From Pseudomonadota bacterium (lineage in GTDB: Bacteria; Desulfobacterota; Binatia; Binatales; Binataceae), in contig JAJPIG010000020.1 of assembly GCA_021324855.1 (NCBI GenBank), positions 62,001 to 126,000 of the forward strand: a DNA stretch of 64,000 bases, in the 5' to 3' direction. Position 1 is the first letter of the stretch; each line of letters begins with the position of its first letter. The position numbers and the translations under genes were made by a program. The notes below the pieces were generated by a model. It saw only the letters and a program-made list of their open reading frames with translations. It was not told where the DNA came from and ran no database searches. This document shows, one piece after another, positions 1-64,000 of this stretch.

Positions 1-90
1 TATCGACTGCGGCGTTTTGAATCGAAACCATCGACCCTTCGCTGCCTCCCGCCATAGAATGGGACCATCCTGCTTCGGTCCGGAGGCGGT

Positions 91-492
91 ATGGCGACGG
101 TCAGGCTCATCGAGTATGGCGAGGCGAGCCCGGAAGTGCGGGCGGTCTACGATGACATCAAGGCAACCCGCAAGGTCGACTGGATCAACAATTTCTGGAA
201 GGCGCTCGCGAATCATCCGCCGACCCTTAAACGGACATGGGAGAGCGTAAAGGAAGTGATGGCACCCGGGGCGCTCGACCCGGTCGTCAAGGAGATGATC
301 TATCTTGCCGTCAGCGTGACCAACGGATGCGAGTATTGCATCCGATCCCATACCGCGGCAGCGCGCAAGGTCGGGATGAGCGATGCGATGCTGGGCGAGT
401 TGATGGCGGTGGTCGGGATGGCGAACGAGACCAATCGGCTGGCGAACGGCTACCAGGTCGAGGTCGATCCGCAGTTCATGACCAAAACCTGA
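91..492 (+). CDS. AhpD-like / carboxymuconolactone decarboxylase family protein
   Basis: Small all-helical protein of the AhpD/CMD family (133 aa), a likely thiol-dependent peroxidase or reductase. The complete AhpD relay motif is visible: Glu68, eleven residues, Cys80-x-x-Cys83, three residues, His87. Length is normal for single-domain members. The start is ATG at 91. An overlapping +2-frame ORF is a shadow. It lies just upstream of decayed arsenic-resistance genes on the same strand, so it may once have belonged to that unit, but no functional tie can be read from the sequence. The substrate is unknown. Confidence 0.85.
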   Translation: MATVRLIEYGEASPEVRAVYDDIKATRKVDWINNFWKALANHPPTLKRTWESVKEVMAPGALDPVVKEMIYLAVSVTNGCEYCIRSHTAAARKVGMSDAMLGELMAVVGMANETNRLANGYQVEVDPQFMTKT

Positions 493-534
493 GATCCGGG
501 CGCTGCCGCGATGCTCGGGGCGCTTGCGCAGGAG

Positions 535-772
535 ACATCCGAAAGGCGAGATTCATCCCGAGACCCGCCCTCGTCGAGCGCGGGTATGACATCGCCGGGC
601 TGCGCAGCAAGAGCTGGGAGGAGTTCGCGCGCGCCGACAGTCCGCCAATGGACCTGATCATAACGGTATGCGATCAGGCGGCCGGCGAAGTCTGTCCGTT
701 GTGGCCGGGACGGCCGCTCACCGCGCATTGGGGAGTAAGCGATCCCGCCGCTTTTGTCGGCAGTGATGTTTC
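535..772 (+). pseudogene. arsC: arsC-like arsenate reductase remnant (frameshifted, both ends missing)
   Basis: Remnant of a low-molecular-weight-phosphatase-type arsenate reductase. From about 540 one frame reads PKGEIHPETR. After a one-base shift near 570 the next frame reads VERGYDIAGLRSKSWEEFA, then DLIITVCDQAAGEVCP and HWGVSDPAA, all characteristic of this family. The N-terminal phosphate-binding loop with its nucleophilic cysteine is absent, as is the C-terminal helix. The match stops where the acr3 fragment begins in another frame. This looks like frameshift plus internal deletion in a former ars operon. Confidence 0.75.
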
Positions 773-787
773 GTCCTGAGCCGCGGG

Positions 788-1018
788 GTGGGAGCGGGCT
801 ACGCGCAGACGGCAACACTTTCGTTCACGGCGGCCTCGAACAATTTCGAGCTCGCGATTGCCGTTGCGGTCGCGACCTTTGGCATCGACAGCGGCGCGGC
901 ATTCGCCGCGGTCATCGGACCGTTGATCGAAGTGCCGGTGATGATTGCGCTGGTCGACGTCGCACTCTGGACGCGTGGCCGCTACTTCGTTGTCGCACCG
1001 GAGACAAAAGTAGCGTAA
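788..1018 (+). pseudogene. acr3: acr3 arsenite transporter, C-terminal remnant
   Basis: The frame encodes the last transmembrane segments of an ACR3-type arsenite efflux permease: [20 protein letters not shown], then [18 protein letters not shown], ending near RRYF-like sequence. ACR3 proteins are about 350 residues, and only about 70 remain. It follows the broken arsC within 16 bases, so a deletion seems to have joined the middle of arsC to the end of acr3. It cannot form a transporter. Identification is by recognised family sequence; the deletion is inference. Confidence 0.75.
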
Positions 1019-1097
1019 CTACTTCAGGTTGAACGCCCTCGCCGGCGGAACCATCGCGCACTTGATCGCGGTTTTGTCCCCGTTGATTTCGGCCGCA

Positions 1098-2963
1098 TCA
1101 GGCCTGTTTGAAGATTGGCGCAATCGGCGCCGGGAGGCCGGTCTCAGCGAGGCATCGCTCGCGCAACACCGCGATCGGCGGGCCGAAGTTGAAAAGCGGC
1201 GGCGTGCCGCGTTCGGCCCTGAGCTGTTCGCGCAGATTCCGCGTCGCGGCCTCGTCGATGCGTCCGTCGCGATCGATCACCACGCCGTAGCGCCGAGCGC
1301 CTTCGACGGTCACCAAGCCCCGCTCAACCTCGCGCGTTACGATGGCCGGGTCGCGCGCCAGCGGGTCGCCCCATCCTCCGCCGCCCCATGTCACGTAGTG
1401 CAGCAGGTCGCCCGGATTGACGCGCACGTGATCGCATTTGGAGGGCAGATGCTCGCGCGTGCCGTCGGTGCGAATCAAAAGCTTGCGGCTCCGCGCGCCG
1501 GGCAATCCGCCGTTCACGCCCCACGGATAGGTGAACCATCGATCGTCGTGGATCGAAATTTCGCCCGCCGCGAGAAAGCGATAGACGACATCGATCGCGT
1601 TGCCGCCGCGATGAAGCCCCGGGCCGCCGCTGTCCGGCACGGTTTCGTAACGTTCGATGCGCAGCGGAAAGTACGCCTCGAGAAATTCATTGGGGACGTT
1701 GAAGAACGAAGGCCACAGCGAATGGCCGTCGGGTCCGTCGCCCACAGGGCGGCCCGGGATGCCGCCGAAGCCGATCTGATAAAGCTGGTACCATTCGCCG
1801 CGGTCGTTGTAACCGGAATACATCAGATGCGGCGACGACGAGAAACCGGCCGCGTTCAGAAATTCAGGCTGGCGCTGGCCGAGTAATCCGCCGAGCACAT
1901 CGAACACGCGGCCTAACCCGTGCGTGCGGCATGAGAGCGCCGCCGGATAGCGCGGCTTAAGCAGCGTGCCCTCGGGAATCTTCACCTCGACCAGCGGATA
2001 GAAGCCGTCGTTGTAGAGAATCTGCGGATCGAACACCATTATCATGTAGATGCCGAAGAACATCTTGAACATGTTCTCGTTGAGGAAGAAGTTGATGGAG
2101 CCTTCGGACTGCGGGTCGGTGCCCGACCAGTCGATGATCACCCGCTCGCCCTCGCGGCGCATCGTGCACTTGAGCTTGTACGGGCCGACCCCGCGGCCGT
2201 CGTCGCAGATGTAATCCTCGAAGGTTAGTTCCTCCTCAGGGATGGTGCGCTTGATCAACTCAGCCATCGCGCGCCGGTTCCGTTCGAGCGCCGCATCGAG
2301 CGCGGCGACAAAAGTATCGACGCCGAACCGCTCGCACATTTCGATCACGCGCCGCTCCGCCGTCCGGCAGGCGGCGACTATCCCGTTCAGATCGGAGCGA
2401 TTCCAATGCGGCAGGCGGACCTGGTTCAGGATGACGCTCAGCACTTCTTCCTGCAGCTCGCCGCCGCGGTAGAGCTTGACCGGCGGGATGACGACGCCTT
2501 CCTCGAAAATCGATGTCGCGTCGGTGGGCAGGCTGCCCGGCACCTTGCCGCCAACGTCGGTCATATGGCCGAGCATCGCACCCCATCCGACCAGCCGTCC
2601 GCCAAAATAGATCGGCTGCAGAATCAGCCAGTCGTTCGCGTGACTGATCGCGCCTTCGCACTTGTAGGGATCGGAAAGCAGGATGATGTCGCCTTCCTCG
2701 ATGGTTCCTTCGTATGCGTTCAGAAACCCGGCGATGAACGAGCCGAACTGGCCGACGACCATCCGTCCTTCGCGATCCGCGATGAGCGGAAATTCGTCGT
2801 GCTGCTCGCGGATTCCGGGTGACATCGCGGTCCGGTAGAGCACCGCGTCCATTTCGAAACGCGCGTTGCGAAGCGCGCTTTCGATGATGTCGAGCGTGAT
2901 CGGATCGATCGTAACGCGTCCGAAAGGCTGCTGATTGCGCTCAACGATTCGCGCTTTCATCAT
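1098..2963 (-). CDS. hydantoinase B / oxoprolinase family protein (HyuB-like)
   Basis: B subunit of an ATP-dependent hydantoinase/5-oxoprolinase/acetone-carboxylase-type enzyme (621 aa). Family features include the N-terminal segment ending RTAMSPGIREQHDEF, the SHANDW stretch and the C-terminal GGGGWGDPLARDP. It overlaps the end of hyuA by four bases (ATGA at 2960-2963), the usual sign of co-translation of the two subunits. Third in a minus-strand operon after an HMG-CoA-lyase-like gene and hyuA. The substrate cannot be read from sequence; N-methylhydantoin, 5-oxoproline or a ketone are the family options. Confidence 0.9.
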   Translation of the reverse strand: MMKARIVERNQQPFGRVTIDPITLDIIESALRNARFEMDAVLYRTAMSPGIREQHDEFPLIADREGRMVVGQFGSFIAGFLNAYEGTIEEGDIILLSDPYKCEGAISHANDWLILQPIYFGGRLVGWGAMLGHMTDVGGKVPGSLPTDATSIFEEGVVIPPVKLYRGGELQEEVLSVILNQVRLPHWNRSDLNGIVAACRTAERRVIEMCERFGVDTFVAALDAALERNRRAMAELIKRTIPEEELTFEDYICDDGRGVGPYKLKCTMRREGERVIIDWSGTDPQSEGSINFFLNENMFKMFFGIYMIMVFDPQILYNDGFYPLVEVKIPEGTLLKPRYPAALSCRTHGLGRVFDVLGGLLGQRQPEFLNAAGFSSSPHLMYSGYNDRGEWYQLYQIGFGGIPGRPVGDGPDGHSLWPSFFNVPNEFLEAYFPLRIERYETVPDSGGPGLHRGGNAIDVVYRFLAAGEISIHDDRWFTYPWGVNGGLPGARSRKLLIRTDGTREHLPSKCDHVRVNPGDLLHYVTWGGGGWGDPLARDPAIVTREVERGLVTVEGARRYGVVIDRDGRIDEAATRNLREQLRAERGTPPLFNFGPPIAVLRERCLAETGLPAPIAPIFKQA

Positions 2964-5026
2964 GACCTCCCCGGATTCCGAACAGGCCGGATCAGGATGT
3001 TGCCGAAACGATCAACCTCGCCCGCGCAGCCGGGCAGGATGAGCGTGGTGCTGTCGAACTCGGTTACGATCGCGGGGCCGTCGATCCGATTGCGCGCTTT
3101 GAGCCGCGCCCGATCGTAAAGCCCGGCGCTAATTGCCTTGCCGGCGATCCAGACCGGCGTCTCGCCGAGCCGCGCGCCGGACGGATCATGATCGCCTTCG
3201 GCGATGATATTCGGTCGGACCAGTGGCGGCTTGCCCTGCACGATCGCGCGCAGATTAACGAACTCGTGCTCGACATCGAGCGCGAAGGTGAAGAGCCGAC
3301 GATGGATGGCGTCGAAACTTTGCGCGACGGCCCGCATCCCGTCGCCCGCGAAGCTCTCGATCTCGACCGGAACCGGAACCTCGAAGCCCTGCCCATGATA
3401 GCGAACATCGACTTGGTAGATGGTTGTCTGATCGGACCGCGGCACGCCTTCCGCATCGAGCGCGGCGGCCGCGGTCTCCGCCAGTTCGGCGAGCATGCGC
3501 CCGACTTCGTCATTCGAGGTATCGCTGAAGCGGCGGATGAAGGTGCGCGCAGCCTCGTTGCGCGTGCGCGTGGTCGCATCACCGTAGGCGCACAGCACGC
3601 CCGGACTCGGCGGGATGATCACCGGCCAGCATCCAAGCAGCAGCCCAAGCGCATTGGCATGGAGCGGGCCGGCGCCGCCGAAGGCGACCAGCGCGAAGTC
3701 GCGCGGGTCGTAGCCCTGCTCAATCGAGACCAGGCGCAGCGCGCCGAACATGTGCTCGTTGACAATATCGATAATCCCGCTCGCGGCCTGCTCGATGCCG
3801 AGACGCATCGCATCGGCGATCTTCGCAACCGCACGCCGCGCCGCCTCGCGATCGAGCTTCATCTCGCCGCCGAGCAGACCCGCCGGCAGAAAACCGAGCA
3901 CCAGGTTCGCGTCAGTGACGGTCGGATCCGTGCCGCCCTTGCCGTACGCCGCCGGTCCCGGCTCCGCGCCGGCGCTGCGCGGGCCGACGCGCAGCGCGCG
4001 AGTCAACTCGGGGACGTAGGCGATCGATCCGCCACCCGCACCAATCGTCCGTACGTCGAGCGATGAAGCGCGCACCGCCACATCGCCGGCGCGCGTCTCG
4101 CGCCGCACGCGTGGCTCGCCGGCCTCGACCAGGGCGACATCGGTGGATGTCCCGCCCATATCGAAGGTCAGCAGATTCTCGAAGCCCGCCTGACGCGCGG
4201 CCCATAGTGCTCCCGCGACTCCGCCCGCCGGCCCGCTCATCAGCAGGTTGACCGGCGCATGCTCGGCCGCCTCGAACGACATCAGGCCGCCGTCGGAGCG
4301 CAGCACTTTGAGGCGCGCGCCGATCTTGCGATGCTTGAGTTCGCGCACGAGATTCCCGAGATAGCGCGCGACCGTCGGCCGCACGTAGGAATTCGCCACG
4401 GTTGTCAGCGTGCGTTCGTACTCCCGCATTTCGGGCAAAATTTCCGAGGACAGCGAGATCGGCACGCCCGGCATCTCGCGCGTCGCGATCTCGCGCACGC
4501 GGCGTTCGTGCGCATCGTTCGCGAACGAGTTGATGAGCGAGACCGTAATTGCCTCGACCTTGCGGCGCTTCAGATGCTGAAGCGCGGCGACTACGCTTTG
4601 CTCGTCCAGCGGACGGACAGTCTCGCCGCGCGCGCTTATCCGTTCATTGATCTCAACCGTATCCTCCAACGCCGCGAGCGGTTCGGGTTTCGGCCAGATG
4701 ATCCACCCGGCGAGACCGCCCGGGACGTACGAGCGCGCGATCTGTAGCACCTGGCGATAGCCGTCGGTGACGATCAGGCCGACGCGCGCGCCTTTGCCTT
4801 CGAGGATTGCGTTGGTGGCGATGGTCGTACCGTGCATCAGCTCGCTGATAGCGGACGGATCGATCCCCGCGATCGCGCAGACGCGGCGGATGCCTTCGAG
4901 CACCCCGGCCGACTGATCGGCGGGTGTGCTCGGCACCTTGGCGCGAAAAGTTTCGCCGTTGGATTCGTCTATCAGCAGAAGATCGGTGAACGTGCCACCG
5001 ACATCGACGCCCAGCCTGTATGCCAC
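2960..5026 (-). CDS. hydantoinase A / oxoprolinase family protein (HyuA-like)
   Basis: A subunit of the same ATP-dependent enzyme (688 aa). The N-terminus has the ASKHA phosphate loop GVDVGGTFTDLLLID, and a second nucleotide-binding motif, TFDMGGTSTDVALVEAG, lies near residue 280. The start is GTG at 5026, preceded by a TGAGG-type ribosome site. It sits 46 bases after the HMG-CoA-lyase-like gene and overlaps hyuB, so the three are probably one transcript. A distinct second pair lies at 58.5-62 kb, so the organism likely handles several such substrates. Confidence 0.92.
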   Translation of the reverse strand: MAYRLGVDVGGTFTDLLLIDESNGETFRAKVPSTPADQSAGVLEGIRRVCAIAGIDPSAISELMHGTTIATNAILEGKGARVGLIVTDGYRQVLQIARSYVPGGLAGWIIWPKPEPLAALEDTVEINERISARGETVRPLDEQSVVAALQHLKRRKVEAITVSLINSFANDAHERRVREIATREMPGVPISLSSEILPEMREYERTLTTVANSYVRPTVARYLGNLVRELKHRKIGARLKVLRSDGGLMSFEAAEHAPVNLLMSGPAGGVAGALWAARQAGFENLLTFDMGGTSTDVALVEAGEPRVRRETRAGDVAVRASSLDVRTIGAGGGSIAYVPELTRALRVGPRSAGAEPGPAAYGKGGTDPTVTDANLVLGFLPAGLLGGEMKLDREAARRAVAKIADAMRLGIEQAASGIIDIVNEHMFGALRLVSIEQGYDPRDFALVAFGGAGPLHANALGLLLGCWPVIIPPSPGVLCAYGDATTRTRNEAARTFIRRFSDTSNDEVGRMLAELAETAAAALDAEGVPRSDQTTIYQVDVRYHGQGFEVPVPVEIESFAGDGMRAVAQSFDAIHRRLFTFALDVEHEFVNLRAIVQGKPPLVRPNIIAEGDHDPSGARLGETPVWIAGKAISAGLYDRARLKARNRIDGPAIVTEFDSTTLILPGCAGEVDRFGNILIRPVRNPGRS

Positions 5027-5072
5027 TTGTTCAATAACCTCAGTCTCTCCGGGTCGCGAGGCTCGCGATTAT

Positions 5073-5978
5073 CTAAACCGCGGCGCGCGGAAAGAGGCCG
5101 GCGCGCGAGAGCATCCCGGGTACTGGGTGCATCAGTTGCGTTTCGAGCCAGGTCGCGGTCTCGATCAGCCGCGGCAGCGAAAGCCCGGTCGCAATTCCCA
5201 TCCGCTCGAGCATGTAGGCCAGATCCTCGGTTGGAATGTTGCCGGTCGCGGCCGGCGCAAACGGGCATCCGCCGACGCCGCCGAGGCTCGAATCGAGCAC
5301 ACCCACGCCAGCTTCGACCGCAGCGTAAGAATTGGCGAGGCCGGTGTTGCGCGTATTATGAAAATGGCAGCGGAGCCGGATGCCGCCGATGATCTTCGCG
5401 ACCGCGTTCACGCGCTCGGTCACATCGCGCGGCGTCGCCGCGCCGATCGTGTCGGCGAGCGCCAGTTCATCCGGTTGATGCTCGGCGACGCGCCGGACCA
5501 CCTCAATCACGCGGGCGAGCGGCACTTCGCCCTCGAACGGGCATCCGAACGCGGCCGAGATTGTCACGCTCGAAGGGATTTTCGCAGCGTGCGCCGCCCT
5601 GGCGACCTCGGCCCAGGCGGCAATGCTTTCATCGGTGCTGACGCCCTGGTTGCGCCGGCTGAAGGTGTCGGTCGCGACCACCGCGAAATTGATTTCGGAG
5701 ACGCCGGCCGCGATCGCGCGATCGATCCCACGGCGATTCAAAACCAGCCCGATGTATGATGCTGCGCCGTGCGGCAGCGCGGCCATCACGGCTTCCGCAT
5801 CAGCCATCTGCGGCACGCGTTTGGGATTGACGAAAGAGACCGCCTCGATGCGGCGGATGCCGGCGTCGATCGCGCGCCGAATCAACTCGACCTTAACCGC
5901 CGTCGGCAGCATCACGGCTTCATTCTGGAGGCCGTCGCGCGGCGCAACTTCCACGATTTCGACTGCCCGCAGAGCCAT
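5073..5978 (-). CDS. hydroxymethylglutaryl-CoA lyase family enzyme
   Basis: TIM-barrel lyase of the HMG-CoA lyase family (301 aa), cleaving 3-hydroxy-3-methylglutaryl-CoA or a similar 3-hydroxyacyl-CoA to acetyl-CoA plus a ketoacid. Visible are the N-terminal catalytic VAPRDGLQNE (Arg14-Asp15), the metal ligands His205 and His207 in CHFHNTR, and the signature loop GGVGGCPFAPAATGN with active-site Cys238. A strong ribosome site (GGGAGG) precedes ATG at 5978. It heads the HyuA/HyuB operon, which suggests a pathway feeding a ring-opened or carboxylated product into CoA metabolism. Confidence 0.92.
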   Translation of the reverse strand: MALRAVEIVEVAPRDGLQNEAVMLPTAVKVELIRRAIDAGIRRIEAVSFVNPKRVPQMADAEAVMAALPHGAASYIGLVLNRRGIDRAIAAGVSEINFAVVATDTFSRRNQGVSTDESIAAWAEVARAAHAAKIPSSVTISAAFGCPFEGEVPLARVIEVVRRVAEHQPDELALADTIGAATPRDVTERVNAVAKIIGGIRLRCHFHNTRNTGLANSYAAVEAGVGVLDSSLGGVGGCPFAPAATGNIPTEDLAYMLERMGIATGLSLPRLIETATWLETQLMHPVPGMLSRAGLFPRAAV

Positions 5979-6131
5979 CGCTCGATTCCTCCCGCGGAAA
6001 CTCAGGCGCAGAAACGTATCTTAATCATAGTCCCGCGAAGCCGTGAAACCGAACCAGCCGTCAGCTTGCCGCTCCGCCGGACACGTGGTATGCGCGAGGC
6101 AGGGCGGGCGTCGTCCGCGAGGGAGCTTTGG

Positions 6132-6458
6132 ATGTCACGCAAGGCCAAGGGCAAGCGGCCCATCTACTTCGAAAATCCTGAGTGCGACAAGCTGCTGGCG
6201 ATCACGATGGCGCTGGCGGGCGAAGTCTCGGTGATCCGCGAACGACTCGACACGATTGAGCGAATCCTGGAAGTAAAAGGCGCACTCAGCGCGGCGGAGG
6301 TCGAGAGCTACCGGCCCAACGAAAAGGTTGCAGCCGAGCGCGAGCGATGGCGCGAGGAGTATCTCGAGCGCATCCTGCGCATCGTTCATCATGAACTCGA
6401 ATCGATCGAGCGCGGTGAAGGCAGCTATCAGAAGGCAATCGAAAAAGTTTCGAACTGA
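6132..6458 (+). CDS. small charged, predicted coiled-coil protein
   Basis: 108-residue protein that I do not recognise. It is rich in Glu, Arg and Lys with heptad-like stretches (VIRERLDTIERILEV; ERWREEYLERILRIVHHELE), suggesting a helical or coiled-coil fold without membrane segments. The ATG at 6132 is the first good start after the divergent promoter region. It lies 20 bases before a methyltransferase gene and reads like the first gene of a four-gene plus-strand operon. It may be an accessory or regulatory subunit of the downstream enzymes, which is inference from position only. Confidence 0.75.
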   Translation: MSRKAKGKRPIYFENPECDKLLAITMALAGEVSVIRERLDTIERILEVKGALSAAEVESYRPNEKVAAERERWREEYLERILRIVHHELESIERGEGSYQKAIEKVSN

Positions 6459-6478
6459 ACTTCCAAAGAGGAACCGAG

Positions 6479-7633
6479 ATGGCCGAGCAGAGCCAGCATG
6501 CGATGTTGCCGCGAGCTAGTCACGACGAGCTCGCGCGGCAGAGTTTCGTCCAAAGTTTGAAGATTTACCTGGCGACCAGGGTCTCGCCCGGCAATGAGCG
6601 AATCTACGAGCGAAGCGCGAAGCCGCGCTTCGAGCGCGAGCATCGCCGCGCCCCGCGCGATCGTCACGAGGTGCGGAGCGTGATGGCATCGGAGCCGTAC
6701 TACAGGATGTGGAGCGCGCTCCAGCGCACCAGCCAGGAGATGATGTGGGATTCGGTCGCAACCAGCGTCGAGCGCCAGCTCGATGAGTTGGTCGAGACCG
6801 CCCGCGCATCGGGCGGAGCAGGGGGGACTCTCACGCTCGATCCGGCGCTTGCATTGCCCGAATATCATGCGGCGGTTGATATCCATTGCCAACCCGGCGG
6901 GTACCATACCGAGCTTCGGCAGGACGACATGGCGGCGGGCGCGATCTACGATCGCGCCGTCTATATCTATGCGATGGGCCGGATGGGCCCGTTCAACGAC
7001 GACATGGGCCGCAGCACGGTCAACTGGCTCCTGCGCGAGCATCCGGATTTCAAGCCCGCGAAAATTCTCGACCTCGGATGCTCGGTCGGCCACAGCACGA
7101 TTCCGTATGTCGAAGCGTTTCACGGCGCCGAGGTCCACGCCATCGACGTCGCCGCGCCGATGCTCCGCTACGCGCATGCGCGCGCCGAGGCGCTCGGCAG
7201 GCGCGTTCATTTTTCGCAGCAGAACGCCGAACGGACAAACTTTTCCGACGCGTCGTTCGATCTGATCGTCTCCCACATCCTGCTGCACGAAACCTCGGCC
7301 GGAGCGATTCGGCGCGTGATCGCGGAATGCCGCCGCTTGCTCAGGCCGGGTGGGATGATGATTCACGCCGAGGTGCCGCAATTCGAAGGGCTGCCGCCAT
7401 ATGCTGCGTTCATGCTCGACTGGGACACCTACAACAACAACGAACCGTTCTGGGGCCGCTATCACGATCTCGATCTGAGGGCGCTCGCGGCGGAAGCGGG
7501 ATTCAAACCGGAGAACGTCAGCCAAATCATGGTGCCGAGCGCCTTCGAACAGGCTCGCGCGCGGACGAAACTCCTGCAGGGAGGGGATTTCGGCGGCGCG
7601 GGCCAATGGTTCCTGTACATCGCGCGGGCGTGA
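6479..7633 (+). CDS. class I SAM-dependent methyltransferase
   Basis: 384-residue protein with a Rossmann methyltransferase domain in its C-terminal half: motif I KILDLGCSVGHST near residue 196, an acidic motif II (VHAIDVAAPML), FDLIVSHILLHE, and the post-motif RLLRPGGMMIHAEVP. The N-terminal 180 residues are not a family I recognise and may bind substrate. It follows the small coiled-coil gene by 20 bases and precedes the amidohydrolase-like gene by 9. The acceptor substrate is unknown. A 392-aa antisense frame here is a shadow. Confidence 0.85.
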   Translation: MAEQSQHAMLPRASHDELARQSFVQSLKIYLATRVSPGNERIYERSAKPRFEREHRRAPRDRHEVRSVMASEPYYRMWSALQRTSQEMMWDSVATSVERQLDELVETARASGGAGGTLTLDPALALPEYHAAVDIHCQPGGYHTELRQDDMAAGAIYDRAVYIYAMGRMGPFNDDMGRSTVNWLLREHPDFKPAKILDLGCSVGHSTIPYVEAFHGAEVHAIDVAAPMLRYAHARAEALGRRVHFSQQNAERTNFSDASFDLIVSHILLHETSAGAIRRVIAECRRLLRPGGMMIHAEVPQFEGLPPYAAFMLDWDTYNNNEPFWGRYHDLDLRALAAEAGFKPENVSQIMVPSAFEQARARTKLLQGGDFGGAGQWFLYIARA

Positions 7634-7642
7634 TGATGCGCG

Positions 7643-8506
7643 ATGAACGGCGCGATTGACATCGTCTGCAATCTCTTCACCGAGCAGGAGGTGCGGCTCG
7701 GCCAGACCGGGATCGACGACGATTTCATGACCCAGGTGCGGATGCCGGAGCAGATGCGCCGCGGGGTTTCAATCGACAACTATCTCGCCAAAATGGATCG
7801 CGCGGGAATCGAGCGTTCGCTGCTCATCGCGGTGCGCGCCGGCGACCTCCGAGTCAAGGGCTCGTTCGAGATTCCCTACCGGCGCGTTTACGAGGTCTGC
7901 CGCGCGCATCCCGATCGCTTCAGCGGACTGGCCGGCGTCGATCCGACGCGCGGGATGGCGGGCTTGCGCGAGCTCGAGCAGGCCGTTCGCGAATACGGCT
8001 TCGTCGGCGCTCATCTCTACCCGCATTGGTTCGAACTGGCGCCCGACCATGCGCGTTACTACCCCTACTATGCGAAGTGCTGCGAGCTCGACATCCCGAT
8101 CATGATGCAGGTTGGCCAGAACCTCATTTACCAGCGCGACCGCCGATTGCCGAGCGTCGGGCGGCCGATCACGCTGGATCACGTCGCGATCGATTTTCCG
8201 GAATTGCGGCTGATCGGAATTCATATCGGCTATCCCTGGACCGAGGAGATGATCTCGATGGCGTGGAAGCACGAGAACATCTTCATCGGGGCGGACGCCT
8301 ATGCGCCGAAGCACTGGCCCGCGCCGCTGGTGCACTATATGAACACCTATGGCCGCGGGAAGGTGATGTTCGGCACGGACTGGCCGGTCATCGATCCGGA
8401 GCGCGCGGCGATCGAGATCGAAACGTTGGGACTCAGGCCCGAATCGATGCGCGCGGTGACTCGCGAGAACGCGCTCCGCGTCTTCAAGCTCACGAAGCGA
8501 AACTGA
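7643..8506 (+). CDS. amidohydrolase-2 family protein lacking the N-terminal HxH metal motif
   Basis: 287-residue TIM-barrel protein of the amidohydrolase-2 (ACMSD-like) family. The later metal-site elements are present (His194 in GIHIGYPW; Asp246 in MFGTDWPVI), but the N-terminal motif is IDIVCNLFT, with Cys9 and Leu11 where the HxH metal ligands normally lie. Either the metal site is remodelled or the chemistry differs (decarboxylase, or non-metal hydrolase). It is third in the 6.1-9.3 kb operon, between a methyltransferase and an Asp/Glu racemase-like protein. Confidence 0.85.
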   Translation: MNGAIDIVCNLFTEQEVRLGQTGIDDDFMTQVRMPEQMRRGVSIDNYLAKMDRAGIERSLLIAVRAGDLRVKGSFEIPYRRVYEVCRAHPDRFSGLAGVDPTRGMAGLRELEQAVREYGFVGAHLYPHWFELAPDHARYYPYYAKCCELDIPIMMQVGQNLIYQRDRRLPSVGRPITLDHVAIDFPELRLIGIHIGYPWTEEMISMAWKHENIFIGADAYAPKHWPAPLVHYMNTYGRGKVMFGTDWPVIDPERAAIEIETLGLRPESMRAVTRENALRVFKLTKRN

Positions 8507-8533
8507 TGGCGCGGCTGCGGCAGGAGAAACCCG

Positions 8534-9277
8534 ATGGCTGATGCGCTAGGATGGCGGCGGAAGTTCGGCGTAATCGCGCCATCGACCAACACTATCGTCC
8601 AGCCCGATTTCGACGATTTGCGACCGCGCGGCGTGACCAACCATTACGCGCGCATCTACATTCCGAACGACCCGATCCGCAACGATAACGACTTCGAGCT
8701 CCTGATGAAGAACATCCGCAAGGAGCTGATGGCGGCGGTCGACCGCGTGATGACCTGCGAGCCCGACTATCTAATCATGGGGATGTCATCGGAGACGTTC
8801 TGGGACGGGTTGGAAGGCAGCCGCCGGTTTCGCGAGCGCGTCGAAGGCCGCTCGGGGTTGAAGCTCTCGATGGGCTCCGACGCGTCGCAGGAGGCGCTCA
8901 AGTGCTACGGCGCGCGGCGCCTCGGCGTCATTACGCCGTACCAGCCGGTTGGCGACAAGCAGGTTTTGCGATTCTTCAACGATTGCGGTTTCGATGTCGT
9001 CCGTTTGAAGGGGCTCCGCTGCGACAGCCCGGTTCACATTGCGCACGTGCAGCCGTCGATACTCCGCGACGCCATCGCGGAGGTGAACGGGCCCGACGTT
9101 GAGGCGATCATTCAGGTTGGCACGAACCTCAGCATGATGCGGCTGGCAGCCTCCGCCGAAGCGGTGCTCGGCAAGCCCGTGATCGCGATCAACACGGCGA
9201 CTTATTGGCACGCATTGCGCCACAATGGAATCAATGATCAGATCGAAGGCTTCGGCCGCCTGATGGCCGAATTCTGA
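8534..9277 (+). CDS. Asp/Glu racemase superfamily protein (maleate isomerase / arylmalonate decarboxylase-like) without catalytic cysteines
   Basis: 247-residue two-domain protein of the maleate cis-trans isomerase/arylmalonate decarboxylase branch (start GVIAPSTNTIVQPDF; later TNLSMMRLAASAEAVLGKPV). These enzymes use one or two cysteines. Here the equivalent positions appear to be Gly83 (MGMSSETFW) and Gly196 (QVGTNLS), so both expected thiols are missing. Alignment was by eye. It is last of the four-gene operon. It may be a non-redox-sensitive variant, a decarboxylase using another acid/base, or a binding protein. Confidence 0.85.
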   Translation: MADALGWRRKFGVIAPSTNTIVQPDFDDLRPRGVTNHYARIYIPNDPIRNDNDFELLMKNIRKELMAAVDRVMTCEPDYLIMGMSSETFWDGLEGSRRFRERVEGRSGLKLSMGSDASQEALKCYGARRLGVITPYQPVGDKQVLRFFNDCGFDVVRLKGLRCDSPVHIAHVQPSILRDAIAEVNGPDVEAIIQVGTNLSMMRLAASAEAVLGKPVIAINTATYWHALRHNGINDQIEGFGRLMAEF

Positions 9278-9292
9278 TGCGCTGCGGGCTGC

Positions 9293-9799
9293 TCAGCTCC
9301 GCGGCCAGATGACCCGCGGCTCGATGCGGATTCCGCCGCGGGGGTTGAACCTGCCGATCACCTCAATCCAGCGCGGCTCGAGAAGCTTAACTAGATCATC
9401 GCAAATCCGGCTGACGCACGACTCGTGAAACGAGCCGTGCTGGCGAAAACCCATCAGGTAGAGCTTCAGCGATTTCGACTCGACGCACCATCGGCCGGGC
9501 CGGTACTGGATCTCGATCGTGCCCCAGTCCGGCTGTCCGGTTATCGGACAGAGGCTGGTGAATTCGAAGGCTTCCAGCCGGACCAGCGCCTCCTGGGCGG
9601 GTGGAAAGGGCGACGTGAAGCGCTCCAAAAGCTTCGGGTCCGGGTGGTCGAATCGTATCACGGACTTTTTGCCCAGAGCTTTGAATGCAGGCTTGGACGC
9701 CATCCGAGCAGATGTCTCCACTTCAAACAGGATTCGTGAGCCGTCGCCCGTAATCAAGGCTGATGCACGCGGATTCGGCAGGGCCCACTTGCCAAGCAT
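9293..9799 (-). CDS. queF: NADPH-dependent 7-cyano-7-deazaguanine reductase (QueF)
   Basis: Reduces preQ0 to preQ1 in queuosine tRNA modification. Length (168 aa) matches the short unimodular form. The signature is clear: FTSLCPITGQPDWG gives the thioimide-forming Cys84 and proton donor Asp91, followed by the QueF motif ESKSLKLYLMGFRQHGSFHE, which binds NADPH. It is convergent with the racemase-like gene and divergent from the DUF1329 gene. No other queuosine gene and no recognisable preQ1 riboswitch was seen nearby. Confidence 0.95.
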   Translation of the reverse strand: MLGKWALPNPRASALITGDGSRILFEVETSARMASKPAFKALGKKSVIRFDHPDPKLLERFTSPFPPAQEALVRLEAFEFTSLCPITGQPDWGTIEIQYRPGRWCVESKSLKLYLMGFRQHGSFHESCVSRICDDLVKLLEPRWIEVIGRFNPRGGIRIEPRVIWPRS

Positions 9800-9945
9800 T
9801 TGCCAGTTTGATACATGGACCGGCTAACATAAGACAGACTAAACCGAAGGCTGATTCCTTCCAATCTCAGAGTGGCAAAATTCTCTCAATATTCACATCA
9901 GGTTAACATTGATTACTCTGGTATCTATTTTAAGGAGCCAACGTG

Positions 9946-11250
9946 ATGAGAGTGAGTAAGATTTTAATCCCGGCGATCCTGCTGATCGCGCTCAGCACGG
10001 CAGGATGGGCCGCTTCCGGCGAAGAGACCTTCATTCCGCCCGGAACCGTGATTACCCCACAGAACTGGCAGCAGTACCGGCAGTATATGACCGATGGGAT
10101 GCAGGCGTTGTTCTCGGGTGCCGGCGGAAGCAAGTGGAAGTTTCCGGACGACTATAAGATGACGGTCGAGGCGACCAAGCATTACGAATTGCCGCCCACC
10201 TATGTACAGCAGACCGAGAAATATGCGGGCCAGGTCAAGATCGTGAATCTGCCTGATGGCCGCCATACCATCGATGGCTACGTCGGCGGCATCCCGTTCC
10301 CGAATCCGCAGGAACCCATGAAGGGATGGAAGGTGCTGGTCGATGACTGGTACGCCTACGCGCCGTACGTGCTGTGCGCCGACACTTGCGGGTTTACCTT
10401 CGAGGATCGTTTCGGCAACGTCACGCATAACCAGTTCTTCTTTGTGCAGCATCTGTTCAGCCATCGCGGCGATGCGGGCATCAGCGTCGACGATCCTAAC
10501 GTGCCTGGCATCTACTACACCGAGATCATCGAGGTCGAGCAGCCTGAGCAGGCGCGCTACACGGCGGTGCTGACGATCTATTACTCCGACCTGACCAAGT
10601 CCGAGGATACCTACATCTTTGTGCCCGCGCTGCGCCGTTCACTGCGTCTTTCGACGGCAGCGCGATGCAGCCCGGCGGTGGGTTCCGATTTCAGTAACGA
10701 TGATACTCGTCACGGCGCCTTCAACGGTAATCCGACACGTTTCGATGCCGATTTTCTCGGCGATCGCAATGTGCTCGAGATGCCGGAGCCCAATTCAAAC
10801 CTCACAGTGGATGACAATGCGTTCGTAAAGCCGCTCTACTTCCCCAAGCCCGAGGTCGGTAAATGGCAGGTGCGGCCGTCCTACGCGATCGACGTGAAGC
10901 GGGTGCCCTCGCAGCGTTCGGGCTACTGCTACGGCCGGCGCATCCTTTACTGCGACAAGGAAGTTTATCAGTCGATCTGGGCCGACCTCTATGACGAGGC
11001 GGGCAAGCTCTGGAAGATCGACTACGATCCTCAGGGCCTTATCCCGGTGCCGGGCGAAGGCATGCGTTGGACCAACGATGGCTGGGGCATCATGCTCGAC
11101 GTGCAAAACCAGCACATCAGCCGCGTGAAGCTCTCGGGCGGCAATGGCGCGGTCAAGGCCAATGATGATTGCAAGGCGCTGAACGGCGTGGATTACACTG
11201 ATACCAACCGCTACGCCAGCGTCCGCGGTCTCTCGGAGATCATGCGCTAG
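9946..11250 (+). CDS. DUF1329 secreted / outer-membrane-associated protein
   Basis: About 434 residues with a clear signal peptide (ILIPAILLIALSTAGWAASG). It belongs to the DUF1329 family, whose members are predicted periplasmic proteins with a LolA/LolB-like lipid-binding fold often encoded near RND exporters. Conserved features seen are the central YYTEIIEVEQPEQARYTAVL block and the late WTNDGWGIMLDVQNQHISRV. A GTG at 9943 directly precedes ATG 9946; the latter is 8 bases from AAGGAG and is preferred. It stands alone here, closed by a strong terminator. Confidence 0.85.
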   Translation: MRVSKILIPAILLIALSTAGWAASGEETFIPPGTVITPQNWQQYRQYMTDGMQALFSGAGGSKWKFPDDYKMTVEATKHYELPPTYVQQTEKYAGQVKIVNLPDGRHTIDGYVGGIPFPNPQEPMKGWKVLVDDWYAYAPYVLCADTCGFTFEDRFGNVTHNQFFFVQHLFSHRGDAGISVDDPNVPGIYYTEIIEVEQPEQARYTAVLTIYYSDLTKSEDTYIFVPALRRSLRLSTAARCSPAVGSDFSNDDTRHGAFNGNPTRFDADFLGDRNVLEMPEPNSNLTVDDNAFVKPLYFPKPEVGKWQVRPSYAIDVKRVPSQRSGYCYGRRILYCDKEVYQSIWADLYDEAGKLWKIDYDPQGLIPVPGEGMRWTNDGWGIMLDVQNQHISRVKLSGGNGAVKANDDCKALNGVDYTDTNRYASVRGLSEIMR

Positions 11251-11272
11251 TTGATCTGAATCGAAACTCAAG

Positions 11273-11306
11273 AAGGGCGTGCTCGAAAAACGGGCACGCC
11301 CTTTTC
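11273..11306 (+). terminator. Rho-independent terminator, probably bidirectional
   Basis: Perfect 8-bp stem GGGCGTGC/GCACGCCC extended by two A-T pairs, 11-base loop, then TTTTCCTTTT. It is placed between the end of the DUF1329 gene and the convergent end of the 2OG-Fe(II) oxygenase gene, so it can serve both. Confidence 0.85.
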
Positions 11307-11323
11307 CTTTTCAACGCAAGTCG

Positions 11324-12073
11324 TCATTGGGCGTCGTGAAAGATGATGCCCAACATCAAACGATGACCCGATCGAAGCCGGCTGACGCCGTGGCGCAGAT
11401 TGACGCGATAAAAACCGCGAGCGCCGCGGACGGGCCGATGATGGGTCGCAAAGATGACCGCTTCGCCCTGGGCGAGCGAAACGACCTCTGCCCGCGATTG
11501 CATCCGAGGCCGTTGCTCGACGATCACGAACTCGCCGCCTGTGAAGTCGCGCCCCGGCGCTGACAGCAGGATCGCCGCCTGGAGCGGAAACGCGATCGCT
11601 CCATAAAGGTCCTGATGCAGGCAGTTGTAATCGCCCTCGCCATAGCGTAACAGCAGCGGCGTCGGACGAGTCTGGCCCGCGCGATGGCATTGCTCGATAA
11701 ACGTGTCGTGATCTTCGGGATAGCGATTTTTGATTCCGAGCGAGTCGTTCCACCGATTCGCGATTGCGGCGATCCTGGGATATGTGGTTTTGCGCAACTC
11801 CGCGATCGTTTCAGGCAAAGGATAGGCGAAGTATTTGTATTCGCCGCTTCCGAAGCCATGCCGCGCCATCACGATGCGGCTGCGGAACCGCTCGCGATTC
11901 TCGTACGTCGTGGCGATCGCATCGCACTCGTCCGGCAGAAGAATCGTCCCCGTGACGGCGCATCCGCGTTGATCGAGATCAGTGGCGATTCGCTCCCAAT
12001 CGAGTGATGCGACCCGATCGGCGATCGAAGGATGGACGCGGGCGTGGCGATGATGGCGGACGATTACAGTCAT
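11324..12073 (-). CDS. 2OG-Fe(II) oxygenase family protein
   Basis: 249-residue double-stranded beta-helix dioxygenase using Fe(II) and 2-oxoglutarate. The iron ligands are His153-Gln-Asp155 in NCLHQDLYGA and the distal His228 in RVNLRHGVSRL, with Arg238 a plausible 2-oxoglutarate anchor. GRDFTGGEFVIVEQ is the usual strand before the distal histidine. The N-terminus carries several His/Arg residues of no clear role. It is a single gene; the substrate, possibly a protein side chain or small molecule, is unknown. Confidence 0.85.
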   Translation of the reverse strand: MTVIVRHHRHARVHPSIADRVASLDWERIATDLDQRGCAVTGTILLPDECDAIATTYENRERFRSRIVMARHGFGSGEYKYFAYPLPETIAELRKTTYPRIAAIANRWNDSLGIKNRYPEDHDTFIEQCHRAGQTRPTPLLLRYGEGDYNCLHQDLYGAIAFPLQAAILLSAPGRDFTGGEFVIVEQRPRMQSRAEVVSLAQGEAVIFATHHRPVRGARGFYRVNLRHGVSRLRSGHRLMLGIIFHDAQ

Positions 12074-12224
12074 CGGTCTCCGGTTGGATTTAATTCAACA
12101 CCCGAAGCCGGCGAACGTGAAAACGCCAATCGGCAATGCATGATGACTCAAGGCACGCTTCATCATTTTCCTCATCGGCCGGCTCATATTAGGATCTCAA
12201 GATAAGGACAGGAGGGGGTTTACC

Positions 12225-13466
12225 TTGAAAGCGACCATTATTGGGAGTGTGGCAGCGCTGCTGCTGGTTGCGACGCCGCTGACCATCAGAATCGCGGGCG
12301 CTCAATCGGTTGGTTCCAAGGCCAAAGTGCCGCCGTGCGTGCCGAACATCCCGAGTAAGGGCGATGTGCTCGTCACGGGCGGCGAAAACAGGGGTCCAGG
12401 TGGCGACCAAAGCGAGACCGGTCAGACCGAGTTCTTCCATGTCGCCACGGGTCAGTGGATGACCGGCTGTCCGACCAAGGTCGCGCACGATGAGGCGCAA
12501 TTGTTGCCTTACAAAACCGGGCTTTTGGAGATCGGCGGCGAAAGCTCGAAGCTCGATCGCAAGGACGATCACATCCTGAATTCGACGACCGAGTTCTACG
12601 ATCCGGCCACCGGCAAGTTCAAGCTTGGGCCGGCTCTCCGGATCAATCTCGAAGACTTCGCGGCGGTGGCGTTGAATGACGGCTCGTTGATGGTCATCGG
12701 CGGCATCACCAACAGCGACAAGGAACTTCCGGTTAAGACGGCTGAAATTCTAAAGAAAGGGACGTGGAAAACGCTCAAGCATAAGATGTCCATTCCGCGC
12801 GCTGCGCCATGCGCCGCCGTGATGACCGCCGGGCCGAAGGCCGAACAGGTTCTGATCGCGGGCGGTACCGATACGAGCGAGTTTGCGCCGCAGCTTGCGA
12901 GCGCCGAACTTTACAACCCCGCCACCGGCACGTTCACGCTTACGTCGAATCAAATGAATCAGGGGCGTTCGTATGCGGTTTGCACCGCGCTGAACGACGG
13001 CACCGTACTGATCACGGGCGGAATCGACAACAACGGCAACGCGTACGACACTGCGGAAATCTATAATCCGGCAACTGACAGATTCACCTTTACCAATAAC
13101 AATATGAGCGATCCCCGGGTGGACCACAGTGCGACCCTCTTGAACGATGGCACTGTGCTCGTGGCGGGCGGTGAGACCACTTATTCTGGCGCCTTTAATC
13201 CACTCGACACGGCGGATCTTTACGATCCGGCAACTGGAAAGTTCACTGCACTTCCCACGATGAACGACATACGGGATGACAGCACCGCGACGCTCATCAA
13301 GGGCTCCGGCACCGCGCTCGACGGGCAGGTGCTGATCGCAGGGGGGTTCACTTTCAGCAGTTCGGAAAACACCGCCGAACTTTATGATCCGGCGCATCAA
13401 ACCTTCACGCCGACGAGCGACATGAATTTTGTGCACGGTGCGGCGAACGCCGCCGTCATACCGTAA
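12225..13466 (+). CDS. secreted kelch-repeat protein
   Basis: 413 residues with a signal peptide ending near AGAQS and about six kelch-like blades, each pairing a strand such as LNDGTVLITGGID with YNPATGTFT. It likely forms a periplasmic or extracellular beta-propeller. The start is TTG at 12225 behind a strong GGAGGGGG site, since no ATG fits. It is convergent with the phosphoesterase gene. No catalytic residues were recognised; carbohydrate or protein binding is the usual role. Confidence 0.82.
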   Translation: MKATIIGSVAALLLVATPLTIRIAGAQSVGSKAKVPPCVPNIPSKGDVLVTGGENRGPGGDQSETGQTEFFHVATGQWMTGCPTKVAHDEAQLLPYKTGLLEIGGESSKLDRKDDHILNSTTEFYDPATGKFKLGPALRINLEDFAAVALNDGSLMVIGGITNSDKELPVKTAEILKKGTWKTLKHKMSIPRAAPCAAVMTAGPKAEQVLIAGGTDTSEFAPQLASAELYNPATGTFTLTSNQMNQGRSYAVCTALNDGTVLITGGIDNNGNAYDTAEIYNPATDRFTFTNNNMSDPRVDHSATLLNDGTVLVAGGETTYSGAFNPLDTADLYDPATGKFTALPTMNDIRDDSTATLIKGSGTALDGQVLIAGGFTFSSSENTAELYDPAHQTFTPTSDMNFVHGAANAAVIP

Positions 13467-13496
13467 GAGAATCGCTGGCGACGGCAGGATAGACGA

Positions 13497-13535
13497 GACG
13501 ATCATCCGGGCTGTATAGCGGCCCGGATGATCGTC
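13497..13535. terminator. perfect inverted repeat between convergent genes
   Basis: A 15-bp perfect stem (GACGATCATCCGGGC and its complement) flanks a 9-base loop, midway between the converging kelch and phosphoesterase genes. No T-tract follows on either strand (ATTCC on plus), so it is a factor-aided or transcript-stabilising bidirectional terminator rather than a textbook one. Confidence 0.65.
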
Positions 13536-13556
13536 ATTCCGCGCAATCGTGACCGC

Positions 13557-15473
13557 TCAGCGCCGTTCCTTGTCGAATCTGAACATCTCCATCAGATCAC
13601 CGATCGCCGGGCTGTTTTCGGGCACGTAGGGGTTGGTGCGTGAGGCGACGGGATTCGGCAGGTTGTCGCGGCTGTAACTCGAAATGGTCTCGCCGAGCTT
13701 CCAGTTCCTCTCGACGAACTTGGCGAACGAAACGTGATCGTAGTAGTCGTGCACCACGCCGACACCCTCCGAATGGGGCGATACCACGAGCAGGGGAATA
13801 CGCGTGCCGTCGCCGAAGAAATCGAGCGGCTGAATATAGCCGGAATCATAGTAGCCGCCGCCCTCGTCGACGGTGATCATGATCGCGGTGTCCTGCCAGA
13901 GCGAGCGATTCGCCTGCACCATGTCGATGATCTTGTGGCAGAACTGCTCGAACAGCTCGAACTTCGATGAGGCCGGATGGCCGTCCAGGAAGCCGTCGGG
14001 CTTCACGATCGACACCGCCGGCAGCGCATCGTTCTGGATGTCCGCGTAGAGCTGTTGGATGCCCTGCAGGTTTTGACGCAGCGCAGGGTTGGTCATGATC
14101 TGTGTCGAGTAAAGGAACGGGTTGCAGATATTGCAATAGCCGCCGTCGCCGCCGTAGGTCTCGCCATCCTCCTTGCCGTTGTCCCAACCCTCGCCGTAGT
14201 ACTTCCACGAGACCTTGTGCTTGGTCAGCAGCAGGCCGAGATTGGGTTGTTGGCTGGGCGGAATCGTGAACTGGGTCGGTCCGAGCGGCGCTGGGGTGCC
14301 ATCGCCGAGATAACCGGGATTGTAATTGTTCACGAGGTAGTAAGCGTTCGCCTGGCAATCGCCGCCGTTGAACGGCCGATAGGGCAGCGAATTCAGGTAG
14401 CTGCGTATGGGCGCGACACCGGGTTGGCTCGAGTCGGCGCAGTTGACGTACGAACCGCCGCCGTAGCCGTCCTGTGTGTACCAGTTATTGGTTCCCGATT
14501 GCGGGTTGGGATTTTCGATCTGGTTCAACGGCGGCGTGGCGGGGCTGCCATCGGAAGCGGCGTAGAAAATCGTCGTGCCGTAGCCGACGGCGAGATGATT
14601 CGCCCCGGTGCCGCCCATGATCGCCTGATGGTAGTTGTCGGAAAGCGCATACTGATGGGCGAGCTCGGTGAAATAACTCACGTCGCCCTCCGCGTTGTCG
14701 TAGAAGCCCATCGAGAGCGCGCCTTCGTGGGTGCTCTCGTCATTGAAGCCGGCAGGTTGCGGATTGCCGTTGGCGCCTGCGCCGACCGAGATTTCAACCC
14801 ATGGGAAAAGGTCGTTCTGACAGCCGCTCGGATTTCGCGGAGTGGCTTTGGTTACATCGCAATCTGCCTGCTGCCACATCTGGAAGAAGCGATGCACCGG
14901 GCTGCCGGCGTAATCATCGTACGAAATCGAAGCGGTGATATCGAACGGACCATTGGCCAGATTCGAGGGAAAGCGCGTGTCTATCACATGGGTGGGCAGG
15001 CCGGTTCCGCCAATCGTCAAGAGGCCGTAGGCGCTGATGGGCAACGCAGGCTCGACCGACTCCGCCACGCTGATCGACGGCAGGTAAGGGTTGGTCGGAG
15101 CACCGTCCGTGTTGACCGGCGGCAAGGTGCTGAACGGCGCGGTTTTCGTCGGATGGATCGAGTAGGTGACTGTATCCGAAGCCTGCCATTGCTGAGCCGC
15201 CCCGAAGTTAGGACCCGGCGTGCCGTCGGCGTTGATGATGCCCTCGGAGAGCAGGTTCCAAACCGTTTGCCCTTTGTTGGGTTGGAATGCGCCGAAGACA
15301 TGATCGAAGGTGCGGTTTTCCCCGATTATCAGGAGCACGTGTTTAATCGGGGTCTTCGTTTCGGCGTCATTTGACCTGCCTCCTGCGTAGGCCAACGGCG
15401 CGCCCAATTGGCTGCTCAGCATTGCGCCGAGCGCCAGCGCGGCTACCCATTTTTTGCGTCGCAGACGTTTCAT
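13557..15473 (-). CDS. secreted phosphoesterase family protein (phospholipase C / acid phosphatase type)
   Basis: 638 residues with a signal peptide (VAALALGAMLSSQLGAPLAYA). It belongs to the alkaline-phosphatase-fold phosphoesterase family: IKHVLLIIGENRTFDHVFGA holds the first metal-binding segment and catalytic position, and IMITVDEGGGYYDSG the C-terminal metal site. Likely substrates are phosphomonoesters or phospholipids outside the cytoplasm. Single gene. A 465-aa frame on the other strand is a codon-bias shadow. Confidence 0.88.
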   Translation of the reverse strand: MKRLRRKKWVAALALGAMLSSQLGAPLAYAGGRSNDAETKTPIKHVLLIIGENRTFDHVFGAFQPNKGQTVWNLLSEGIINADGTPGPNFGAAQQWQASDTVTYSIHPTKTAPFSTLPPVNTDGAPTNPYLPSISVAESVEPALPISAYGLLTIGGTGLPTHVIDTRFPSNLANGPFDITASISYDDYAGSPVHRFFQMWQQADCDVTKATPRNPSGCQNDLFPWVEISVGAGANGNPQPAGFNDESTHEGALSMGFYDNAEGDVSYFTELAHQYALSDNYHQAIMGGTGANHLAVGYGTTIFYAASDGSPATPPLNQIENPNPQSGTNNWYTQDGYGGGSYVNCADSSQPGVAPIRSYLNSLPYRPFNGGDCQANAYYLVNNYNPGYLGDGTPAPLGPTQFTIPPSQQPNLGLLLTKHKVSWKYYGEGWDNGKEDGETYGGDGGYCNICNPFLYSTQIMTNPALRQNLQGIQQLYADIQNDALPAVSIVKPDGFLDGHPASSKFELFEQFCHKIIDMVQANRSLWQDTAIMITVDEGGGYYDSGYIQPLDFFGDGTRIPLLVVSPHSEGVGVVHDYYDHVSFAKFVERNWKLGETISSYSRDNLPNPVASRTNPYVPENSPAIGDLMEMFRFDKERR

Positions 15474-15838
15474 TGCGATTCCTCCTTGTGCGCGAGATTG
15501 GCGACAAGGAATGAACCGCGACGGTTACAGGCGTTCTGCAGAAAAGGCTTTTTGGCGTTAAAACACGGTTAACTCTCGAATTCTTGTCCGAGGTGTCAGC
15601 GCTGGCAATTCGCGCAACGCCTTAGGCCGCCGCGCTCGCGCATAATTGCCGTCTTCACATCGGAGCTGAGTTCAAATGGCCTTACTGCGATGCTGATTTT
15701 GGCGATCAACTGTCAAAGCGAAATTTTCTTTTTTGATGCGTTTTCGATTGAGGCACGAAAGCATCAGCGCCGATTACCGCCCATATCGAATATCTGTGGA
15801 TGAACGATCTGTGGGTCGCGAATCCCCTCCGCGTGACT
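15474..15838. other. intergenic, no gene seen
   Basis: Spacer upstream of the phosphoesterase gene and beyond the transglycosylase gene. It is more AT-rich than its surroundings in places, consistent with the phosphoesterase promoter. I see no RNA gene, riboswitch or credible ORF. The distal part leads into a palindromic repeat element. Confidence 0.5.
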
Positions 15839-15946
15839 TCATCCTGAGCAACAGCCGCACAGCGATGCTGCCGAATCGGCATCAGGCAAATCGCTTCGCG
15901 GCGATCTCTCGCGACCCCTGTGCGATGCGTGGGTTGCTCGGGATGA
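15839..15946. repeat. palindromic MITE/REP-like intergenic element
   Basis: About 108 bases bounded by 14-base inverted ends, TCATCCTGAGCAAC at 15839-15852 and GTTGCTCGGGATGA at 15933-15946 (one mismatch). Further imperfect complementarity lies inside. The end sequence resembles the widespread class of intergenic repeats with TCATCCTGAGC-like termini. A small ORF over it (15706-15957, minus) has no coding support. Confidence 0.55.
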
Positions 15947-15974
15947 CAGAAGAGCATTCAGTTCGAGCGATGCC

Positions 15975-18125
15975 TCAATGTCCCGGCGACTTGTCCCATT
16001 GCGCGGCGCAGGTCAGGATGTCGATCGGCTGGCCGTTGGTCACCGCCTGGTACTTTTCCCAGAACGAGCGATCGATCGCGCGCTGCATCGGCGGTTCGTG
16101 ACTGCGCCATCGCCGATATGCGCTCGGCCCGCCGTTGTACGCGGCATAGACTGAACGCGCGAGGTCGCCCGGACTGCCGCTCGCGCCGCGCTTTTTCTCG
16201 ATGTCATCCATCAACCGCGCGAGAATCTGCATCCCGGCGCTCGAATTGTACAGGATGTCCCACTCAAGCCGCGGGATGCTGTAGAAGCCGCGCCATACCA
16301 GCCGATTCACCTGCATCAGGCCGACGTCGTGCGATGACGATTCCAAAAAGACAATCCGGTTGCGATGCACCACGAACTGCCGCCAGCAGCTCTCCTGCCA
16401 TGCGACCGCTTTGGCCAGCTTCAGGTAGGTCGCGCGGTCACTTGGATCGCCGCGCCAGCTCGCGTACTCGTTCGCCGCGCTGAGGTCGAGAAGCCGTTCC
16501 ATGTCGGCGTGGTATTGATCCGCGTTGTCGCTGCTGACCACGGCGCGCCGGAGTTTCTTACCGAGCGCCTGCAGCTTCGGCATAATTCCGGTTGTCGCTG
16601 TCGGGCGGTCTTCAGCGGCCCATGCCGATGACGGACTTACGAGCAATCGCAGCGCGTCCAGATCGAAAACGCTCGCCGACGATGGCGTCGCAGTCGGCGT
16701 TCCGGACAGCGACGGCGCGGCGCGCGTTTCCGTTGCGCTCGGCGATGCGGCCGGGGCGATGGTCGCGCTCGGCGATTCCGAAGGCGCAGGACTTGGAGAT
16801 TCGGCGGGTGTCGATGTCGCCGACGGGATCGGAGTTGCCGAGGGCGAAGCTTGGGGCGTCATCGAGGGCGCCAAGCTCGCTGTGGAGGTCGGCGCGGGAG
16901 AGGGCGCTTCGATCGGTTCGGTCTCCAGTGGTCCTTCCGATTCGATTGGCTGCTGAACGTTGAACATCTTTTGCAGCTCAGGATCCTCGGCAAAGCTGAA
17001 GGCCAGCGGATCGACGGTCGATTGCGGCGCCATAATATGCGCGAGCCGTCGCAGGTCGTCAGCCGAGATCCTCATACCGAGTGCAGGCGCCGCCTGATCG
17101 AATGCGAACAAAGCGTCGCCCGCCGAGACGAACTCGAGAAATTGCAGCGATCGATCGCCGAGCGTGCCGCGCCTCGCCGCCGCGCGTACGATGTCACCGA
17201 GCCGCCGCCAGATCTCCAGAAACAGGAGCCGCACCGGATCGGGTCCGCCGCTCTGCGGGTTCTGCAGCGCGGCGACCAGCCGCGCGCGACTGTCTAGCAG
17301 GAGACCAAGCAGATCGTCGCGGAACTGCGGATCGGGACTCAGGCCGCCGAGTTGTTTGATCGCGAAGACCAGAAAGGCGTCCCATTGATCGAGCTGGGTT
17401 TCGAATGCGGTGACCTCGGCGCCGGTCAACTGCACCGGCTGCGCCGGCGTCGGCGCCGCGGTCGGCATCGCCGGGAGCGTGAGCTGGATGGTCGCGCGAA
17501 TCCCGTCATCGAGCGCCGCAATCTGCGGCATCACGCGCAGCGTCGCGAGCGCGGCGTTTACGCGCTGGGCGACATCGGGCGGACTCGCCGCCATCGCGAG
17601 CTGCTTCAACTGATCGGTAATTGGGTTCAAGTTGAACTCGAAGGTTTCGAGGCGCGGGATGAAGTAGCGCTTGACGAGATCGAAACCCTTGCCGGCGATG
17701 AGCGTCTTGCGATGATGCGCGTTGAGTAGGTTGAGATCGGTAATCCTGAGCTTGAGCATCGTGCCCGCGACGTACGGTGCGGTCTCCGCCTGGATGATTC
17801 CGTTCCAAACGATCGGATTAACGCAGGTCGCGCCGAACTTGACGCCGATGCTTAAATGCCCGTCAGTTTCGAGCTGCACTGTCTGGTTGCGATGCGAGAG
17901 CACCGGGTTTTCGGCGGTCAGGTAGTTACAGTCGCCGATGCCCTGCCACAGGATCGCGCGTCCGCCGGAGGTGAAGACCTGCTGCTTCATCGCGGCGCTG
18001 AGCGTCTGGTAATCGATCGTGAGCGGCACGGTGACCGTCCCGCCGCCGTTGGGGCTTTGCGCCCGCGCAAGCGATGCTGGCATCAGGATCACAATCGCGA
18101 AAAAGTATCGAACGGCGCGCGTCAT
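15975..18125 (-). CDS. secreted lytic transglycosylase (SLT domain) with long N-terminal region and Ser/Pro-rich linker
   Basis: 716 residues: signal peptide (FFAIVILMPASLARAQS), about 370 residues of unrecognised sequence, a low-complexity Ser/Pro/Ala/Thr linker near 400-490, then a C-terminal SLT-type peptidoglycan lytic domain. Catalytic-domain hallmarks are the candidate Glu in AVAWQESCW, the VGLMQVNRLVWRGF block, and YAAYNGGPSAYRRW. The linker may span the periplasm or cell wall. Monocistronic. The N-terminal half might bind peptidoglycan or a partner, which is inference. Confidence 0.85.
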   Translation of the reverse strand: MTRAVRYFFAIVILMPASLARAQSPNGGGTVTVPLTIDYQTLSAAMKQQVFTSGGRAILWQGIGDCNYLTAENPVLSHRNQTVQLETDGHLSIGVKFGATCVNPIVWNGIIQAETAPYVAGTMLKLRITDLNLLNAHHRKTLIAGKGFDLVKRYFIPRLETFEFNLNPITDQLKQLAMAASPPDVAQRVNAALATLRVMPQIAALDDGIRATIQLTLPAMPTAAPTPAQPVQLTGAEVTAFETQLDQWDAFLVFAIKQLGGLSPDPQFRDDLLGLLLDSRARLVAALQNPQSGGPDPVRLLFLEIWRRLGDIVRAAARRGTLGDRSLQFLEFVSAGDALFAFDQAAPALGMRISADDLRRLAHIMAPQSTVDPLAFSFAEDPELQKMFNVQQPIESEGPLETEPIEAPSPAPTSTASLAPSMTPQASPSATPIPSATSTPAESPSPAPSESPSATIAPAASPSATETRAAPSLSGTPTATPSSASVFDLDALRLLVSPSSAWAAEDRPTATTGIMPKLQALGKKLRRAVVSSDNADQYHADMERLLDLSAANEYASWRGDPSDRATYLKLAKAVAWQESCWRQFVVHRNRIVFLESSSHDVGLMQVNRLVWRGFYSIPRLEWDILYNSSAGMQILARLMDDIEKKRGASGSPGDLARSVYAAYNGGPSAYRRWRSHEPPMQRAIDRSFWEKYQAVTNGQPIDILTCAAQWDKSPGH

Positions 18126-18290
18126 GATTTTTTATTATCTTTTACGAGCGCGCATTCAGATGGAACCGCGCAGCAGGACGCCCCGCGGAGTATGGCCGGG
18201 CAGTGACGGCGCGGTAGAATGGGTTCGGAGAGCGGCGCTCTCCCCACTCGTGAATTACTAACTCAGCTCGCAACCGAAGGAGCGTAGCCA

Positions 18291-19307
18291 ATGCAGATGG
18301 GCATGGTCGGTCTCGGCAGGATGGGCGCGAACATGGTGCGGCGGCTGATGCGCGGCGGCCATCAATGCGTCGTCTTCGACCTCAACCCCGCCGCGGTCAA
18401 ACAGCTCGCCGACGAAGGCGCGACCGGCGCTTCATCGCTCGATGACTTCGCGGCCAGGCTCGAGAAGCCGCGGGCGGCATGGATGATGGTGCCGGCCGCC
18501 GTGGTCGAATCGACCCTCGATGAGCTTGCGAAACGCTTCGAGCGCGGCGACATCATCGTCGACGGCGGCAATTCCCACTACATCGACGACATTCGCCGTG
18601 CCAAAGCGCTGCGCACGAAGGGCATTCATTATATTGATTCGGGCACCAGCGGCGGTGTCTGGGGTCTGGAGCGCGGTTTCTGCCAGATGATTGGCGGCGA
18701 GACCGGGGTCGTGAAGCATCTCGATCCGCTCTTCGCCACGCTCGCTCCGCCGATCGAATCAGCGCCGCGCACGCCCGGGCGCGACAAGGCTCCCATCGGC
18801 ACCGCCGAGCATGGCTATCTCCATTGCGGACCCAACGGCGCAGGCCATTTCGTGAAGATGGTTCACAACGGCATCGAGTACGGCATCATGGCCGCGTACG
18901 CCGAAGGCTTCAACATCCTGCGCCACGCCAATGTCGGGAAACAAACGCAGAGCGAGGATGCAGAGACTACGCCGCTCCGCGATCCGGAGCTTTATCAGTA
19001 CGATTTCAACCTGACCGATATCGCCGAAGTCTGGCGGCGCGGCAGCGTGATCGCATCGTGGTTGCTCGATCTCACTGCCGACGCATTGCTGGCCGATCCG
19101 GAGTTAAAGAAATTCGGCGGCCGGGTTTCGGATTCAGGTGAGGGCCGCTGGACTATCGATGCGGCGATCGACGAAGGCGTGCCGGCGCACGTTCTGACTG
19201 CCGCGCTTTATGAGCGGTTCAGCTCGCGCGGCCAGGCCGATTTCGCCGACAAGCTGCTCTCCGCGATGCGCTACGAATTCGGCGGTCATCTCGAGAAGAA
19301 ATCGTGA
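18291..19307 (+). CDS. gnd: 6-phosphogluconate dehydrogenase, decarboxylating (short form)
   Basis: Oxidatively decarboxylates 6-phosphogluconate to ribulose 5-phosphate. It has the N-terminal NAD(P) fold [12 protein letters not shown], the [13 protein letters not shown] substrate loop and the catalytic helix [16 protein letters not shown]. At 338 aa it is the short GndA-like type rather than the 470-aa form. First of three genes (gnd-tal-pgi) on one strand with short gaps, giving the middle of the pentose phosphate pathway; zwf and pgl are not in the window. Confidence 0.93.
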
Positions 19308-19341
19308 GGGCTGCGTTCCACTCGAATTTCAGGAGCAAACC

Positions 19342-20427
19342 ATGAAGGCACCCCAAAAGCTGCACGACGCCGGTCAGAGTCTTTGGCTCGACAACATCAC
19401 GCGCGCGCTGCTGACCAGCGGCGGGCTCCAGCGCTACATCGACGAGTTTGCGATTACCGGGCTGACCTCGAATCCGACGATTTTCGACCAGGCCATCCGG
19501 AACGGCCCGGAATATGACGATGCGATTCGCGCCGGGCTTCGCGCCGGCCGCCGGGACGAGGACCTGTTCTTCGATCTCGCGCTTGCCGACCTGACTGCCG
19601 CGGCGGACCTGTTCCTGCCGATTCATAAGCGGACAAACGGCGTCGACGGGTTCGTTTCGCTCGAAGTCTCTCCCAAGCTTGCCTATGAGAGCGCCAAAAC
19701 GGTTGCGGCGGCGAAAAATCTGCATGCGCTCGGCGCGCGGCCGAACCTGTTCATCAAGATTCCCGGCACCCGGGAGGGTTTGTCGGCAATCGAGGAATCG
19801 ATCTTCGCCGGCGTGCCGATCAACGTGACGCTGCTCTTCTCACGTGAGCAATATTTAGCGGCGGCCGATGCCTACATGCGTGGGATCGAACGGCGCATCG
19901 CAGCCGGGCTGAATCCGTTCGTTCCGTCGGTCGCCTCAGTGTTCATCAGCCGATGGGACGTTGCGGTCGCCTCCACGGCGCCGCCGGAGCTGCGCGACAA
20001 GCTGGGAATAGCGATCGCGAAGCGGACCTACAAAGCTTATCGCGAGACGCTCAACTCCGATCGATGGCTGCGGCTGGTCAACTTCGGTGCGCGCTCGCAG
20101 CGTCTGCTGTGGGCCAGCACGGGAACCAAGGACCCGAAGGCGTCCGACGTACTCTACGTGAAGTCCCTGGTTGCGCCGCATACGATCAACACGATGCCGG
20201 AGAAAACACTGACCGCGTTCGCGGACCATGGCGAGATTGATTCGCCGTTGCCGGTTGACGGAGGCGATGCCGAGCGCGTGCTTGCGGAGTTCAAGAAGGC
20301 CGGTATCGACATCGATGCGCTCGCCGAGCAGTTGCAGCGTGAAGGCGCAGCATCGTTCAGTAAATCGTGGGACGATCTGCTGGCATGCATCAACGAAAAG
20401 AGCAACGCGCTCAAGAAGGCAAGCTGA
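19342..20427 (+). CDS. tal: transaldolase
   Basis: 361-residue transaldolase moving a dihydroxyacetone unit between sugar phosphates. It begins [17 protein letters not shown]. The [14 protein letters not shown] motif and the Schiff-base lysine, Lys139 in [12 protein letters not shown], are present. The ATG at 19342 has AGGAG six bases upstream; an earlier in-frame start inside gnd is rejected. 34 bases after gnd and 17 before pgi. Confidence 0.94.
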
Positions 20428-20444
20428 TTAGAAGGGAGCGTCGC

Positions 20445-22079
<1,635 letters not shown>

Positions 22080-22258
22080 TCGGATCGATTAAATGGTTAT
22101 CTGGATGCCTTGAACGTCGTGAACGTGAGCCCTTAAAGGCTCCGTTATAAAGATGGCGCTGGTCGGCGCAGCACGCTGATCGCGACCGCTATCGGGTCGG
22201 ATGCCTTCGCTGCGAAGGAAAAACGCTCGCCTGCGCGCGGACAGGCATGACGATCGTT

Positions 22259-23230
22259 TCAACCCCTCTCCACCGGGAAGCCTGCACGGTTCCACTTTTC
22301 CATGCCGCCTCGGAGAACCGAAATCTGCACGAATCCGGCTTCTGAAAGCATGCTGGCAGCGCTCGCCGAGCGCTTCTGGGTTCGTCAGATGGTTATGATC
22401 GGTTCCTGCTTCTCTTTCAGTTCCGCGAGTCTTCCGGGCAGCTCATCGATCGGTATGTTAATCGCGCTCGCAATGTGTCCGAGCGGCCCTCGAAATTCTT
22501 CGGCGCTGCGCACGTCTATCAGCGCGACTTTGTCATCGTGTTCCAGGCGCCGTTTGAGTTCTGCGGCGTCGATGAAACGTGGGCCTTTGAATCGACGAAC
22601 GAGGCGCGGCAGGAAGGCGACGGTTGCCAGCAGACCGAGCGCTACAAGACCGTTGCGGATTACGCCCGCGCTGCCCGCGGCGGCCTGCCGGCCGGCGTAG
22701 CCCAGGTAGGTGTAGGCTACCGCTCCCGGCGCCATGCACACGAACGAGGCGATCACGTATTCCACGAGACGGATTCGCGTCAGACCGAAAGCGTAATTCA
22801 CCAGATTGAATGGAAACAGCGGAACCAGCCGGACGAAGGCAACAAAACGCCATCCTTCCTCCTCCACCCCTCTTATCAGCCGAGCCAGCCGCTCGCCGAT
22901 ACGCCCCGAGACCCAGTCGGACGCGACGTAGCGCGCGGCCACGAAGGCGAGCGTGGCTCCCAAGGTGGCGCCCGTCAGGTTCCACAGAGTTCCCCAAATA
23001 GGACCGAAAAGAGCACCGCCGGCCACCGTGAGAACCGACCCCGGAAGGAACAGGACCGTGGACAGCGCGTAAAGCCCGATGAACAGAATCGGCGCCCATG
23101 GCCCAAAGCGCTGGAGTTCCTGCTCTAATGCGTTAGTTGCAAAAATTTCGCGATGGAACGCGAGCCATGCGATCGCTGCAAGCAGCGCCGTGACTAAGAT
23201 CAGTCGATAAATGAAACTACGAGTACTCAT
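22259..23230 (-). CDS. TVP38/TMEM64 membrane protein with C-terminal rhodanese domain; in-frame TGA at the catalytic Cys (candidate selenoprotein)
   Basis: Residues 1-215 form a TVP38/TMEM64 (DedA-like) membrane domain (FLPGSVLTVAGGALFGPIWG, FVRLVPLFPFNLVNYAFG). Residues 218-323 are a rhodanese domain (VALIDVRSAEEFRGPLGHI). The plain ORF ends at TGA 22385-22387 after IITI, codon 282. The frame continues 41 codons to TGA 22259-22261 and reads RTQKRSASAASMLSEAGF then VLRGGMEKWNRAGFPV, the missing rhodanese half. The TGA thus replaces the catalytic cysteine of the usual CRT/CRSG loop. A SECIS-like hairpin follows. ATG 23230 has GGAGG upstream and overlaps the desaturase stop (ATGA). Alternative: nonsense mutation or base-call error. 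Confidence 0.75.
22358..22374 (-). promoter_or_regulatory. SECIS-like hairpin downstream of in-frame TGA
   Basis: On the minus strand, ten bases after the TGA, AGCGCTC-GGC-GAGCGCT forms a perfect 7-bp stem with a GGC triloop. The loop starts 17 bases after the TGA, and its first two bases are G. The known bacterial SECIS pattern is a short stem with G among the first two loop bases, about 16-37 nt from UGA. The fit is seen; function is inference, and GC-rich codons can give such stems by chance. Confidence 0.5.
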
Positions 23231-24054
23231 GCTGCGCTCCTCCAGGTGATTGGATACCCACCCGTTGGGCCACGAAACGGCTGCAGCAGCATCCGGTCGA
23301 GCCATAACTCGCGGGCTTCGCGGAACTGCTCGATGCCGATGGTCATTCGGTCATGGCCCGCGGCGGGCTGAGCGCGATAGGTGCCAAGCAAACGATCCCA
23401 CCACGGCAGGTTGAAGCCGAAGTTGCTATTGGTCTCGCCGACCACGATCGAGTGATGAACGCGGTGCATGTCAGGCGTCACCACGAGCCATCGCAAATAG
23501 CGATCGAGCCGCAAGGGAAGGCGGACATCGCCGTGATTGAACATCGAGGTCGCATTGAGCAGAACCTCAAACGCCAGCACGCCCAGCGCCGAGGCGCCGA
23601 GTGCGGCGACGACGCCGAACTTGATCAGCATGGACAGGATGATCTCGATCGGATGGAACCGCGCGCCGGTGGTCACGTCGAAGTCCAAGTCGGCGTGATG
23701 CATCCGATGGACCCGCCAAAGCGCGGGGACCGCATGAAACATCACGTGCTGCAGATAGATGGCGAGATCCAGCAGGACTACCGAAGCAATGCTCACGACC
23801 CATCCGGGAAGCGGCAGATTGTTCAGGAGGCCCCAGCCCCGCTGCGACCCGAGCAGCGCCAAACTCACGGCGGTCGCGGGAAGGAGGATCCTCACGAGCG
23901 CCGTATTAAGCGCAACAACGGCGAGGTTGCTCGGCCAGCGGCGGGCTCGCGAATACGCCCTTTGGCGGCGCGGCGCGACCGCTTCCCACAGCGCCATCGT
24001 GACGAACACGCCCGCAAACGCACCGAGCCGTATGATCGCTTCATTGTTAAGCAT
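23227..24054 (-). CDS. fatty acid hydroxylase / sterol desaturase superfamily protein
   Basis: Integral membrane di-iron oxygenase family. The histidine clusters are HVMFH (HX3H), HRMHH (HX2HH) and HRVHH near the C-terminus, followed by NFGFNLPWWDRLLGTY. Several hydrophobic segments lie in the first 120 residues. ATG at 24054 is preferred over an upstream TTG at 24075. It overlaps the TVP38-rhodanese gene by ATGA, so the two are co-translated. Divergent from arsR-rhodanese across about 60 bp. A lipid substrate is likely, perhaps linked to the arsenic/lipid island, which is inference. Confidence 0.87.
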   Translation of the reverse strand: MLNNEAIIRLGAFAGVFVTMALWEAVAPRRQRAYSRARRWPSNLAVVALNTALVRILLPATAVSLALLGSQRGWGLLNNLPLPGWVVSIASVVLLDLAIYLQHVMFHAVPALWRVHRMHHADLDFDVTTGARFHPIEIILSMLIKFGVVAALGASALGVLAFEVLLNATSMFNHGDVRLPLRLDRYLRWLVVTPDMHRVHHSIVVGETNSNFGFNLPWWDRLLGTYRAQPAAGHDRMTIGIEQFREARELWLDRMLLQPFRGPTGGYPITWRSAA

Positions 24055-24058
24055 TGAC

Positions 24059-24088
24059 TTCAATACAACAATCAATTAAGTTCTTGAA
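24059..24088. promoter_or_regulatory. AT-rich divergent operator candidate
   Basis: The 61-bp gap between the divergent desaturase and ArsR-family genes is sharply AT-rich and contains TTCAA-N20-TTGAA ends plus an inner ACTT/AAGT pair. This is a plausible site for the ArsR-family repressor encoded next door. No exact match to a known operator is claimed. Confidence 0.3.
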
Positions 24089-24115
24089 TGAAAAGGGTAG
24101 GCGCTCGCTCGAACC

Positions 24116-24787
24116 ATGTCAAGCCAGAATCCAAAACGCGCCATGTTCGAACACCTGGCTGCTGTCGCTCGCAGCCTCGGCTCAGCGCATCGGCTTGAAC
24201 TCCTTGAGTTGCTTGCGCAGACGGAGCGGAGCGTGGAGGAGTTGGTCAAATTGACCGGCCTCACGCTCGCAAACGCTTCGCAACATTTGCAGCAATTGCG
24301 CCGTTTCGGCCTGGTGGAGGCGCGCAGAAGTGGGAAGCACGTGATCTACAGGCTGGCCGACCCGGAAGTGGTCAGGCTGCTGGAGGCTTTGTCGCGGGTG
24401 ACCGAGCGCAATGTCGGCGCGGTCGAAAAGCTGCTCAACAGCTATTTCCGCGAGCGCGACCGCCTCGAACCGCTGTCACGCCGGGAGCTGCTGCGGCGCA
24501 TGCGCGACGGACTGGTTACCGTGATCGATACGCGTCCGCCCGAAGAGTTTGCCGCCGGCCACGTGGCTGGCGCGATTAATCTGCCGCTGAGCGAGCTCAA
24601 ACGCCGCCTGCGGGAACTGCCCCGCGAGCAGGAGATTGTAGCCTACTGTCGCGGGCCATATTGCGTGCTCTCCTATGAAGCAGTGGCCGAGTTGCGCAAG
24701 CGCGGCTTCAAGGCCGTCCGGCTCGAGGACGGGTACCCCGAGTGGAAGGCCGCCGGTCTGCCCGTGGAGCAGTCCGCCAATCTCTGA
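24116..24787 (+). CDS. ArsR-family transcriptional regulator fused to a rhodanese domain
   Basis: 223 residues. The N-terminal winged helix-turn-helix spans about 10-100 (SAHRLELLELLAQTERSVEELVKLTGL; LANASQHLQQLRRFGLVEAR). A rhodanese domain follows at about 125-220 (VIDTRPPEEFAAGHVAGAINLP). The usual ArsR metal-binding cysteine motif in the recognition region is absent. The protein's only cysteines are Cys178 and Cys183 in the rhodanese loop AYCRGPYC. This suggests sensing of sulfane sulfur, persulfide or arsenic through that loop. It precedes the ArsS-like gene on the same strand and probably controls both divergent units. Confidence 0.9.
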   Translation: MSSQNPKRAMFEHLAAVARSLGSAHRLELLELLAQTERSVEELVKLTGLTLANASQHLQQLRRFGLVEARRSGKHVIYRLADPEVVRLLEALSRVTERNVGAVEKLLNSYFRERDRLEPLSRRELLRRMRDGLVTVIDTRPPEEFAAGHVAGAINLPLSELKRRLRELPREQEIVAYCRGPYCVLSYEAVAELRKRGFKAVRLEDGYPEWKAAGLPVEQSANL

Positions 24788-24819
24788 GTGCCTGCGCCTC
24801 GCTGGCTTGTTCAAACGCT

Positions 24820-25821
24820 ATGCATGATCGCGAAGGAATGACGACCGAGTTCCAGCAATTCGACACGACCTTAGCGTGTTATGGATTCGCTCCGCTGCGG
24901 CGCGCTCGTACCCGCACGGCGCAGGTGAACGTCGGTAAGTTGTGCAATCAGGCCTGTCATCATTGCCACGTCGATGCAGGGCCGAAACGCACCGAGCGCA
25001 TGATGCGCGACACCGCCGAGCGTCTTATCGAACTGTTAAGCACGAGCCCCGCAATCGAGATCGTTGACATCACCGGTGGCGCACCCGAGCTGAACGACAA
25101 CTTCCGCTTCCTGGTCGAAAATGCGCGGATGCTTGGCCGACGAGTGATAGTTCGCTGCAACCTCACAGTGCTGTCGATGGCTTCCATGGAGTGGCTGCCC
25201 GAATTCTACCGGAGCGCCGGCGTTGATTTGATCTGTTCCTTACCCTGCTACACGCAGCAGAACGTTGACAGTCAGCGCGGAAAGGGCGTCTTCGACAAAA
25301 GCATCGACGCCCTTCGCCTGCTAAATCGGCTGGGATATGGACTGCCGGAGTCGGACCTCGGGCTCGACCTGGTTTATAACCCCGTCGGGGCGTTTCTACC
25401 GCCGCCACAGGCCGGACTCGAAGAAGGTTATCGTTGCGAATTACGAAACCATTTTGGCATCGAGTTCCATCACCTTCTCACGATAACGAACATGCCGATA
25501 AAGCGGTTTGCCGAACAGCTTCACCGGTGGGGCAAGACCCGGGAATATCTCGGCCTGCTGGTCAATCACTTCAACCCCGAAACGATCGACGGATTGATGT
25601 GTCGTCACTTGGTAAGCGTCGGCTACGATGGAACGCTTTACGACTGCGACTTTAACCAGATGCTCGAAATGCCTGTACGCCATGGTGAGAACGGTCGCCC
25701 TCTGACCATATGGGAAATAGCCGACCTTTCTGAATTGGATGGCCTGCGGATCGCTACGGCGCAGCACTGCTTCGGCTGTACCGCCGGCTCGGGCTCAAGC
25801 TGCGGCGGTGCGCTTGCGTGA
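24820..25821 (+). CDS. arsS: radical SAM / Cys-rich protein, ArsS-type (arsenosugar biosynthesis)
   Basis: About 333 residues. The radical-SAM cluster is in KLCNQACHHCHVDAGP (CX3CX2C), followed by VDITGGAPELNDNFRFL. The C-terminal Cys-rich domain ends CFGCTAGSGSSCGGA, the hallmark of ArsS-type proteins. The family makes 5'-deoxyadenosylated arsenic species for arsenosugars and was first named for rSAM/selenodomain loci. All C-terminal cysteines here are ordinary TGC/TGT codons. The start is uncertain between ATG 24820 and 24838. No arsM is seen nearby. Confidence 0.88.
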   Translation: MHDREGMTTEFQQFDTTLACYGFAPLRRARTRTAQVNVGKLCNQACHHCHVDAGPKRTERMMRDTAERLIELLSTSPAIEIVDITGGAPELNDNFRFLVENARMLGRRVIVRCNLTVLSMASMEWLPEFYRSAGVDLICSLPCYTQQNVDSQRGKGVFDKSIDALRLLNRLGYGLPESDLGLDLVYNPVGAFLPPPQAGLEEGYRCELRNHFGIEFHHLLTITNMPIKRFAEQLHRWGKTREYLGLLVNHFNPETIDGLMCRHLVSVGYDGTLYDCDFNQMLEMPVRHGENGRPLTIWEIADLSELDGLRIATAQHCFGCTAGSGSSCGGALA

Positions 25822-25894
25822 GATTCCCTCCCCATCGTTTGGGTTACGCTACCGAACATAAGCGAGATTCTGCGCCGACCCGGTTTGCCAAGGA

Positions 25895-26575
25895 TCAGCG
25901 AATGTCACAGTAGCCACGGGCGAGTTTCGCGGGCGGCACACCGGCAAGGTACGCACCCCTGATCAGCCACATTCGAGCCACAGTTCGGATAATTCCCGCT
26001 TTACGCCATCGCCTCGCCGAGGTTATTACCCTGGAACGCAGACAGGCGATCTTGCCCGTGCGTTTGAGACGGCGCGCAAACTCCAGATCCTCGCAAATCG
26101 GTAGGTCCGGAAATCCGCCGAGAGTCTGGAAAACGTGGCGTCTGACAAAGATCGCCTGGTCTCCTGTGGCCGTCCGGCTGACCCGAGAACGCAGACTGAT
26201 GAGCGCACCGATCAGAACGCACAGCGCATGGCCATCATCGAGGCGAAGGTCGAACCTTCCTCCGACAATGTGTGGATCGGCTATCGCGGCCTCGATATCC
26301 GCGGCGAAGGTACGCGGCACAATCGTATCGGCATGAACAAATGCCAGGACCTCGCCGGTAGCCTGCACGGCGCCGGCGTTCATCTGCGCAGCACGCCCGC
26401 GCGGCGCTTCGATCAGCAGATCGCACAGTGGTCGAGCGATTTCTATACTCCGATCGCCGCTGCCGCCGTCCACCGCAATTATCTCGCCCTCCGGACTGCC
26501 GGTGCGCAGCGCGCGTAAAGTGCTTGCGATCGCGGCCTCTTCATTCAGCATAGGCACGATAATCGACAGTTTCAT
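25895..26575 (-). CDS. family 2 glycosyltransferase, rSAM/selenodomain-associated type
   Basis: 226-residue GT-A glycosyltransferase: LSIIVPMLNEEAAIASTL start, IIAVDGGSGDRS, FVHADTIVP (DxD-like site) and GDQAIFVRRHVFQTLGGFP. It matches the family known as rSAM/selenodomain-associated glycosyltransferase 2. It overlaps the upstream transferase gene by ATGA. It could glycosylate an arsenosugar or related lipid. The TGA stop at 25895 shows no sensible readthrough, unlike the rhodanese gene. Confidence 0.88.
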   Translation of the reverse strand: MKLSIIVPMLNEEAAIASTLRALRTGSPEGEIIAVDGGSGDRSIEIARPLCDLLIEAPRGRAAQMNAGAVQATGEVLAFVHADTIVPRTFAADIEAAIADPHIVGGRFDLRLDDGHALCVLIGALISLRSRVSRTATGDQAIFVRRHVFQTLGGFPDLPICEDLEFARRLKRTGKIACLRSRVITSARRWRKAGIIRTVARMWLIRGAYLAGVPPAKLARGYCDIR

Positions 26576-27294
26576 CTTCCAATGCGCAACCGTCGGAGCA
26601 ATGCGGCCGTCCGCGGACAGGGATGGGGAGAACCAAGCGGCATCATTCGAAGGCCGCCGAACTTCCGACGGCTATCAAGATGTCTGCTGAGCAAAACCAA
26701 GTCTTCCGAACGGTCCACGTCGTACCACCATGGGCCCAGTGAATACGGCACGCCGATACGGCGGAGGCGTCTCAGTGTCAGAGCCAGAACCCGCGAGCTC
26801 CCCCAGGGAATCCCGGTGAATACATCCGGCACATTGCCGCAGATGCCGAGCAGATAATATCCACCATCGAGCGCGGGACTCACAACCACAGGTCCATCCT
26901 CCAGCAACTCTACGTTACGCGCGAGAAGCCGCAGCGGCAGGGAGGGTGTGTCGGTGCCGAACAAAACGGCGCCACCATTCCTGGTGAGCGGTTTCAATGA
27001 GCGTTGCATTCGCATTCCGAGGTTGCCCGAGCCTTGGTCTATCACACGCGCCCCGAACTCCCGCGCCAGTGCGCGAAAATAAGCACTTCGCGGCGCATTC
27101 TGACCGCCGCTTCCGGCGATAATCAGCTCCCTGGGCGACAGTCGTACGGCCTTCGCAAGCGCATCGCGGATGAAGGCGTCGGCCAGTGCTGCGGCCGTCC
27201 GGGCGCCGAGCGCACCGATCAGCCGCGTTTTGGTTTGACCGGGAACCGGCTCGCGCGCGAACACCACGATTCGGACATCTCTCATCGCCTTCAT
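26572..27294 (-). CDS. DUF2064 transferase, rSAM/selenodomain-associated type 1
   Basis: 240-residue nucleotidyl/glycosyl-transferase-like protein. It starts VRIVVFAREPVPGQTKTRL, then GAVLFGTDTPSLP and VVVSPALDGGYYLLGI, the normal blocks of the rSAM/selenodomain-associated transferase 1 (DUF2064) family. Directly upstream of, and overlapping, the glycosyltransferase. Together with the ArsS-like gene and the TVP38-rhodanese gene it makes the typical gene neighbourhood. Substrate unknown; a cofactor or sugar-nucleotide role is inferred. Confidence 0.88.
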   Translation of the reverse strand: MKAMRDVRIVVFAREPVPGQTKTRLIGALGARTAAALADAFIRDALAKAVRLSPRELIIAGSGGQNAPRSAYFRALAREFGARVIDQGSGNLGMRMQRSLKPLTRNGGAVLFGTDTPSLPLRLLARNVELLEDGPVVVSPALDGGYYLLGICGNVPDVFTGIPWGSSRVLALTLRRLRRIGVPYSLGPWWYDVDRSEDLVLLSRHLDSRRKFGGLRMMPLGSPHPCPRTAALLRRLRIGR

Positions 27295-27298
27295 CAGC

Positions 27299-27454
27299 TT
27301 GATTTATTGCAGAGACCGCGAATAAATAGCGCCTCCTCCGTCGGCCCGCGGATCTCTTCAATCTTGCCGTCGATGGTTTCGAGCAACTCCGCCTTGGGCG
27401 TCGCGCCGTTCTCACGTTAGTGAACGATGCCACGCGGGGGACAAAAGTCTGCAT
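27299..27454 (-). pseudogene. possible frameshifted small gene or gene fragment
   Basis: Between the transferase and the RND adaptor, one minus frame from ATG 27454 reads MQTFVPRVASFTNV. After a shift near 27413 another reads ENGATPKAELLETIDGKIEE and continues to EALFIRGLC before its stop. The second stretch has strong GC at third positions, as real genes here do. I do not recognise the protein. It could be a broken small gene, a relic of a longer one, or chance. Confidence 0.3.
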
Positions 27455-27485
27455 CTCACGCCTGTGGCCACTTCCAAAAACCAGC

Positions 27486-28592
27486 TCATCGCGCCCCGGC
27501 GATGATACGCGCCCGGACGCGCTCGCCGTCCGCCAGATTGGCGGAAGGCTCGGCCATGACCAGGTCGCCTGCGAAAAGCTGGCCGAAGATCTGAACCAGG
27601 TCGCCCATCGTTTTCCCGCGCGTTACGGAGACCCGCTGTACCTGACCATTGCTCACGCGTTCCACAAAAGGATTCGCTCCGCCACCAATCGCAGAGCCCG
27701 GGACAAACAACGATGGCGTCGCGCTTTCGACCGGCCATAGCGCTTCCACGAACATTCCGGGGTCGAGCAAGTACTGCTTCTGATAGACGTCGGCTTCAAC
27801 CGGCATGGTGCGCGTAGCGCGATCGAGAGCATGCGAAACCCGGCTTATGGTGCCTGCGAAGTACCGGCCGGGAAAGGCCGATGTAGTGAACTTTACAGTT
27901 CTGCCTTCGGGAATCAGATCAGCATCGGCTTGCGGAACGGGAACGACCAACCGGAGGTGGTCGATCTGTTCCAGGCGCAGCATCGGTACTGCAGCGGCAA
28001 GCGGCTCGCTTGGTGGACCGACGAGGGCGCCGGGATGAATGTTGCGTTCGGTGATAATTCCGGAGAAGGGAGCTCGAATCGTAAGATATCCGGCCAGCGT
28101 CTTCAGGGACCGAACGCGCTCCTGGTCGCTCCTGTATGCCTGCTCGGCGAGTTCGAGTTCGTTGGCCGAAACTGATCCAGGCGTGTGCGAAGCCTTGAGC
28201 AAGCGCCGGTACGTCGCCTGGTCACCAACCATTGTCGCCTGTGCCTGGGCGGTTTGGGCCAGCAGTTCTGGGGCGGATATTTGTACCAGGATCTGGCCCT
28301 CGCGCACGATCGATCCCCGGTCAACGTCGATGTGTTCGACGAAACCTTGCACCTTCGGATAAATCGCGACCACCTGCCACGGTGTCAGTTCAGCGGGCAG
28401 ACGTTCGGTCTCTGAAAGCTGCTTAGAGACCACCCGCACAACGTCGACGAATGGCGCGGCTGTCTTCACCGAAGCCGGCTGCTTTTGGCCGGATGCCAAG
28501 GTGGGGCCGTCGAGCAGCAGTATGAAGACCAACGTCGTCGCAAAGCGACCTGTTTTATGCGGCAACACCCTTAACAGGGATTTGAATTTCAT
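27486..28592 (-). CDS. RND efflux periplasmic adaptor (membrane fusion protein)
   Basis: 368 residues. N-terminal signal/anchor (TTLVFILLLDGPTLASG), barrel-sandwich halves (VVAIYPKVQGFVEHIDVDRGS; IRAPFSGIITERNIHPGALV), helical hairpin between, then beta-barrel and membrane-proximal domains. Couples the inner-membrane RND pump to the outer-membrane channel. It overlaps the permease gene by four bases and is last in the PadR-TolC-RND-adaptor operon. Confidence 0.92.
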   Translation of the reverse strand: MKFKSLLRVLPHKTGRFATTLVFILLLDGPTLASGQKQPASVKTAAPFVDVVRVVSKQLSETERLPAELTPWQVVAIYPKVQGFVEHIDVDRGSIVREGQILVQISAPELLAQTAQAQATMVGDQATYRRLLKASHTPGSVSANELELAEQAYRSDQERVRSLKTLAGYLTIRAPFSGIITERNIHPGALVGPPSEPLAAAVPMLRLEQIDHLRLVVPVPQADADLIPEGRTVKFTTSAFPGRYFAGTISRVSHALDRATRTMPVEADVYQKQYLLDPGMFVEALWPVESATPSLFVPGSAIGGGANPFVERVSNGQVQRVSVTRGKTMGDLVQIFGQLFAGDLVMAEPSANLADGERVRARIIAGAR

Positions 28593-31500
28593 CGCCGACT
28601 TTCTGCAAAGGCGCTTTCAGGATCGTCCGGATCCAGCGAGTTGGAATGCATCGGGCGGTCGGGGGTCAGGAGGACGAAAATCGATGGCAGAACCAGCAAG
28701 GTCGCGAGCAGCGACGCCAGCAGGCCGCCTATGACTGCCCGGCCCAACGGCGCGGTCTGTGCGCCGCCGGCGCCGAGTCCCGATGCCATCGGCAGCATCC
28801 CGGCGACCATCGCCAGGGTGGTCATCAGGATTGGCCGCAGCCGGCGCTGGGCGGCTTCCGTGATCGCGCTCAACGGACGTTCTCCCGCCCGGCGCCGGTC
28901 CCGCGCAAAGGTAATGAGGAGCACTGCGTTGGCAACCGCCACCCCGACCGCCATGATGGCGCCCATGAACGATTCGACGTTCAGCGTGGTGCCCGTGGCG
29001 AGAAGTATCAACACAACCCCGGCCAGAACGGCAGGCACGGTCGAGACCACTGCACAAGCGTCGCGGATGGACTCAAAGTTGGCCGCGAGCACCAAAAGCA
29101 CCACTACAATTGCGAGCAGCAGGCCGGAACGAAGACTGGCAAGCGTACTCAACATTTGCGCCAGTTGCCCGCGGTTTTCGACCGTGACGCCCCGAGGCGG
29201 CGCGCCAAGCGACGCGATTGCGCGCTCAACGTCAGTAGCCGCCCGGCCATAATCATCGCCGACAATATTGGCTGCTACGTTGAGGCTGCGCTGGTTGTTG
29301 AGGTGATCAATCTCACCCATCGTCCTTCCGGGCGATACCGTCGCGACATCAGAAACCAGCGGACGCTGGGCGCCGATCGGCATCACCGGCAAATGGCGCA
29401 AAGCGCCGTCGATTGCGAGATCTGTGGGCGGCACCCTCACTTCAACCGGATAAGGGATGCCGGTTCCTGGGTCGACCCAGTAGTTGCGGCTGATCAGCAC
29501 GCTGGTGGCGGTTGCATCGATAACCGATGTTGCAACCTGATGGATCGTTACTCCGAGCTGGCCGGCCAGAACGCGATTGATGTCTACGTTCACCGTCGGA
29601 TAGTCGAGTGATTCCGGGATTTGTACGTCACGCAGTTCCGGAATGCCCTTGAGGGCGGTTTGGAGTTTCTCGGTGTAGGGCAGAAGCGAGTCGAAGTTCT
29701 TCCCCCAGACCGTTACTTGAACCGGGGTCGGAGAGCCAAAATTTAGAATTTGCGAGACGATATCTCCCGCTTCGAACGAAAAGCGCACGCCGGGAAAATC
29801 GTGCGCAAGCTTCCCGCGCAATTCTTCCTCCAGTGCCTCCAGGGAAAGGCGTCGGCCCGGGCCGAGTGCAACTTCGAGGACGGCATCCTGTGGCCCGCTG
29901 TTGAAAAGCGAGATCAGATTCACCGGGTATTGCCAGTTCGGAACGCCTATTGTGGCCAGGGTGAGATGCACCTTACCGGGCCGTACTTCGTCGCTGATTT
30001 CCTTCTCCACGCGCTGCACGATTGCCTGAGTATGCGCGAGGTCAGTGCCCGCCGGGGCCCGGATGCGCAACTGGAATTGTCCCGTGTCGACCTTAGGAAA
30101 GAGCTCCGTGCCCAATCTTCCAGCGCCAACCAATGAAATTACGACCACCGCAATGTAAACGCCGGCCACTCTCCAGGGCCGAGCAAGGAATCGCCTGACG
30201 ATCTCCCGGTAACTGCCACGCACGCGTTCGAAGAATGTTTCAGCGCGTTGATCGACGCGACTATCATGCCGCGTCTCCAGAAACCACAGTGAAAGTACCG
30301 GCAAGACCGTCGTCGATACCATGTAAGAGGCAATCATCGAGAAGACCACCGCCAGCGCCAGCGGCGGGAACAGGGCGCTTCCGATTCCGGTCATAAAGAA
30401 CGACGGGATGAAGACCGCAATGATGCACACCACGGCGATGAAGCGCGGTTCAATCACTTCGCTCATGCCGTCGGCAACGGCGCGCGCAATTCCGCTGCCG
30501 CCGGCGAGATGCGCGTGGATGTTCTCGATCGCGACGGTCGCTTCATCGACGAGAATTCCGACCGCCAGCGCCAACCCACCCAGCGTCATGATGTCGATCG
30601 ACTCGCCGACGAGCCGAAGCCCGATGAAGGCACTCATGATCGAGAGCGGGATCGTGATCACGACAATCAGCGCCGAGCGCCAGTCGGCGAGAAACAGAAG
30701 GACCATTAGGCTGGTCAGTATCGCGCCCAGCGTGCCTTCGAAAACAAGATCACGAATCGCATTCTTCACGTACACCGACTGATCGAACGCAAAGCCAAGG
30801 TCTATGGCGGCGGGCAACATCGCGCGCATCCGTGGCAGCGCCGCTTTGACCGCGTTAACGACTCCCAGGGTGGACGCTCCAGCGCGCATGATGACCGGCA
30901 TGTAGACGGTCGGCCGCCCGTTGACCAGAGCGATCTGAGTCTGGATATCGGTGCCGTCGTAAACTCGTCCCAGATCGCGGATGAAGACCGTTGGACCGGC
31001 ACCCAATCTCAGCGGAACGTTGCCCAGGTCGCTGACCACCTCGGCCATCGCGTTCGTATGCACGATGGCGCTCAGGTCGCCCACCGGCATGTTGCCCGAC
31101 GGAAGCGTCAGGTTTGAGTTCAGCACAGCCTGAACCACATCGGCGGGCGACACTCCGTATGACTGCATGCGGTCAGGGTCCAGATCGAAGACCACGGTTC
31201 GTACTTTGCCGCCAAAGGGCGGAGGTGCGGAGACGCCCGGCAGTGTGCCAAGCATCGGCCGAATCCGGTAAAGGGCGGCGTCCTGCACTTGCGACTCGCT
31301 CAGGGTCCTGCTCGAAAAAACCAGCTTTCCAACCGGTAGCGAGCCGGCGTCGAATCGCAATATGAAAGCTGGCAGCGTACCCGGCGGCATAAAGGAAGTC
31401 GCCCGAAACGTCATCGCCGTGACCTGCGCCATGGCTTGTGCGATGTCGGTGCCGGGATGGAAATAGAGCTTGAGTAGAGCTGCGCCTTGAATTGACTGAG

Positions 31501-31744
31501 ACTCGATATGATCCAGCCCCATGATGTAGAGGAAGTGATATTCGTAATAGGTGACGAACTGGCTCTCCATCTGGCTCGGCGCCATGCCGGCATACGGCTG
31601 CACCACATAGATCACGGGGATGCCCAGCGTAGGGAAGATATTCGCGGGAGCCTTGCTGACCGCCATGTAGGCGCCGAGCAAAAGGGCAACGGCGACCACC
31701 ATCACGCTGATCGGGCGGCGCAGCGCCAACCTCACGAGCCACAT
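28589..31744 (-). CDS. efflux RND transporter permease
   Basis: 1051 residues with the RND layout: TM1, a large periplasmic loop, TM2-6, a second loop, TM7-12. The TM4 proton-relay region reads GILVDEATVAIEN, with Asp-Glu where AcrB has Asp-Asp. The N-terminal RRPISVMVVAVALLLG is typical. Substrate cannot be predicted; closer to drug/lipid (HAE) pumps than to heavy-metal CusA by eye. Starts two bases after the TolC gene stop. Confidence 0.93.
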   Translation of the reverse strand: MWLVRLALRRPISVMVVAVALLLGAYMAVSKAPANIFPTLGIPVIYVVQPYAGMAPSQMESQFVTYYEYHFLYIMGLDHIESQSIQGAALLKLYFHPGTDIAQAMAQVTAMTFRATSFMPPGTLPAFILRFDAGSLPVGKLVFSSRTLSESQVQDAALYRIRPMLGTLPGVSAPPPFGGKVRTVVFDLDPDRMQSYGVSPADVVQAVLNSNLTLPSGNMPVGDLSAIVHTNAMAEVVSDLGNVPLRLGAGPTVFIRDLGRVYDGTDIQTQIALVNGRPTVYMPVIMRAGASTLGVVNAVKAALPRMRAMLPAAIDLGFAFDQSVYVKNAIRDLVFEGTLGAILTSLMVLLFLADWRSALIVVITIPLSIMSAFIGLRLVGESIDIMTLGGLALAVGILVDEATVAIENIHAHLAGGSGIARAVADGMSEVIEPRFIAVVCIIAVFIPSFFMTGIGSALFPPLALAVVFSMIASYMVSTTVLPVLSLWFLETRHDSRVDQRAETFFERVRGSYREIVRRFLARPWRVAGVYIAVVVISLVGAGRLGTELFPKVDTGQFQLRIRAPAGTDLAHTQAIVQRVEKEISDEVRPGKVHLTLATIGVPNWQYPVNLISLFNSGPQDAVLEVALGPGRRLSLEALEEELRGKLAHDFPGVRFSFEAGDIVSQILNFGSPTPVQVTVWGKNFDSLLPYTEKLQTALKGIPELRDVQIPESLDYPTVNVDINRVLAGQLGVTIHQVATSVIDATATSVLISRNYWVDPGTGIPYPVEVRVPPTDLAIDGALRHLPVMPIGAQRPLVSDVATVSPGRTMGEIDHLNNQRSLNVAANIVGDDYGRAATDVERAIASLGAPPRGVTVENRGQLAQMLSTLASLRSGLLLAIVVVLLVLAANFESIRDACAVVSTVPAVLAGVVLILLATGTTLNVESFMGAIMAVGVAVANAVLLITFARDRRRAGERPLSAITEAAQRRLRPILMTTLAMVAGMLPMASGLGAGGAQTAPLGRAVIGGLLASLLATLLVLPSIFVLLTPDRPMHSNSLDPDDPESAFAESRR

Positions 31745-31746
31745 GG

Positions 31747-33162
31747 TTAATGACTCCTTTGCGCGGTCTGCCGGTAAAGCGTGAAAAACGGCGCCAGATC
31801 TCCCGCCGCGCGCGACACGAGCAGCATTGCGCGCCAGACGTTTACCCGCGCGACGGCGTTGTCGACCTCCGCCTGTGTCAGCAATTGCTGGGCGTCGGCC
31901 ACGTCGAGCACCGTCATCAACCCCGCACGATAGCGCGAATTGTTCTGGTTCCAGGTGGCGCGTGCGGCGCCTAATTCCAACGGAATGTTCGCCGCGATTT
32001 TCTCCGCCCCTCTAAGCATGGCCTGAGCGCTGTCGAGCTGGTCCTTGATTTGCAACGCGGTCTCTCCGTATTGCGATTCGGCCAGCCGTACGTTGGCAGC
32101 GGCAGCGTGAATGTCGGCACGCGCCGCGAATAATTGCTGAATCGGAATCGTAAAGACCACGCCCGCCGCCCAGTTGAAGGCGTTCGGAAGCGCGCCGCTG
32201 CCCGGGCCGGGAACGGCGCTACTAAACGTAAGCCCCGTGCCGCGCCCGAAGATCCCGGCTACCACATCGAGCCGCGGCAGATACTCGTAACCCGCGGCTC
32301 GCTCCAGCGACTGCGAGGATTTAATCCCTGCCGCAAACTGACGCAGGAACGGATTGCCCGGCGCTACCCCGGTGAATGACGGGATCTGCGGAAGTTGTGC
32401 GAACAGTTGCGAGTCGGCAGTTTCAATCCTTTCATCTCCTGTGATGCCGAGCGCATCGGCGAGCGTGGCTTGCGCAACCTGTTCGTTTTGCTCCGCGGCA
32501 ATCTCCTGATTGCGCGCCAGAGCCAGCGCCGCCAGCGCACGCGACTCGTCGGCTCCGGGCCGCATTCCGCTCGCTACCAGACCGTGAACGGCGGTTTCAA
32601 AGACGTGCGCGCGTTCGACGCCTGCCTTTGTTGCTCGCACCGTCTGAACCGCGGCGACCTCGGCCATGAAGGCGTCGGTAGCGCCGTACGCGACCAACAG
32701 CCTTTGTGCCGTCAGCCCGGCGGCCGCCTGCTGCCGTTTCGCCAAGGTCGCATCGACGATGTTCATTTGCCGCAGCAGGCCTGAAACATTTTCGTCAATG
32801 TAGATGCTGGTGCCGCTGTTCCACGCGCTGGGGCCGAAGCTCCCGGAATTTCGCGGTCCTTCAAAGGCCGGAAACCCCGGCATGGGCAGATACAACCCGG
32901 GAGGATTGTGCGACTGGGCTGCCCGATCAAGCATTTGCGAGGCCTCCACGTCCGGCAGATACCCGACCCGTGCCTGCTCGACGCCGGCTATGCTTCCCTC
33001 TTCAACCGCTCGCTGCGAACGTATGCTTGGATGGTGGGCCAGCGCGTAATCGACGGCCTGGCTTAGAGTTAGTGAGAGCGGCACGCTATCCTCTGCCAGG
33101 CACATTGCGGGTATGAGACCAGAAACAAGGCCCATCCACACAAGCGGCCATTTGATTTTCAT
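31747..33162 (-). CDS. TolC-family outer-membrane efflux protein
   Basis: 471 residues with a signal peptide and two OEP repeats; long helices rich in Ala/Gln and the start SLTLSQAVDYALAHHPSIRS are typical. Provides the outer-membrane channel for the RND pump encoded next. Overlaps the PadR gene by four bases (ATGA), so regulator and exporter are one transcript. Cysteine appears only in the signal peptide. Confidence 0.9.
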   Translation of the reverse strand: MKIKWPLVWMGLVSGLIPAMCLAEDSVPLSLTLSQAVDYALAHHPSIRSQRAVEEGSIAGVEQARVGYLPDVEASQMLDRAAQSHNPPGLYLPMPGFPAFEGPRNSGSFGPSAWNSGTSIYIDENVSGLLRQMNIVDATLAKRQQAAAGLTAQRLLVAYGATDAFMAEVAAVQTVRATKAGVERAHVFETAVHGLVASGMRPGADESRALAALALARNQEIAAEQNEQVAQATLADALGITGDERIETADSQLFAQLPQIPSFTGVAPGNPFLRQFAAGIKSSQSLERAAGYEYLPRLDVVAGIFGRGTGLTFSSAVPGPGSGALPNAFNWAAGVVFTIPIQQLFAARADIHAAAANVRLAESQYGETALQIKDQLDSAQAMLRGAEKIAANIPLELGAARATWNQNNSRYRAGLMTVLDVADAQQLLTQAEVDNAVARVNVWRAMLLVSRAAGDLAPFFTLYRQTAQRSH

Positions 33163-33521
33163 GCTTTAGCGCTCCGTCTTTGGGGCCGCGAAGCCGACCC
33201 TTCCGCTTCTTTCTCGAATAGCTCGGCGAAAAGCTCGCGCACCTTCTCCTTTGCTTCCCGCAGCGTTTCCCGTCCCAGCGGCGTCGCGCGATAAACTCGC
33301 CGCGACCATCTTCCAGAGCGTTCCTCAGTTGAGCGCAGATAGCCCATCTGCTCCATCGAATGGAGCAACGGATAAAGCGCTCCCGGACTCAGCCGATAAC
33401 CATGGCGGCTCAGTTCCTCGATGATGCCGAAGCCGAAGATGGGCCCCTCAACAGCGTGGTGCAGGATGTGGAGCCGGACCAGCCCGGAGTAGAACCAGTG
33501 GTTGCCAACTTTTTGAGTCAA
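33159..33521 (-). CDS. PadR-family transcriptional regulator
   Basis: Winged-helix PadR repressor: LVRLHILHHAVEGPIFGFGI, EELSRHGYRLSPGALYPLL, MEQMGYLRS and a basic C-terminus. The frame opens at 33605, but its first 28 codons run over a palindrome that looks like the operator. A start near TTG 33521 gives a normal PadR N-terminus; the exact start is uncertain. It heads the TolC-RND-adaptor operon and probably represses it until an effector binds. Confidence 0.85.
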   Translation of the reverse strand: MTQKVGNHWFYSGLVRLHILHHAVEGPIFGFGIIEELSRHGYRLSPGALYPLLHSMEQMGYLRSTEERSGRWSRRVYRATPLGRETLREAKEKVRELFAELFEKEAEGSASRPQRRSAKA

Positions 33522-33533
33522 TATCTTTTTTCG

Positions 33534-33550
33534 ATATCGTAAAACGATAC
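33534..33550. promoter_or_regulatory. probable PadR operator palindrome
   Basis: ATATCGT-AAA-ACGATAC: a near-perfect inverted repeat (six of seven pairs, core TATCGT/ACGATA) in an AT-rich patch just upstream of the likely PadR start. Position suggests autoregulation of the efflux operon. Confidence 0.5.
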
Positions 33551-33694
33551 AGAGATCAATGTTGGAGGCTTTCCTCTCCTGGACCTCAGTCTCCTGACGT
33601 CTCACAGCCTTCTAAGCGAACGAGTGCCCGTGGTGGAGATCGGAAACGTGCGGATGCTCCGCGCTGGAAATCGCAGCAATTGTCGGGAGAAAGT

Positions 33695-33780
33695 TGGTGC
33701 CGAGGGCGGGACTTGAACCCGCATGTGGTTGCCCACGGTGGATTTTGAGTCCACTGCGTCTGCCGTTTCGCCACCTCGGC
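33695..33780 (-). tRNA. tRNA-Leu (anticodon CAA)
   Basis: Acceptor arm GCCGAGG/CCTCGGC, discriminator A, encoded CCA at 33695-33697, anticodon loop CTCAAAA (CAA), long variable arm and a T arm with GGTTCAAGTCC: a class II tRNA of 86 bases with CCA. Small ORFs over it are artefacts. No integrase or duplicated tRNA end was seen beside it. Confidence 0.95.
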
Positions 33781-33951
33781 ACTGATCGCGAATTCTGCCA
33801 AGCCCGCGTTGATTCAACAAGTCGCGCAAGGCACCAGTGCCGAGAGAGTATGCCGCCGCGCCTGGTTGATTCACTCCATCATTGATGCTCCTCTCTCGCG
33901 ATGCCTGGAGTAATCGACGGTGAGGGCGATCGCGCCGCGCGAATCAAAAGC

Positions 33952-34482
33952 ATGGGCTTGGGAAAGCAAAGCGACGAAGTTAAACGCGAGAACGCTCAAG
34001 CAAGACCCGATCGGAGGACGCAGCTTCTCCATCGGATTTTTGAGCTGGGCGTGCTGGCAAAAGGCATCGACGGGGCCCTGGAGCTCATTGGAGGCGTTCT
34101 TCTTTTGGTTCTTTCGCCCTCTGCACTAAGGGGCACGATCTTTTTTCTGGTCGAGGGGGAGCTGAAGGAAGATCCCACCGATCTGGTGGCGAATCTGCTG
34201 GTACACAACACCTCAACGATGATCCATTCGCGAGGTGCGGCGAGCCTGTTCCTGCTCGTGCATGGCGCGGTCAAACTCGGGCTGGTTGGCGGACTCGCCA
34301 CTAGAAAATCGTGGTCTTATCCTGCGGCGATTTTGATCTTCACGGGCTTTACGATTTACCAGCTCCACCAGCTTGCGCAGCAATATTCCGGTTTTCTCGG
34401 AATCGTGACCCTGCTCGACATTATCGTCGTCCTGTCGATCGCCGCTGAATACCGTTACGTGAGGAAACGGCAACGGCGGTGA
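33952..34482 (+). CDS. DUF2127 integral membrane protein
   Basis: About 176 residues with four hydrophobic segments. Family traits: LLHRIFELGVLAKGIDGALE at the start, LFLLVHGAVKLGLVGGL in the middle, and FTGFTIYQLHQLAQ. Function of DUF2127 proteins is unknown. ATG at 33952 is used; an earlier ATG at 33901 would add 17 residues. Monocistronic between tRNA-Leu and the hydrolase gene. Confidence 0.8.
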   Translation: MGLGKQSDEVKRENAQARPDRRTQLLHRIFELGVLAKGIDGALELIGGVLLLVLSPSALRGTIFFLVEGELKEDPTDLVANLLVHNTSTMIHSRGAASLFLLVHGAVKLGLVGGLATRKSWSYPAAILIFTGFTIYQLHQLAQQYSGFLGIVTLLDIIVVLSIAAEYRYVRKRQRR

Positions 34483-34650
34483 TTCAAGAGAATTAACCAC
34501 CTGCGCGAGGATCGAGCGGCGGCGCGGGCGGGATGGAGGTTGTTGCGCTCCGGATGCATTTGCGATCGCACGCCGCCGGATGTGAAGATTATTCAACGCC
34601 GCCGCAGCGGTTAAACACGGACGCGGCGAGATCGATTACGGGGTGCTTCC

Positions 34651-35379
34651 GTGGCGTACAATTTTCTGCTGATTCATGGCTCGTGGCACGACGGCGGCGC
34701 GTGGGCTCCCGTCGTTCGCCGGATCGAGAGCAAGGGCCATTATGCTTACGCGCCGACCCTGGCCGGCCATGGCAAAGGCGTGCCCAAAAATGTCAGCCAC
34801 GCCGATCAAGTCAAATCGGTGGTCGATTACGTGATGCAGTGGAAACTGACCGATCTCGTGGTGGTCGGCCACAGCTACGGCGGCACGATCATCGCCAAGC
34901 TAGCCGAATCGATCACCGATCGCATCCGACGCCTGGTTTTCTGGAATGCATTCGTGCCGCTCGATGGCCATTCGCTGCTCGATGAAACGCCGCCGCATTA
35001 CCGCGAGTTGTTCGCCAGGATGGCCGAGGCATCGGGCGACAACACCGTGATGCTGCCGTACCAGATCTGGCGCGAGGCGTTCATCAACGACGCCGACGCG
35101 GAACTGGCGCGCGCCGCGTACGCCACGCTGTCGAGCGAGCCCTATAGCGGCATGACCGACAAGCTCGATTTGAAGAAGTTCTACACGCTCACCATCCCGA
35201 AGAGTTATCTCAATTGCACCGAGGATACTGCGCTGCCGCACGGCGAATGGGGATGGCATCCGCGGATGTCGAGCCGGCTTGGCCTTTATCGGCTGGTGCA
35301 GATGCCGGGGAGCCACGAATCGATCTTCACGCGGCCGATTGAGCTAGCCGACAAGATTATCGAGGCTGGGCGCGACTAG
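34651..35379 (+). CDS. alpha/beta-fold hydrolase
   Basis: 242-residue alpha/beta hydrolase of the short esterase type. FLLIHGSWHDGGAW provides the oxyanion region, VVGHSYGGTI carries nucleophile Ser75, and GSHESIF near the C-terminus supplies the catalytic histidine. Starts with GTG at 34651. Substrate unknown; similar proteins include ester and salicylate-type esterases. Convergent with the RND gene. Confidence 0.87.
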   Translation: MAYNFLLIHGSWHDGGAWAPVVRRIESKGHYAYAPTLAGHGKGVPKNVSHADQVKSVVDYVMQWKLTDLVVVGHSYGGTIIAKLAESITDRIRRLVFWNAFVPLDGHSLLDETPPHYRELFARMAEASGDNTVMLPYQIWREAFINDADAELARAAYATLSSEPYSGMTDKLDLKKFYTLTIPKSYLNCTEDTALPHGEWGWHPRMSSRLGLYRLVQMPGSHESIFTRPIELADKIIEAGRD

Positions 35380-35385
35380 AGCATC

Positions 35386-38300
35386 TCAGTTGCGACGCGG
35401 CGCGCGGCGCGTGCCGAGCATGTAGACGCCCGCCGCGATCGGCGTCGCGAACACCAGCGCGAAGGCGAGGCCGCCGATCACCGCGACCGCAAGCGGCTGC
35501 TGCACCGTGGCTCCCGCGCCCATCCCGAGCGCCAGCGGCAGCAGTCCGGCAGCCGTCGCGATCGTGGTCATCAGGATGGGCCGCAGCCGGATATGCGCGG
35601 CGCTCACGATCGCCGTCGATGCCGCGGCGCCGGCGGCCGTGTCGTGCTCGGCATGGTCGAGCAACAGGATGCCGTTTTTGGCCGCGATGCCGACCACCAT
35701 GATGATGCCCATGAACGACGAGATGTTGAGCGTGATGCCGGTGAGGTTGAGCGCCGCGAAACTGCCGGCGAGGGACGCCAGCGCCGCCAGCATCACCGCG
35801 ATCGCGGGTGTCAACCTGCGGAACTCCCACAGGACGATCAGAAACATCCCGACGGCGCCGGTGACCAGTACCAGCGTCAGCTCGCCGAACGCTTTCTGCT
35901 GTTCGGCGTAGAGGCCGCCATACTCGAGCGTGATGCCCACGGGCAGCGCGAGCCCGCTCAAACGCCGCCGCACCTCGGACATCGCGGTGCCGAGATCGAC
36001 GCCCGCGAGCCGCGCCGTGACGTGCACGACCGGCCGCAGCCGTTCGCGATCGAGCTCGGGGCGCTCACCGAGCCATCGAAACTTCGTGACCGATGAGAGC
36101 GGAACCTTGCCGTGCGCGGGCGTTTCGAGCAGCACATCGGAAAGCTGGGCCAGGTCCGTGTGAAAACTTTCAGGATAGCGGACGCGCACGCCGAACAGCC
36201 GATCGCGGACCCTGAGCTCGGTTGCAACCGTGCCCTGGATGACCGCATGGAGCGTGTTTTCGATGTCCAGCGCGTTGAGTCCGTAACGTCCCGCGGCAGT
36301 CTCGTCGACCTGAATCTCCTGTTCCGGCATGCTCAGCACGATGCCTTCAAACACGTCAACCGCGCCGGGCACCTGGCGGATGATGCCGGCGACTTCGCGT
36401 GCCGTCGATTCGATCGCGTCCTGGTCGGCGCCGAACACCTTGACCTCGATCGGCTCCGGCGTGCCTGACAGATCGCCGACGAGATCCTGGAGCACCTGCG
36501 AAAACTCGATCCGGACGCCGGGTACGCTCGCGAGAATCCGGTCGCGCACCGAGTTCATGATCGCGTCGATTCCGCGGCGGCGATCGGGCGTGAGTCGAAC
36601 CGAGAAATCGCCGCGATTCGATTCGGTCAGAAAAAACCCGAGCTGCGTGCCGGTGCGGCGCGAGAACGCGACCACCTCGGGCGTCTCCTTGAGCACCTTT
36701 TCGATTCCGGCGATCAGCGCGTCGGTGTCGGCGAGCGTCGATTGCGGCGGAGTCGCGTAATCGAGGATGAACGCGCCCTCGTCCATCGGAGGCAGATAAT
36801 CTGTGCCGGCGCTGCGGTAAAGGCTGAATGCCGCGGCGAGACTGAGCCCGGCGACCAGGATCGCAGCAGCGGGGAAGCGGATGAACGGACGCGCGCCCAG
36901 CAGATAGATCTGTCCGATCAGATTGAAGATTCGGCCGGCGGGCCGGCTGGTGCGGCGGATCGGCTGAAATGCGAATTCGAGCGCCGGCGTGAAATAAAGC
37001 GCCAGCAGCAACGAGATCGCGAGGCCGGCGCCGAGCGTCACGGCGAGCGCGCGGAAAAAGACGCCGGTCACGCCGGAAAGAAAGATCAGCGGCACGAACA
37101 CCACGATGACCGTAAACGTCGACGCGACCAGCGGGCGCGCCAGCTCTTGCGTCGCCTGTCCGACCGCCTCAACGGTCGCGACGCCGCGCGATCGCGCGCG
37201 ATGAATCGCCTCGATCATCACGATCGCGTCATCGATGAAAAGCCCGATGCCCGCGGCGAGCCCACCGAGCGTCATCATGTTGAAGGTCATGCCAGCGGCC
37301 TTCATCACCGCGATCGTGATCGCGATCGTGCAGGGCACGACAATCGCCGCGATCAGCGCATTGATAGGGCTCAATGTGAAAGCCAGCACCACCGCGACGG
37401 CGAGGATGAGCCCAAGCACGATCGCATCGCGCACACTGTTGAAGGAGGTGGTCACCAGCGCCGACTGATCGTACGAGAGCGTGAAGGTCACGTCGGGGTA
37501 ACGGAGGCGGAACTGCTCCAGGAGCCGGCGTACCTGCGCCGCGATCTCGACCGTGTTGCCGCCCGGCTGGCGCGACACGCCAACCAGCACCGCCGGTCCG
37601 TGCTCGCACGAGGTGCGGATGTAATCCTCGCGAATCCCGAGCTGCACTGTGCCGATGTCGCGGACGTAAACCGGCTGGCCGTTGACGCTTGCGATCGCGA
37701 GCGCTGCAAGCTGGTCGGCCTGATGCAGGTTCGTGGTGACCACGGTCAGCATCATCCGGTGCAGATCCTCGATGCGCCCGGCGCTCGCGATGACGTTGGC
37801 CTTGTTGAGTCCATCGATCACCTGCTGCGGCGTGAGCCCATAGGCGAGCATCGAGGAGGGATCGAGGCGCACCACATATTCGCGATATTTGCCGCCCACC
37901 AGCTCGACCCGGTAAACGCCGGGGATGCGATGGAAGCTGGGAGCGATGTCATAGAAGGCGATATCGGTGAGCGCGGCTAGGTCGCGATCGTGTGAACTCA
38001 TGCTCAAATCGAGAATCGGAAAGGTTCCGGTCGTGAGCAGGCGCGAATCGATCGTGGTGTCGGCGGGCAGGCGGCTCCGGATCTCGCCGAGCGCCGCATT
38101 GAGCAACTGATAGCTCACGGTCGGATCGGCGCTCGAACTGAAGTTGACATCCACCTCGGCGCTGCCGCGCGTGGTGGTCGAGCGCACCAGGGTCACGCCA
38201 ACTACGCCGTAAGCCGCCTCTTCGAGCGGACGTGTGACCGCGACCAACATCTGCTCCGGCGGCAGATCGGAAGACTCAGCCAGAATAATGGCGCGATTGA

Positions 38301-38409
38301 ACATCATTTCGGGGAACACCGCGCTCGGGGTCAAGCGCGCCAGCACGATGCCGAGAATCGCAGCCGCGAGCGCCGCGAAGACCGCAAGGACAGGATTGGC
38401 GCGACGCAT
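35386..38409 (-). CDS. efflux RND transporter permease (second system)
   Basis: 1007 residues, RND architecture, with the TM4 motif GIGLFIDDAIVMIEAIHRAR (Asp-Asp pair) and twelve predicted membrane spans. Last gene of a TolC-adaptor-cupredoxin-RND operon behind a Fur-type site. The cupredoxin between adaptor and pump hints at copper or iron-linked export, but the pump itself lacks a Met-rich N-terminus like CusA. A long antisense frame (36742-37980) is a shadow. Confidence 0.92.
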   Translation of the reverse strand: MRRANPVLAVFAALAAAILGIVLARLTPSAVFPEMMFNRAIILAESSDLPPEQMLVAVTRPLEEAAYGVVGVTLVRSTTTRGSAEVDVNFSSSADPTVSYQLLNAALGEIRSRLPADTTIDSRLLTTGTFPILDLSMSSHDRDLAALTDIAFYDIAPSFHRIPGVYRVELVGGKYREYVVRLDPSSMLAYGLTPQQVIDGLNKANVIASAGRIEDLHRMMLTVVTTNLHQADQLAALAIASVNGQPVYVRDIGTVQLGIREDYIRTSCEHGPAVLVGVSRQPGGNTVEIAAQVRRLLEQFRLRYPDVTFTLSYDQSALVTTSFNSVRDAIVLGLILAVAVVLAFTLSPINALIAAIVVPCTIAITIAVMKAAGMTFNMMTLGGLAAGIGLFIDDAIVMIEAIHRARSRGVATVEAVGQATQELARPLVASTFTVIVVFVPLIFLSGVTGVFFRALAVTLGAGLAISLLLALYFTPALEFAFQPIRRTSRPAGRIFNLIGQIYLLGARPFIRFPAAAILVAGLSLAAAFSLYRSAGTDYLPPMDEGAFILDYATPPQSTLADTDALIAGIEKVLKETPEVVAFSRRTGTQLGFFLTESNRGDFSVRLTPDRRRGIDAIMNSVRDRILASVPGVRIEFSQVLQDLVGDLSGTPEPIEVKVFGADQDAIESTAREVAGIIRQVPGAVDVFEGIVLSMPEQEIQVDETAAGRYGLNALDIENTLHAVIQGTVATELRVRDRLFGVRVRYPESFHTDLAQLSDVLLETPAHGKVPLSSVTKFRWLGERPELDRERLRPVVHVTARLAGVDLGTAMSEVRRRLSGLALPVGITLEYGGLYAEQQKAFGELTLVLVTGAVGMFLIVLWEFRRLTPAIAVMLAALASLAGSFAALNLTGITLNISSFMGIIMVVGIAAKNGILLLDHAEHDTAAGAAASTAIVSAAHIRLRPILMTTIATAAGLLPLALGMGAGATVQQPLAVAVIGGLAFALVFATPIAAGVYMLGTRRAPRRN

Positions 38410-38418
38410 CGTGATGAC

Positions 38419-38952
38419 TCAGGGAGCGGGCAGGACCAGGATCTGCCCGCTCATCGCCGGCTGATGCACCAGGCATCGGAACTCCATGACGCCGGTCTTG
38501 TGGAAGGTGAAGATGAGCGGCGTTTGCGAGAGCGGCGGGAGCGGCAAATCCATCAGCGGCTTTCCGGCCGCATCGACGATCGCGAAATCGTGCACGTCGT
38601 CGGGCTGGAGGTTCCAGAACGTGATCAGCGTGGGTTGGTTCTGCCGCACGACGATCGTCGCCGGCGAGAACGCATAGACCTCGCCGAAACGCTTGATCGT
38701 TTCCGCCGGCCCGGTCTCCTTAATCGCGATCCCTTCCGTGAGCACAACGATCCGTTTGCTCGCGCGGCCGCGGCGCGCGACGCTCACGATCTTCGATGCG
38801 GCGGCGTCCGGCATGAAGGCCGGCGGCGCGATCGGCGTGCGCTCCGCCGCCGGCGAACCCGCCGGCGGAGTCTGTGCAAGCGCCGCGCCTCTCAAAATGG
38901 AAATTGTGAGCGCTCCGGCAAGCGCAAGAAAAACTGAAGTCGAAAATTTCAT
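38419..38952 (-). CDS. secreted cupredoxin-like protein
   Basis: 177 residues with a signal peptide ending near ALAQT. The C-terminal half is a cupredoxin fold: His121 in PDDVHDF, then Cys160, His163 and Met167 in FRCLVHQPAM, a complete type-1-copper ligand set. Likely a periplasmic electron carrier or copper-binding partner. Overlaps the adaptor gene by four bases and precedes the RND gene by nine, an unusual placement within a tripartite pump operon. Confidence 0.83.
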   Translation of the reverse strand: MKFSTSVFLALAGALTISILRGAALAQTPPAGSPAAERTPIAPPAFMPDAAASKIVSVARRGRASKRIVVLTEGIAIKETGPAETIKRFGEVYAFSPATIVVRQNQPTLITFWNLQPDDVHDFAIVDAAGKPLMDLPLPPLSQTPLIFTFHKTGVMEFRCLVHQPAMSGQILVLPAP

Positions 38953-39953
38953 CCCGGCTCCTTCGGCGGCGGGATAACTCGTACCTTAAGGCCGTCGGCA
39001 AGCGCGTACCCGCCGGAGGTGATAACCAAATCACCCGCCTTCACGCCGCTCAGGATCTGCACGCGATCCGGCTCCCGGATGCCGATCGTGACTGTGGCGC
39101 GATGCGCGCGGCCGTCCTCGCCGACCGTGAAAACATAGTAGGCGTCGGTCGAGGCGTCTTCGAACAGCGCCCGATCCGGAATCACCAGCGCGTCGGGAAT
39201 GAGCAGGGTCGTGATCTGCACGCGCGCGGCGGCGCCGGCGATCGTGATCCTTTCCGGCCCGGTGAACTTGAGGCGCGCGGTTGAGGTTTCGCTGTTGGGA
39301 TTCAGATTCGGCGCCATCGCGACTATTACAGCGGGGAATACGGTTTTCGGTTGCACCGGCGAGGTCACCGTCGCGGGCATCCCAGGCCTTACCAGCGACT
39401 GCGCATCTACCGGCACCTGCGCCTCGACATAGATGCTGTTGGGATCGACAAGGTCGGCCAGCGGATCGAGGTAGGCGACGATCTGAGCGCTGCTAACCAG
39501 CCGCTGCGAGACGATCGCATCAGCCGGCGCGCGCACCGGAATACCGGCCCGGCTGGTATAGCGCATCACCGAGTTGCGCAGCTTGCCGGCCTCGGCCGGA
39601 TCGATCTTTTGTGCGGCAGCGAGTCCGGCTTCGGCTGCCTCAATCTCGCGATTCATGATGTAGCCGACAACTTCGCCGCGGCGCACGCGATCGCCGCTCT
39701 GCAGCTTGAATCCGAACAGGCGGCCGTTGGTCGGCGCGCGCAAACTGATATGACGCTGAGCAGCGGTGATCCCGAGCAAATCCAGTTCATTGCGCATCGG
39801 CGCGACCACGACCGGCACGGCAGTGACCGAAAGTATCGGCGCGATCGCAGGCGCTTCTTCGTCATCCAAATCCGACTCGGCGCTGCGATGGCATCCCACG
39901 ACGGCGATCGCGAACGCGAGCAGAAAACCGAGTGCGAGCCGGCGATGGTTCAT
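38949..39953 (-). CDS. RND efflux adaptor lipoprotein
   Basis: 334 residues with a lipobox (FAIAVVGC). Barrel-sandwich segments HISLRAPTNGRLFGFKLQSG and IPVRAPADAIVSQRLVSSAQ, and the C-terminal GVKAGDLVITSGGYALADGLKV are normal for heavy-metal/HAE adaptors. ATG 39953 overlaps the TolC stop (ATGA); a longer ORF upstream is not used. Confidence 0.9.
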   Translation of the reverse strand: MNHRRLALGFLLAFAIAVVGCHRSAESDLDDEEAPAIAPILSVTAVPVVVAPMRNELDLLGITAAQRHISLRAPTNGRLFGFKLQSGDRVRRGEVVGYIMNREIEAAEAGLAAAQKIDPAEAGKLRNSVMRYTSRAGIPVRAPADAIVSQRLVSSAQIVAYLDPLADLVDPNSIYVEAQVPVDAQSLVRPGMPATVTSPVQPKTVFPAVIVAMAPNLNPNSETSTARLKFTGPERITIAGAAARVQITTLLIPDALVIPDRALFEDASTDAYYVFTVGEDGRAHRATVTIGIREPDRVQILSGVKAGDLVITSGGYALADGLKVRVIPPPKEPG

Positions 39954-41236
39954 CGGACACCCAACACCAGAGCGACCTCGGCGGCCGCCTGGCGCGCCGC
40001 GAATTCTTCGTCGAGCTGTGTGATCTGGAAGGTCTGAAGCTGGCGCAACGCATCGATTACTTCCAGCAGCGTGGCGCTGCCGCCGCCCAAAAACCGCGTC
40101 CAATCGAGCGCAAACGAATCGTGCGCGACGGGGATTGAACGAGCGAGAATCGCGAGCTGTCGGCGCGCCTCGTTGTAGCGCATCCGCGCATCCGCAAGCC
40201 GCTGCGAAAGGACCAGTTCATCCTGGCGGCGCTGCGCAATCGCCGCCATCCTGCGTGCCCGGGCGGCATCGATGTGCGAGCGAATCAGGCCGCCATCGAA
40301 AATCGGCATCCCCACCACGCCCTGATAGGACGCGCCGAAATTGTTGTTGAAGGTGTGCGGCGCATCGATGCCGAGGAAGCCGGTCGTGAGCTGCATGCCG
40401 AGATTGGGGTAGCGCTCGGCCTCGGCGGCCTTCACAGCCAGCGTGGCAGAGTCGATGTTGCGCTGGTCGGCCCGAAGGATCGGGTTGCGCTGGATATCGC
40501 CTTCGGGCGGCGCAGGCAACGAGGTGAGGTCCTCCGCTTCGACATTGTCATCGTACTCTCCAATAAATGAACCTAACACGATCGCGGCCTTGCGGCGCGC
40601 CTGGTCAGCCGTCGCAAGCTGCAGTTCGACACTGTCGCGCTCACTGTGGATTCGCAGCACGTCGCTGGTGATCGCCTGTCCGGACCGTTCGAGCTCCTGG
40701 ATCACGCCGAGATAGCGATTGAGCTGGTCGCGATTCGCTCGCCATTCCGCGACCTCGCGCTGGGTTCGCACCAGATCGAAATAGGCGACCGAGGTGTCGA
40801 ACACAATCTGGTTCTGGGACGCAGTGAGGCCGAGGCGCGCCGCTTCGGCGGCATAGCGGGCCGCGCGCATCACCGCGAGCCGCCGTCCGAAATCATAAGC
40901 GGTGTAGTTAAGCGTGGCCTGCGCGGCGGTCTCGCCGTCATTGGTGATCGCCGTGCTATAGCCGGTGGTGCGGTAGTAAACCAGGCCGGTGTCGATACTC
41001 GGGTAGAGCGGGGCGCGTGCCTCACCAAGCGCCGCCCGGCCGAGGTCGCTCGCCGCTGCGGCGGCGGCGACCGACGGCGCGAACGCGATCGCGCGGCTGA
41101 TAGCCTCGTTTAGCGTCAGGCGATTGGTTGCCGATACAGCGGGTGGGGAGATCAAGCTCGGAAGCAGAATAGCGATGGTGGCGGCGACCGCCGCCGCCAG
41201 ACGGCTGGTTTTAGGCGCAACGGTCTGAATCTGCAT
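39950..41236 (-). CDS. TolC-family outer-membrane protein
   Basis: 428 residues, signal peptide then two OEP repeats (LTLNEAISRAIAFAPSVAAA). First gene of the TolC-adaptor-cupredoxin-RND operon. ATG at 41236 has AGGAG eight bases upstream, and a near-consensus Fur box sits 20 bases before the start. Confidence 0.9.
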   Translation of the reverse strand: MQIQTVAPKTSRLAAAVAATIAILLPSLISPPAVSATNRLTLNEAISRAIAFAPSVAAAAAASDLGRAALGEARAPLYPSIDTGLVYYRTTGYSTAITNDGETAAQATLNYTAYDFGRRLAVMRAARYAAEAARLGLTASQNQIVFDTSVAYFDLVRTQREVAEWRANRDQLNRYLGVIQELERSGQAITSDVLRIHSERDSVELQLATADQARRKAAIVLGSFIGEYDDNVEAEDLTSLPAPPEGDIQRNPILRADQRNIDSATLAVKAAEAERYPNLGMQLTTGFLGIDAPHTFNNNFGASYQGVVGMPIFDGGLIRSHIDAARARRMAAIAQRRQDELVLSQRLADARMRYNEARRQLAILARSIPVAHDSFALDWTRFLGGGSATLLEVIDALRQLQTFQITQLDEEFAARQAAAEVALVLGVR

Positions 41237-41255
41237 CGAAAAGCTCCTACGGGGC

Positions 41256-41274
41256 GATATTGAGAATCATTATC
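41256..41274. promoter_or_regulatory. Fur box
   Basis: GATATTGAGAATCATTATC matches the 19-bp Fur consensus at 17 of 19 positions, stands out in GC-rich DNA and lies in the promoter interval of the TolC-adaptor-cupredoxin-RND operon. Predicts repression by Fe(II)-Fur. Confidence 0.7.
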
Positions 41275-41339
41275 AAAAAGAGCAAAACAAACAACATCAC
41301 CCTTGGAAAAGACTAAGCAACCTTTGGGCACAGGCTAAC

Positions 41340-41987
41340 CTAAATCGCGAATGCGAGCAGTCCGGCGGCAACCAGGGCGCCTGCCCAGATGGTCTCGAGG
41401 TTCACCCACGCGCTTCGCAGGATTGCGAGCCCGACCCATTCGTAAACCAGGATCGCGACAATGCCCATTACGAGCAGCATCGCGCCCGTATGCACGCAGA
41501 CCACCGCGATGCCCTGCATCAACGATGGATGTGAAATGCCGGATGCGATCATATGATGATGCGCCGTGCCGGCCGGCATCGGCATATCGATCAGGATCGG
41601 AAAGAGCATCAGCCCCGCGCCATGCGCCGAAGCCATCAGGAACGACCACAGCGTAAGCTCCGGCATCGTGACCTGCATCGCGACCCATCGCGGATGCGCC
41701 CGCGGACGGACGAAGCGGAAGATTCCGAACAGGATCAAAATCGCGGCGCCGCCCGGCCGAAGCCAGGGCGCAGCCGCCGCGAATCCCGCCGCCCACGCGA
41801 TCATCGCGACTACGAGGCCGATCGAGATCAGATGCCCGAGCGCGATCGGGAGGAGCGATTCAACGACTTTCGCGCGGCTTCGCTCCTGCAATCCGAGCGC
41901 GACCGCGAACAGCCAGCCCATCGACGGATCGATGCCGTGGTAGGCGCCGAGCATCGCGACGGCGAACCACGGCCATACGCTGGTCAC
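41340..41987 (-). CDS. polytopic membrane protein, UreH/metal-transporter-like
   Basis: 215 residues with about six membrane spans and a His-bearing N-terminal motif (GAYHGIDPSMGWLFAVALG) that recalls nickel/cobalt/copper transporters of the UreH/HupE type, plus an AHHHM cluster in a loop. Overlaps the methanethiol oxidase gene by ATGA, so probably supplies or senses metal (copper) for that enzyme. Assignment of metal is inference. Confidence 0.7.
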   Translation of the reverse strand: MTSVWPWFAVAMLGAYHGIDPSMGWLFAVALGLQERSRAKVVESLLPIALGHLISIGLVVAMIAWAAGFAAAAPWLRPGGAAILILFGIFRFVRPRAHPRWVAMQVTMPELTLWSFLMASAHGAGLMLFPILIDMPMPAGTAHHHMIASGISHPSLMQGIAVVCVHTGAMLLVMGIVAILVYEWVGLAILRSAWVNLETIWAGALVAAGLLAFAI

Positions 41988-43378
41988 GGATAGCAGTACG
42001 AATCCGACGACGCATCGCCACCTTCGAGATGAATCTGATGAGGCCGCTCGCCTTCATAGGTGACGAAGAAATCCGGGTCGAGCGTGAGTCCGCCATTCGG
42101 ATTGGCGTCGAGCTTCGCGACCCATCCCTTGATGCCGTCGGGATAGAACTGCGCATCCCATGCGCTATACAACGAATTGCTGACGTAAACGCGCCGGCCG
42201 TCGCGGCTCAACTCGAGCATCTGCGGCGCGCCGTTGACCGGTCCGCCGGCCTTCGGATGCGGCGCGCGCGCGACGATTCCGCCGATCCGCACCGAGCCGG
42301 TTAGCCTTGGATGAAACGGATCACTCACATCGTACTGCAGCATGTCGCCGGTGCCCCAACATGAGATGTAGAGCATCCGATCGTCGAGGCTCAGGTTGAT
42401 GTCGGTGATGATCGGCGGCACCGCCTTGAATGGCTTGAGCGCAGGCGGAAGCAGCGACTCGTCGGCCGGCTCGGCGGGAATTTCGATCACCTTGCGCACC
42501 GACCATCCGTTGTCGCCGCGATGCCATAACCAGACCGATGCCGAGAGATCCTTGGTCGAGATAACGACGCCGACGAAGCCGTAGGTGCGCGTCGGATCGT
42601 GCGCGGGCCGGAGCTCCAGCGCCATCTGGTTTTCCGGTCCGAGATCGATCGACTGCAGATGACGCCGGCGGCGCAAATCCCACACATGGATCGAATGGCC
42701 GTAGCGATTATTCAGCAGCAGGTCGGGCGCCACGCCGTTTTCGATCATGTTCGGCGTGCCCCATTCGCTGGTGATCGCGACATCGTGTCCGAGATGCCAC
42801 CAGAAATCGTAGGCGAGGAACTGCGGGCCGCGGTCGACCTCCCATCGCCCGAGCACGTCGAAGCTTTCATGGTCAAGCAGCGCGATGCCGCCCGGTCCGT
42901 CGCCGTTGGGCGCGCCGAGCGCACTCATATAGATCGCATCGGGACCACAATGGATCGTATGCGGCCGGCTGTAGCCGCTGCGCTCCGCGAGTTCTTCAGG
43001 TTCGATGACGCGGACGATCTTCGGCGCGCGCGGGTCCGGCTTGACATCGATGATATGGACGCGCGAAGAGCGCAGCCCCGGCACGATGAAGTAGCGGCGC
43101 TCGATATGCGGATGCGGCGCGTAAGGGCAGAGCGCGGCGCTGCACGCATTCCATCCGAAATGATGCAGCTCGTCGCCGACGCCTGGCATCTCGGTACGTC
43201 CGACGATCGTGCCATAGGTGCGCGACTTCGGATCGAGATCGATCACCGTTAAGGCATCATGCTTGCCGTTTGCGGGGGTGGGATTGAACGCGACTACGAA
43301 GGCATGCTTCTCGGGCGGCGCATGCATCGCCATCCGCGGGGAGGGATAGAACGTCTGATCGGGTTTCCACAGCGCCAT
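41984..43378 (-). CDS. mtoX: selenium-binding protein SBP56 family / methanethiol oxidase
   Basis: 464 residues. Starts MALWKPDQTFYPSPRMAM as the family does (ATG 43378; longer frame rejected) and holds HHFGWNACSAALC with Cys79 and Cys84, the conserved thiol region. Bacterial members are copper-dependent methanethiol oxidases giving formaldehyde, H2S and H2O2. Beta-propeller fold, histidine-rich (PHTIHCGPD, HLGHD). Translation-coupled to a metal-transporter-like membrane protein and beside a cupredoxin operon. Confidence 0.88.
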   Translation of the reverse strand: MALWKPDQTFYPSPRMAMHAPPEKHAFVVAFNPTPANGKHDALTVIDLDPKSRTYGTIVGRTEMPGVGDELHHFGWNACSAALCPYAPHPHIERRYFIVPGLRSSRVHIIDVKPDPRAPKIVRVIEPEELAERSGYSRPHTIHCGPDAIYMSALGAPNGDGPGGIALLDHESFDVLGRWEVDRGPQFLAYDFWWHLGHDVAITSEWGTPNMIENGVAPDLLLNNRYGHSIHVWDLRRRRHLQSIDLGPENQMALELRPAHDPTRTYGFVGVVISTKDLSASVWLWHRGDNGWSVRKVIEIPAEPADESLLPPALKPFKAVPPIITDINLSLDDRMLYISCWGTGDMLQYDVSDPFHPRLTGSVRIGGIVARAPHPKAGGPVNGAPQMLELSRDGRRVYVSNSLYSAWDAQFYPDGIKGWVAKLDANPNGGLTLDPDFFVTYEGERPHQIHLEGGDASSDSYCYP

Positions 43379-43578
43379 TAGGAACACCTCGCCTGAAGGA
43401 ATTAGCGAAAGCGTGAACGCTCGCGCGCTCCAGTATCGTTGCGCGAACCATTGAATCAGACCGTCAATCAATCATTTCGCTTTTCTATTTTGCAAGCTGG
43501 ACAAACTGCAAAACTCTGTGTACGGCATCAACTCTTGATGCTAAAGAAGGCTGGCAGGACAGGGCGAACTGGGAGGGA

Positions 43579-44022
43579 ATGCCAATGCAAACCGTGCGTG
43601 ATCTCGAGGTTCTGGTCGGGCGGATCCTGGTGGCTGCAATCTTCATATGGTCGGGATTGGCCAAGCTGCACGATCCCGCGGGCACGGCTGGCTACATGGT
43701 CAAGGTCGGCGGGATGGCCCCCGGACCCGCGCTTCCCTTGGTATGGATCTCGCTCGTAGTTGAATTGAGTAGCGCGATTCTGCTGATTCTTGGGCTTCGC
43801 GTGCGCATCGCCGCATTCATCCTTTTCCTCTGGATGATCCCCGTCACGTACATCTTCCATTACTCGCACGGCGAGATTGAGCAGTACATGAAGAATTTCT
43901 GCATGATGGGCGGGTTGCTCGCGCTCTCGGCGTACGGTGCAGGCCGCTTCAGCCTCGATGGGCTGCGCAGCGCGGCCGTGCGATCGCCGCGCAGCGGCGA
44001 GGCGCGGGCCGGTGCCTACTGA
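43579..44022 (+). CDS. DoxX family membrane protein
   Basis: 147 residues, four spans: VGRILVAAIFIWSGLAKLHD at the start is the DoxX signature; VELSSAILLILGLRVRIAAF follows. Family members act in thiosulfate oxidation or oxidative stress; here role unknown. An ATG two codons on is possible. Its last bases overlap the glutaredoxin gene end on the other strand. Confidence 0.85.
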   Translation: MPMQTVRDLEVLVGRILVAAIFIWSGLAKLHDPAGTAGYMVKVGGMAPGPALPLVWISLVVELSSAILLILGLRVRIAAFILFLWMIPVTYIFHYSHGEIEQYMKNFCMMGGLLALSAYGAGRFSLDGLRSAAVRSPRSGEARAGAY

Positions 44023-44348
44023 GGCGCGTTCTCGGCCAGCGCGCTCTCGATGAGCGTCTGCAGTTCGCCCGATTCGTAGAGCTCGCGGATGATGTCGCAT
44101 CCGCCGACGAACTTGCCGTCGATATAGACCTGCGGGATCGTCGGCCAGTTGCTGTAAGTCTTGATCGCCTGGCGGATTTCCTCGTCGGCGAGCACGTCGA
44201 CGGTCTCGAAGGGCACGCCCAACTCTTCGAAGATCTGCACAGTCGCGGCTGAGAACCCGCACATCGGGAAGTTTCGCGAGCCTTTCATGAAGATCACGAT
44301 CTTGTTGCCGGCAATCGCGGCTTGAATCTGATCGGTTACATTCGCCAT
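44016..44348 (-). CDS. grxD: monothiol glutaredoxin, Grx4 type (CGFS)
   Basis: 110 residues. Active site CGFS (Cys30) with MKGSRNFPMCGFS, then the glutathione-binding TIPQVYIDGKFVGGCDI. Binds a shared [2Fe-2S] cluster and delivers or senses Fe-S clusters. Follows a bolA gene by five bases, the classic partner, and works with it in iron sensing. Confidence 0.95.
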   Translation of the reverse strand: MANVTDQIQAAIAGNKIVIFMKGSRNFPMCGFSAATVQIFEELGVPFETVDVLADEEIRQAIKTYSNWPTIPQVYIDGKFVGGCDIIRELYESGELQTLIESALAENAPQ

Positions 44349-44353
44349 CTTGC

Positions 44354-44599
44354 CTACCTCCGGTTCTGATACTGCGCGGGTGTGAGCGTCTTCAGCGTCA
44401 GCGCATGTACCTGCGCACGCATCGCCTCGCCGACCGCACCGTAGACCTGCTGATGCCTCTCGATGAGCGTCTTGCCCTCGAAACTCGGGCTCACCACCAA
44501 GGCCTCGAAATGGTCGCCGCCGCCGGTGGTGTCCCGCACCTCGACGATCGCGCCCGGCAGGCCTCGTTCGATTAAACGTTGCAATTCCTTCGGGTCCAT
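44354..44599 (-). CDS. bolA: BolA family protein
   Basis: 81 residues with FVKH-like turn replaced by the family block RHQQVYGAVGEAMRAQVHAL and an early GGGDHFEALVVS. Partners CGFS glutaredoxins through a [2Fe-2S] cluster. Gene order bolA-grxD on one strand supports a working pair in Fe-S/iron homeostasis. Confidence 0.92.
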   Translation of the reverse strand: MDPKELQRLIERGLPGAIVEVRDTTGGGDHFEALVVSPSFEGKTLIERHQQVYGAVGEAMRAQVHALTLKTLTPAQYQNRR

Positions 44600-44646
44600 T
44601 TTCAGGAGATTCTAACCGGACCGAGCGGTCAGTTCCACTCCCGTGC

Positions 44647-45783
44647 TCACAAGGCCTCGATCACCGTTGCGATTCCCTGACCAACGCCGATGCACAAGCT
44701 GACGATGCCGAGGCGTGCGCGGCGCCGGCGCATCTCGTGGAGCAGCGTGACGGTCAGGCGCGCGCCGGAGCATCCCAGCGGATGACCAAGTGCGACTGCG
44801 CCCCCGTTCACGTTGAGTTTCTCTTCATCGATTTTGAGGGCGGTGTTGCAGGCCAGCACCTGGGCGGCGAAGGCCTCATTGATTTCGACCAAGTCGATGT
44901 CGCCGAGGCGAAGTGCGGCGCGGTCCAGCGCCTTGCCGATCGCGGGCACCGGCCCCCATCCCATGATCTCCGGCGGCACGCCCGCGACTGCCATCGCGCG
45001 GATTCGCGCCATCGGCGCCACTCCGAGCGATCGCGCGCGCTCGGCGCTCATCAGGATGAGCGCGGCAGCGCCATCGCTCACTTGGGACGAATTCCCGGCC
45101 GTGACCTGTCCATCGGGGCGGAAACTCGGCTTCAACGTGGCGAGCTTTTCAAGCGAAGTGTCAGCGCGAGGTCCCTGGTCGATATCGAGTAAGTTACCGT
45201 CGATATCCACCCGGGCAATTTCATCCTTGAACCGCTCGCGCGCGGCGATCGCTCGCTGATGCGACCGCAGCGCGTACGCGTCGGATTGCGCGCGCGTGAT
45301 TCCATGCATTGCCGCGAGCCGCTCAGCCGTGAGTCCCATCGAAGCCCACTCAGGCGGGAACATATCGAAGAGCCGCGAATTCGGATTCATACCGGAGCCC
45401 ATCGGGACGTGCGTCATGTGCTCGACACCGCCCGCGATCGCGATCTCACCCGCGCCGCTCATAATCGATTGAGCCGCGACGTTGATCGCCTGCAGCCCCG
45501 AGCCGCACTGCCGATCGACGGTAGTGCCGGCGACTTCGACCGGGAACCCGGCAAGGAGCGCGATCATCCGCGCGATGTTAAGGCTCTGCTCGCCTGACTG
45601 ATTCGCGCATCCAAAGATCACGTCCTCAATTTCGCCCGGCGCGATCCTGGGATTGCGCCGCATCAGCTCGCGCACGCAGATGACCGCAAGGTCGTCCGCG
45701 CGGATCGATTTTAAGTAGCTGCGATCGGCGCCCGCCCGCGCGATAGGCGTGCGCAGCCCGTCGATGATCACTACTTCGCGCAT
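44647..45783 (-). CDS. thiolase / acetyl-CoA acetyltransferase
   Basis: 378 residues. Nucleophile Cys93 in DRQCGSGLQAI, GHPLGCSGAR with the second cysteine, and NEAFAAQVLACN. Start ATG 45783 gives REVVIIDGLRTPIARAG, the normal thiolase N-terminus; a 26-residue upstream extension is rejected. Seven bases after the CoA-transferase gene. Beta-oxidation or acetoacetyl-CoA metabolism; direction unknown. Confidence 0.92.
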   Translation of the reverse strand: MREVVIIDGLRTPIARAGADRSYLKSIRADDLAVICVRELMRRNPRIAPGEIEDVIFGCANQSGEQSLNIARMIALLAGFPVEVAGTTVDRQCGSGLQAINVAAQSIMSGAGEIAIAGGVEHMTHVPMGSGMNPNSRLFDMFPPEWASMGLTAERLAAMHGITRAQSDAYALRSHQRAIAARERFKDEIARVDIDGNLLDIDQGPRADTSLEKLATLKPSFRPDGQVTAGNSSQVSDGAAALILMSAERARSLGVAPMARIRAMAVAGVPPEIMGWGPVPAIGKALDRAALRLGDIDLVEINEAFAAQVLACNTALKIDEEKLNVNGGAVALGHPLGCSGARLTVTLLHEMRRRRARLGIVSLCIGVGQGIATVIEAL

Positions 45784-45790
45784 CGAGCTT

Positions 45791-46975
45791 TCAGCGCTTC
45801 GCGGCTGTTGCGCGCTCTTCGGATGCGCCGAATTCCGCTCGAATCGCATCGCCGTTGCCATCGAGCGCTGGTGCGGCAGGCCGCGTGGCGGGATCGTCGA
45901 AGCCGCCGATCTTGATCGGATTGCCGAGAATTCGCATCCCGTCTGACTCCACCATCATATTGCGCGCCGCGATCTGCGGCATCGCGACCGCTTCCGGGAT
46001 GCTCTGGATGCGGGCGCAGGGTACACCGGCCACGGTCAGAACCTCAACCCAATGGCGCGCAGGTTTGGTCCTGAGCGTCGCTTCGAGCTCGGCGCGCAGC
46101 GCTTCATGATTTTCATGGCGATTACGGTTGTGCGCGAAGCGCTCGTCGCGCGCGAGATCGCCGCGGCCGATCGCCTCGCTGAGCCGCGCGAAAACTTCGT
46201 TGCCGCCGGCGCAGATTACGAACAGCTCGTCGGCGGCTTGATAAGTATCAAACGGCGCGATCGACGGATGGCCGTTCCCCAAGCGTCCGAGTGCGCGGCC
46301 ATGCGCGACATACTCCATGACGCCATGCAGCAGATAGCTGAGCATCGCGTCGAGCATCGCAACATCGACGCGCGCGCCGCGGCCGGTTGTCTCGCGTGCA
46401 TAGAGCGCGCTCGCGATGCCGCCGAAGAGATAGACACCCGCGGTCAAATCGGCGACCGAAGTGCCGACGCGTGTCGGTGGGCCGTCGGGATAGCCCGTGA
46501 TGCTCATTATCCCGCTAAGCGCCTGCACTACGGTGTCGTAGGCGGGCGTGCGGCTCATCGGACCGGTCTGGCCGAAGCCCGAACCCGACGCATAAATCAA
46601 TCGCGGGTTGATTTTCGACAGCGCCTCCCACGAAAGGCCGAGCTTCTCCATCGTGCCGGGGCGGAAGTTTTCGACCAGTACATCGGCGCGCTCGACCATG
46701 CGAAGGAACAGCGCGCGGTCGCGATCATTTTTAAGATCAAGCGCGATACTTTCCTTGCCGCGATTGACAAAGCCGAAGTAGACAGACTTGCCGTCTTTGA
46801 ACGGACCATAGGCGCGCGAGTCGTCGCCGCTGCCGGGCTGCTCGACCTTGATTACGCGCGCGCCGAGGTCGGCCATTAGCATCGTCGAGAAAGGTCCCGC
46901 CAGCACGCGCGTGAGATCGATCACAAGTACGCCGGAAAATGGTCCGCGCGCGCGTTGTCCATTCGATGAGTTCAT
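45791..46975 (-). CDS. CaiB/BaiF family CoA-transferase
   Basis: 394 residues (family III). Starts FSGVLVIDLTRVLAGPFST, ADLGARVIKVEQPGSGDDSR, and has the probable catalytic Asp176 in VADLTAG. Moves CoA between acids and acyl-CoAs. Paired with the thiolase downstream, suggesting degradation of a carboxylic acid. ATG 46975 chosen over 47005 for normal length. Confidence 0.9.
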   Translation of the reverse strand: MNSSNGQRARGPFSGVLVIDLTRVLAGPFSTMLMADLGARVIKVEQPGSGDDSRAYGPFKDGKSVYFGFVNRGKESIALDLKNDRDRALFLRMVERADVLVENFRPGTMEKLGLSWEALSKINPRLIYASGSGFGQTGPMSRTPAYDTVVQALSGIMSITGYPDGPPTRVGTSVADLTAGVYLFGGIASALYARETTGRGARVDVAMLDAMLSYLLHGVMEYVAHGRALGRLGNGHPSIAPFDTYQAADELFVICAGGNEVFARLSEAIGRGDLARDERFAHNRNRHENHEALRAELEATLRTKPARHWVEVLTVAGVPCARIQSIPEAVAMPQIAARNMMVESDGMRILGNPIKIGGFDDPATRPAAPALDGNGDAIRAEFGASEERATAAKR

Positions 46976-47049
46976 GTCCTGCTCCGCGGCCGCATCGAGC
47001 GGCATCCGGCACGAATCGTAACAAAGCTGCCGGCCGCTTGTCAGGCTGG

Positions 47050-48234
47050 CTAGCGGGACTGACGCTGTGCCTGCGCGCGCATCGCTTCGGCCGGCGTCAT
47101 GATGAGCCGCGGCTCCTCGCGTTCCTTCTCCTGCTGCGCGGCAATCAGCGCCCCGAGCATCGTGCGAATCAGGTTCTGAAAGAACGGGATGCGCTTGATG
47201 TCGGCGCCATCGCGAATTTTCGCCGCCGCGGCTGCTGCATAGCCGCCCGTCCGTCGTCGCCCGGTATGCGCGAGGTAGTACGCTATATCCTCGAGCCGCC
47301 GGCGCGCGCGAAACGCCGCCGCGCCGCCGAGCAGTCCATCGATCGCCTTCTCGATCACACTCGCGATCCGATCCTCGCGCTGCATCGGATTCAGCACGAT
47401 CACGCTCTGCTGCACTTCGGCGATCTCATCGACGTAGGGTTTGATCTCGGCGGCGGGGAATCGCCAGGCAAGCACCTCAGGCTCTTTTAACAGTTCGAGG
47501 CCGGGTTCGCCGGCCGCCTCGACGGCGAGCTCTCTATAGATGGGATGGACAAAATCGTCGCCGGGCGGAGGCGCGGGGATAAGCTCGGTTCGCCACGCGA
47601 AAAAGTTGCCGACCGGACCGCGCCGGTTCTCGGGCGTCGCGCGGTACGCCTCGCACAGGATGAGATCGCAGAGCCGCCAGTCGGCCTCGATCATTTTGAC
47701 GCCGGCGCGTTCCTCGACGCGCAGCCGGTCAGCGCGCAATTCGCGGCGGCTGACCGGGCCGAAATTGCAGCCGATCAACCCTTCTTCTTCGGACGAAAAG
47801 CCCCACAGCAGATTGAGCCCGCCGCGTGCCTTGGGCTTCATCAGCCAGATAAGCCGCACGCCGGTGACGTCGATCGGCGAGAGCATCCCTTCGATATCGG
47901 TCGCGATAGCGGCGGTCGGCGCGGGCGAAGTTTGCCGCGGATGCGGCTCGGCATCGGGCGCGGGCACGATGCCGCTCTGGCGCAGGCGAAACAACGACCG
48001 GCGAATCTCGCGGCGCAACGCGCCGCTTGCGTCGGCTTCCATCGTTGCCAGCATATTCGCCGCGCCCGGGGAGCGGACGCCGCCGAGCGCGCGCGCGATC
48101 GCGGCGTCGGTCACCTCGGGAGTCCCGCGCAGAGCGACCAGCATGCGCAAGGCGTCTTCGGGGTCGGCGGCAGGATTGAAGCCCGCTTTCCGCAGGTTCA
48201 GATCGTCATTGGAGAGGTCTTTGAGCTGGGCCAT
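47050..48234 (-). CDS. hypothetical protein, unrecognised
   Basis: 394 residues, no signal peptide or membrane segment. N-terminal third looks helical and HEAT-like; middle has a beta-rich part (VTGVRLIWLMKPKARGGLNL) and paired Cys residues (WRLCDLILCEAYR). Ends in a charged helical tail. Coding bias is strong, so real. Sits alone between the CoA-transferase and Nudix genes; function cannot be inferred. Confidence 0.75.
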   Translation of the reverse strand: MAQLKDLSNDDLNLRKAGFNPAADPEDALRMLVALRGTPEVTDAAIARALGGVRSPGAANMLATMEADASGALRREIRRSLFRLRQSGIVPAPDAEPHPRQTSPAPTAAIATDIEGMLSPIDVTGVRLIWLMKPKARGGLNLLWGFSSEEEGLIGCNFGPVSRRELRADRLRVEERAGVKMIEADWRLCDLILCEAYRATPENRRGPVGNFFAWRTELIPAPPPGDDFVHPIYRELAVEAAGEPGLELLKEPEVLAWRFPAAEIKPYVDEIAEVQQSVIVLNPMQREDRIASVIEKAIDGLLGGAAAFRARRRLEDIAYYLAHTGRRRTGGYAAAAAAKIRDGADIKRIPFFQNLIRTMLGALIAAQQEKEREEPRLIMTPAEAMRAQAQRQSR

Positions 48235-48298
48235 CGAGATTAACGGGTTTTGGAACGCTATGAGCCGCCTCGCGCCGGTGTCAGGGCGACCGAATTTT

Positions 48299-48883
48299 TC
48301 ACGCCATGATTTCGAGCAGGCTCAAAGTGATGCGGTAAGTGAGTCCCCAGATTGGCCGGTTCTCGTAGATTATCGCCGGGAATCGCCATTCGAGACCGTC
48401 GCGACGGAAAATATAAGTGCGCCGATAACGAACGTCGCGCAACACCGCGATCGGAACGCTGAAAATCTCCGCCACCTCGTGCGGATTGGCGCGCAATGCG
48501 AGCGGCCACGGGATCAATCCCGCGAACGACGCGACGAGGATGCCGGTGGTGGCCGTGCGCATCCGGGGGAACGCGCCCAGCACCTCGACCGCATCGGGCT
48601 CGATGCCGACCTCTTCGTATGCCTCGCGCAGCGCCGCAGCCATCGGGCTGTGATCTTCGGGATCAACGCGACCGCCCGGAAACGCGACCTGTCCGCGGTG
48701 GCTCACCTGGTCGGAACGCAGGATGTAGAGCAAGTGCAGATCACCCGAGCGTTCGAAAATCGGCACCAGCACTGCGGCCAGCCGTTCGCCGTCCGGGCGG
48801 GTCGTGACCGCCGGATCGAGCAGGCCAGTGCGGAGTTGTTGCAGGCCGCGATCAAGACCGCCTTTGAAGTCGCCCTGGCTCAC
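48299..48883 (-). CDS. Nudix hydrolase, CoA pyrophosphatase type
   Basis: About 194 residues. The Nudix box runs GGRVDPEDHSPMAAALREAY then EEVGI, complete (GX5EX7REUXEEXGU). HRGQVAFPGG preceding it is the NudL/CoA-pyrophosphatase signature. Cleaves CoA to phosphopantetheine and 3',5'-ADP. Start GTG 48883 preferred to a 49006 extension that overlaps thiI divergently. Confidence 0.85.
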   Translation of the reverse strand: MSQGDFKGGLDRGLQQLRTGLLDPAVTTRPDGERLAAVLVPIFERSGDLHLLYILRSDQVSHRGQVAFPGGRVDPEDHSPMAAALREAYEEVGIEPDAVEVLGAFPRMRTATTGILVASFAGLIPWPLALRANPHEVAEIFSVPIAVLRDVRYRRTYIFRRDGLEWRFPAIIYENRPIWGLTYRITLSLLEIMA

Positions 48884-48972
48884 GTCTCTCCTTTCCGAAT
48901 CATCATCCAGCCCCGCAGCACGCGCAAGGACAATACTGGCATTGCAGCGGCGGCGAAAGCTACGCTGAGCGC

Positions 48973-50196
48973 ATGCCGCTGATCGAGCCGTTAACGACCC
49001 CCGCATCGCCCCGGCGCTATCTCATCGGGCGCTACCATGAAATTGCGCTCAAGGGGCGCAACCAGTGGCGCTTCATCGAGCAATTGAAGCGCAACCTGCG
49101 CGACGCCTTTGCGGGCATCGAGCTCGGCGCGATGCGCAGCGAGGGGCCGCGCCTGATGGTCGAACTCATCGGCGAGGAGCCTGAAGAGCTTATCGTGGAG
49201 CGCGCAGCGCTGGTCTTCGGCCTGCAGAACTTCTCGATTAGCCGGACGACGCCGCTCGATATCGAAGCGCTCAAACGCGAGGCGGTGTCACAAGCCCGGC
49301 ACTATCCGGGCCGTACGTTCGCGGTCCGCACACGACGCGCTGAAAAACGCTTTGCGCTCAACTCGATGGAGATCGATCGGAGCGTCGGCGCGGCGGTCGC
49401 CGGCGAACTCGGCTTGAAGGTCGATCTGGAAAATCCGGACTTCACGATCGCGATCGAAATCATGCCCGCTGCCGCCTACGTCGCAGTCGGCAAGCATCCC
49501 GGCGCCGGTGGTCTGCCGGTCGGGATCGCAGGGCGCGGTCTCGCGCTGCTTTCCGGCGGGATCGATTCGCCGGTCGCGGCCTGGCGCATGATGCGCCGCG
49601 GGCTGCGGCTCGATTTCGTCCATTTTCACAGCTATCCGCTGGTCTCGGCGGCGAGCCGGGAGAAGGCCGCCGATTTGGCGGCCCATTTGACGCGCTTCGA
49701 AGGCCATTCCATTCTGATGCTGGCGCCGTTCGCCGAGGTGCAGCGCGAAATTGTCGCGCGTGCGCTGCGGCCGCTCCGGGTCGTACTCTACCGACGCTTC
49801 ATGATGCGCATCGCAACCGCGCTCGCGCTTCGCGCCGGCGCATCCGCACTGGTGACCGGCGAGAGCCTCGGCCAGGTCGCATCGCAGACCCTCGCCAATA
49901 TGACCGTCATCGAAAACGCGGCCGGGATGCCAATCCTCCGGCCGCTGGTTGGGATGGACAAGAACGAAATCGTCGAGCAGGCGCGCATGCTCGGCACCTT
50001 CGAGACCTCGATTCTTCCCGATCAGGATTGTTGCTCGCTGTTCGTACCCGCGCATCCCGAGACCCGTGCTACTATCGCCGAGGTCGAGCGCGCCGAGAGT
50101 TGTTTCGATATCGATCGGATGGTCACGATGGCGGTCGATGCGACGGAGAAGCAGCGCTTCGAGTTCCCGCATCGGCGCGCCGAACAGGCGGCGTAA
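48973..50196 (+). CDS. thiI: tRNA 4-thiouridine synthase ThiI (no rhodanese domain)
   Basis: 407 residues: N-terminal ferredoxin-like and THUMP domains (YHEIALKGRNQWRFIEQLKR), then an ATP-pyrophosphatase domain with PP-loop SGGIDSP at 194-200. Ends after the AANH domain, lacking the C-terminal rhodanese of E. coli ThiI; the next gene supplies a free rhodanese. Adds sulfur to tRNA U8 and can feed thiazole synthesis. Confidence 0.93.
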   Translation: MPLIEPLTTPASPRRYLIGRYHEIALKGRNQWRFIEQLKRNLRDAFAGIELGAMRSEGPRLMVELIGEEPEELIVERAALVFGLQNFSISRTTPLDIEALKREAVSQARHYPGRTFAVRTRRAEKRFALNSMEIDRSVGAAVAGELGLKVDLENPDFTIAIEIMPAAAYVAVGKHPGAGGLPVGIAGRGLALLSGGIDSPVAAWRMMRRGLRLDFVHFHSYPLVSAASREKAADLAAHLTRFEGHSILMLAPFAEVQREIVARALRPLRVVLYRRFMMRIATALALRAGASALVTGESLGQVASQTLANMTVIENAAGMPILRPLVGMDKNEIVEQARMLGTFETSILPDQDCCSLFVPAHPETRATIAEVERAESCFDIDRMVTMAVDATEKQRFEFPHRRAEQAA

Positions 50197-50265
50197 CAAT
50201 TTGATTCCCCTGCGCACGCCGCAAACGGTATAGTTATCGACAACATTCGTTGGGACGGTCACAGC

Positions 50266-51303
50266 ATGATCGCGACTGAACTCAATCACGCGAAGTGCAA
50301 GAGCTATCTGTTGACGTCGGAGTCCGACGGCAAGGCCGTGATGATCGATCCCGTGCGCGAGCGCATCGATCGTTATCTCGCAGTGCTCGCTTATCATCAG
50401 CGGCGGCTCGAACTGATCATCGACACGCACACCCACGCCGACCATCGTAGCGGCGCGTTCGAGCTCGCTGAGCTGACCGGTGCGCCGGTCGCGATGCATC
50501 GGCAGGCCCCGGCGCCGCACGTTGCCGTGCATCTGCAGGACGGGCAATGGCTCGCGATCGGCGACATTCGGCTTCAGGTCCTGCATACTCCCGGCCATAC
50601 GCCGGACTCGATCAGTCTCTACACCGGCGATCGCGTTTTCACCGGCGACGTGTTGCTGATTCATGGCACCGGGCGCGCGGATTTCGCCGGCGGCGATCCT
50701 GGCGCGCAATACGACGCGATTACGCGCAAGCTCTTCGCGCTGCCGGACGCGACCCTAGTCTTTCCGGCGCACGACTACCGAGGCCATACTCATTCGACCA
50801 TCGGCGAAGAGAAGCATGGCAACCCGCGAATCGCGAACCGTTCGCGCGACGAGTATATCGAGCTCATGAACCATCTCGGCCTGCCGCTCCCGGACAGCAT
50901 CCAGGAATCGCTGCAGCCGAATCAGTCGGCGCTCGATGCCGACAGCATGAAATTCCCGACCTACGCACAGTTAAGCCAGGTGCGGCAGGTCTCTGCGACC
51001 GAGGTGTTCGCGCGGCTCGCCGCGCCCGAGCCGCCGCTGCTGCTCGACGTGCGCGAACCGGAAGAATACAGGGGCGAACTTGGACACATCCCGGGCAGCA
51101 AACTCATTCCGCTGCGCGAGTTGTCCGAGCGCACCGACGAGATCGCCGACTACAAGAATCGCGACATCATCGTAATCTGCCGCGCCGGCGCACGCAGCAC
51201 GACTGCCGCCGCACTGCTGACCGCGCTGGGTTTCGAACGCGTCGGCAATCTGAAGGGTGGGATGCTCGACTGGAACGACGCGCAATTGCCGGTCGATCGC
51301 TAG
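50266..51303 (+). CDS. metallo-beta-lactamase/rhodanese fusion, persulfide dioxygenase-like
   Basis: 345 residues. MBL part (1-240) with THTHADH (His55, His57, Asp59, His60), HTPGHTPDS and GTGRADFAGGD, as in ETHE1-type persulfide dioxygenases. C-terminal rhodanese has active Cys305 in VICRAGARST. Oxidises sulfane sulfur in glutathione persulfide to sulfite. Directly follows thiI, so may also carry persulfide for it. Confidence 0.9.
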   Translation: MIATELNHAKCKSYLLTSESDGKAVMIDPVRERIDRYLAVLAYHQRRLELIIDTHTHADHRSGAFELAELTGAPVAMHRQAPAPHVAVHLQDGQWLAIGDIRLQVLHTPGHTPDSISLYTGDRVFTGDVLLIHGTGRADFAGGDPGAQYDAITRKLFALPDATLVFPAHDYRGHTHSTIGEEKHGNPRIANRSRDEYIELMNHLGLPLPDSIQESLQPNQSALDADSMKFPTYAQLSQVRQVSATEVFARLAAPEPPLLLDVREPEEYRGELGHIPGSKLIPLRELSERTDEIADYKNRDIIVICRAGARSTTAAALLTALGFERVGNLKGGMLDWNDAQLPVDR

Positions 51304-51322
51304 CTGCAGGGAAAATGCTCGA

Positions 51323-52474
51323 ATGAGTCGGAGGTGGCGCGGGGCTGTGCGCGGTGCAAGGTTGTGCCGCGCGTCGATACTGGTGACGGCGATGTTGTTC
51401 GCCGGATGTACGTGGCAGTCGCCGCGCACCGTCGCGCAGAACTACCTGACCGCGCTCGAACAGCGTCAATACGAGCAATGCTATCTGATGCTGACCGAGG
51501 TCGATCGTGAGGCGTATCCACGCGAGCGGTTTCTGACCGCCGTACCGCTCACTCAGGATGTCACGCGACGATGGTTTTGGCCGGTGCTCAAGGCGACGGA
51601 CTTTGATCTCGGGGAGCCGCAGGGACAGGGTCTGCGCAGAATCGTTCCGGTCAAGGTGAAGGCGCCGGACCTTGCCCGACTCGAGCGAACGATCAATGCG
51701 ATGATCGGACTGGACGCCGATCCGGTGCCGGCGGCGCGTCACGCGCTCTCGAGCGGCGATTTCCCCGCGCTTTCCTATCTCGACGACATCGTGCTGGTTA
51801 AGGAGCATCATCGATGGCGCGTGCGGGCCGACTTCCCGGCGCGGGAACGCGCCGCCGATCTGCGTCGTCATGCCCTCGACAGCTACTACGGCGGATCGTA
51901 TGCGCAGGCGGTTGGCTATTACCGGGACGCAATTACGGCGCTCGATCGATCTGAAGCCACGGGCGGATGGGGCCTCAAGTATCTCTACGGCCGCGAACTC
52001 CACGAGATCGAGACCATCGTGGCGCAGCGCGCGGTCGCGCTCGCATACGACGACAAGCTCAAGCTGAGCGACATTGGGATGCGGATGTCGGCGGCGGGCC
52101 GCCCGGCGATCTTTGGCAAGATCGCGAATAACGGTGATCGCCCGGTCGATTCCGTGCGGATGAACGTTACCTTTTATCAAGGCCACGGCGCCGACCGGCG
52201 CGATGTTTTTGTGGAACAGCACGTGCCGATCGCGACCCCGCTTCAGTTTTCCGATTTTTCCTTACGCGCGCTCCCCCTGATGCCGGGGGAAACTCGCAAT
52301 TTCGGCTTTGAGTTGAAAGCGCCCATCGACACTCAACGCAGCGCCGATCCCTACGTCACGGTCAGCGATGTCGTCCTGACCCAGCCCGACCTGATGCCGT
52401 CGACGGAGTCCGGAGCCCGCACGAAAGGCGCAAGCCCCACCGCGCGGGCGACCGCCGGCGACAACGAGGACTAG
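51323..52474 (+). CDS. lipoprotein of unknown function
   Basis: 383 residues with a lipobox (AMLFAGC, lipid Cys29). Two copies of a small beta-rich domain follow, then a C-terminal region near 250-350 that reads like a fibronectin/DUF2393-type fold (FGKIANNGDRPVDSVRMNV). No catalytic motif. ATG 51323 is 19 bases past the MBL gene; precedes a glycosyltransferase. Confidence 0.8.
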   Translation: MSRRWRGAVRGARLCRASILVTAMLFAGCTWQSPRTVAQNYLTALEQRQYEQCYLMLTEVDREAYPRERFLTAVPLTQDVTRRWFWPVLKATDFDLGEPQGQGLRRIVPVKVKAPDLARLERTINAMIGLDADPVPAARHALSSGDFPALSYLDDIVLVKEHHRWRVRADFPARERAADLRRHALDSYYGGSYAQAVGYYRDAITALDRSEATGGWGLKYLYGRELHEIETIVAQRAVALAYDDKLKLSDIGMRMSAAGRPAIFGKIANNGDRPVDSVRMNVTFYQGHGADRRDVFVEQHVPIATPLQFSDFSLRALPLMPGETRNFGFELKAPIDTQRSADPYVTVSDVVLTQPDLMPSTESGARTKGASPTARATAGDNED

Positions 52475-52489
52475 GCCGGGGGCTGAGCT

Positions 52490-53413
52490 TTGGCCGCGAG
52501 ATTCATAACCATTGCGATCCCGACGCACAATCGCGCCGCGGTCCTGAGCCAGACGCTCGCAAGCCTCGCTCCACTCGCGATTCCGGACGGTGCTCGCATG
52601 GAATGCATCGTGATCGACAACGCCTCGGTCGACGCGACCGTTTCAGTGGTACGGAGCGCAGCGCAGTCACTCAGGTTTCCGCTCCGGCGTGTGCTGGAGG
52701 AGCGGGTCGGATCGAGCTTCGCGCGCAATCGCGCCGTCGATGAAGCGCGCGGCGAGGTGCTCTGTTTCATCGATGACGATGTGATCGTTGAGCCGGATTG
52801 GCTGGTCGAACTCGTCGGCGAGCTCGAACGGCGGCGTCTCGATGTCGCCTGCGGAATGGTCCTGCCCCGGTTTCTCGCGCCCTGTCCGAGCTGGCTCGGA
52901 TCGCGACTATATGTGAAGCTTGCGGTTCATGACGCCGGTGCGCTCGAGCAGATGTCGCCGGCGGAGCGCGAGCGGCTGCACAACTACTTCAGCGCCAACG
53001 TTGCATTTCAGCGCAATACTTTCGAACTTTTCGGACGCTTCCGCGAGGATCTGGGCGTGGTTGGCGGGAATCCGATGTCTGGTGAGGACACGGAGCTCTT
53101 CGCGCGCATCATGGCGCGCGGTGGCAGCGTCGGATTCGCGGCCCGCGCCCGCGTACATCATCTGATCGGACCCGAGCGCCTCACGCGCCGTTATCTCCTG
53201 CGCAAAAGCTTCGCGTTCGGAATCGGCAGCGCGTTTGCGGGCGGTAGGACGCATAATCGAATAGAAAAATTAATTCGCAATGGCGGCCGGATGATCGGCG
53301 CGTTGGCGCGTGGCGATCGCGAGGCGGCTGTCTATCATCAGCTCGAGATTTGGAATTTCTTCGGCTTTTGCCGCGGCAGGATGATCCAATGGCGCGCTAA
53401 TTCGTTTCCGTAA
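52490..53413 (+). CDS. family 2 glycosyltransferase
   Basis: 307 residues. ITIAIPTHNRAAVLSQTL, VIDNASVDATV, CFIDDDVIVEP (acidic metal-binding stretch) and GGNPMSGEDTELFARI. Membrane-associated, soluble catalytic domain. Starts TTG 52490. Product may be an exopolysaccharide or lipid glycan; lipoprotein gene precedes it. Confidence 0.87.
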   Translation: MAARFITIAIPTHNRAAVLSQTLASLAPLAIPDGARMECIVIDNASVDATVSVVRSAAQSLRFPLRRVLEERVGSSFARNRAVDEARGEVLCFIDDDVIVEPDWLVELVGELERRRLDVACGMVLPRFLAPCPSWLGSRLYVKLAVHDAGALEQMSPAERERLHNYFSANVAFQRNTFELFGRFREDLGVVGGNPMSGEDTELFARIMARGGSVGFAARARVHHLIGPERLTRRYLLRKSFAFGIGSAFAGGRTHNRIEKLIRNGGRMIGALARGDREAAVYHQLEIWNFFGFCRGRMIQWRANSFP

Positions 53414-53427
53414 CCGAAGAGGGTGGA

Positions 53428-53904
53428 ATGAAACAGTCGACATCGATGGTCGTGGCCGTAGTCGCAATCGCTTTCATGATCTTCGCGATAGCGGGAAATC
53501 TACATGCGCAGCCCGCGGCGGTCCCATCCGCCGCGAATTCGGGAGCGCAGCAGAATCCGTCGGCGGCCAAGCCCCAGGCGCAAGTCAGTCCCGGCCTGCC
53601 GCCCAGCTTTTCGGACATAATGGCGAATCGAAATCGCCGGATGCAGGAGCTTATCCGCGAGGGGCACGCGCCGCGCATGATGATGGGCTCCGGTATGCCG
53701 ATGGGGCCCGGAATGATGGGCATGACCATGAGCTCGGGGATGGGAATGGGAATGAATCTGAACGGATGCATGAGTCCGGCGCTGATGCCCTCCGATCCAA
53801 AGACTCACCTGCAATGGATGGAGCTGTGCGGCAAGACCATGCAGATGTGGGGCGCTTGGATGGAGAAGCGAGCCAGGGAACTTGAATCGCAATCGAATGA
53901 TTAG
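53428..53904 (+). CDS. secreted Met/Gly-rich small protein
   Basis: 158 residues: signal peptide (AIAFMIFAIAGNLHAQ), a Pro/Ala-rich stretch, then PRMMMGSGMPMGPGMMGMTM and more Met-Gly repeats, with two Cys (NGCMSP, MELCGK). Met-rich clusters often bind Cu(I). Follows the glycosyltransferase by 14 bases. Metal binding is inference from composition. Confidence 0.75.
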   Translation: MKQSTSMVVAVVAIAFMIFAIAGNLHAQPAAVPSAANSGAQQNPSAAKPQAQVSPGLPPSFSDIMANRNRRMQELIREGHAPRMMMGSGMPMGPGMMGMTMSSGMGMGMNLNGCMSPALMPSDPKTHLQWMELCGKTMQMWGAWMEKRARELESQSND

Positions 53905-55211
53905 AGATCGCCGAGTTCGCGCGCGCGATGGTAGAGTTCGTCGCGGAAATCAGGATGCGCCAGCGCGATCAACGCCTCGGCCCGTTCCACGGTCGATTTG
54001 CCGCGCAGGTTCGCGACGCCATATTCGGTCACCACATAGTGCACGTCGGAGCGCGGATCGGTCGCCGGTCCTGCGATGCGTCCGACGATGCGTGAGATCC
54101 GGCCGTTGCCCGCGGTTGAATAGGCGGCGAGAATCGATTTGCCGTCTTTAGAGAGCTGCGCACCGCGCACGAAATCGAGCTGGCCGCCCGGTGCGCTGTA
54201 TTGCTTGCCCGCAATGCTTTCGGAATTCACCTCGCCATCAAGCCCGATCTCCAGAAAGGCGTTGACTGAGACCACACGGTCGTTGCGGCCGATCACGTAA
54301 GGATCGTTTACATAATCGACCGGGTAGGCCTCCATGCTCGAGTTGTCGTTGATGAATTGATAAAGCGCGCGATCACCCGCCGCCAGCGTGTAGACGTTCT
54401 TGTGACGATTGATGTGCTTGAACTTGTTGGTGACCGCGCCCGAACGAATCAGATCGGCGACCGCCGGGGTCATCAGCTCGGTGTGAATTCCGAGATCCCT
54501 GTGATCGTGCAGAGCGGCGCATACCGCGTTGGGCACGCCGCCGACGCCGATCTGCAGCGTCGCCCGCTCCGGGATCAGATCAACGATGTAACGGCTGATT
54601 ACGCGGTCGGTCGCCGTGATCGGCCGGCTCGGCAATTCCGGCAGCGGCGTCTCGTTCTCGACGATCGCATCGACCTCGTTCACATGCAGCGCACAATCGC
54701 CGAACGCGCGCGGCATGTTAGGGTTGACCTCAACGATCAGATGGCGCGCGGCGCGCGCCGTCGGAATCGTGTAGTCGCTGTTGGTGCCGCAACTGAAGAA
54801 GCCGCCCTTGTCCATCGGCGACACCATCACGATGAACGCATCGATACCGATCTCGGCGAGTATCCGCGGCATCGCGCTGAAATTGCCCGGCATGTACGAG
54901 AGCACCTGGCGCTTGTCTTCCGCCCCGCGGCGCATCAGCTCGCGCTCCACGATAGTCGGGAAGAAGGGATGCGGCTTGATGATGTCGAGGTACTCATACT
55001 TCAAAATGGTCATCATCGCGGCCGGCGCGGAATGCGAGTAATACACTCGGAGATGCTTGATTTCTCCCGCCTTGACGCGATTTTCGAGCGCCTGCAATAA
55101 AGCGGGCGGCTCGCTCATCGCCATCCCCATCGAGAGACTGCCGCGCGCCGGAATGAGGCGGACGGCATCCTCTGGCGACCTCAGCTTGGATCGGTATTCT
55201 GATTCGTACAT
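53901..55211 (-). CDS. acetyl-CoA hydrolase/transferase family protein (4-hydroxybutyrate CoA-transferase type)
   Basis: 436 residues of the two-domain family I CoA-transferases. GIHTELMTPAVADLIRSGAV, QIGVGGVPNAVCAAL and the C-terminal YVVTEYGVANLRGKS are conserved. Transfers CoA between acetyl-CoA and short acids, or hydrolyses it. Single gene; tail overlaps the Met-rich gene by four bases on the other strand. Confidence 0.9.
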   Translation of the reverse strand: MYESEYRSKLRSPEDAVRLIPARGSLSMGMAMSEPPALLQALENRVKAGEIKHLRVYYSHSAPAAMMTILKYEYLDIIKPHPFFPTIVERELMRRGAEDKRQVLSYMPGNFSAMPRILAEIGIDAFIVMVSPMDKGGFFSCGTNSDYTIPTARAARHLIVEVNPNMPRAFGDCALHVNEVDAIVENETPLPELPSRPITATDRVISRYIVDLIPERATLQIGVGGVPNAVCAALHDHRDLGIHTELMTPAVADLIRSGAVTNKFKHINRHKNVYTLAAGDRALYQFINDNSSMEAYPVDYVNDPYVIGRNDRVVSVNAFLEIGLDGEVNSESIAGKQYSAPGGQLDFVRGAQLSKDGKSILAAYSTAGNGRISRIVGRIAGPATDPRSDVHYVVTEYGVANLRGKSTVERAEALIALAHPDFRDELYHRARELGDL

Positions 55212-55369
55212 CGCCCCTCCGCGGCGTGGATTTCCACACGTCTTTCCAGCATCTTAGGCATCGATGCGATCGTCGTTCACGAGGGTAGCAACCGGGGTGC
55301 CATCAGCTCTTTCCCAAGCGCCAGCCGTCGCCTTGGTCACTGCTCCGTTTCAACACCCCCGAGGCTTCG

Positions 55370-56368
55370 ATGCCAAGTAGCCCGGGCGGGCGCTTCCTGA
55401 TTGCAGTCGCCGGGGTGATCGCGGTGATCGCGGTCGGGATGGTCGGCTACATCGTGATCGAGGGTTTTTCGCCGCTCGACGCGCTCTACATGTCCGTCAT
55501 CACAATCTCGACGGTTGGTTACGGCGAAGTGCATCATCTGGATACAGCCGGCCGAATCTTCACGATGGTGCTGATTGTCGTCGGCGTCGGGACCTTCCTA
55601 TACCTGCTAACTTCAATCGGCGAGATCGTACTCGAGGGACAGCTTCGCGAACATCTGGGAGCGACCGCCATGCACCGCCGGATTCATAATCTAAAAGACC
55701 ATGTGATTATTTGCGGCTTCGGACGTTTCGGCCGGGTCGTCGCCGAGGAACTGCTTGCCAACTCGGTGCCGATCGTCGTGATCGAGCCGGATGATGCGAA
55801 GGAAGCGGCGCTCAACCGGCTCGGCGCACCATACCTGATCGCTTCAGCACTGGACGACGAAATTCTGGAAGAGGCCGGCATCAGAACTGCCCGCGCGCTG
55901 GTCGCCGCCACCGGCTCGGATGCGGACAATGTCTACATCACGCTCTCCGCACGCGAGAAAAATCACGAGCTTCGCATTCACGCCCGCGGCGAGACGGAGG
56001 CCGGTTTGCGCCGGCTGACGCAGGCCGGGGCCAACCAGGTTGTCTCCGCCTATCAGCGCGGTGGAAGCCGCGTCGCAGCGATGATCCTGCGTCCGGCTGT
56101 GGTTGATTTTTTGGAGCTCACGACACCCGGGCGCGGCGACGAAGTCGATCTCGAAGAGATCAGCGTGCAACCCCGGAGTCGCTTGCTGGGACGCAAGATC
56201 GGCGAGATCGAACGCGACAGCCCGCGCCTCCGAATCGTAGCGCTGAAGCGCGGCGACAAAACCTCGTTAATTCCCGATGCGACCACCGCGATCGAGGCGG
56301 GCGACTATCTCGTGGCGGTCGGCGACCGTGCGAGCCTGAGCCGGCTGGCCGAGGGCGTCGGCGCATAG
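55370..56368 (+). CDS. potassium channel with RCK (TrkA-N/C) domains
   Basis: 332 residues: two membrane helices around the selectivity filter TVGYG (48-52), then TrkA-N with HVIICGFGRFGRVVAEELL and a TrkA-C domain. Cytoplasmic gating ring senses nucleotides or ions. Opposite orientation to the small gene that follows. Confidence 0.92.
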   Translation: MPSSPGGRFLIAVAGVIAVIAVGMVGYIVIEGFSPLDALYMSVITISTVGYGEVHHLDTAGRIFTMVLIVVGVGTFLYLLTSIGEIVLEGQLREHLGATAMHRRIHNLKDHVIICGFGRFGRVVAEELLANSVPIVVIEPDDAKEAALNRLGAPYLIASALDDEILEEAGIRTARALVAATGSDADNVYITLSAREKNHELRIHARGETEAGLRRLTQAGANQVVSAYQRGGSRVAAMILRPAVVDFLELTTPGRGDEVDLEEISVQPRSRLLGRKIGEIERDSPRLRIVALKRGDKTSLIPDATTAIEAGDYLVAVGDRASLSRLAEGVGA

Positions 56369-56372
56369 ACCG

Positions 56373-56570
56373 TCACGCGTCAACAACGACTTCGTTGGGG
56401 AACAGGAACGTGGTTGAGCCGTCTTCGAACCGCACCAGGTACATCGTTCGATCGAGATTGTGCATCTCGCGAAGCAACGTCACCACTTCGTTGAAATGGC
56501 TGTGCCCCGATCGATCCCGGACTGGTCGAAGCAGCTCGCAGTGTCTCTCTGATTCTGGCTCCTTGGACAT
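56373..56570 (-). CDS. small hypothetical protein
   Basis: 65 residues, no membrane segment. RTMYLVRFEDGSTTFLFPNE suggests a small beta-barrel. Unrecognised. ATG 56570 is used; a TTG at 56591 would add seven residues. Convergent with the K+ channel gene. Confidence 0.6.
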   Translation of the reverse strand: MSKEPESERHCELLRPVRDRSGHSHFNEVVTLLREMHNLDRTMYLVRFEDGSTTFLFPNEVVVDA

Positions 56571-56741
56571 CCTGGGTTGCCCCTTTTTCAAGTCTTCGAT
56601 TTGGAACGATTCATCTTTTGTGCCATCCGGTTGGCGACGGCTTTCAGCCGCGCTCTGATGCTATCTGCGCCGGTAAGCGGCATTTGGAGACATCAGATTT
56701 GACGGCGATGGATACAACGAGGCGCGCAGGACGGAGCTGCG

Positions 56742-58016
56742 ATGACGCCTGAGCTGAACGTGATTTTAGGACGGCTTGCCGTAGCCCTCGCGCTCGGGTT
56801 GTTGATCGGCCTGGAGCGCGGATGGGAACGGCGCGATGCGCCGGAAGGCGCTCGCACGGCAGGCTTCCGTACCTTCGGCCTGATCGGTCTGCTCGGCGGC
56901 GTCGCGACCGCGCCGATTTCCGGGATGCCGCCGTGGCTCGCCCCTGTAGTCCTGGCGGGACTAGCGATGTGTGTCGCATTCGGGTACTGGCGCAGCTCGG
57001 AGGAAGGCAGGGACATCAGCATGACCACCGCGGTCGCTGCGCTGCTGACGTTCGCCCTCGGCGGCATCGCCGGGGCCGGTGAGCTTACTGTCGCCGCTGC
57101 CAGCGCGGTCGTTGTGACAATCCTGCTCGGCTTCAAACCCGAACTTCATGAGCTGCTGCGGAGGATCGATCGAACCGAGCTCGAAGCGACACTCCGGCTG
57201 TTGTTGATTTCGGTGGTCGTGCTGCCGATCCTGCCCAACCGGACTTTCGGGCCATGGCAGGCGCTGAATCCATATCGGATCTGGTGGATGGTAGTGCTGG
57301 TCGCGGGCATTTCTTATCTCGGTTATCTGGCGAATCGGCTGATTGGCCTGCGCGCCGGCGTGATCGCAACCGCGCTGTTCGGCGGAATGACCTCCTCGAC
57401 GGCAGTTACGGTTACCCTCTCGCGCAAGGAGCACGAGAACCCGGCGGCGCGCAATCTGTTCGTCGCCGGAATCATCGCCGCTTCAGGAATCATGTTTCCG
57501 CGCATGCTGGCGATCGTGGCGATTGTCGCATCTGACCTCGCGATCCCGCTTGCGCCACCGCTGATCATTGCGGCCCTGGTAGCGTTCTGCCTGGGAGCGT
57601 TGATTTGGGGAATCGATCGTCACCGCGCTCCGAGACGTGAGATGCAGAGTGAGTTCCGCAATCCGCTCGATCTTCGCACGGCTCTCGAGTTTGGCGTCTT
57701 CTTCGCGATCATCATGCTGCTCTCACAAGCAGCGCGGCAGATGGCGGGTGCGGCGGGACTTTATATCATCGGCGCGATCGACGGCCTGGTCGATGTCGAT
57801 GCAATCACGCTTTCGGTCGCAACCCTCTGGACGCGCGGCGATGTCGTTCCGAGAGTTGCGGTCATTACCCTTGGAATTGCGGCTGCCGTCAACACGATCG
57901 TGAAGATCGGAATCGCCGGAGTGATCGGCGGGCCGCGGCTCGGATTGTGGGTGGGCGTTCCGATGCTTGCCGCGCTTGTCGCCGGGGCGCTGACGATCGT
58001 GTGGCCGATACTCTGA
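56742..58016 (+). CDS. MgtC/DUF4010 family integral membrane protein
   Basis: 424 residues, about twelve spans. N-terminal MgtC-like part (ALALGLLIGLERGWERRDAP; GFRTFGLIGLLGGVA) and C-terminal DUF4010 (GMTSSTAVTVTLSRKE). MgtC proteins relate to Mg2+/acid stress, but this fusion has no assigned role. Single gene. Confidence 0.85.
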   Translation: MTPELNVILGRLAVALALGLLIGLERGWERRDAPEGARTAGFRTFGLIGLLGGVATAPISGMPPWLAPVVLAGLAMCVAFGYWRSSEEGRDISMTTAVAALLTFALGGIAGAGELTVAAASAVVVTILLGFKPELHELLRRIDRTELEATLRLLLISVVVLPILPNRTFGPWQALNPYRIWWMVVLVAGISYLGYLANRLIGLRAGVIATALFGGMTSSTAVTVTLSRKEHENPAARNLFVAGIIAASGIMFPRMLAIVAIVASDLAIPLAPPLIIAALVAFCLGALIWGIDRHRAPRREMQSEFRNPLDLRTALEFGVFFAIIMLLSQAARQMAGAAGLYIIGAIDGLVDVDAITLSVATLWTRGDVVPRVAVITLGIAAAVNTIVKIGIAGVIGGPRLGLWVGVPMLAALVAGALTIVWPIL

Positions 58017-58037
58017 ACCCGGCCCGCTAACGGAAAG

Positions 58038-58454
58038 TTACTTCAGAAAATCGAGCCAGCCGCGCCGGATGATCGCGTCGAGATAGGGAATCAACTCGCC
58101 GGCCTCCGTCAGTTCTGCGAATCTAACCCAGCGCGCGTCGGTATGCTCATGCGGCCGCAGCCGAATTGATCCAGATGCGCCGCTGGTGCGGCCCACGTAA
58201 AGCGCCTGGATATAGGGCTCGGCGACCGCTTTGTTGAGTCCCAGCATCCGTTCGATTTCGATTGCGAGGCCGGTCTCTTCGGCGACTTCGCGGATCAGGC
58301 ACTCCTCGATGCTTTCGCCGAGGACAAGATGGCCGCCGGGCAGGTCCCAGGCGCCCGGCCTATACGTCATTTCGGGGGCGCGCTTTAGAATCAAAATCCG
58401 ACCGCGATTGACGATTGCGGCGTGCGCGCCGAAGAAGAATCGTTGCTCGGCCAT
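58038..58454 (-). CDS. Nudix hydrolase
   Basis: 138 residues with the Nudix box GGHLVLGESIEECLIREVAE then ETG. Cleaves nucleoside diphosphate derivatives; substrate unknown. ATG 58454 is two bases past the hyuB stop, so it is the last gene of the dehydrogenase-hyuA-hyuB operon. Confidence 0.87.
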   Translation of the reverse strand: MAEQRFFFGAHAAIVNRGRILILKRAPEMTYRPGAWDLPGGHLVLGESIEECLIREVAEETGLAIEIERMLGLNKAVAEPYIQALYVGRTSGASGSIRLRPHEHTDARWVRFAELTEAGELIPYLDAIIRRGWLDFLK

Positions 58455-58456
58455 CG

Positions 58457-60028
58457 TCAGTGATTCGCGCGGCCCCAGCCGCCGCCGCCCGGCGTTTCGA
58501 TCCGGATTCGATCGCCGGCTTGCGCGGTGAAATTGGTCTTGGCGGGGATTCTTACTAACTGTCGCTTTCTGACCAGGAAGTTTGCGCCCGGCTTGGCGTG
58601 GCCGCCGCCGCGGAGCCCCCAGGGCGCGAGCCTGCGCCGCTCGGTCAGAAGACTCACGTTCGACTCGACCAGGCACTCGATCTCGCGGATGAGACCATCG
58701 CCGCCGCGCGCCCGCCCGCGTCCGCCTGAGCCGCGCCGGATGCGATACTCGGTGATGCGCATCGGGTAGTAGGCCTCAAGCGCCTCGATCGGCGTATTAA
58801 GCGTGTTTGTCATGTGAGTATGAATCCCCGATTCTCCGGGCCGACCCGGCGCCGCGCCGGCGCCGCCGGCGACCGTTTCGTAGTACGAAAAATGGCGCGC
58901 ACGAAAACGATCGTAGCCGCCGATCGTCAGGTTCGACATCGAACCCGAACTCGCGGCCGGAATTCGATCGGGCGCGGCCTTGGCGAGGGCGCGAAACAGC
59001 ACATCGACGATGCGCTGTGAGGTTTCGACGTTGCCGCCGGCGACCGCGGCCGGCGGCGTCGCATTGACGACCGTGCCGGGCGGAGCAATCACCTCGATCG
59101 GACGCATCAGGCCTTCGTTGGGCGGCACCGCTTCGGCGGCGAGACATTTCATCGCGTAGAAGGTGGCGGAGAGCGTCACCGCATAGTTGGCATTGACCGA
59201 ACCGCGCACCTGCGCCGCCGAGCCGGTGAAATCGACCCGCGCGCGTCCGCCCCGCACGGCGATAGCAACACGCAATCGGATCGGGCCTGTGCCGAAGCCA
59301 TCGTCGTCAAGGAAATCCTCGGCGCGGTAAGTACCTGGACGCAGCCGCGCGAGCGTCGCGCGCATCAATCGTTCGGCGTAATCCTTCAGCGCGGCCATCG
59401 CGTCCGTCACGAACCGGTAGCCCATCATGTCGGTGAGCGCGAGCAATCGATCGCGGCCCACGCCCAGCGCGGCGATCTGCGCGCGCAAGTCGCCTTCTCG
59501 TTCCTCGGGCACTCGCGTATTCGCTAAAAACAACTCGAACACGTCGCGCGCGGGCTCGCCACCCGCGACGATCTTGACCGGTGGCAGCCGAAAACCTTCC
59601 TGATAGATCTCGGTCGCGAGCGCCATCGAGCCGGGCGCCATCCCGCCGATATCCGCATGATGCGCGCGGTTGGCGGCGAAGGCGAAAGGCCGCTTCCCTC
59701 CGGCGACAAAGATCGGTGCAACCAAAGTGAGATCGGGCAGATGCGTTCCGCCGGCGAACGGATCGTTGACCGCGGCGATATCGCCGGGCGCAAGCTCAAG
59801 CCGCTCAATCGCCGCACGCACCGAGAGCGGCGTCGTTCCGAGATGCACCGGGATGTGCGCGGCCTGGGCCACCAGCTCGCCGCGCGCGTCGAACAGCGCG
59901 CACGAGTAGTCGCGCCGCTCTTTGATGTTGGGTGAAAAGCCGGTCTGGCCGAGCACCACGCCCATCTCCTCAGCAATCGCGCCGAGTCGGCTGTTCATCA
60001 CCGCGAGCGCCACCGCGTCGAGCTTCAT
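58457..60028 (-). CDS. hydantoinase B / oxoprolinase family protein (second copy)
   Basis: 523 residues, shorter than the copy at 1.1 kb. MNSRLGAIAEEMGVVLGQTG, NVETSQRIVD and GGGGWGRA end are typical. Overlaps hyuA by four bases. Divergent enough by eye from the first copy (length, context) to be a separate enzyme rather than a recent duplicate. Confidence 0.9.
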   Translation of the reverse strand: MKLDAVALAVMNSRLGAIAEEMGVVLGQTGFSPNIKERRDYSCALFDARGELVAQAAHIPVHLGTTPLSVRAAIERLELAPGDIAAVNDPFAGGTHLPDLTLVAPIFVAGGKRPFAFAANRAHHADIGGMAPGSMALATEIYQEGFRLPPVKIVAGGEPARDVFELFLANTRVPEEREGDLRAQIAALGVGRDRLLALTDMMGYRFVTDAMAALKDYAERLMRATLARLRPGTYRAEDFLDDDGFGTGPIRLRVAIAVRGGRARVDFTGSAAQVRGSVNANYAVTLSATFYAMKCLAAEAVPPNEGLMRPIEVIAPPGTVVNATPPAAVAGGNVETSQRIVDVLFRALAKAAPDRIPAASSGSMSNLTIGGYDRFRARHFSYYETVAGGAGAAPGRPGESGIHTHMTNTLNTPIEALEAYYPMRITEYRIRRGSGGRGRARGGDGLIREIECLVESNVSLLTERRRLAPWGLRGGGHAKPGANFLVRKRQLVRIPAKTNFTAQAGDRIRIETPGGGGWGRANH

Positions 60029-62034
60029 CGTGCGGACTCCAGGTGCAGATTACCGTAATCGTCGACGCGCAGCGTGAACCCCGGCGCCACGTAGGCGGTG
60101 GTCGAAAGCTCGACGATCAAGCACGGTCCGGCCATCCGGAGGCCCGCGCCCAGGTCGTCGCGCGAGTAGACCGGAATCGTCCGCTGACGATCCCCGACCA
60201 GCGCCGCGATTCGACTGATGGCAGACGGCCGGCCGCGTGATTTCGCGATGTGCGCAGGCGCAGGCGCGCGCTCGCCGCTGCTCGCGCGCAAACGCAGGTT
60301 AACGACTTCGACCGGTGCATCGGGGGCGTTGTGGCCGAAGGTCCGCCGATGAGCTGCGTGGAAATCAGCGATGAAGCGCGGCGTCAGCGGGACGGCAAGT
60401 TCGTACGATTGCCCGCGATAGCGCATATCGGCCCAGAGCTCGTAACGGATGCGGCCGGGCCGCGCTCCTTCTGCGGCAAGCTCGCGCGTTGCCCGGTCGA
60501 TCAGCGGGCGTGCCCGCCTGCACAGGCGCGCAAAAACCGGGGCGGCCTCGCGAATCGTGATCGAGTATTCGCGGCCGAGCGGCGATCCCAGCGCGCCCCA
60601 CGCGCAGAGCAGTCCTGGATTGCGCGGCATCACGATACATCGGATGCCGAGGTCGAGGGCCAGTTCGCACGCGTGCATGGGACCGGCGCCGCCGAAGGCC
60701 ATGAGCGCGAAATCCCGCGGATCGAAGCCGCGTTCGATGGTGATCACACGAATCGCGCGTTCCATGTTGGCATTGACAACCCGAATCACCCCGCGGGCCG
60801 TGGCGAGCGCATCCAATTTGAGCGCGCGACCGAGCCGTCCTATCGCGCGTGCCGCGCGCTCCGGGAAAAGCTTCATCCGGCCGCCGAGAAAATTCGCGGC
60901 GGCAAGACGTCCCGCCACGAGATCAGCATCGGTAACGGTCGGCGCCTCGCCGCGGCCGTAGCAGGCGGGGCCGGGGTCCGCGCCGGCGCTCTCGGGTCCG
61001 ACCCGCAGCGATCCGCCCGCATCGACGGTCGCGAGCGATCCGCCGCCCGCGCCGACGGTGTGAATATCGACCACCGGCGTCCGGACCGCGTAGCCGGCGG
61101 GATAACTGAGTGTGCGGATATGCTCGCGGCGATCGAACAACGAGACGTCGGTCGAGGTGCCGCCCATGTCGAAGGTGATGAAGCGATCGACGCCAAGCGT
61201 GCGCACCAGCGCCGCCGCGCCGATTACGCCGGCGGCCGGCCCTGAAAGAATCGTGCGCACCGGTTCGCGCCGGGTCGCTTCCGCGCCGACCGCGACGCCG
61301 TTGGATTGCATCACGCGCAATCGCGCCGGCGACAGGAGACGTTCGAGATGCTCCAGATGCGAGACCATCCGCGGCGCAACGTATGCATTGACGACGGTGG
61401 TCGAGAGCCGCTCGTACTCGCGATATTCGGGAAGGATTCGATGCGATACCGACAGCGGGAGGCCGAGTGGGGCGAGGGCGCGCGCCAATGCCGCTTCGCT
61501 GCGCGGGTTGGCGTAGCAATGCAGCAGGCAGACGGCGAAAGCCCCGGCGCGGCTCCGGCGCGCCGCGCGGACCGCGCGCGCTATCGCGGCGCGCGTCAAT
61601 GGGCGAATGATCCTGCCGTCGAACAGGGTCCGCTCCTCAACTTCAAAGCGCAGGGAGCGATCGACGAGCGGAGCGGGACGGGAAGGCGCGAGCGCATAGA
61701 GATCGTCGCGATTCTGACGTCCGATCTCGATCAGATCGGCCAAGCCGGCGTTGGTGAACAGCGCCACGCGCGCTCCCTTGCCTTCAAGCAGCGCATTGGT
61801 CGCGACGGTCGTGCTGTAGGTGACCATCGTCGGCGTCACGCCGGCCAGCATCTCGCGGATTCCCGCGACCACGGCGCGCGCCGGATCGTCGGGCGTCGAG
61901 AGCACCTTGTGCACACGAATTTCGTTGCCGATCAGCGCAACCAAATCGGTGAATGTACCGCCGGTATCGATACCGACCAGGACGGCTTGGCCGCTCGCGT
62001 TGCCCGGCTTTCCCGAGCGCCCGCTACGCGGCAC
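60025..62034 (-). CDS. hydantoinase A / oxoprolinase family protein (second copy)
   Basis: About 669 residues with VLVGIDTGGTFTDLVALIGN and FITFDMGGTSTDVSLF, the two ASKHA phosphate motifs. No ATG fits; GTG 62034 is likely, overlapping the dehydrogenase end by 11 bases. The upstream alcohol dehydrogenase suggests an alcohol/ketone or cyclic amide route. Confidence 0.88.
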   Translation of the reverse strand: MPRSGRSGKPGNASGQAVLVGIDTGGTFTDLVALIGNEIRVHKVLSTPDDPARAVVAGIREMLAGVTPTMVTYSTTVATNALLEGKGARVALFTNAGLADLIEIGRQNRDDLYALAPSRPAPLVDRSLRFEVEERTLFDGRIIRPLTRAAIARAVRAARRSRAGAFAVCLLHCYANPRSEAALARALAPLGLPLSVSHRILPEYREYERLSTTVVNAYVAPRMVSHLEHLERLLSPARLRVMQSNGVAVGAEATRREPVRTILSGPAAGVIGAAALVRTLGVDRFITFDMGGTSTDVSLFDRREHIRTLSYPAGYAVRTPVVDIHTVGAGGGSLATVDAGGSLRVGPESAGADPGPACYGRGEAPTVTDADLVAGRLAAANFLGGRMKLFPERAARAIGRLGRALKLDALATARGVIRVVNANMERAIRVITIERGFDPRDFALMAFGGAGPMHACELALDLGIRCIVMPRNPGLLCAWGALGSPLGREYSITIREAAPVFARLCRRARPLIDRATRELAAEGARPGRIRYELWADMRYRGQSYELAVPLTPRFIADFHAAHRRTFGHNAPDAPVEVVNLRLRASSGERAPAPAHIAKSRGRPSAISRIAALVGDRQRTIPVYSRDDLGAGLRMAGPCLIVELSTTAYVAPGFTLRVDDYGNLHLESAR

Positions 62035-62980
62035 GGAGAAGGACCTTGAAGTTCGAGCTGATGGCGGCCGCATCCATCGCCGCGACCGCATCGTCGAGCG
62101 AAAAGACCGCCGAGATAAGCGGCGTAGGATCGACGCGGCCGGCCGCAAGCGCGTCGAGCGCGGGTCGAAACCGGCCGCATCGCGAGCCGATGACGGTGAT
62201 TTCGTTGACGACCAGCGGCGCGAGGTTGAGCGCCGCCGAGGCGGCCGCGGTGCTCTTCAGGATCAATCGCCCGCGGGGACGCACGAGTTCAATCGCGCGG
62301 AGGAGCCCCGTGGCATGCCCGGTCGCGTCGATCACGACGTCGAAGCCGGGTCTGAGGTCAGCTTCAAGCGATACTTTAACTCCGAGCGCGGCGAGACGAT
62401 CGAGCTTGTCCCGATGATGTCCGCCGACGACGGGGGTGAGGCCCTCGGCGTTGAGCGCGAGCGCGACGATCGCGCCGAGGCGGCCGTCACCGAGAATTGC
62501 CGTGGATTCGGATGGTTCGATCCGGGTCTGCTCGAAAATTTCGTAAGCGGCGGCGAGCGGTTCGCAGAAAACCGCGGCGCGATCGGAAAGCGAGTCGGGA
62601 ACCGAAATCAGGTTGTCATCGGGCAGGGTGAGATAGTCCGCGAAGGCGCCGTCGCGGCCCGAAATTCCGAGCACCGTGCGCGCCGCGCAATGCCGTCCCA
62701 TTCCGCGCCGGCACCATTCGCATCCGGGAGCGCCGCATGCGGCGTTAATTTCGCCGACCACGCGCCGGCCAACCAGTTCCGGGCGGGCGCTCTCGACGAC
62801 GCGCCCGACAAATTCATGGCCGGGCACGCCGCGATAGGTCATGTAGCCGCGGGCGAGTTCGAGGTCGGTGCCGCAGATGCCCGCGAGTTCGACGCGCACG
62901 ATCGATTCGCCGGGTCTGGCCGCCGGATCCGGATAGTCCCGGCGCAAACTCAGCTCGCGATCGAGAAACAGGGCGCGCAT
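62024..62980 (-). CDS. zinc-dependent medium-chain alcohol dehydrogenase
   Basis: 318 residues. Catalytic zinc ligands Cys36 (AGICGTDLE) and the His of GVPGHEF; four Cys of the structural zinc site in CGAPGCEWCRRGMGRHC; Rossmann loop AILGDGRLGAIV. First of a four-gene operon with hyuA, hyuB and a Nudix gene. ATG 62980; longer frame not used. Confidence 0.9.
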   Translation of the reverse strand: MRALFLDRELSLRRDYPDPAARPGESIVRVELAGICGTDLELARGYMTYRGVPGHEFVGRVVESARPELVGRRVVGEINAACGAPGCEWCRRGMGRHCAARTVLGISGRDGAFADYLTLPDDNLISVPDSLSDRAAVFCEPLAAAYEIFEQTRIEPSESTAILGDGRLGAIVALALNAEGLTPVVGGHHRDKLDRLAALGVKVSLEADLRPGFDVVIDATGHATGLLRAIELVRPRGRLILKSTAAASAALNLAPLVVNEITVIGSRCGRFRPALDALAAGRVDPTPLISAVFSLDDAVAAMDAAAISSNFKVLLRAA

Positions 62981-63083
62981 CGACGTTGATCGAGAAGCGG
63001 CGCCGCGACCTGTGCGCCGCGGGAGACATTCGAGATGGAACGCGCGGTGACTTCCAGCGCGGGCAATGATCCGAACCGCAGCG

Positions 63084-63416
63084 CTACTTCGCCGCGCTCT
63101 TTTCAGAACCCGATGATTTTGCCGTCTCGGACGACGATGACGGCTTGGCGGTGTCGGATGACGATCCGGAGTCAGCCTTCGAACTCGCGGCGCCATTAGC
63201 CGTCGAATCGGATTTGGTTTCTTTCGAATCGGACTTGGACGAACGGGCGTAGTCGGTTACGTACCATCCTGAGCCCTTGAGGACAAACGAGGTCCGCGAA
63301 ACCAGTCGCTCGACCTTGCCATTGCAGGTCGGACATTTACGGACAGGCGCGTCTGTAATGCGCTGCATCAGCTCGAAGGTTCCACATTTGGGGCAGTGAT
63401 ATTCGTAGATCGGCAT
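63084..63416 (-). CDS. FmdB-family zinc ribbon protein
   Basis: 110 residues. Starts MPIYEYHCPKCGTFELMQRI and has the second CPTC pair, giving a zinc ribbon; then a low-complexity Ser/Lys/Ala tail. Family once linked to formamidase regulation; real function unknown. Separate gene. Confidence 0.9.
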   Translation of the reverse strand: MPIYEYHCPKCGTFELMQRITDAPVRKCPTCNGKVERLVSRTSFVLKGSGWYVTDYARSSKSDSKETKSDSTANGAASSKADSGSSSDTAKPSSSSETAKSSGSEKSAAK

Positions 63417-63580
63417 ACTGGTCGGAGCGAAAATCCTCTTGAATTTAGGTAAACATCCACGTGCTGATTGTCAACGATGCCCCATAGTGCTGATTTTCCC
63501 TGGTTCAGGTTTTCTGAATCAGCCGAATGAATAGGCGGTAAACGCGAATCGTCTGTGAGTCTGGAGCGGTGAGGTCGGAA

Positions 63581-63922
63581 ATGTTGGCAAGACGGCCGAC
63601 TATTGTCAGGTGCGGTGTGCTGCTGGCGGTCTGTTTCTGCCTGTTCACTTTTGCTCAGCTTGCCCGACCCCTCGCGTCCACGACTCTACACCACCGCCCA
63701 CAAATTGCGGCGAAGCACGATAACCTCACGCGCAATACCCTGGAAGAAGTAGGCGGGCAAGGACCAACTGTCTCGGCATACAGCACACTCGAATCGAGCG
63801 ATCTGCCGCCAAAACTTGCGCCGCAGCAGCCGCGCGTCCAGCAAGGGTATGCGCGATCTTGGCCGCTTGGCTACATTCCGGTTCATCGCCGAATCCCTCC
63901 TCCGCCTGACGACGCCCACTAG
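63581..63922 (+). CDS. small secreted hypothetical protein
   Basis: 113 residues with a hydrophobic signal-like start (CGVLLAVCFCLFTFAQLA) and a Pro-rich C-terminus (HRRIPPPPDD). No family recognised. GTG 63569 and ATG 63581 are both possible. Coding bias is weaker than neighbours, so it may not be real. Confidence 0.4.
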   Translation: MLARRPTIVRCGVLLAVCFCLFTFAQLARPLASTTLHHRPQIAAKHDNLTRNTLEEVGGQGPTVSAYSTLESSDLPPKLAPQQPRVQQGYARSWPLGYIPVHRRIPPPPDDAH

Positions 63923-64000
63923 TTCCAGACGCGCAAAGCTGATCTGCGAGTACCGTGGCTGGCTCACCAGTCCTCTGGCCTCGCTCCGCACTTGCTCGCC

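Follow-up and report, generated by a model that had tools for sequence, protein, structure and literature searches.

At least five forms of bacterial selenocysteine (Sec) rhodaneses are recognised (Rhodanese-like forms 1–5), including NF041203 with its CxU motif and TsoB (NF045694; 2026 review, PMC13188914), and Sec rhodaneses had also been reported earlier (PMC9312934; PMC1088965). Members of the VTT/DedA superfamily act as lipid scramblases or flippases in eukaryotes and in some bacteria (PMC10127716). The same paper reports DedA/VTT-rhodanese fusions for COG0586, with the Pfam pair PF09335 and PF00581 that is also found in the protein described here, and its passages on these fusions make no mention of selenocysteine. 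The closest solved relative of the rhodanese domain described here is BpPRF (5ve3), a persulfide dioxygenase-rhodanese fusion. TVP38/TMEM64-type proteins presumably belong to COG0398, unlike the reported fusions of COG0586.

The gene analysed here very probably encodes a selenoprotein, judging from its sequence and that of its relatives: a cytoplasmic-membrane protein of the VTT/DedA superfamily with a Sec nucleophile in its C-terminal rhodanese domain. We read its TGA codon 282 as Sec because the same codon is present in five related genomes, because the full Sec machinery is encoded in the genome, and because the codon is followed by a hairpin that matches that of selD. The gene lies within the window, that is, the whole stretch of 64,000 nucleotides that was analysed, as follows:

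22262..23230, minus strand: coding sequence of the TVP38(VTT)-rhodanese fusion, 323 amino acids with codon 282 read through (frame translation, Pfam)
22385..22387, minus strand: TGA codon 282, predicted Sec at the rhodanese catalytic position (translation, homologue and structure alignment)
22259..22261, minus strand: true terminal stop, TGA codon 324

An earlier note on this DNA had placed an in-frame TGA at codon 282 of a TVP38/TMEM64-rhodanese fusion at 22259–23230. Translation from the ATG at 23230 bears out the codon and the coordinates and puts the gene on the minus strand; this interval contains no such frame in the other direction. Under the standard code, 281 residues are followed by a stop, and the listed ORF, which starts at an in-frame ATG farther upstream, is ended by the same TGA. 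From TGA 282, 41 codons run to the terminal TGA. The peptide with which the frame had been said to resume is encoded there, and 28 of the 41 third positions are G or C, both as claimed. Pfam assigns residues 62–178 to VTT_dom (E 2.4e-27) and residues 222–315 to Rhodanese (E 2.3e-21), the latter enclosing codon 282. With a PF09335 score of 96.3 bits against a cut-off of 33.9, the protein belongs to the VTT/DedA superfamily; as a rhodanese it scores above the PF00581 cut-off and has its nucleophile in a six-residue loop (C/U-x4-R).

The assignment of codon 282 to the rhodanese catalytic Cys site was confirmed by alignment with Cys314 in the BpPRF rhodanese domain (5ve3). In 5ve4 and 5ve5, in which BpPRF is inactivated at C314, the column aligned with residue 282 of the fusion is occupied by Ser. 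The active-site loop reads U-R-T-Q-K-R-S here, with six residues from U to R, and URT[QEAK][KR]RS across the Sec copies. A six-residue U/C-x4-R loop is of the sulfurtransferase type, whereas Cdc25/ACR2-type enzymes have C-x5-R (seven residues). A structure model of the fusion, made from 22 relatives, has a moderate mean pLDDT of 76, with low values midway through the VTT domain. Residue 282 is predicted to lie between a strand (278–281) and a helix (285–297), as in the rhodanese active-site loop, and the best structural matches of the model are the BpPRF entries 5ve3, 5ve4, and 5ve5 (45% identity, rmsd 1.5 Å over 105 columns). BpPRF resembles the fusion in this identity and in its active-site loop (C-R-x3-R-S), but its nucleophile is Cys and its fusion partner a soluble dioxygenase, whereas the fusion here combines a predicted Sec with a membrane domain.

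Among 41 genomes of the order, four further full-length fusions (72–74% identity) contain a single TGA each, located at codon 282; internal TGAs are absent from all other full-length fusions. Two of the TGA copies are on the public contigs DAHVFB010000149 and JAJXYF010000037, and the copies with the same TGA come from independently assembled genomes. The argument that a chance stop would be unlikely to fall on this one codon is upheld, as TGA is also found there in L023, L024, L025, L026, and a shortened copy in L032, with the other codons open. Alignment of homologues at codon 282, which had been proposed as a check, found only Cys or TGA: Cys, encoded by TGC or TGT, in 15 distinct full-length relatives from the same family and from the Alpha- and Gammaproteobacteria, and Cys again in two more distant relatives. 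No Sec copies outside the family were found in the phylum sample at E ≤ 1e-90. A maximum-likelihood tree places the five full-length Sec proteins in a single group (support 99/97) nested among Cys proteins, and for this reason the simplest history is a single change, in which Sec would have replaced Cys once, within this bacterial family. When the full-length Sec genes are compared in ten pairs, pN/pS lies at 0.25–0.32 before the TGA and at 0.20–0.44 after it, with dS of at least 0.4 throughout; by these estimates, purifying selection is alike on both sides of the TGA, which is the pattern of translated sequence.

The shortened copy, in genome G032 (L032 1375–2163, minus; L120 6636–7412, minus), has an in-frame loss of ~62 residues (about 218–279) that takes away the greater part of the N-terminal half of the rhodanese domain, while URTKKRS, the TGA, and the hairpin are retained. 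The loss may be genuine or an artefact of assembly. In genome G035 (L121, G035:C213, 3079–3771 onward), the TVP38 part is intact and the rhodanese part is decayed by a TAG and frameshifts; going by the sequence, this relative has lost the Sec/Cys domain. A further candidate for a TGA rhodanese came up in G039 and was rejected: its TGA is the ordinary terminal stop after a Cys-form rhodanese and has no hairpin.

The genome (3.75 Mb in 38 contigs, 96% complete) contains selA, selB, selC, and selD, all four of the genes that the earlier note had proposed to look for. SelA was detected at 579 bits, SelB at 370 bits, and tRNA-Sec, with anticodon UCA, at 71.7 bits; selD adjoins selB, and SelD has an in-frame TGA at its own active site. 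This TGA in selD is found in all ten genomes checked. The SelD of the lineage is itself a selenoprotein (AAGUAGKLGP; L018 1531), with a GGC-loop hairpin 17 nt past the UGA. Formate dehydrogenase was rejected as a Sec control, as its top match showed no in-frame stop in any of the ten genomes. The Sec machinery is also present in related genomes carrying the rhodanese TGA. Since nearly all family members have selA and selB, Sec and Cys copies within this family cannot be told apart by whether the machinery is present.

Downstream of TGA 282, we detected a hairpin:

22358..22374, minus strand: SECIS-like hairpin AGCGCTC-GGC-GAGCGCT, nucleotides 14–30 counted from the T of the TGA, with the apical loop GGC at nucleotides 21–23

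All six TGA copies share GCGCTC-GNN-GAGCGC, with nucleotides 15–20 paired with nucleotides 24–29 (same count), and Cys copies have at most three pairs at this position. Among the TGA copies, the stem is invariant, while both the loop (GGC, GTC, GGT) and its codon (Ala, Ser, Val) differ from copy to copy. The Sec-UGA hairpin of selD in this lineage is spaced identically and has GG[CA] as its loop (GGC in the same genome), although SelD is an unrelated protein and its stem sequence is unrelated. In a combined rhodanese and selD set of 13 distinct sequences, 98.7% of cells are paired and 4/6 pairs are changed on both sides; this covariation is that of two unrelated genes with one geometry, and not covariation inside one gene. 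Sliding the partner strand by 1–3 columns in this set destroys the pairing. The exact geometry, defined as at least 6 bp at the spacing of the candidate hairpin with G first in the loop, occurs at one of the 1,837 TGAs of the window, which is the candidate itself, and at eight of 3,694 TGAs of other loci, six of these eight being the Sec-UGAs of orthologues and selD.

The candidate, with a GGC loop, 7 bp, a distance of 17 nt, and −11 kcal/mol, lies within the published limits for bacterial SECIS elements (bSECIS), namely a loop of 3–9 nt with G in the first two places, a stem of 4–16 bp, a distance of 16–37 nt from the UGA, and MFE ≤ −7.5 (PMC13188914). Generic bSECIS rules, even with a 6-bp minimum stem, fit 20.6% of the TGAs in the window and are unspecific. 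The stability of the hairpin (z −0.72) is not significant and is ordinary for GC-rich sequence. Because stability is unremarkable and the generic rules are permissive, the case for a SECIS element rests on exact position and on the match with selD. An Rfam scan of the window returned a tRNA only, with no SECIS family match, and the hairpin downstream of the terminal TGA (22261–22259) does not have the Sec geometry. The sequence features by which bacterial selenoproteins are recognised are found together here: a UGA at a catalytic position with Cys homologues; SelA, SelB, tRNA-Sec, and SelD; a hairpin within the bSECIS limits; and a conserved UGA with constraint beyond it.

The genes beside the fusion are as follows:

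23227..24075, minus strand: gene of the FA_hydroxylase family that weakly matches the ornithine lipid hydroxylase OlsE, conserved upstream partner
24116..24787, plus strand: ArsR-type regulator that ends in a Cys-form rhodanese domain, divergent, conserved neighbour
24742..25821, plus strand: ArsS (TIGR04167), Cys form GSGSSCGGALA, local neighbour

The stop codon of the FA_hydroxylase-family gene overlaps the ATG of the fusion (ATGA). In most relatives, an FA_hydroxylase-like gene lies directly upstream of the fusion and an ArsR-rhodanese regulator lies divergently beside it. Two glycosyltransferases (TIGR04282/04283) adjoin the locus in the window and are also found in some relatives. Together with ArsS, they account for the earlier remark that neighbouring families are named for rSAM/selenodomain loci. 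As a hint of Sec, this remark did not hold up: the local ArsS has Cys at the Sec site and is not adjacent to the other Sec copies examined. No ArsS was found within the sequence examined beside the Sec copies in G005, G033, G022, and G015, and ArsS was rejected as a functional partner of the fusion, being local only and in the Cys form.

Several observations on these gene families can be added. ArsS, of the arsenosugar family, has Cys and not Sec at its known Sec site in a genome that can make selenoproteins. A NifS/IscS-like cysteine desulfurase gene lies downstream of the Cys-form fusion in two alphaproteobacteria (L055 6734–7876, plus; L062 5976–7100, plus). Some relatives have a VTT protein without a rhodanese domain (L067–L095, compared with L055–L065), and ArsS is close to the rhodanese-less VTT gene in L072, L074, L076, L077, L080, L084, L085, L092, and L094. 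The neighbourhoods of the rhodanese fusion and of ArsS seem to be largely alternative.

TGA 282 could be a premature stop that arose from a TGC codon by mutation, pseudogenisation, or sequencing error and leaves a truncated protein. The change is a single base in a draft genome of 38 contigs, and the rhodanese part has indeed decayed in the relative G035. The same TGA in five other genomes, purifying selection on the half downstream, and the presence of the Sec machinery nevertheless make a premature stop extremely improbable. We give just as little credence to decoding of UGA 282 as another amino acid, for example as Trp by near-cognate read-through or under a TGA=Trp code. The frame would be open under any reassignment of TGA, but TGA is the normal end of both the fusion gene and ArsS, a tRNA-Trp found has the anticodon CCA and the tRNA found with UCA is that for Sec, Cys is the only residue that homologues have at codon 282, and the Sec hairpin geometry is present. 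Compatible with a selenoprotein is a conditional product, which would be full-length with ample selenium and would end at UGA 282 with little, leaving the VTT domain and half a rhodanese; the gene would then respond to selenium. Selenium-dependent read-through is a general property of Sec-UGA codons, and the VTT domain lies wholly before the UGA. The truncated rhodanese may, however, simply be degraded, and we regard such a conditional product as conceivable but rather unlikely.

With UGA 282 read as Sec, the parts present suggest how the protein would be made: SelD would make selenophosphate, SelA would turn Ser-tRNA-Sec into Sec-tRNA-Sec, and SelB, bound to the hairpin with its GGC loop 17 nt past the UGA, would deliver the latter to this codon. 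Sec282 may then accept sulfane sulfur, donated by a persulfide or a compound of the thiosulfate type, forming an Se-S intermediate, and would hand the sulfur on at the membrane. We lean moderately towards such sulfane-sulfur transfer chemistry by the predicted Sec rhodanese, and the most likely function of the protein would be that of a membrane-bound sulfane-sulfur transferase. This fits because of the persulfide dioxygenase-rhodanese fusion as closest solved relative, the length of the loop, the rhodanese-bearing regulator, and the desulfurase in two relatives. Alternatively, the domain might act on an oxyanion such as arsenate, in the manner of ACR2/Cdc25, which would suit the ArsS and TIGR04282/04283 genes adjoining in the window and the glycosyltransferases of some relatives. 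The U-x4-R loop is sulfurtransferase-like and not the C-x5-R of Cdc25/ACR2, however, and the 45% identity with BpPRF, the lack of ArsS beside other Sec copies, and the adjoining cysteine desulfurase in two Cys-form relatives also speak against activity on an oxyanion, which we consider improbable.

As a putative Sec-dependent sulfurtransferase, the fusion shares with known Sec rhodaneses the PF00581 domain and a Sec in or near the active site. It differs from them in its motif, which is URT[QEAK][KR]RS as opposed to the listed UxxS, UxxG, CxU, and UxxxxU, and in its fusion after a VTT domain. Its score is 50.5 bits against a cut-off of 115 for NF041203 (rhodanese_LYCAU) and 23.8 against 805 for TsoB (NF045694), and it reaches the cut-off of none of the NCBIfam selenoprotein models. 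Rhodanese-like form 1 (UxxS; WP_010941598.1) was compared by motif and differs in it, the six Sec copies having URTQ, URTE, URTA, or URTK. Among the papers searched, none joins TVP38 or DedA with rhodanese and selenoprotein or selenocysteine, and the deep-Sep paper contains no mention of such a protein.

The fusion looks like a new membrane-anchored subfamily of the already known Sec rhodaneses that arose once by Cys-to-Sec replacement. We think it likely that it represents a previously undescribed selenoprotein family: a membrane-anchored, Sec-dependent sulfurtransferase whose gene has a lipid-hydroxylase-like gene and an ArsR-rhodanese regulator as conserved neighbours, and which derives from one Cys-to-Sec event in an uncultured (Binataceae-like) lineage. 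If this is true, a membrane-bound sulfurtransferase joins the list of selenoproteins, and it is one that standard-code ORF calling cuts off inside its active site. A matched comparison of Sec and Cys forms would be possible with the close Cys relatives, which belong to the same conserved gene pair. The common 17-nt spacing and three-base loop with G first would amount to a lineage-specific SECIS rule, with which more selenoproteins could be found in uncultured bacteria.
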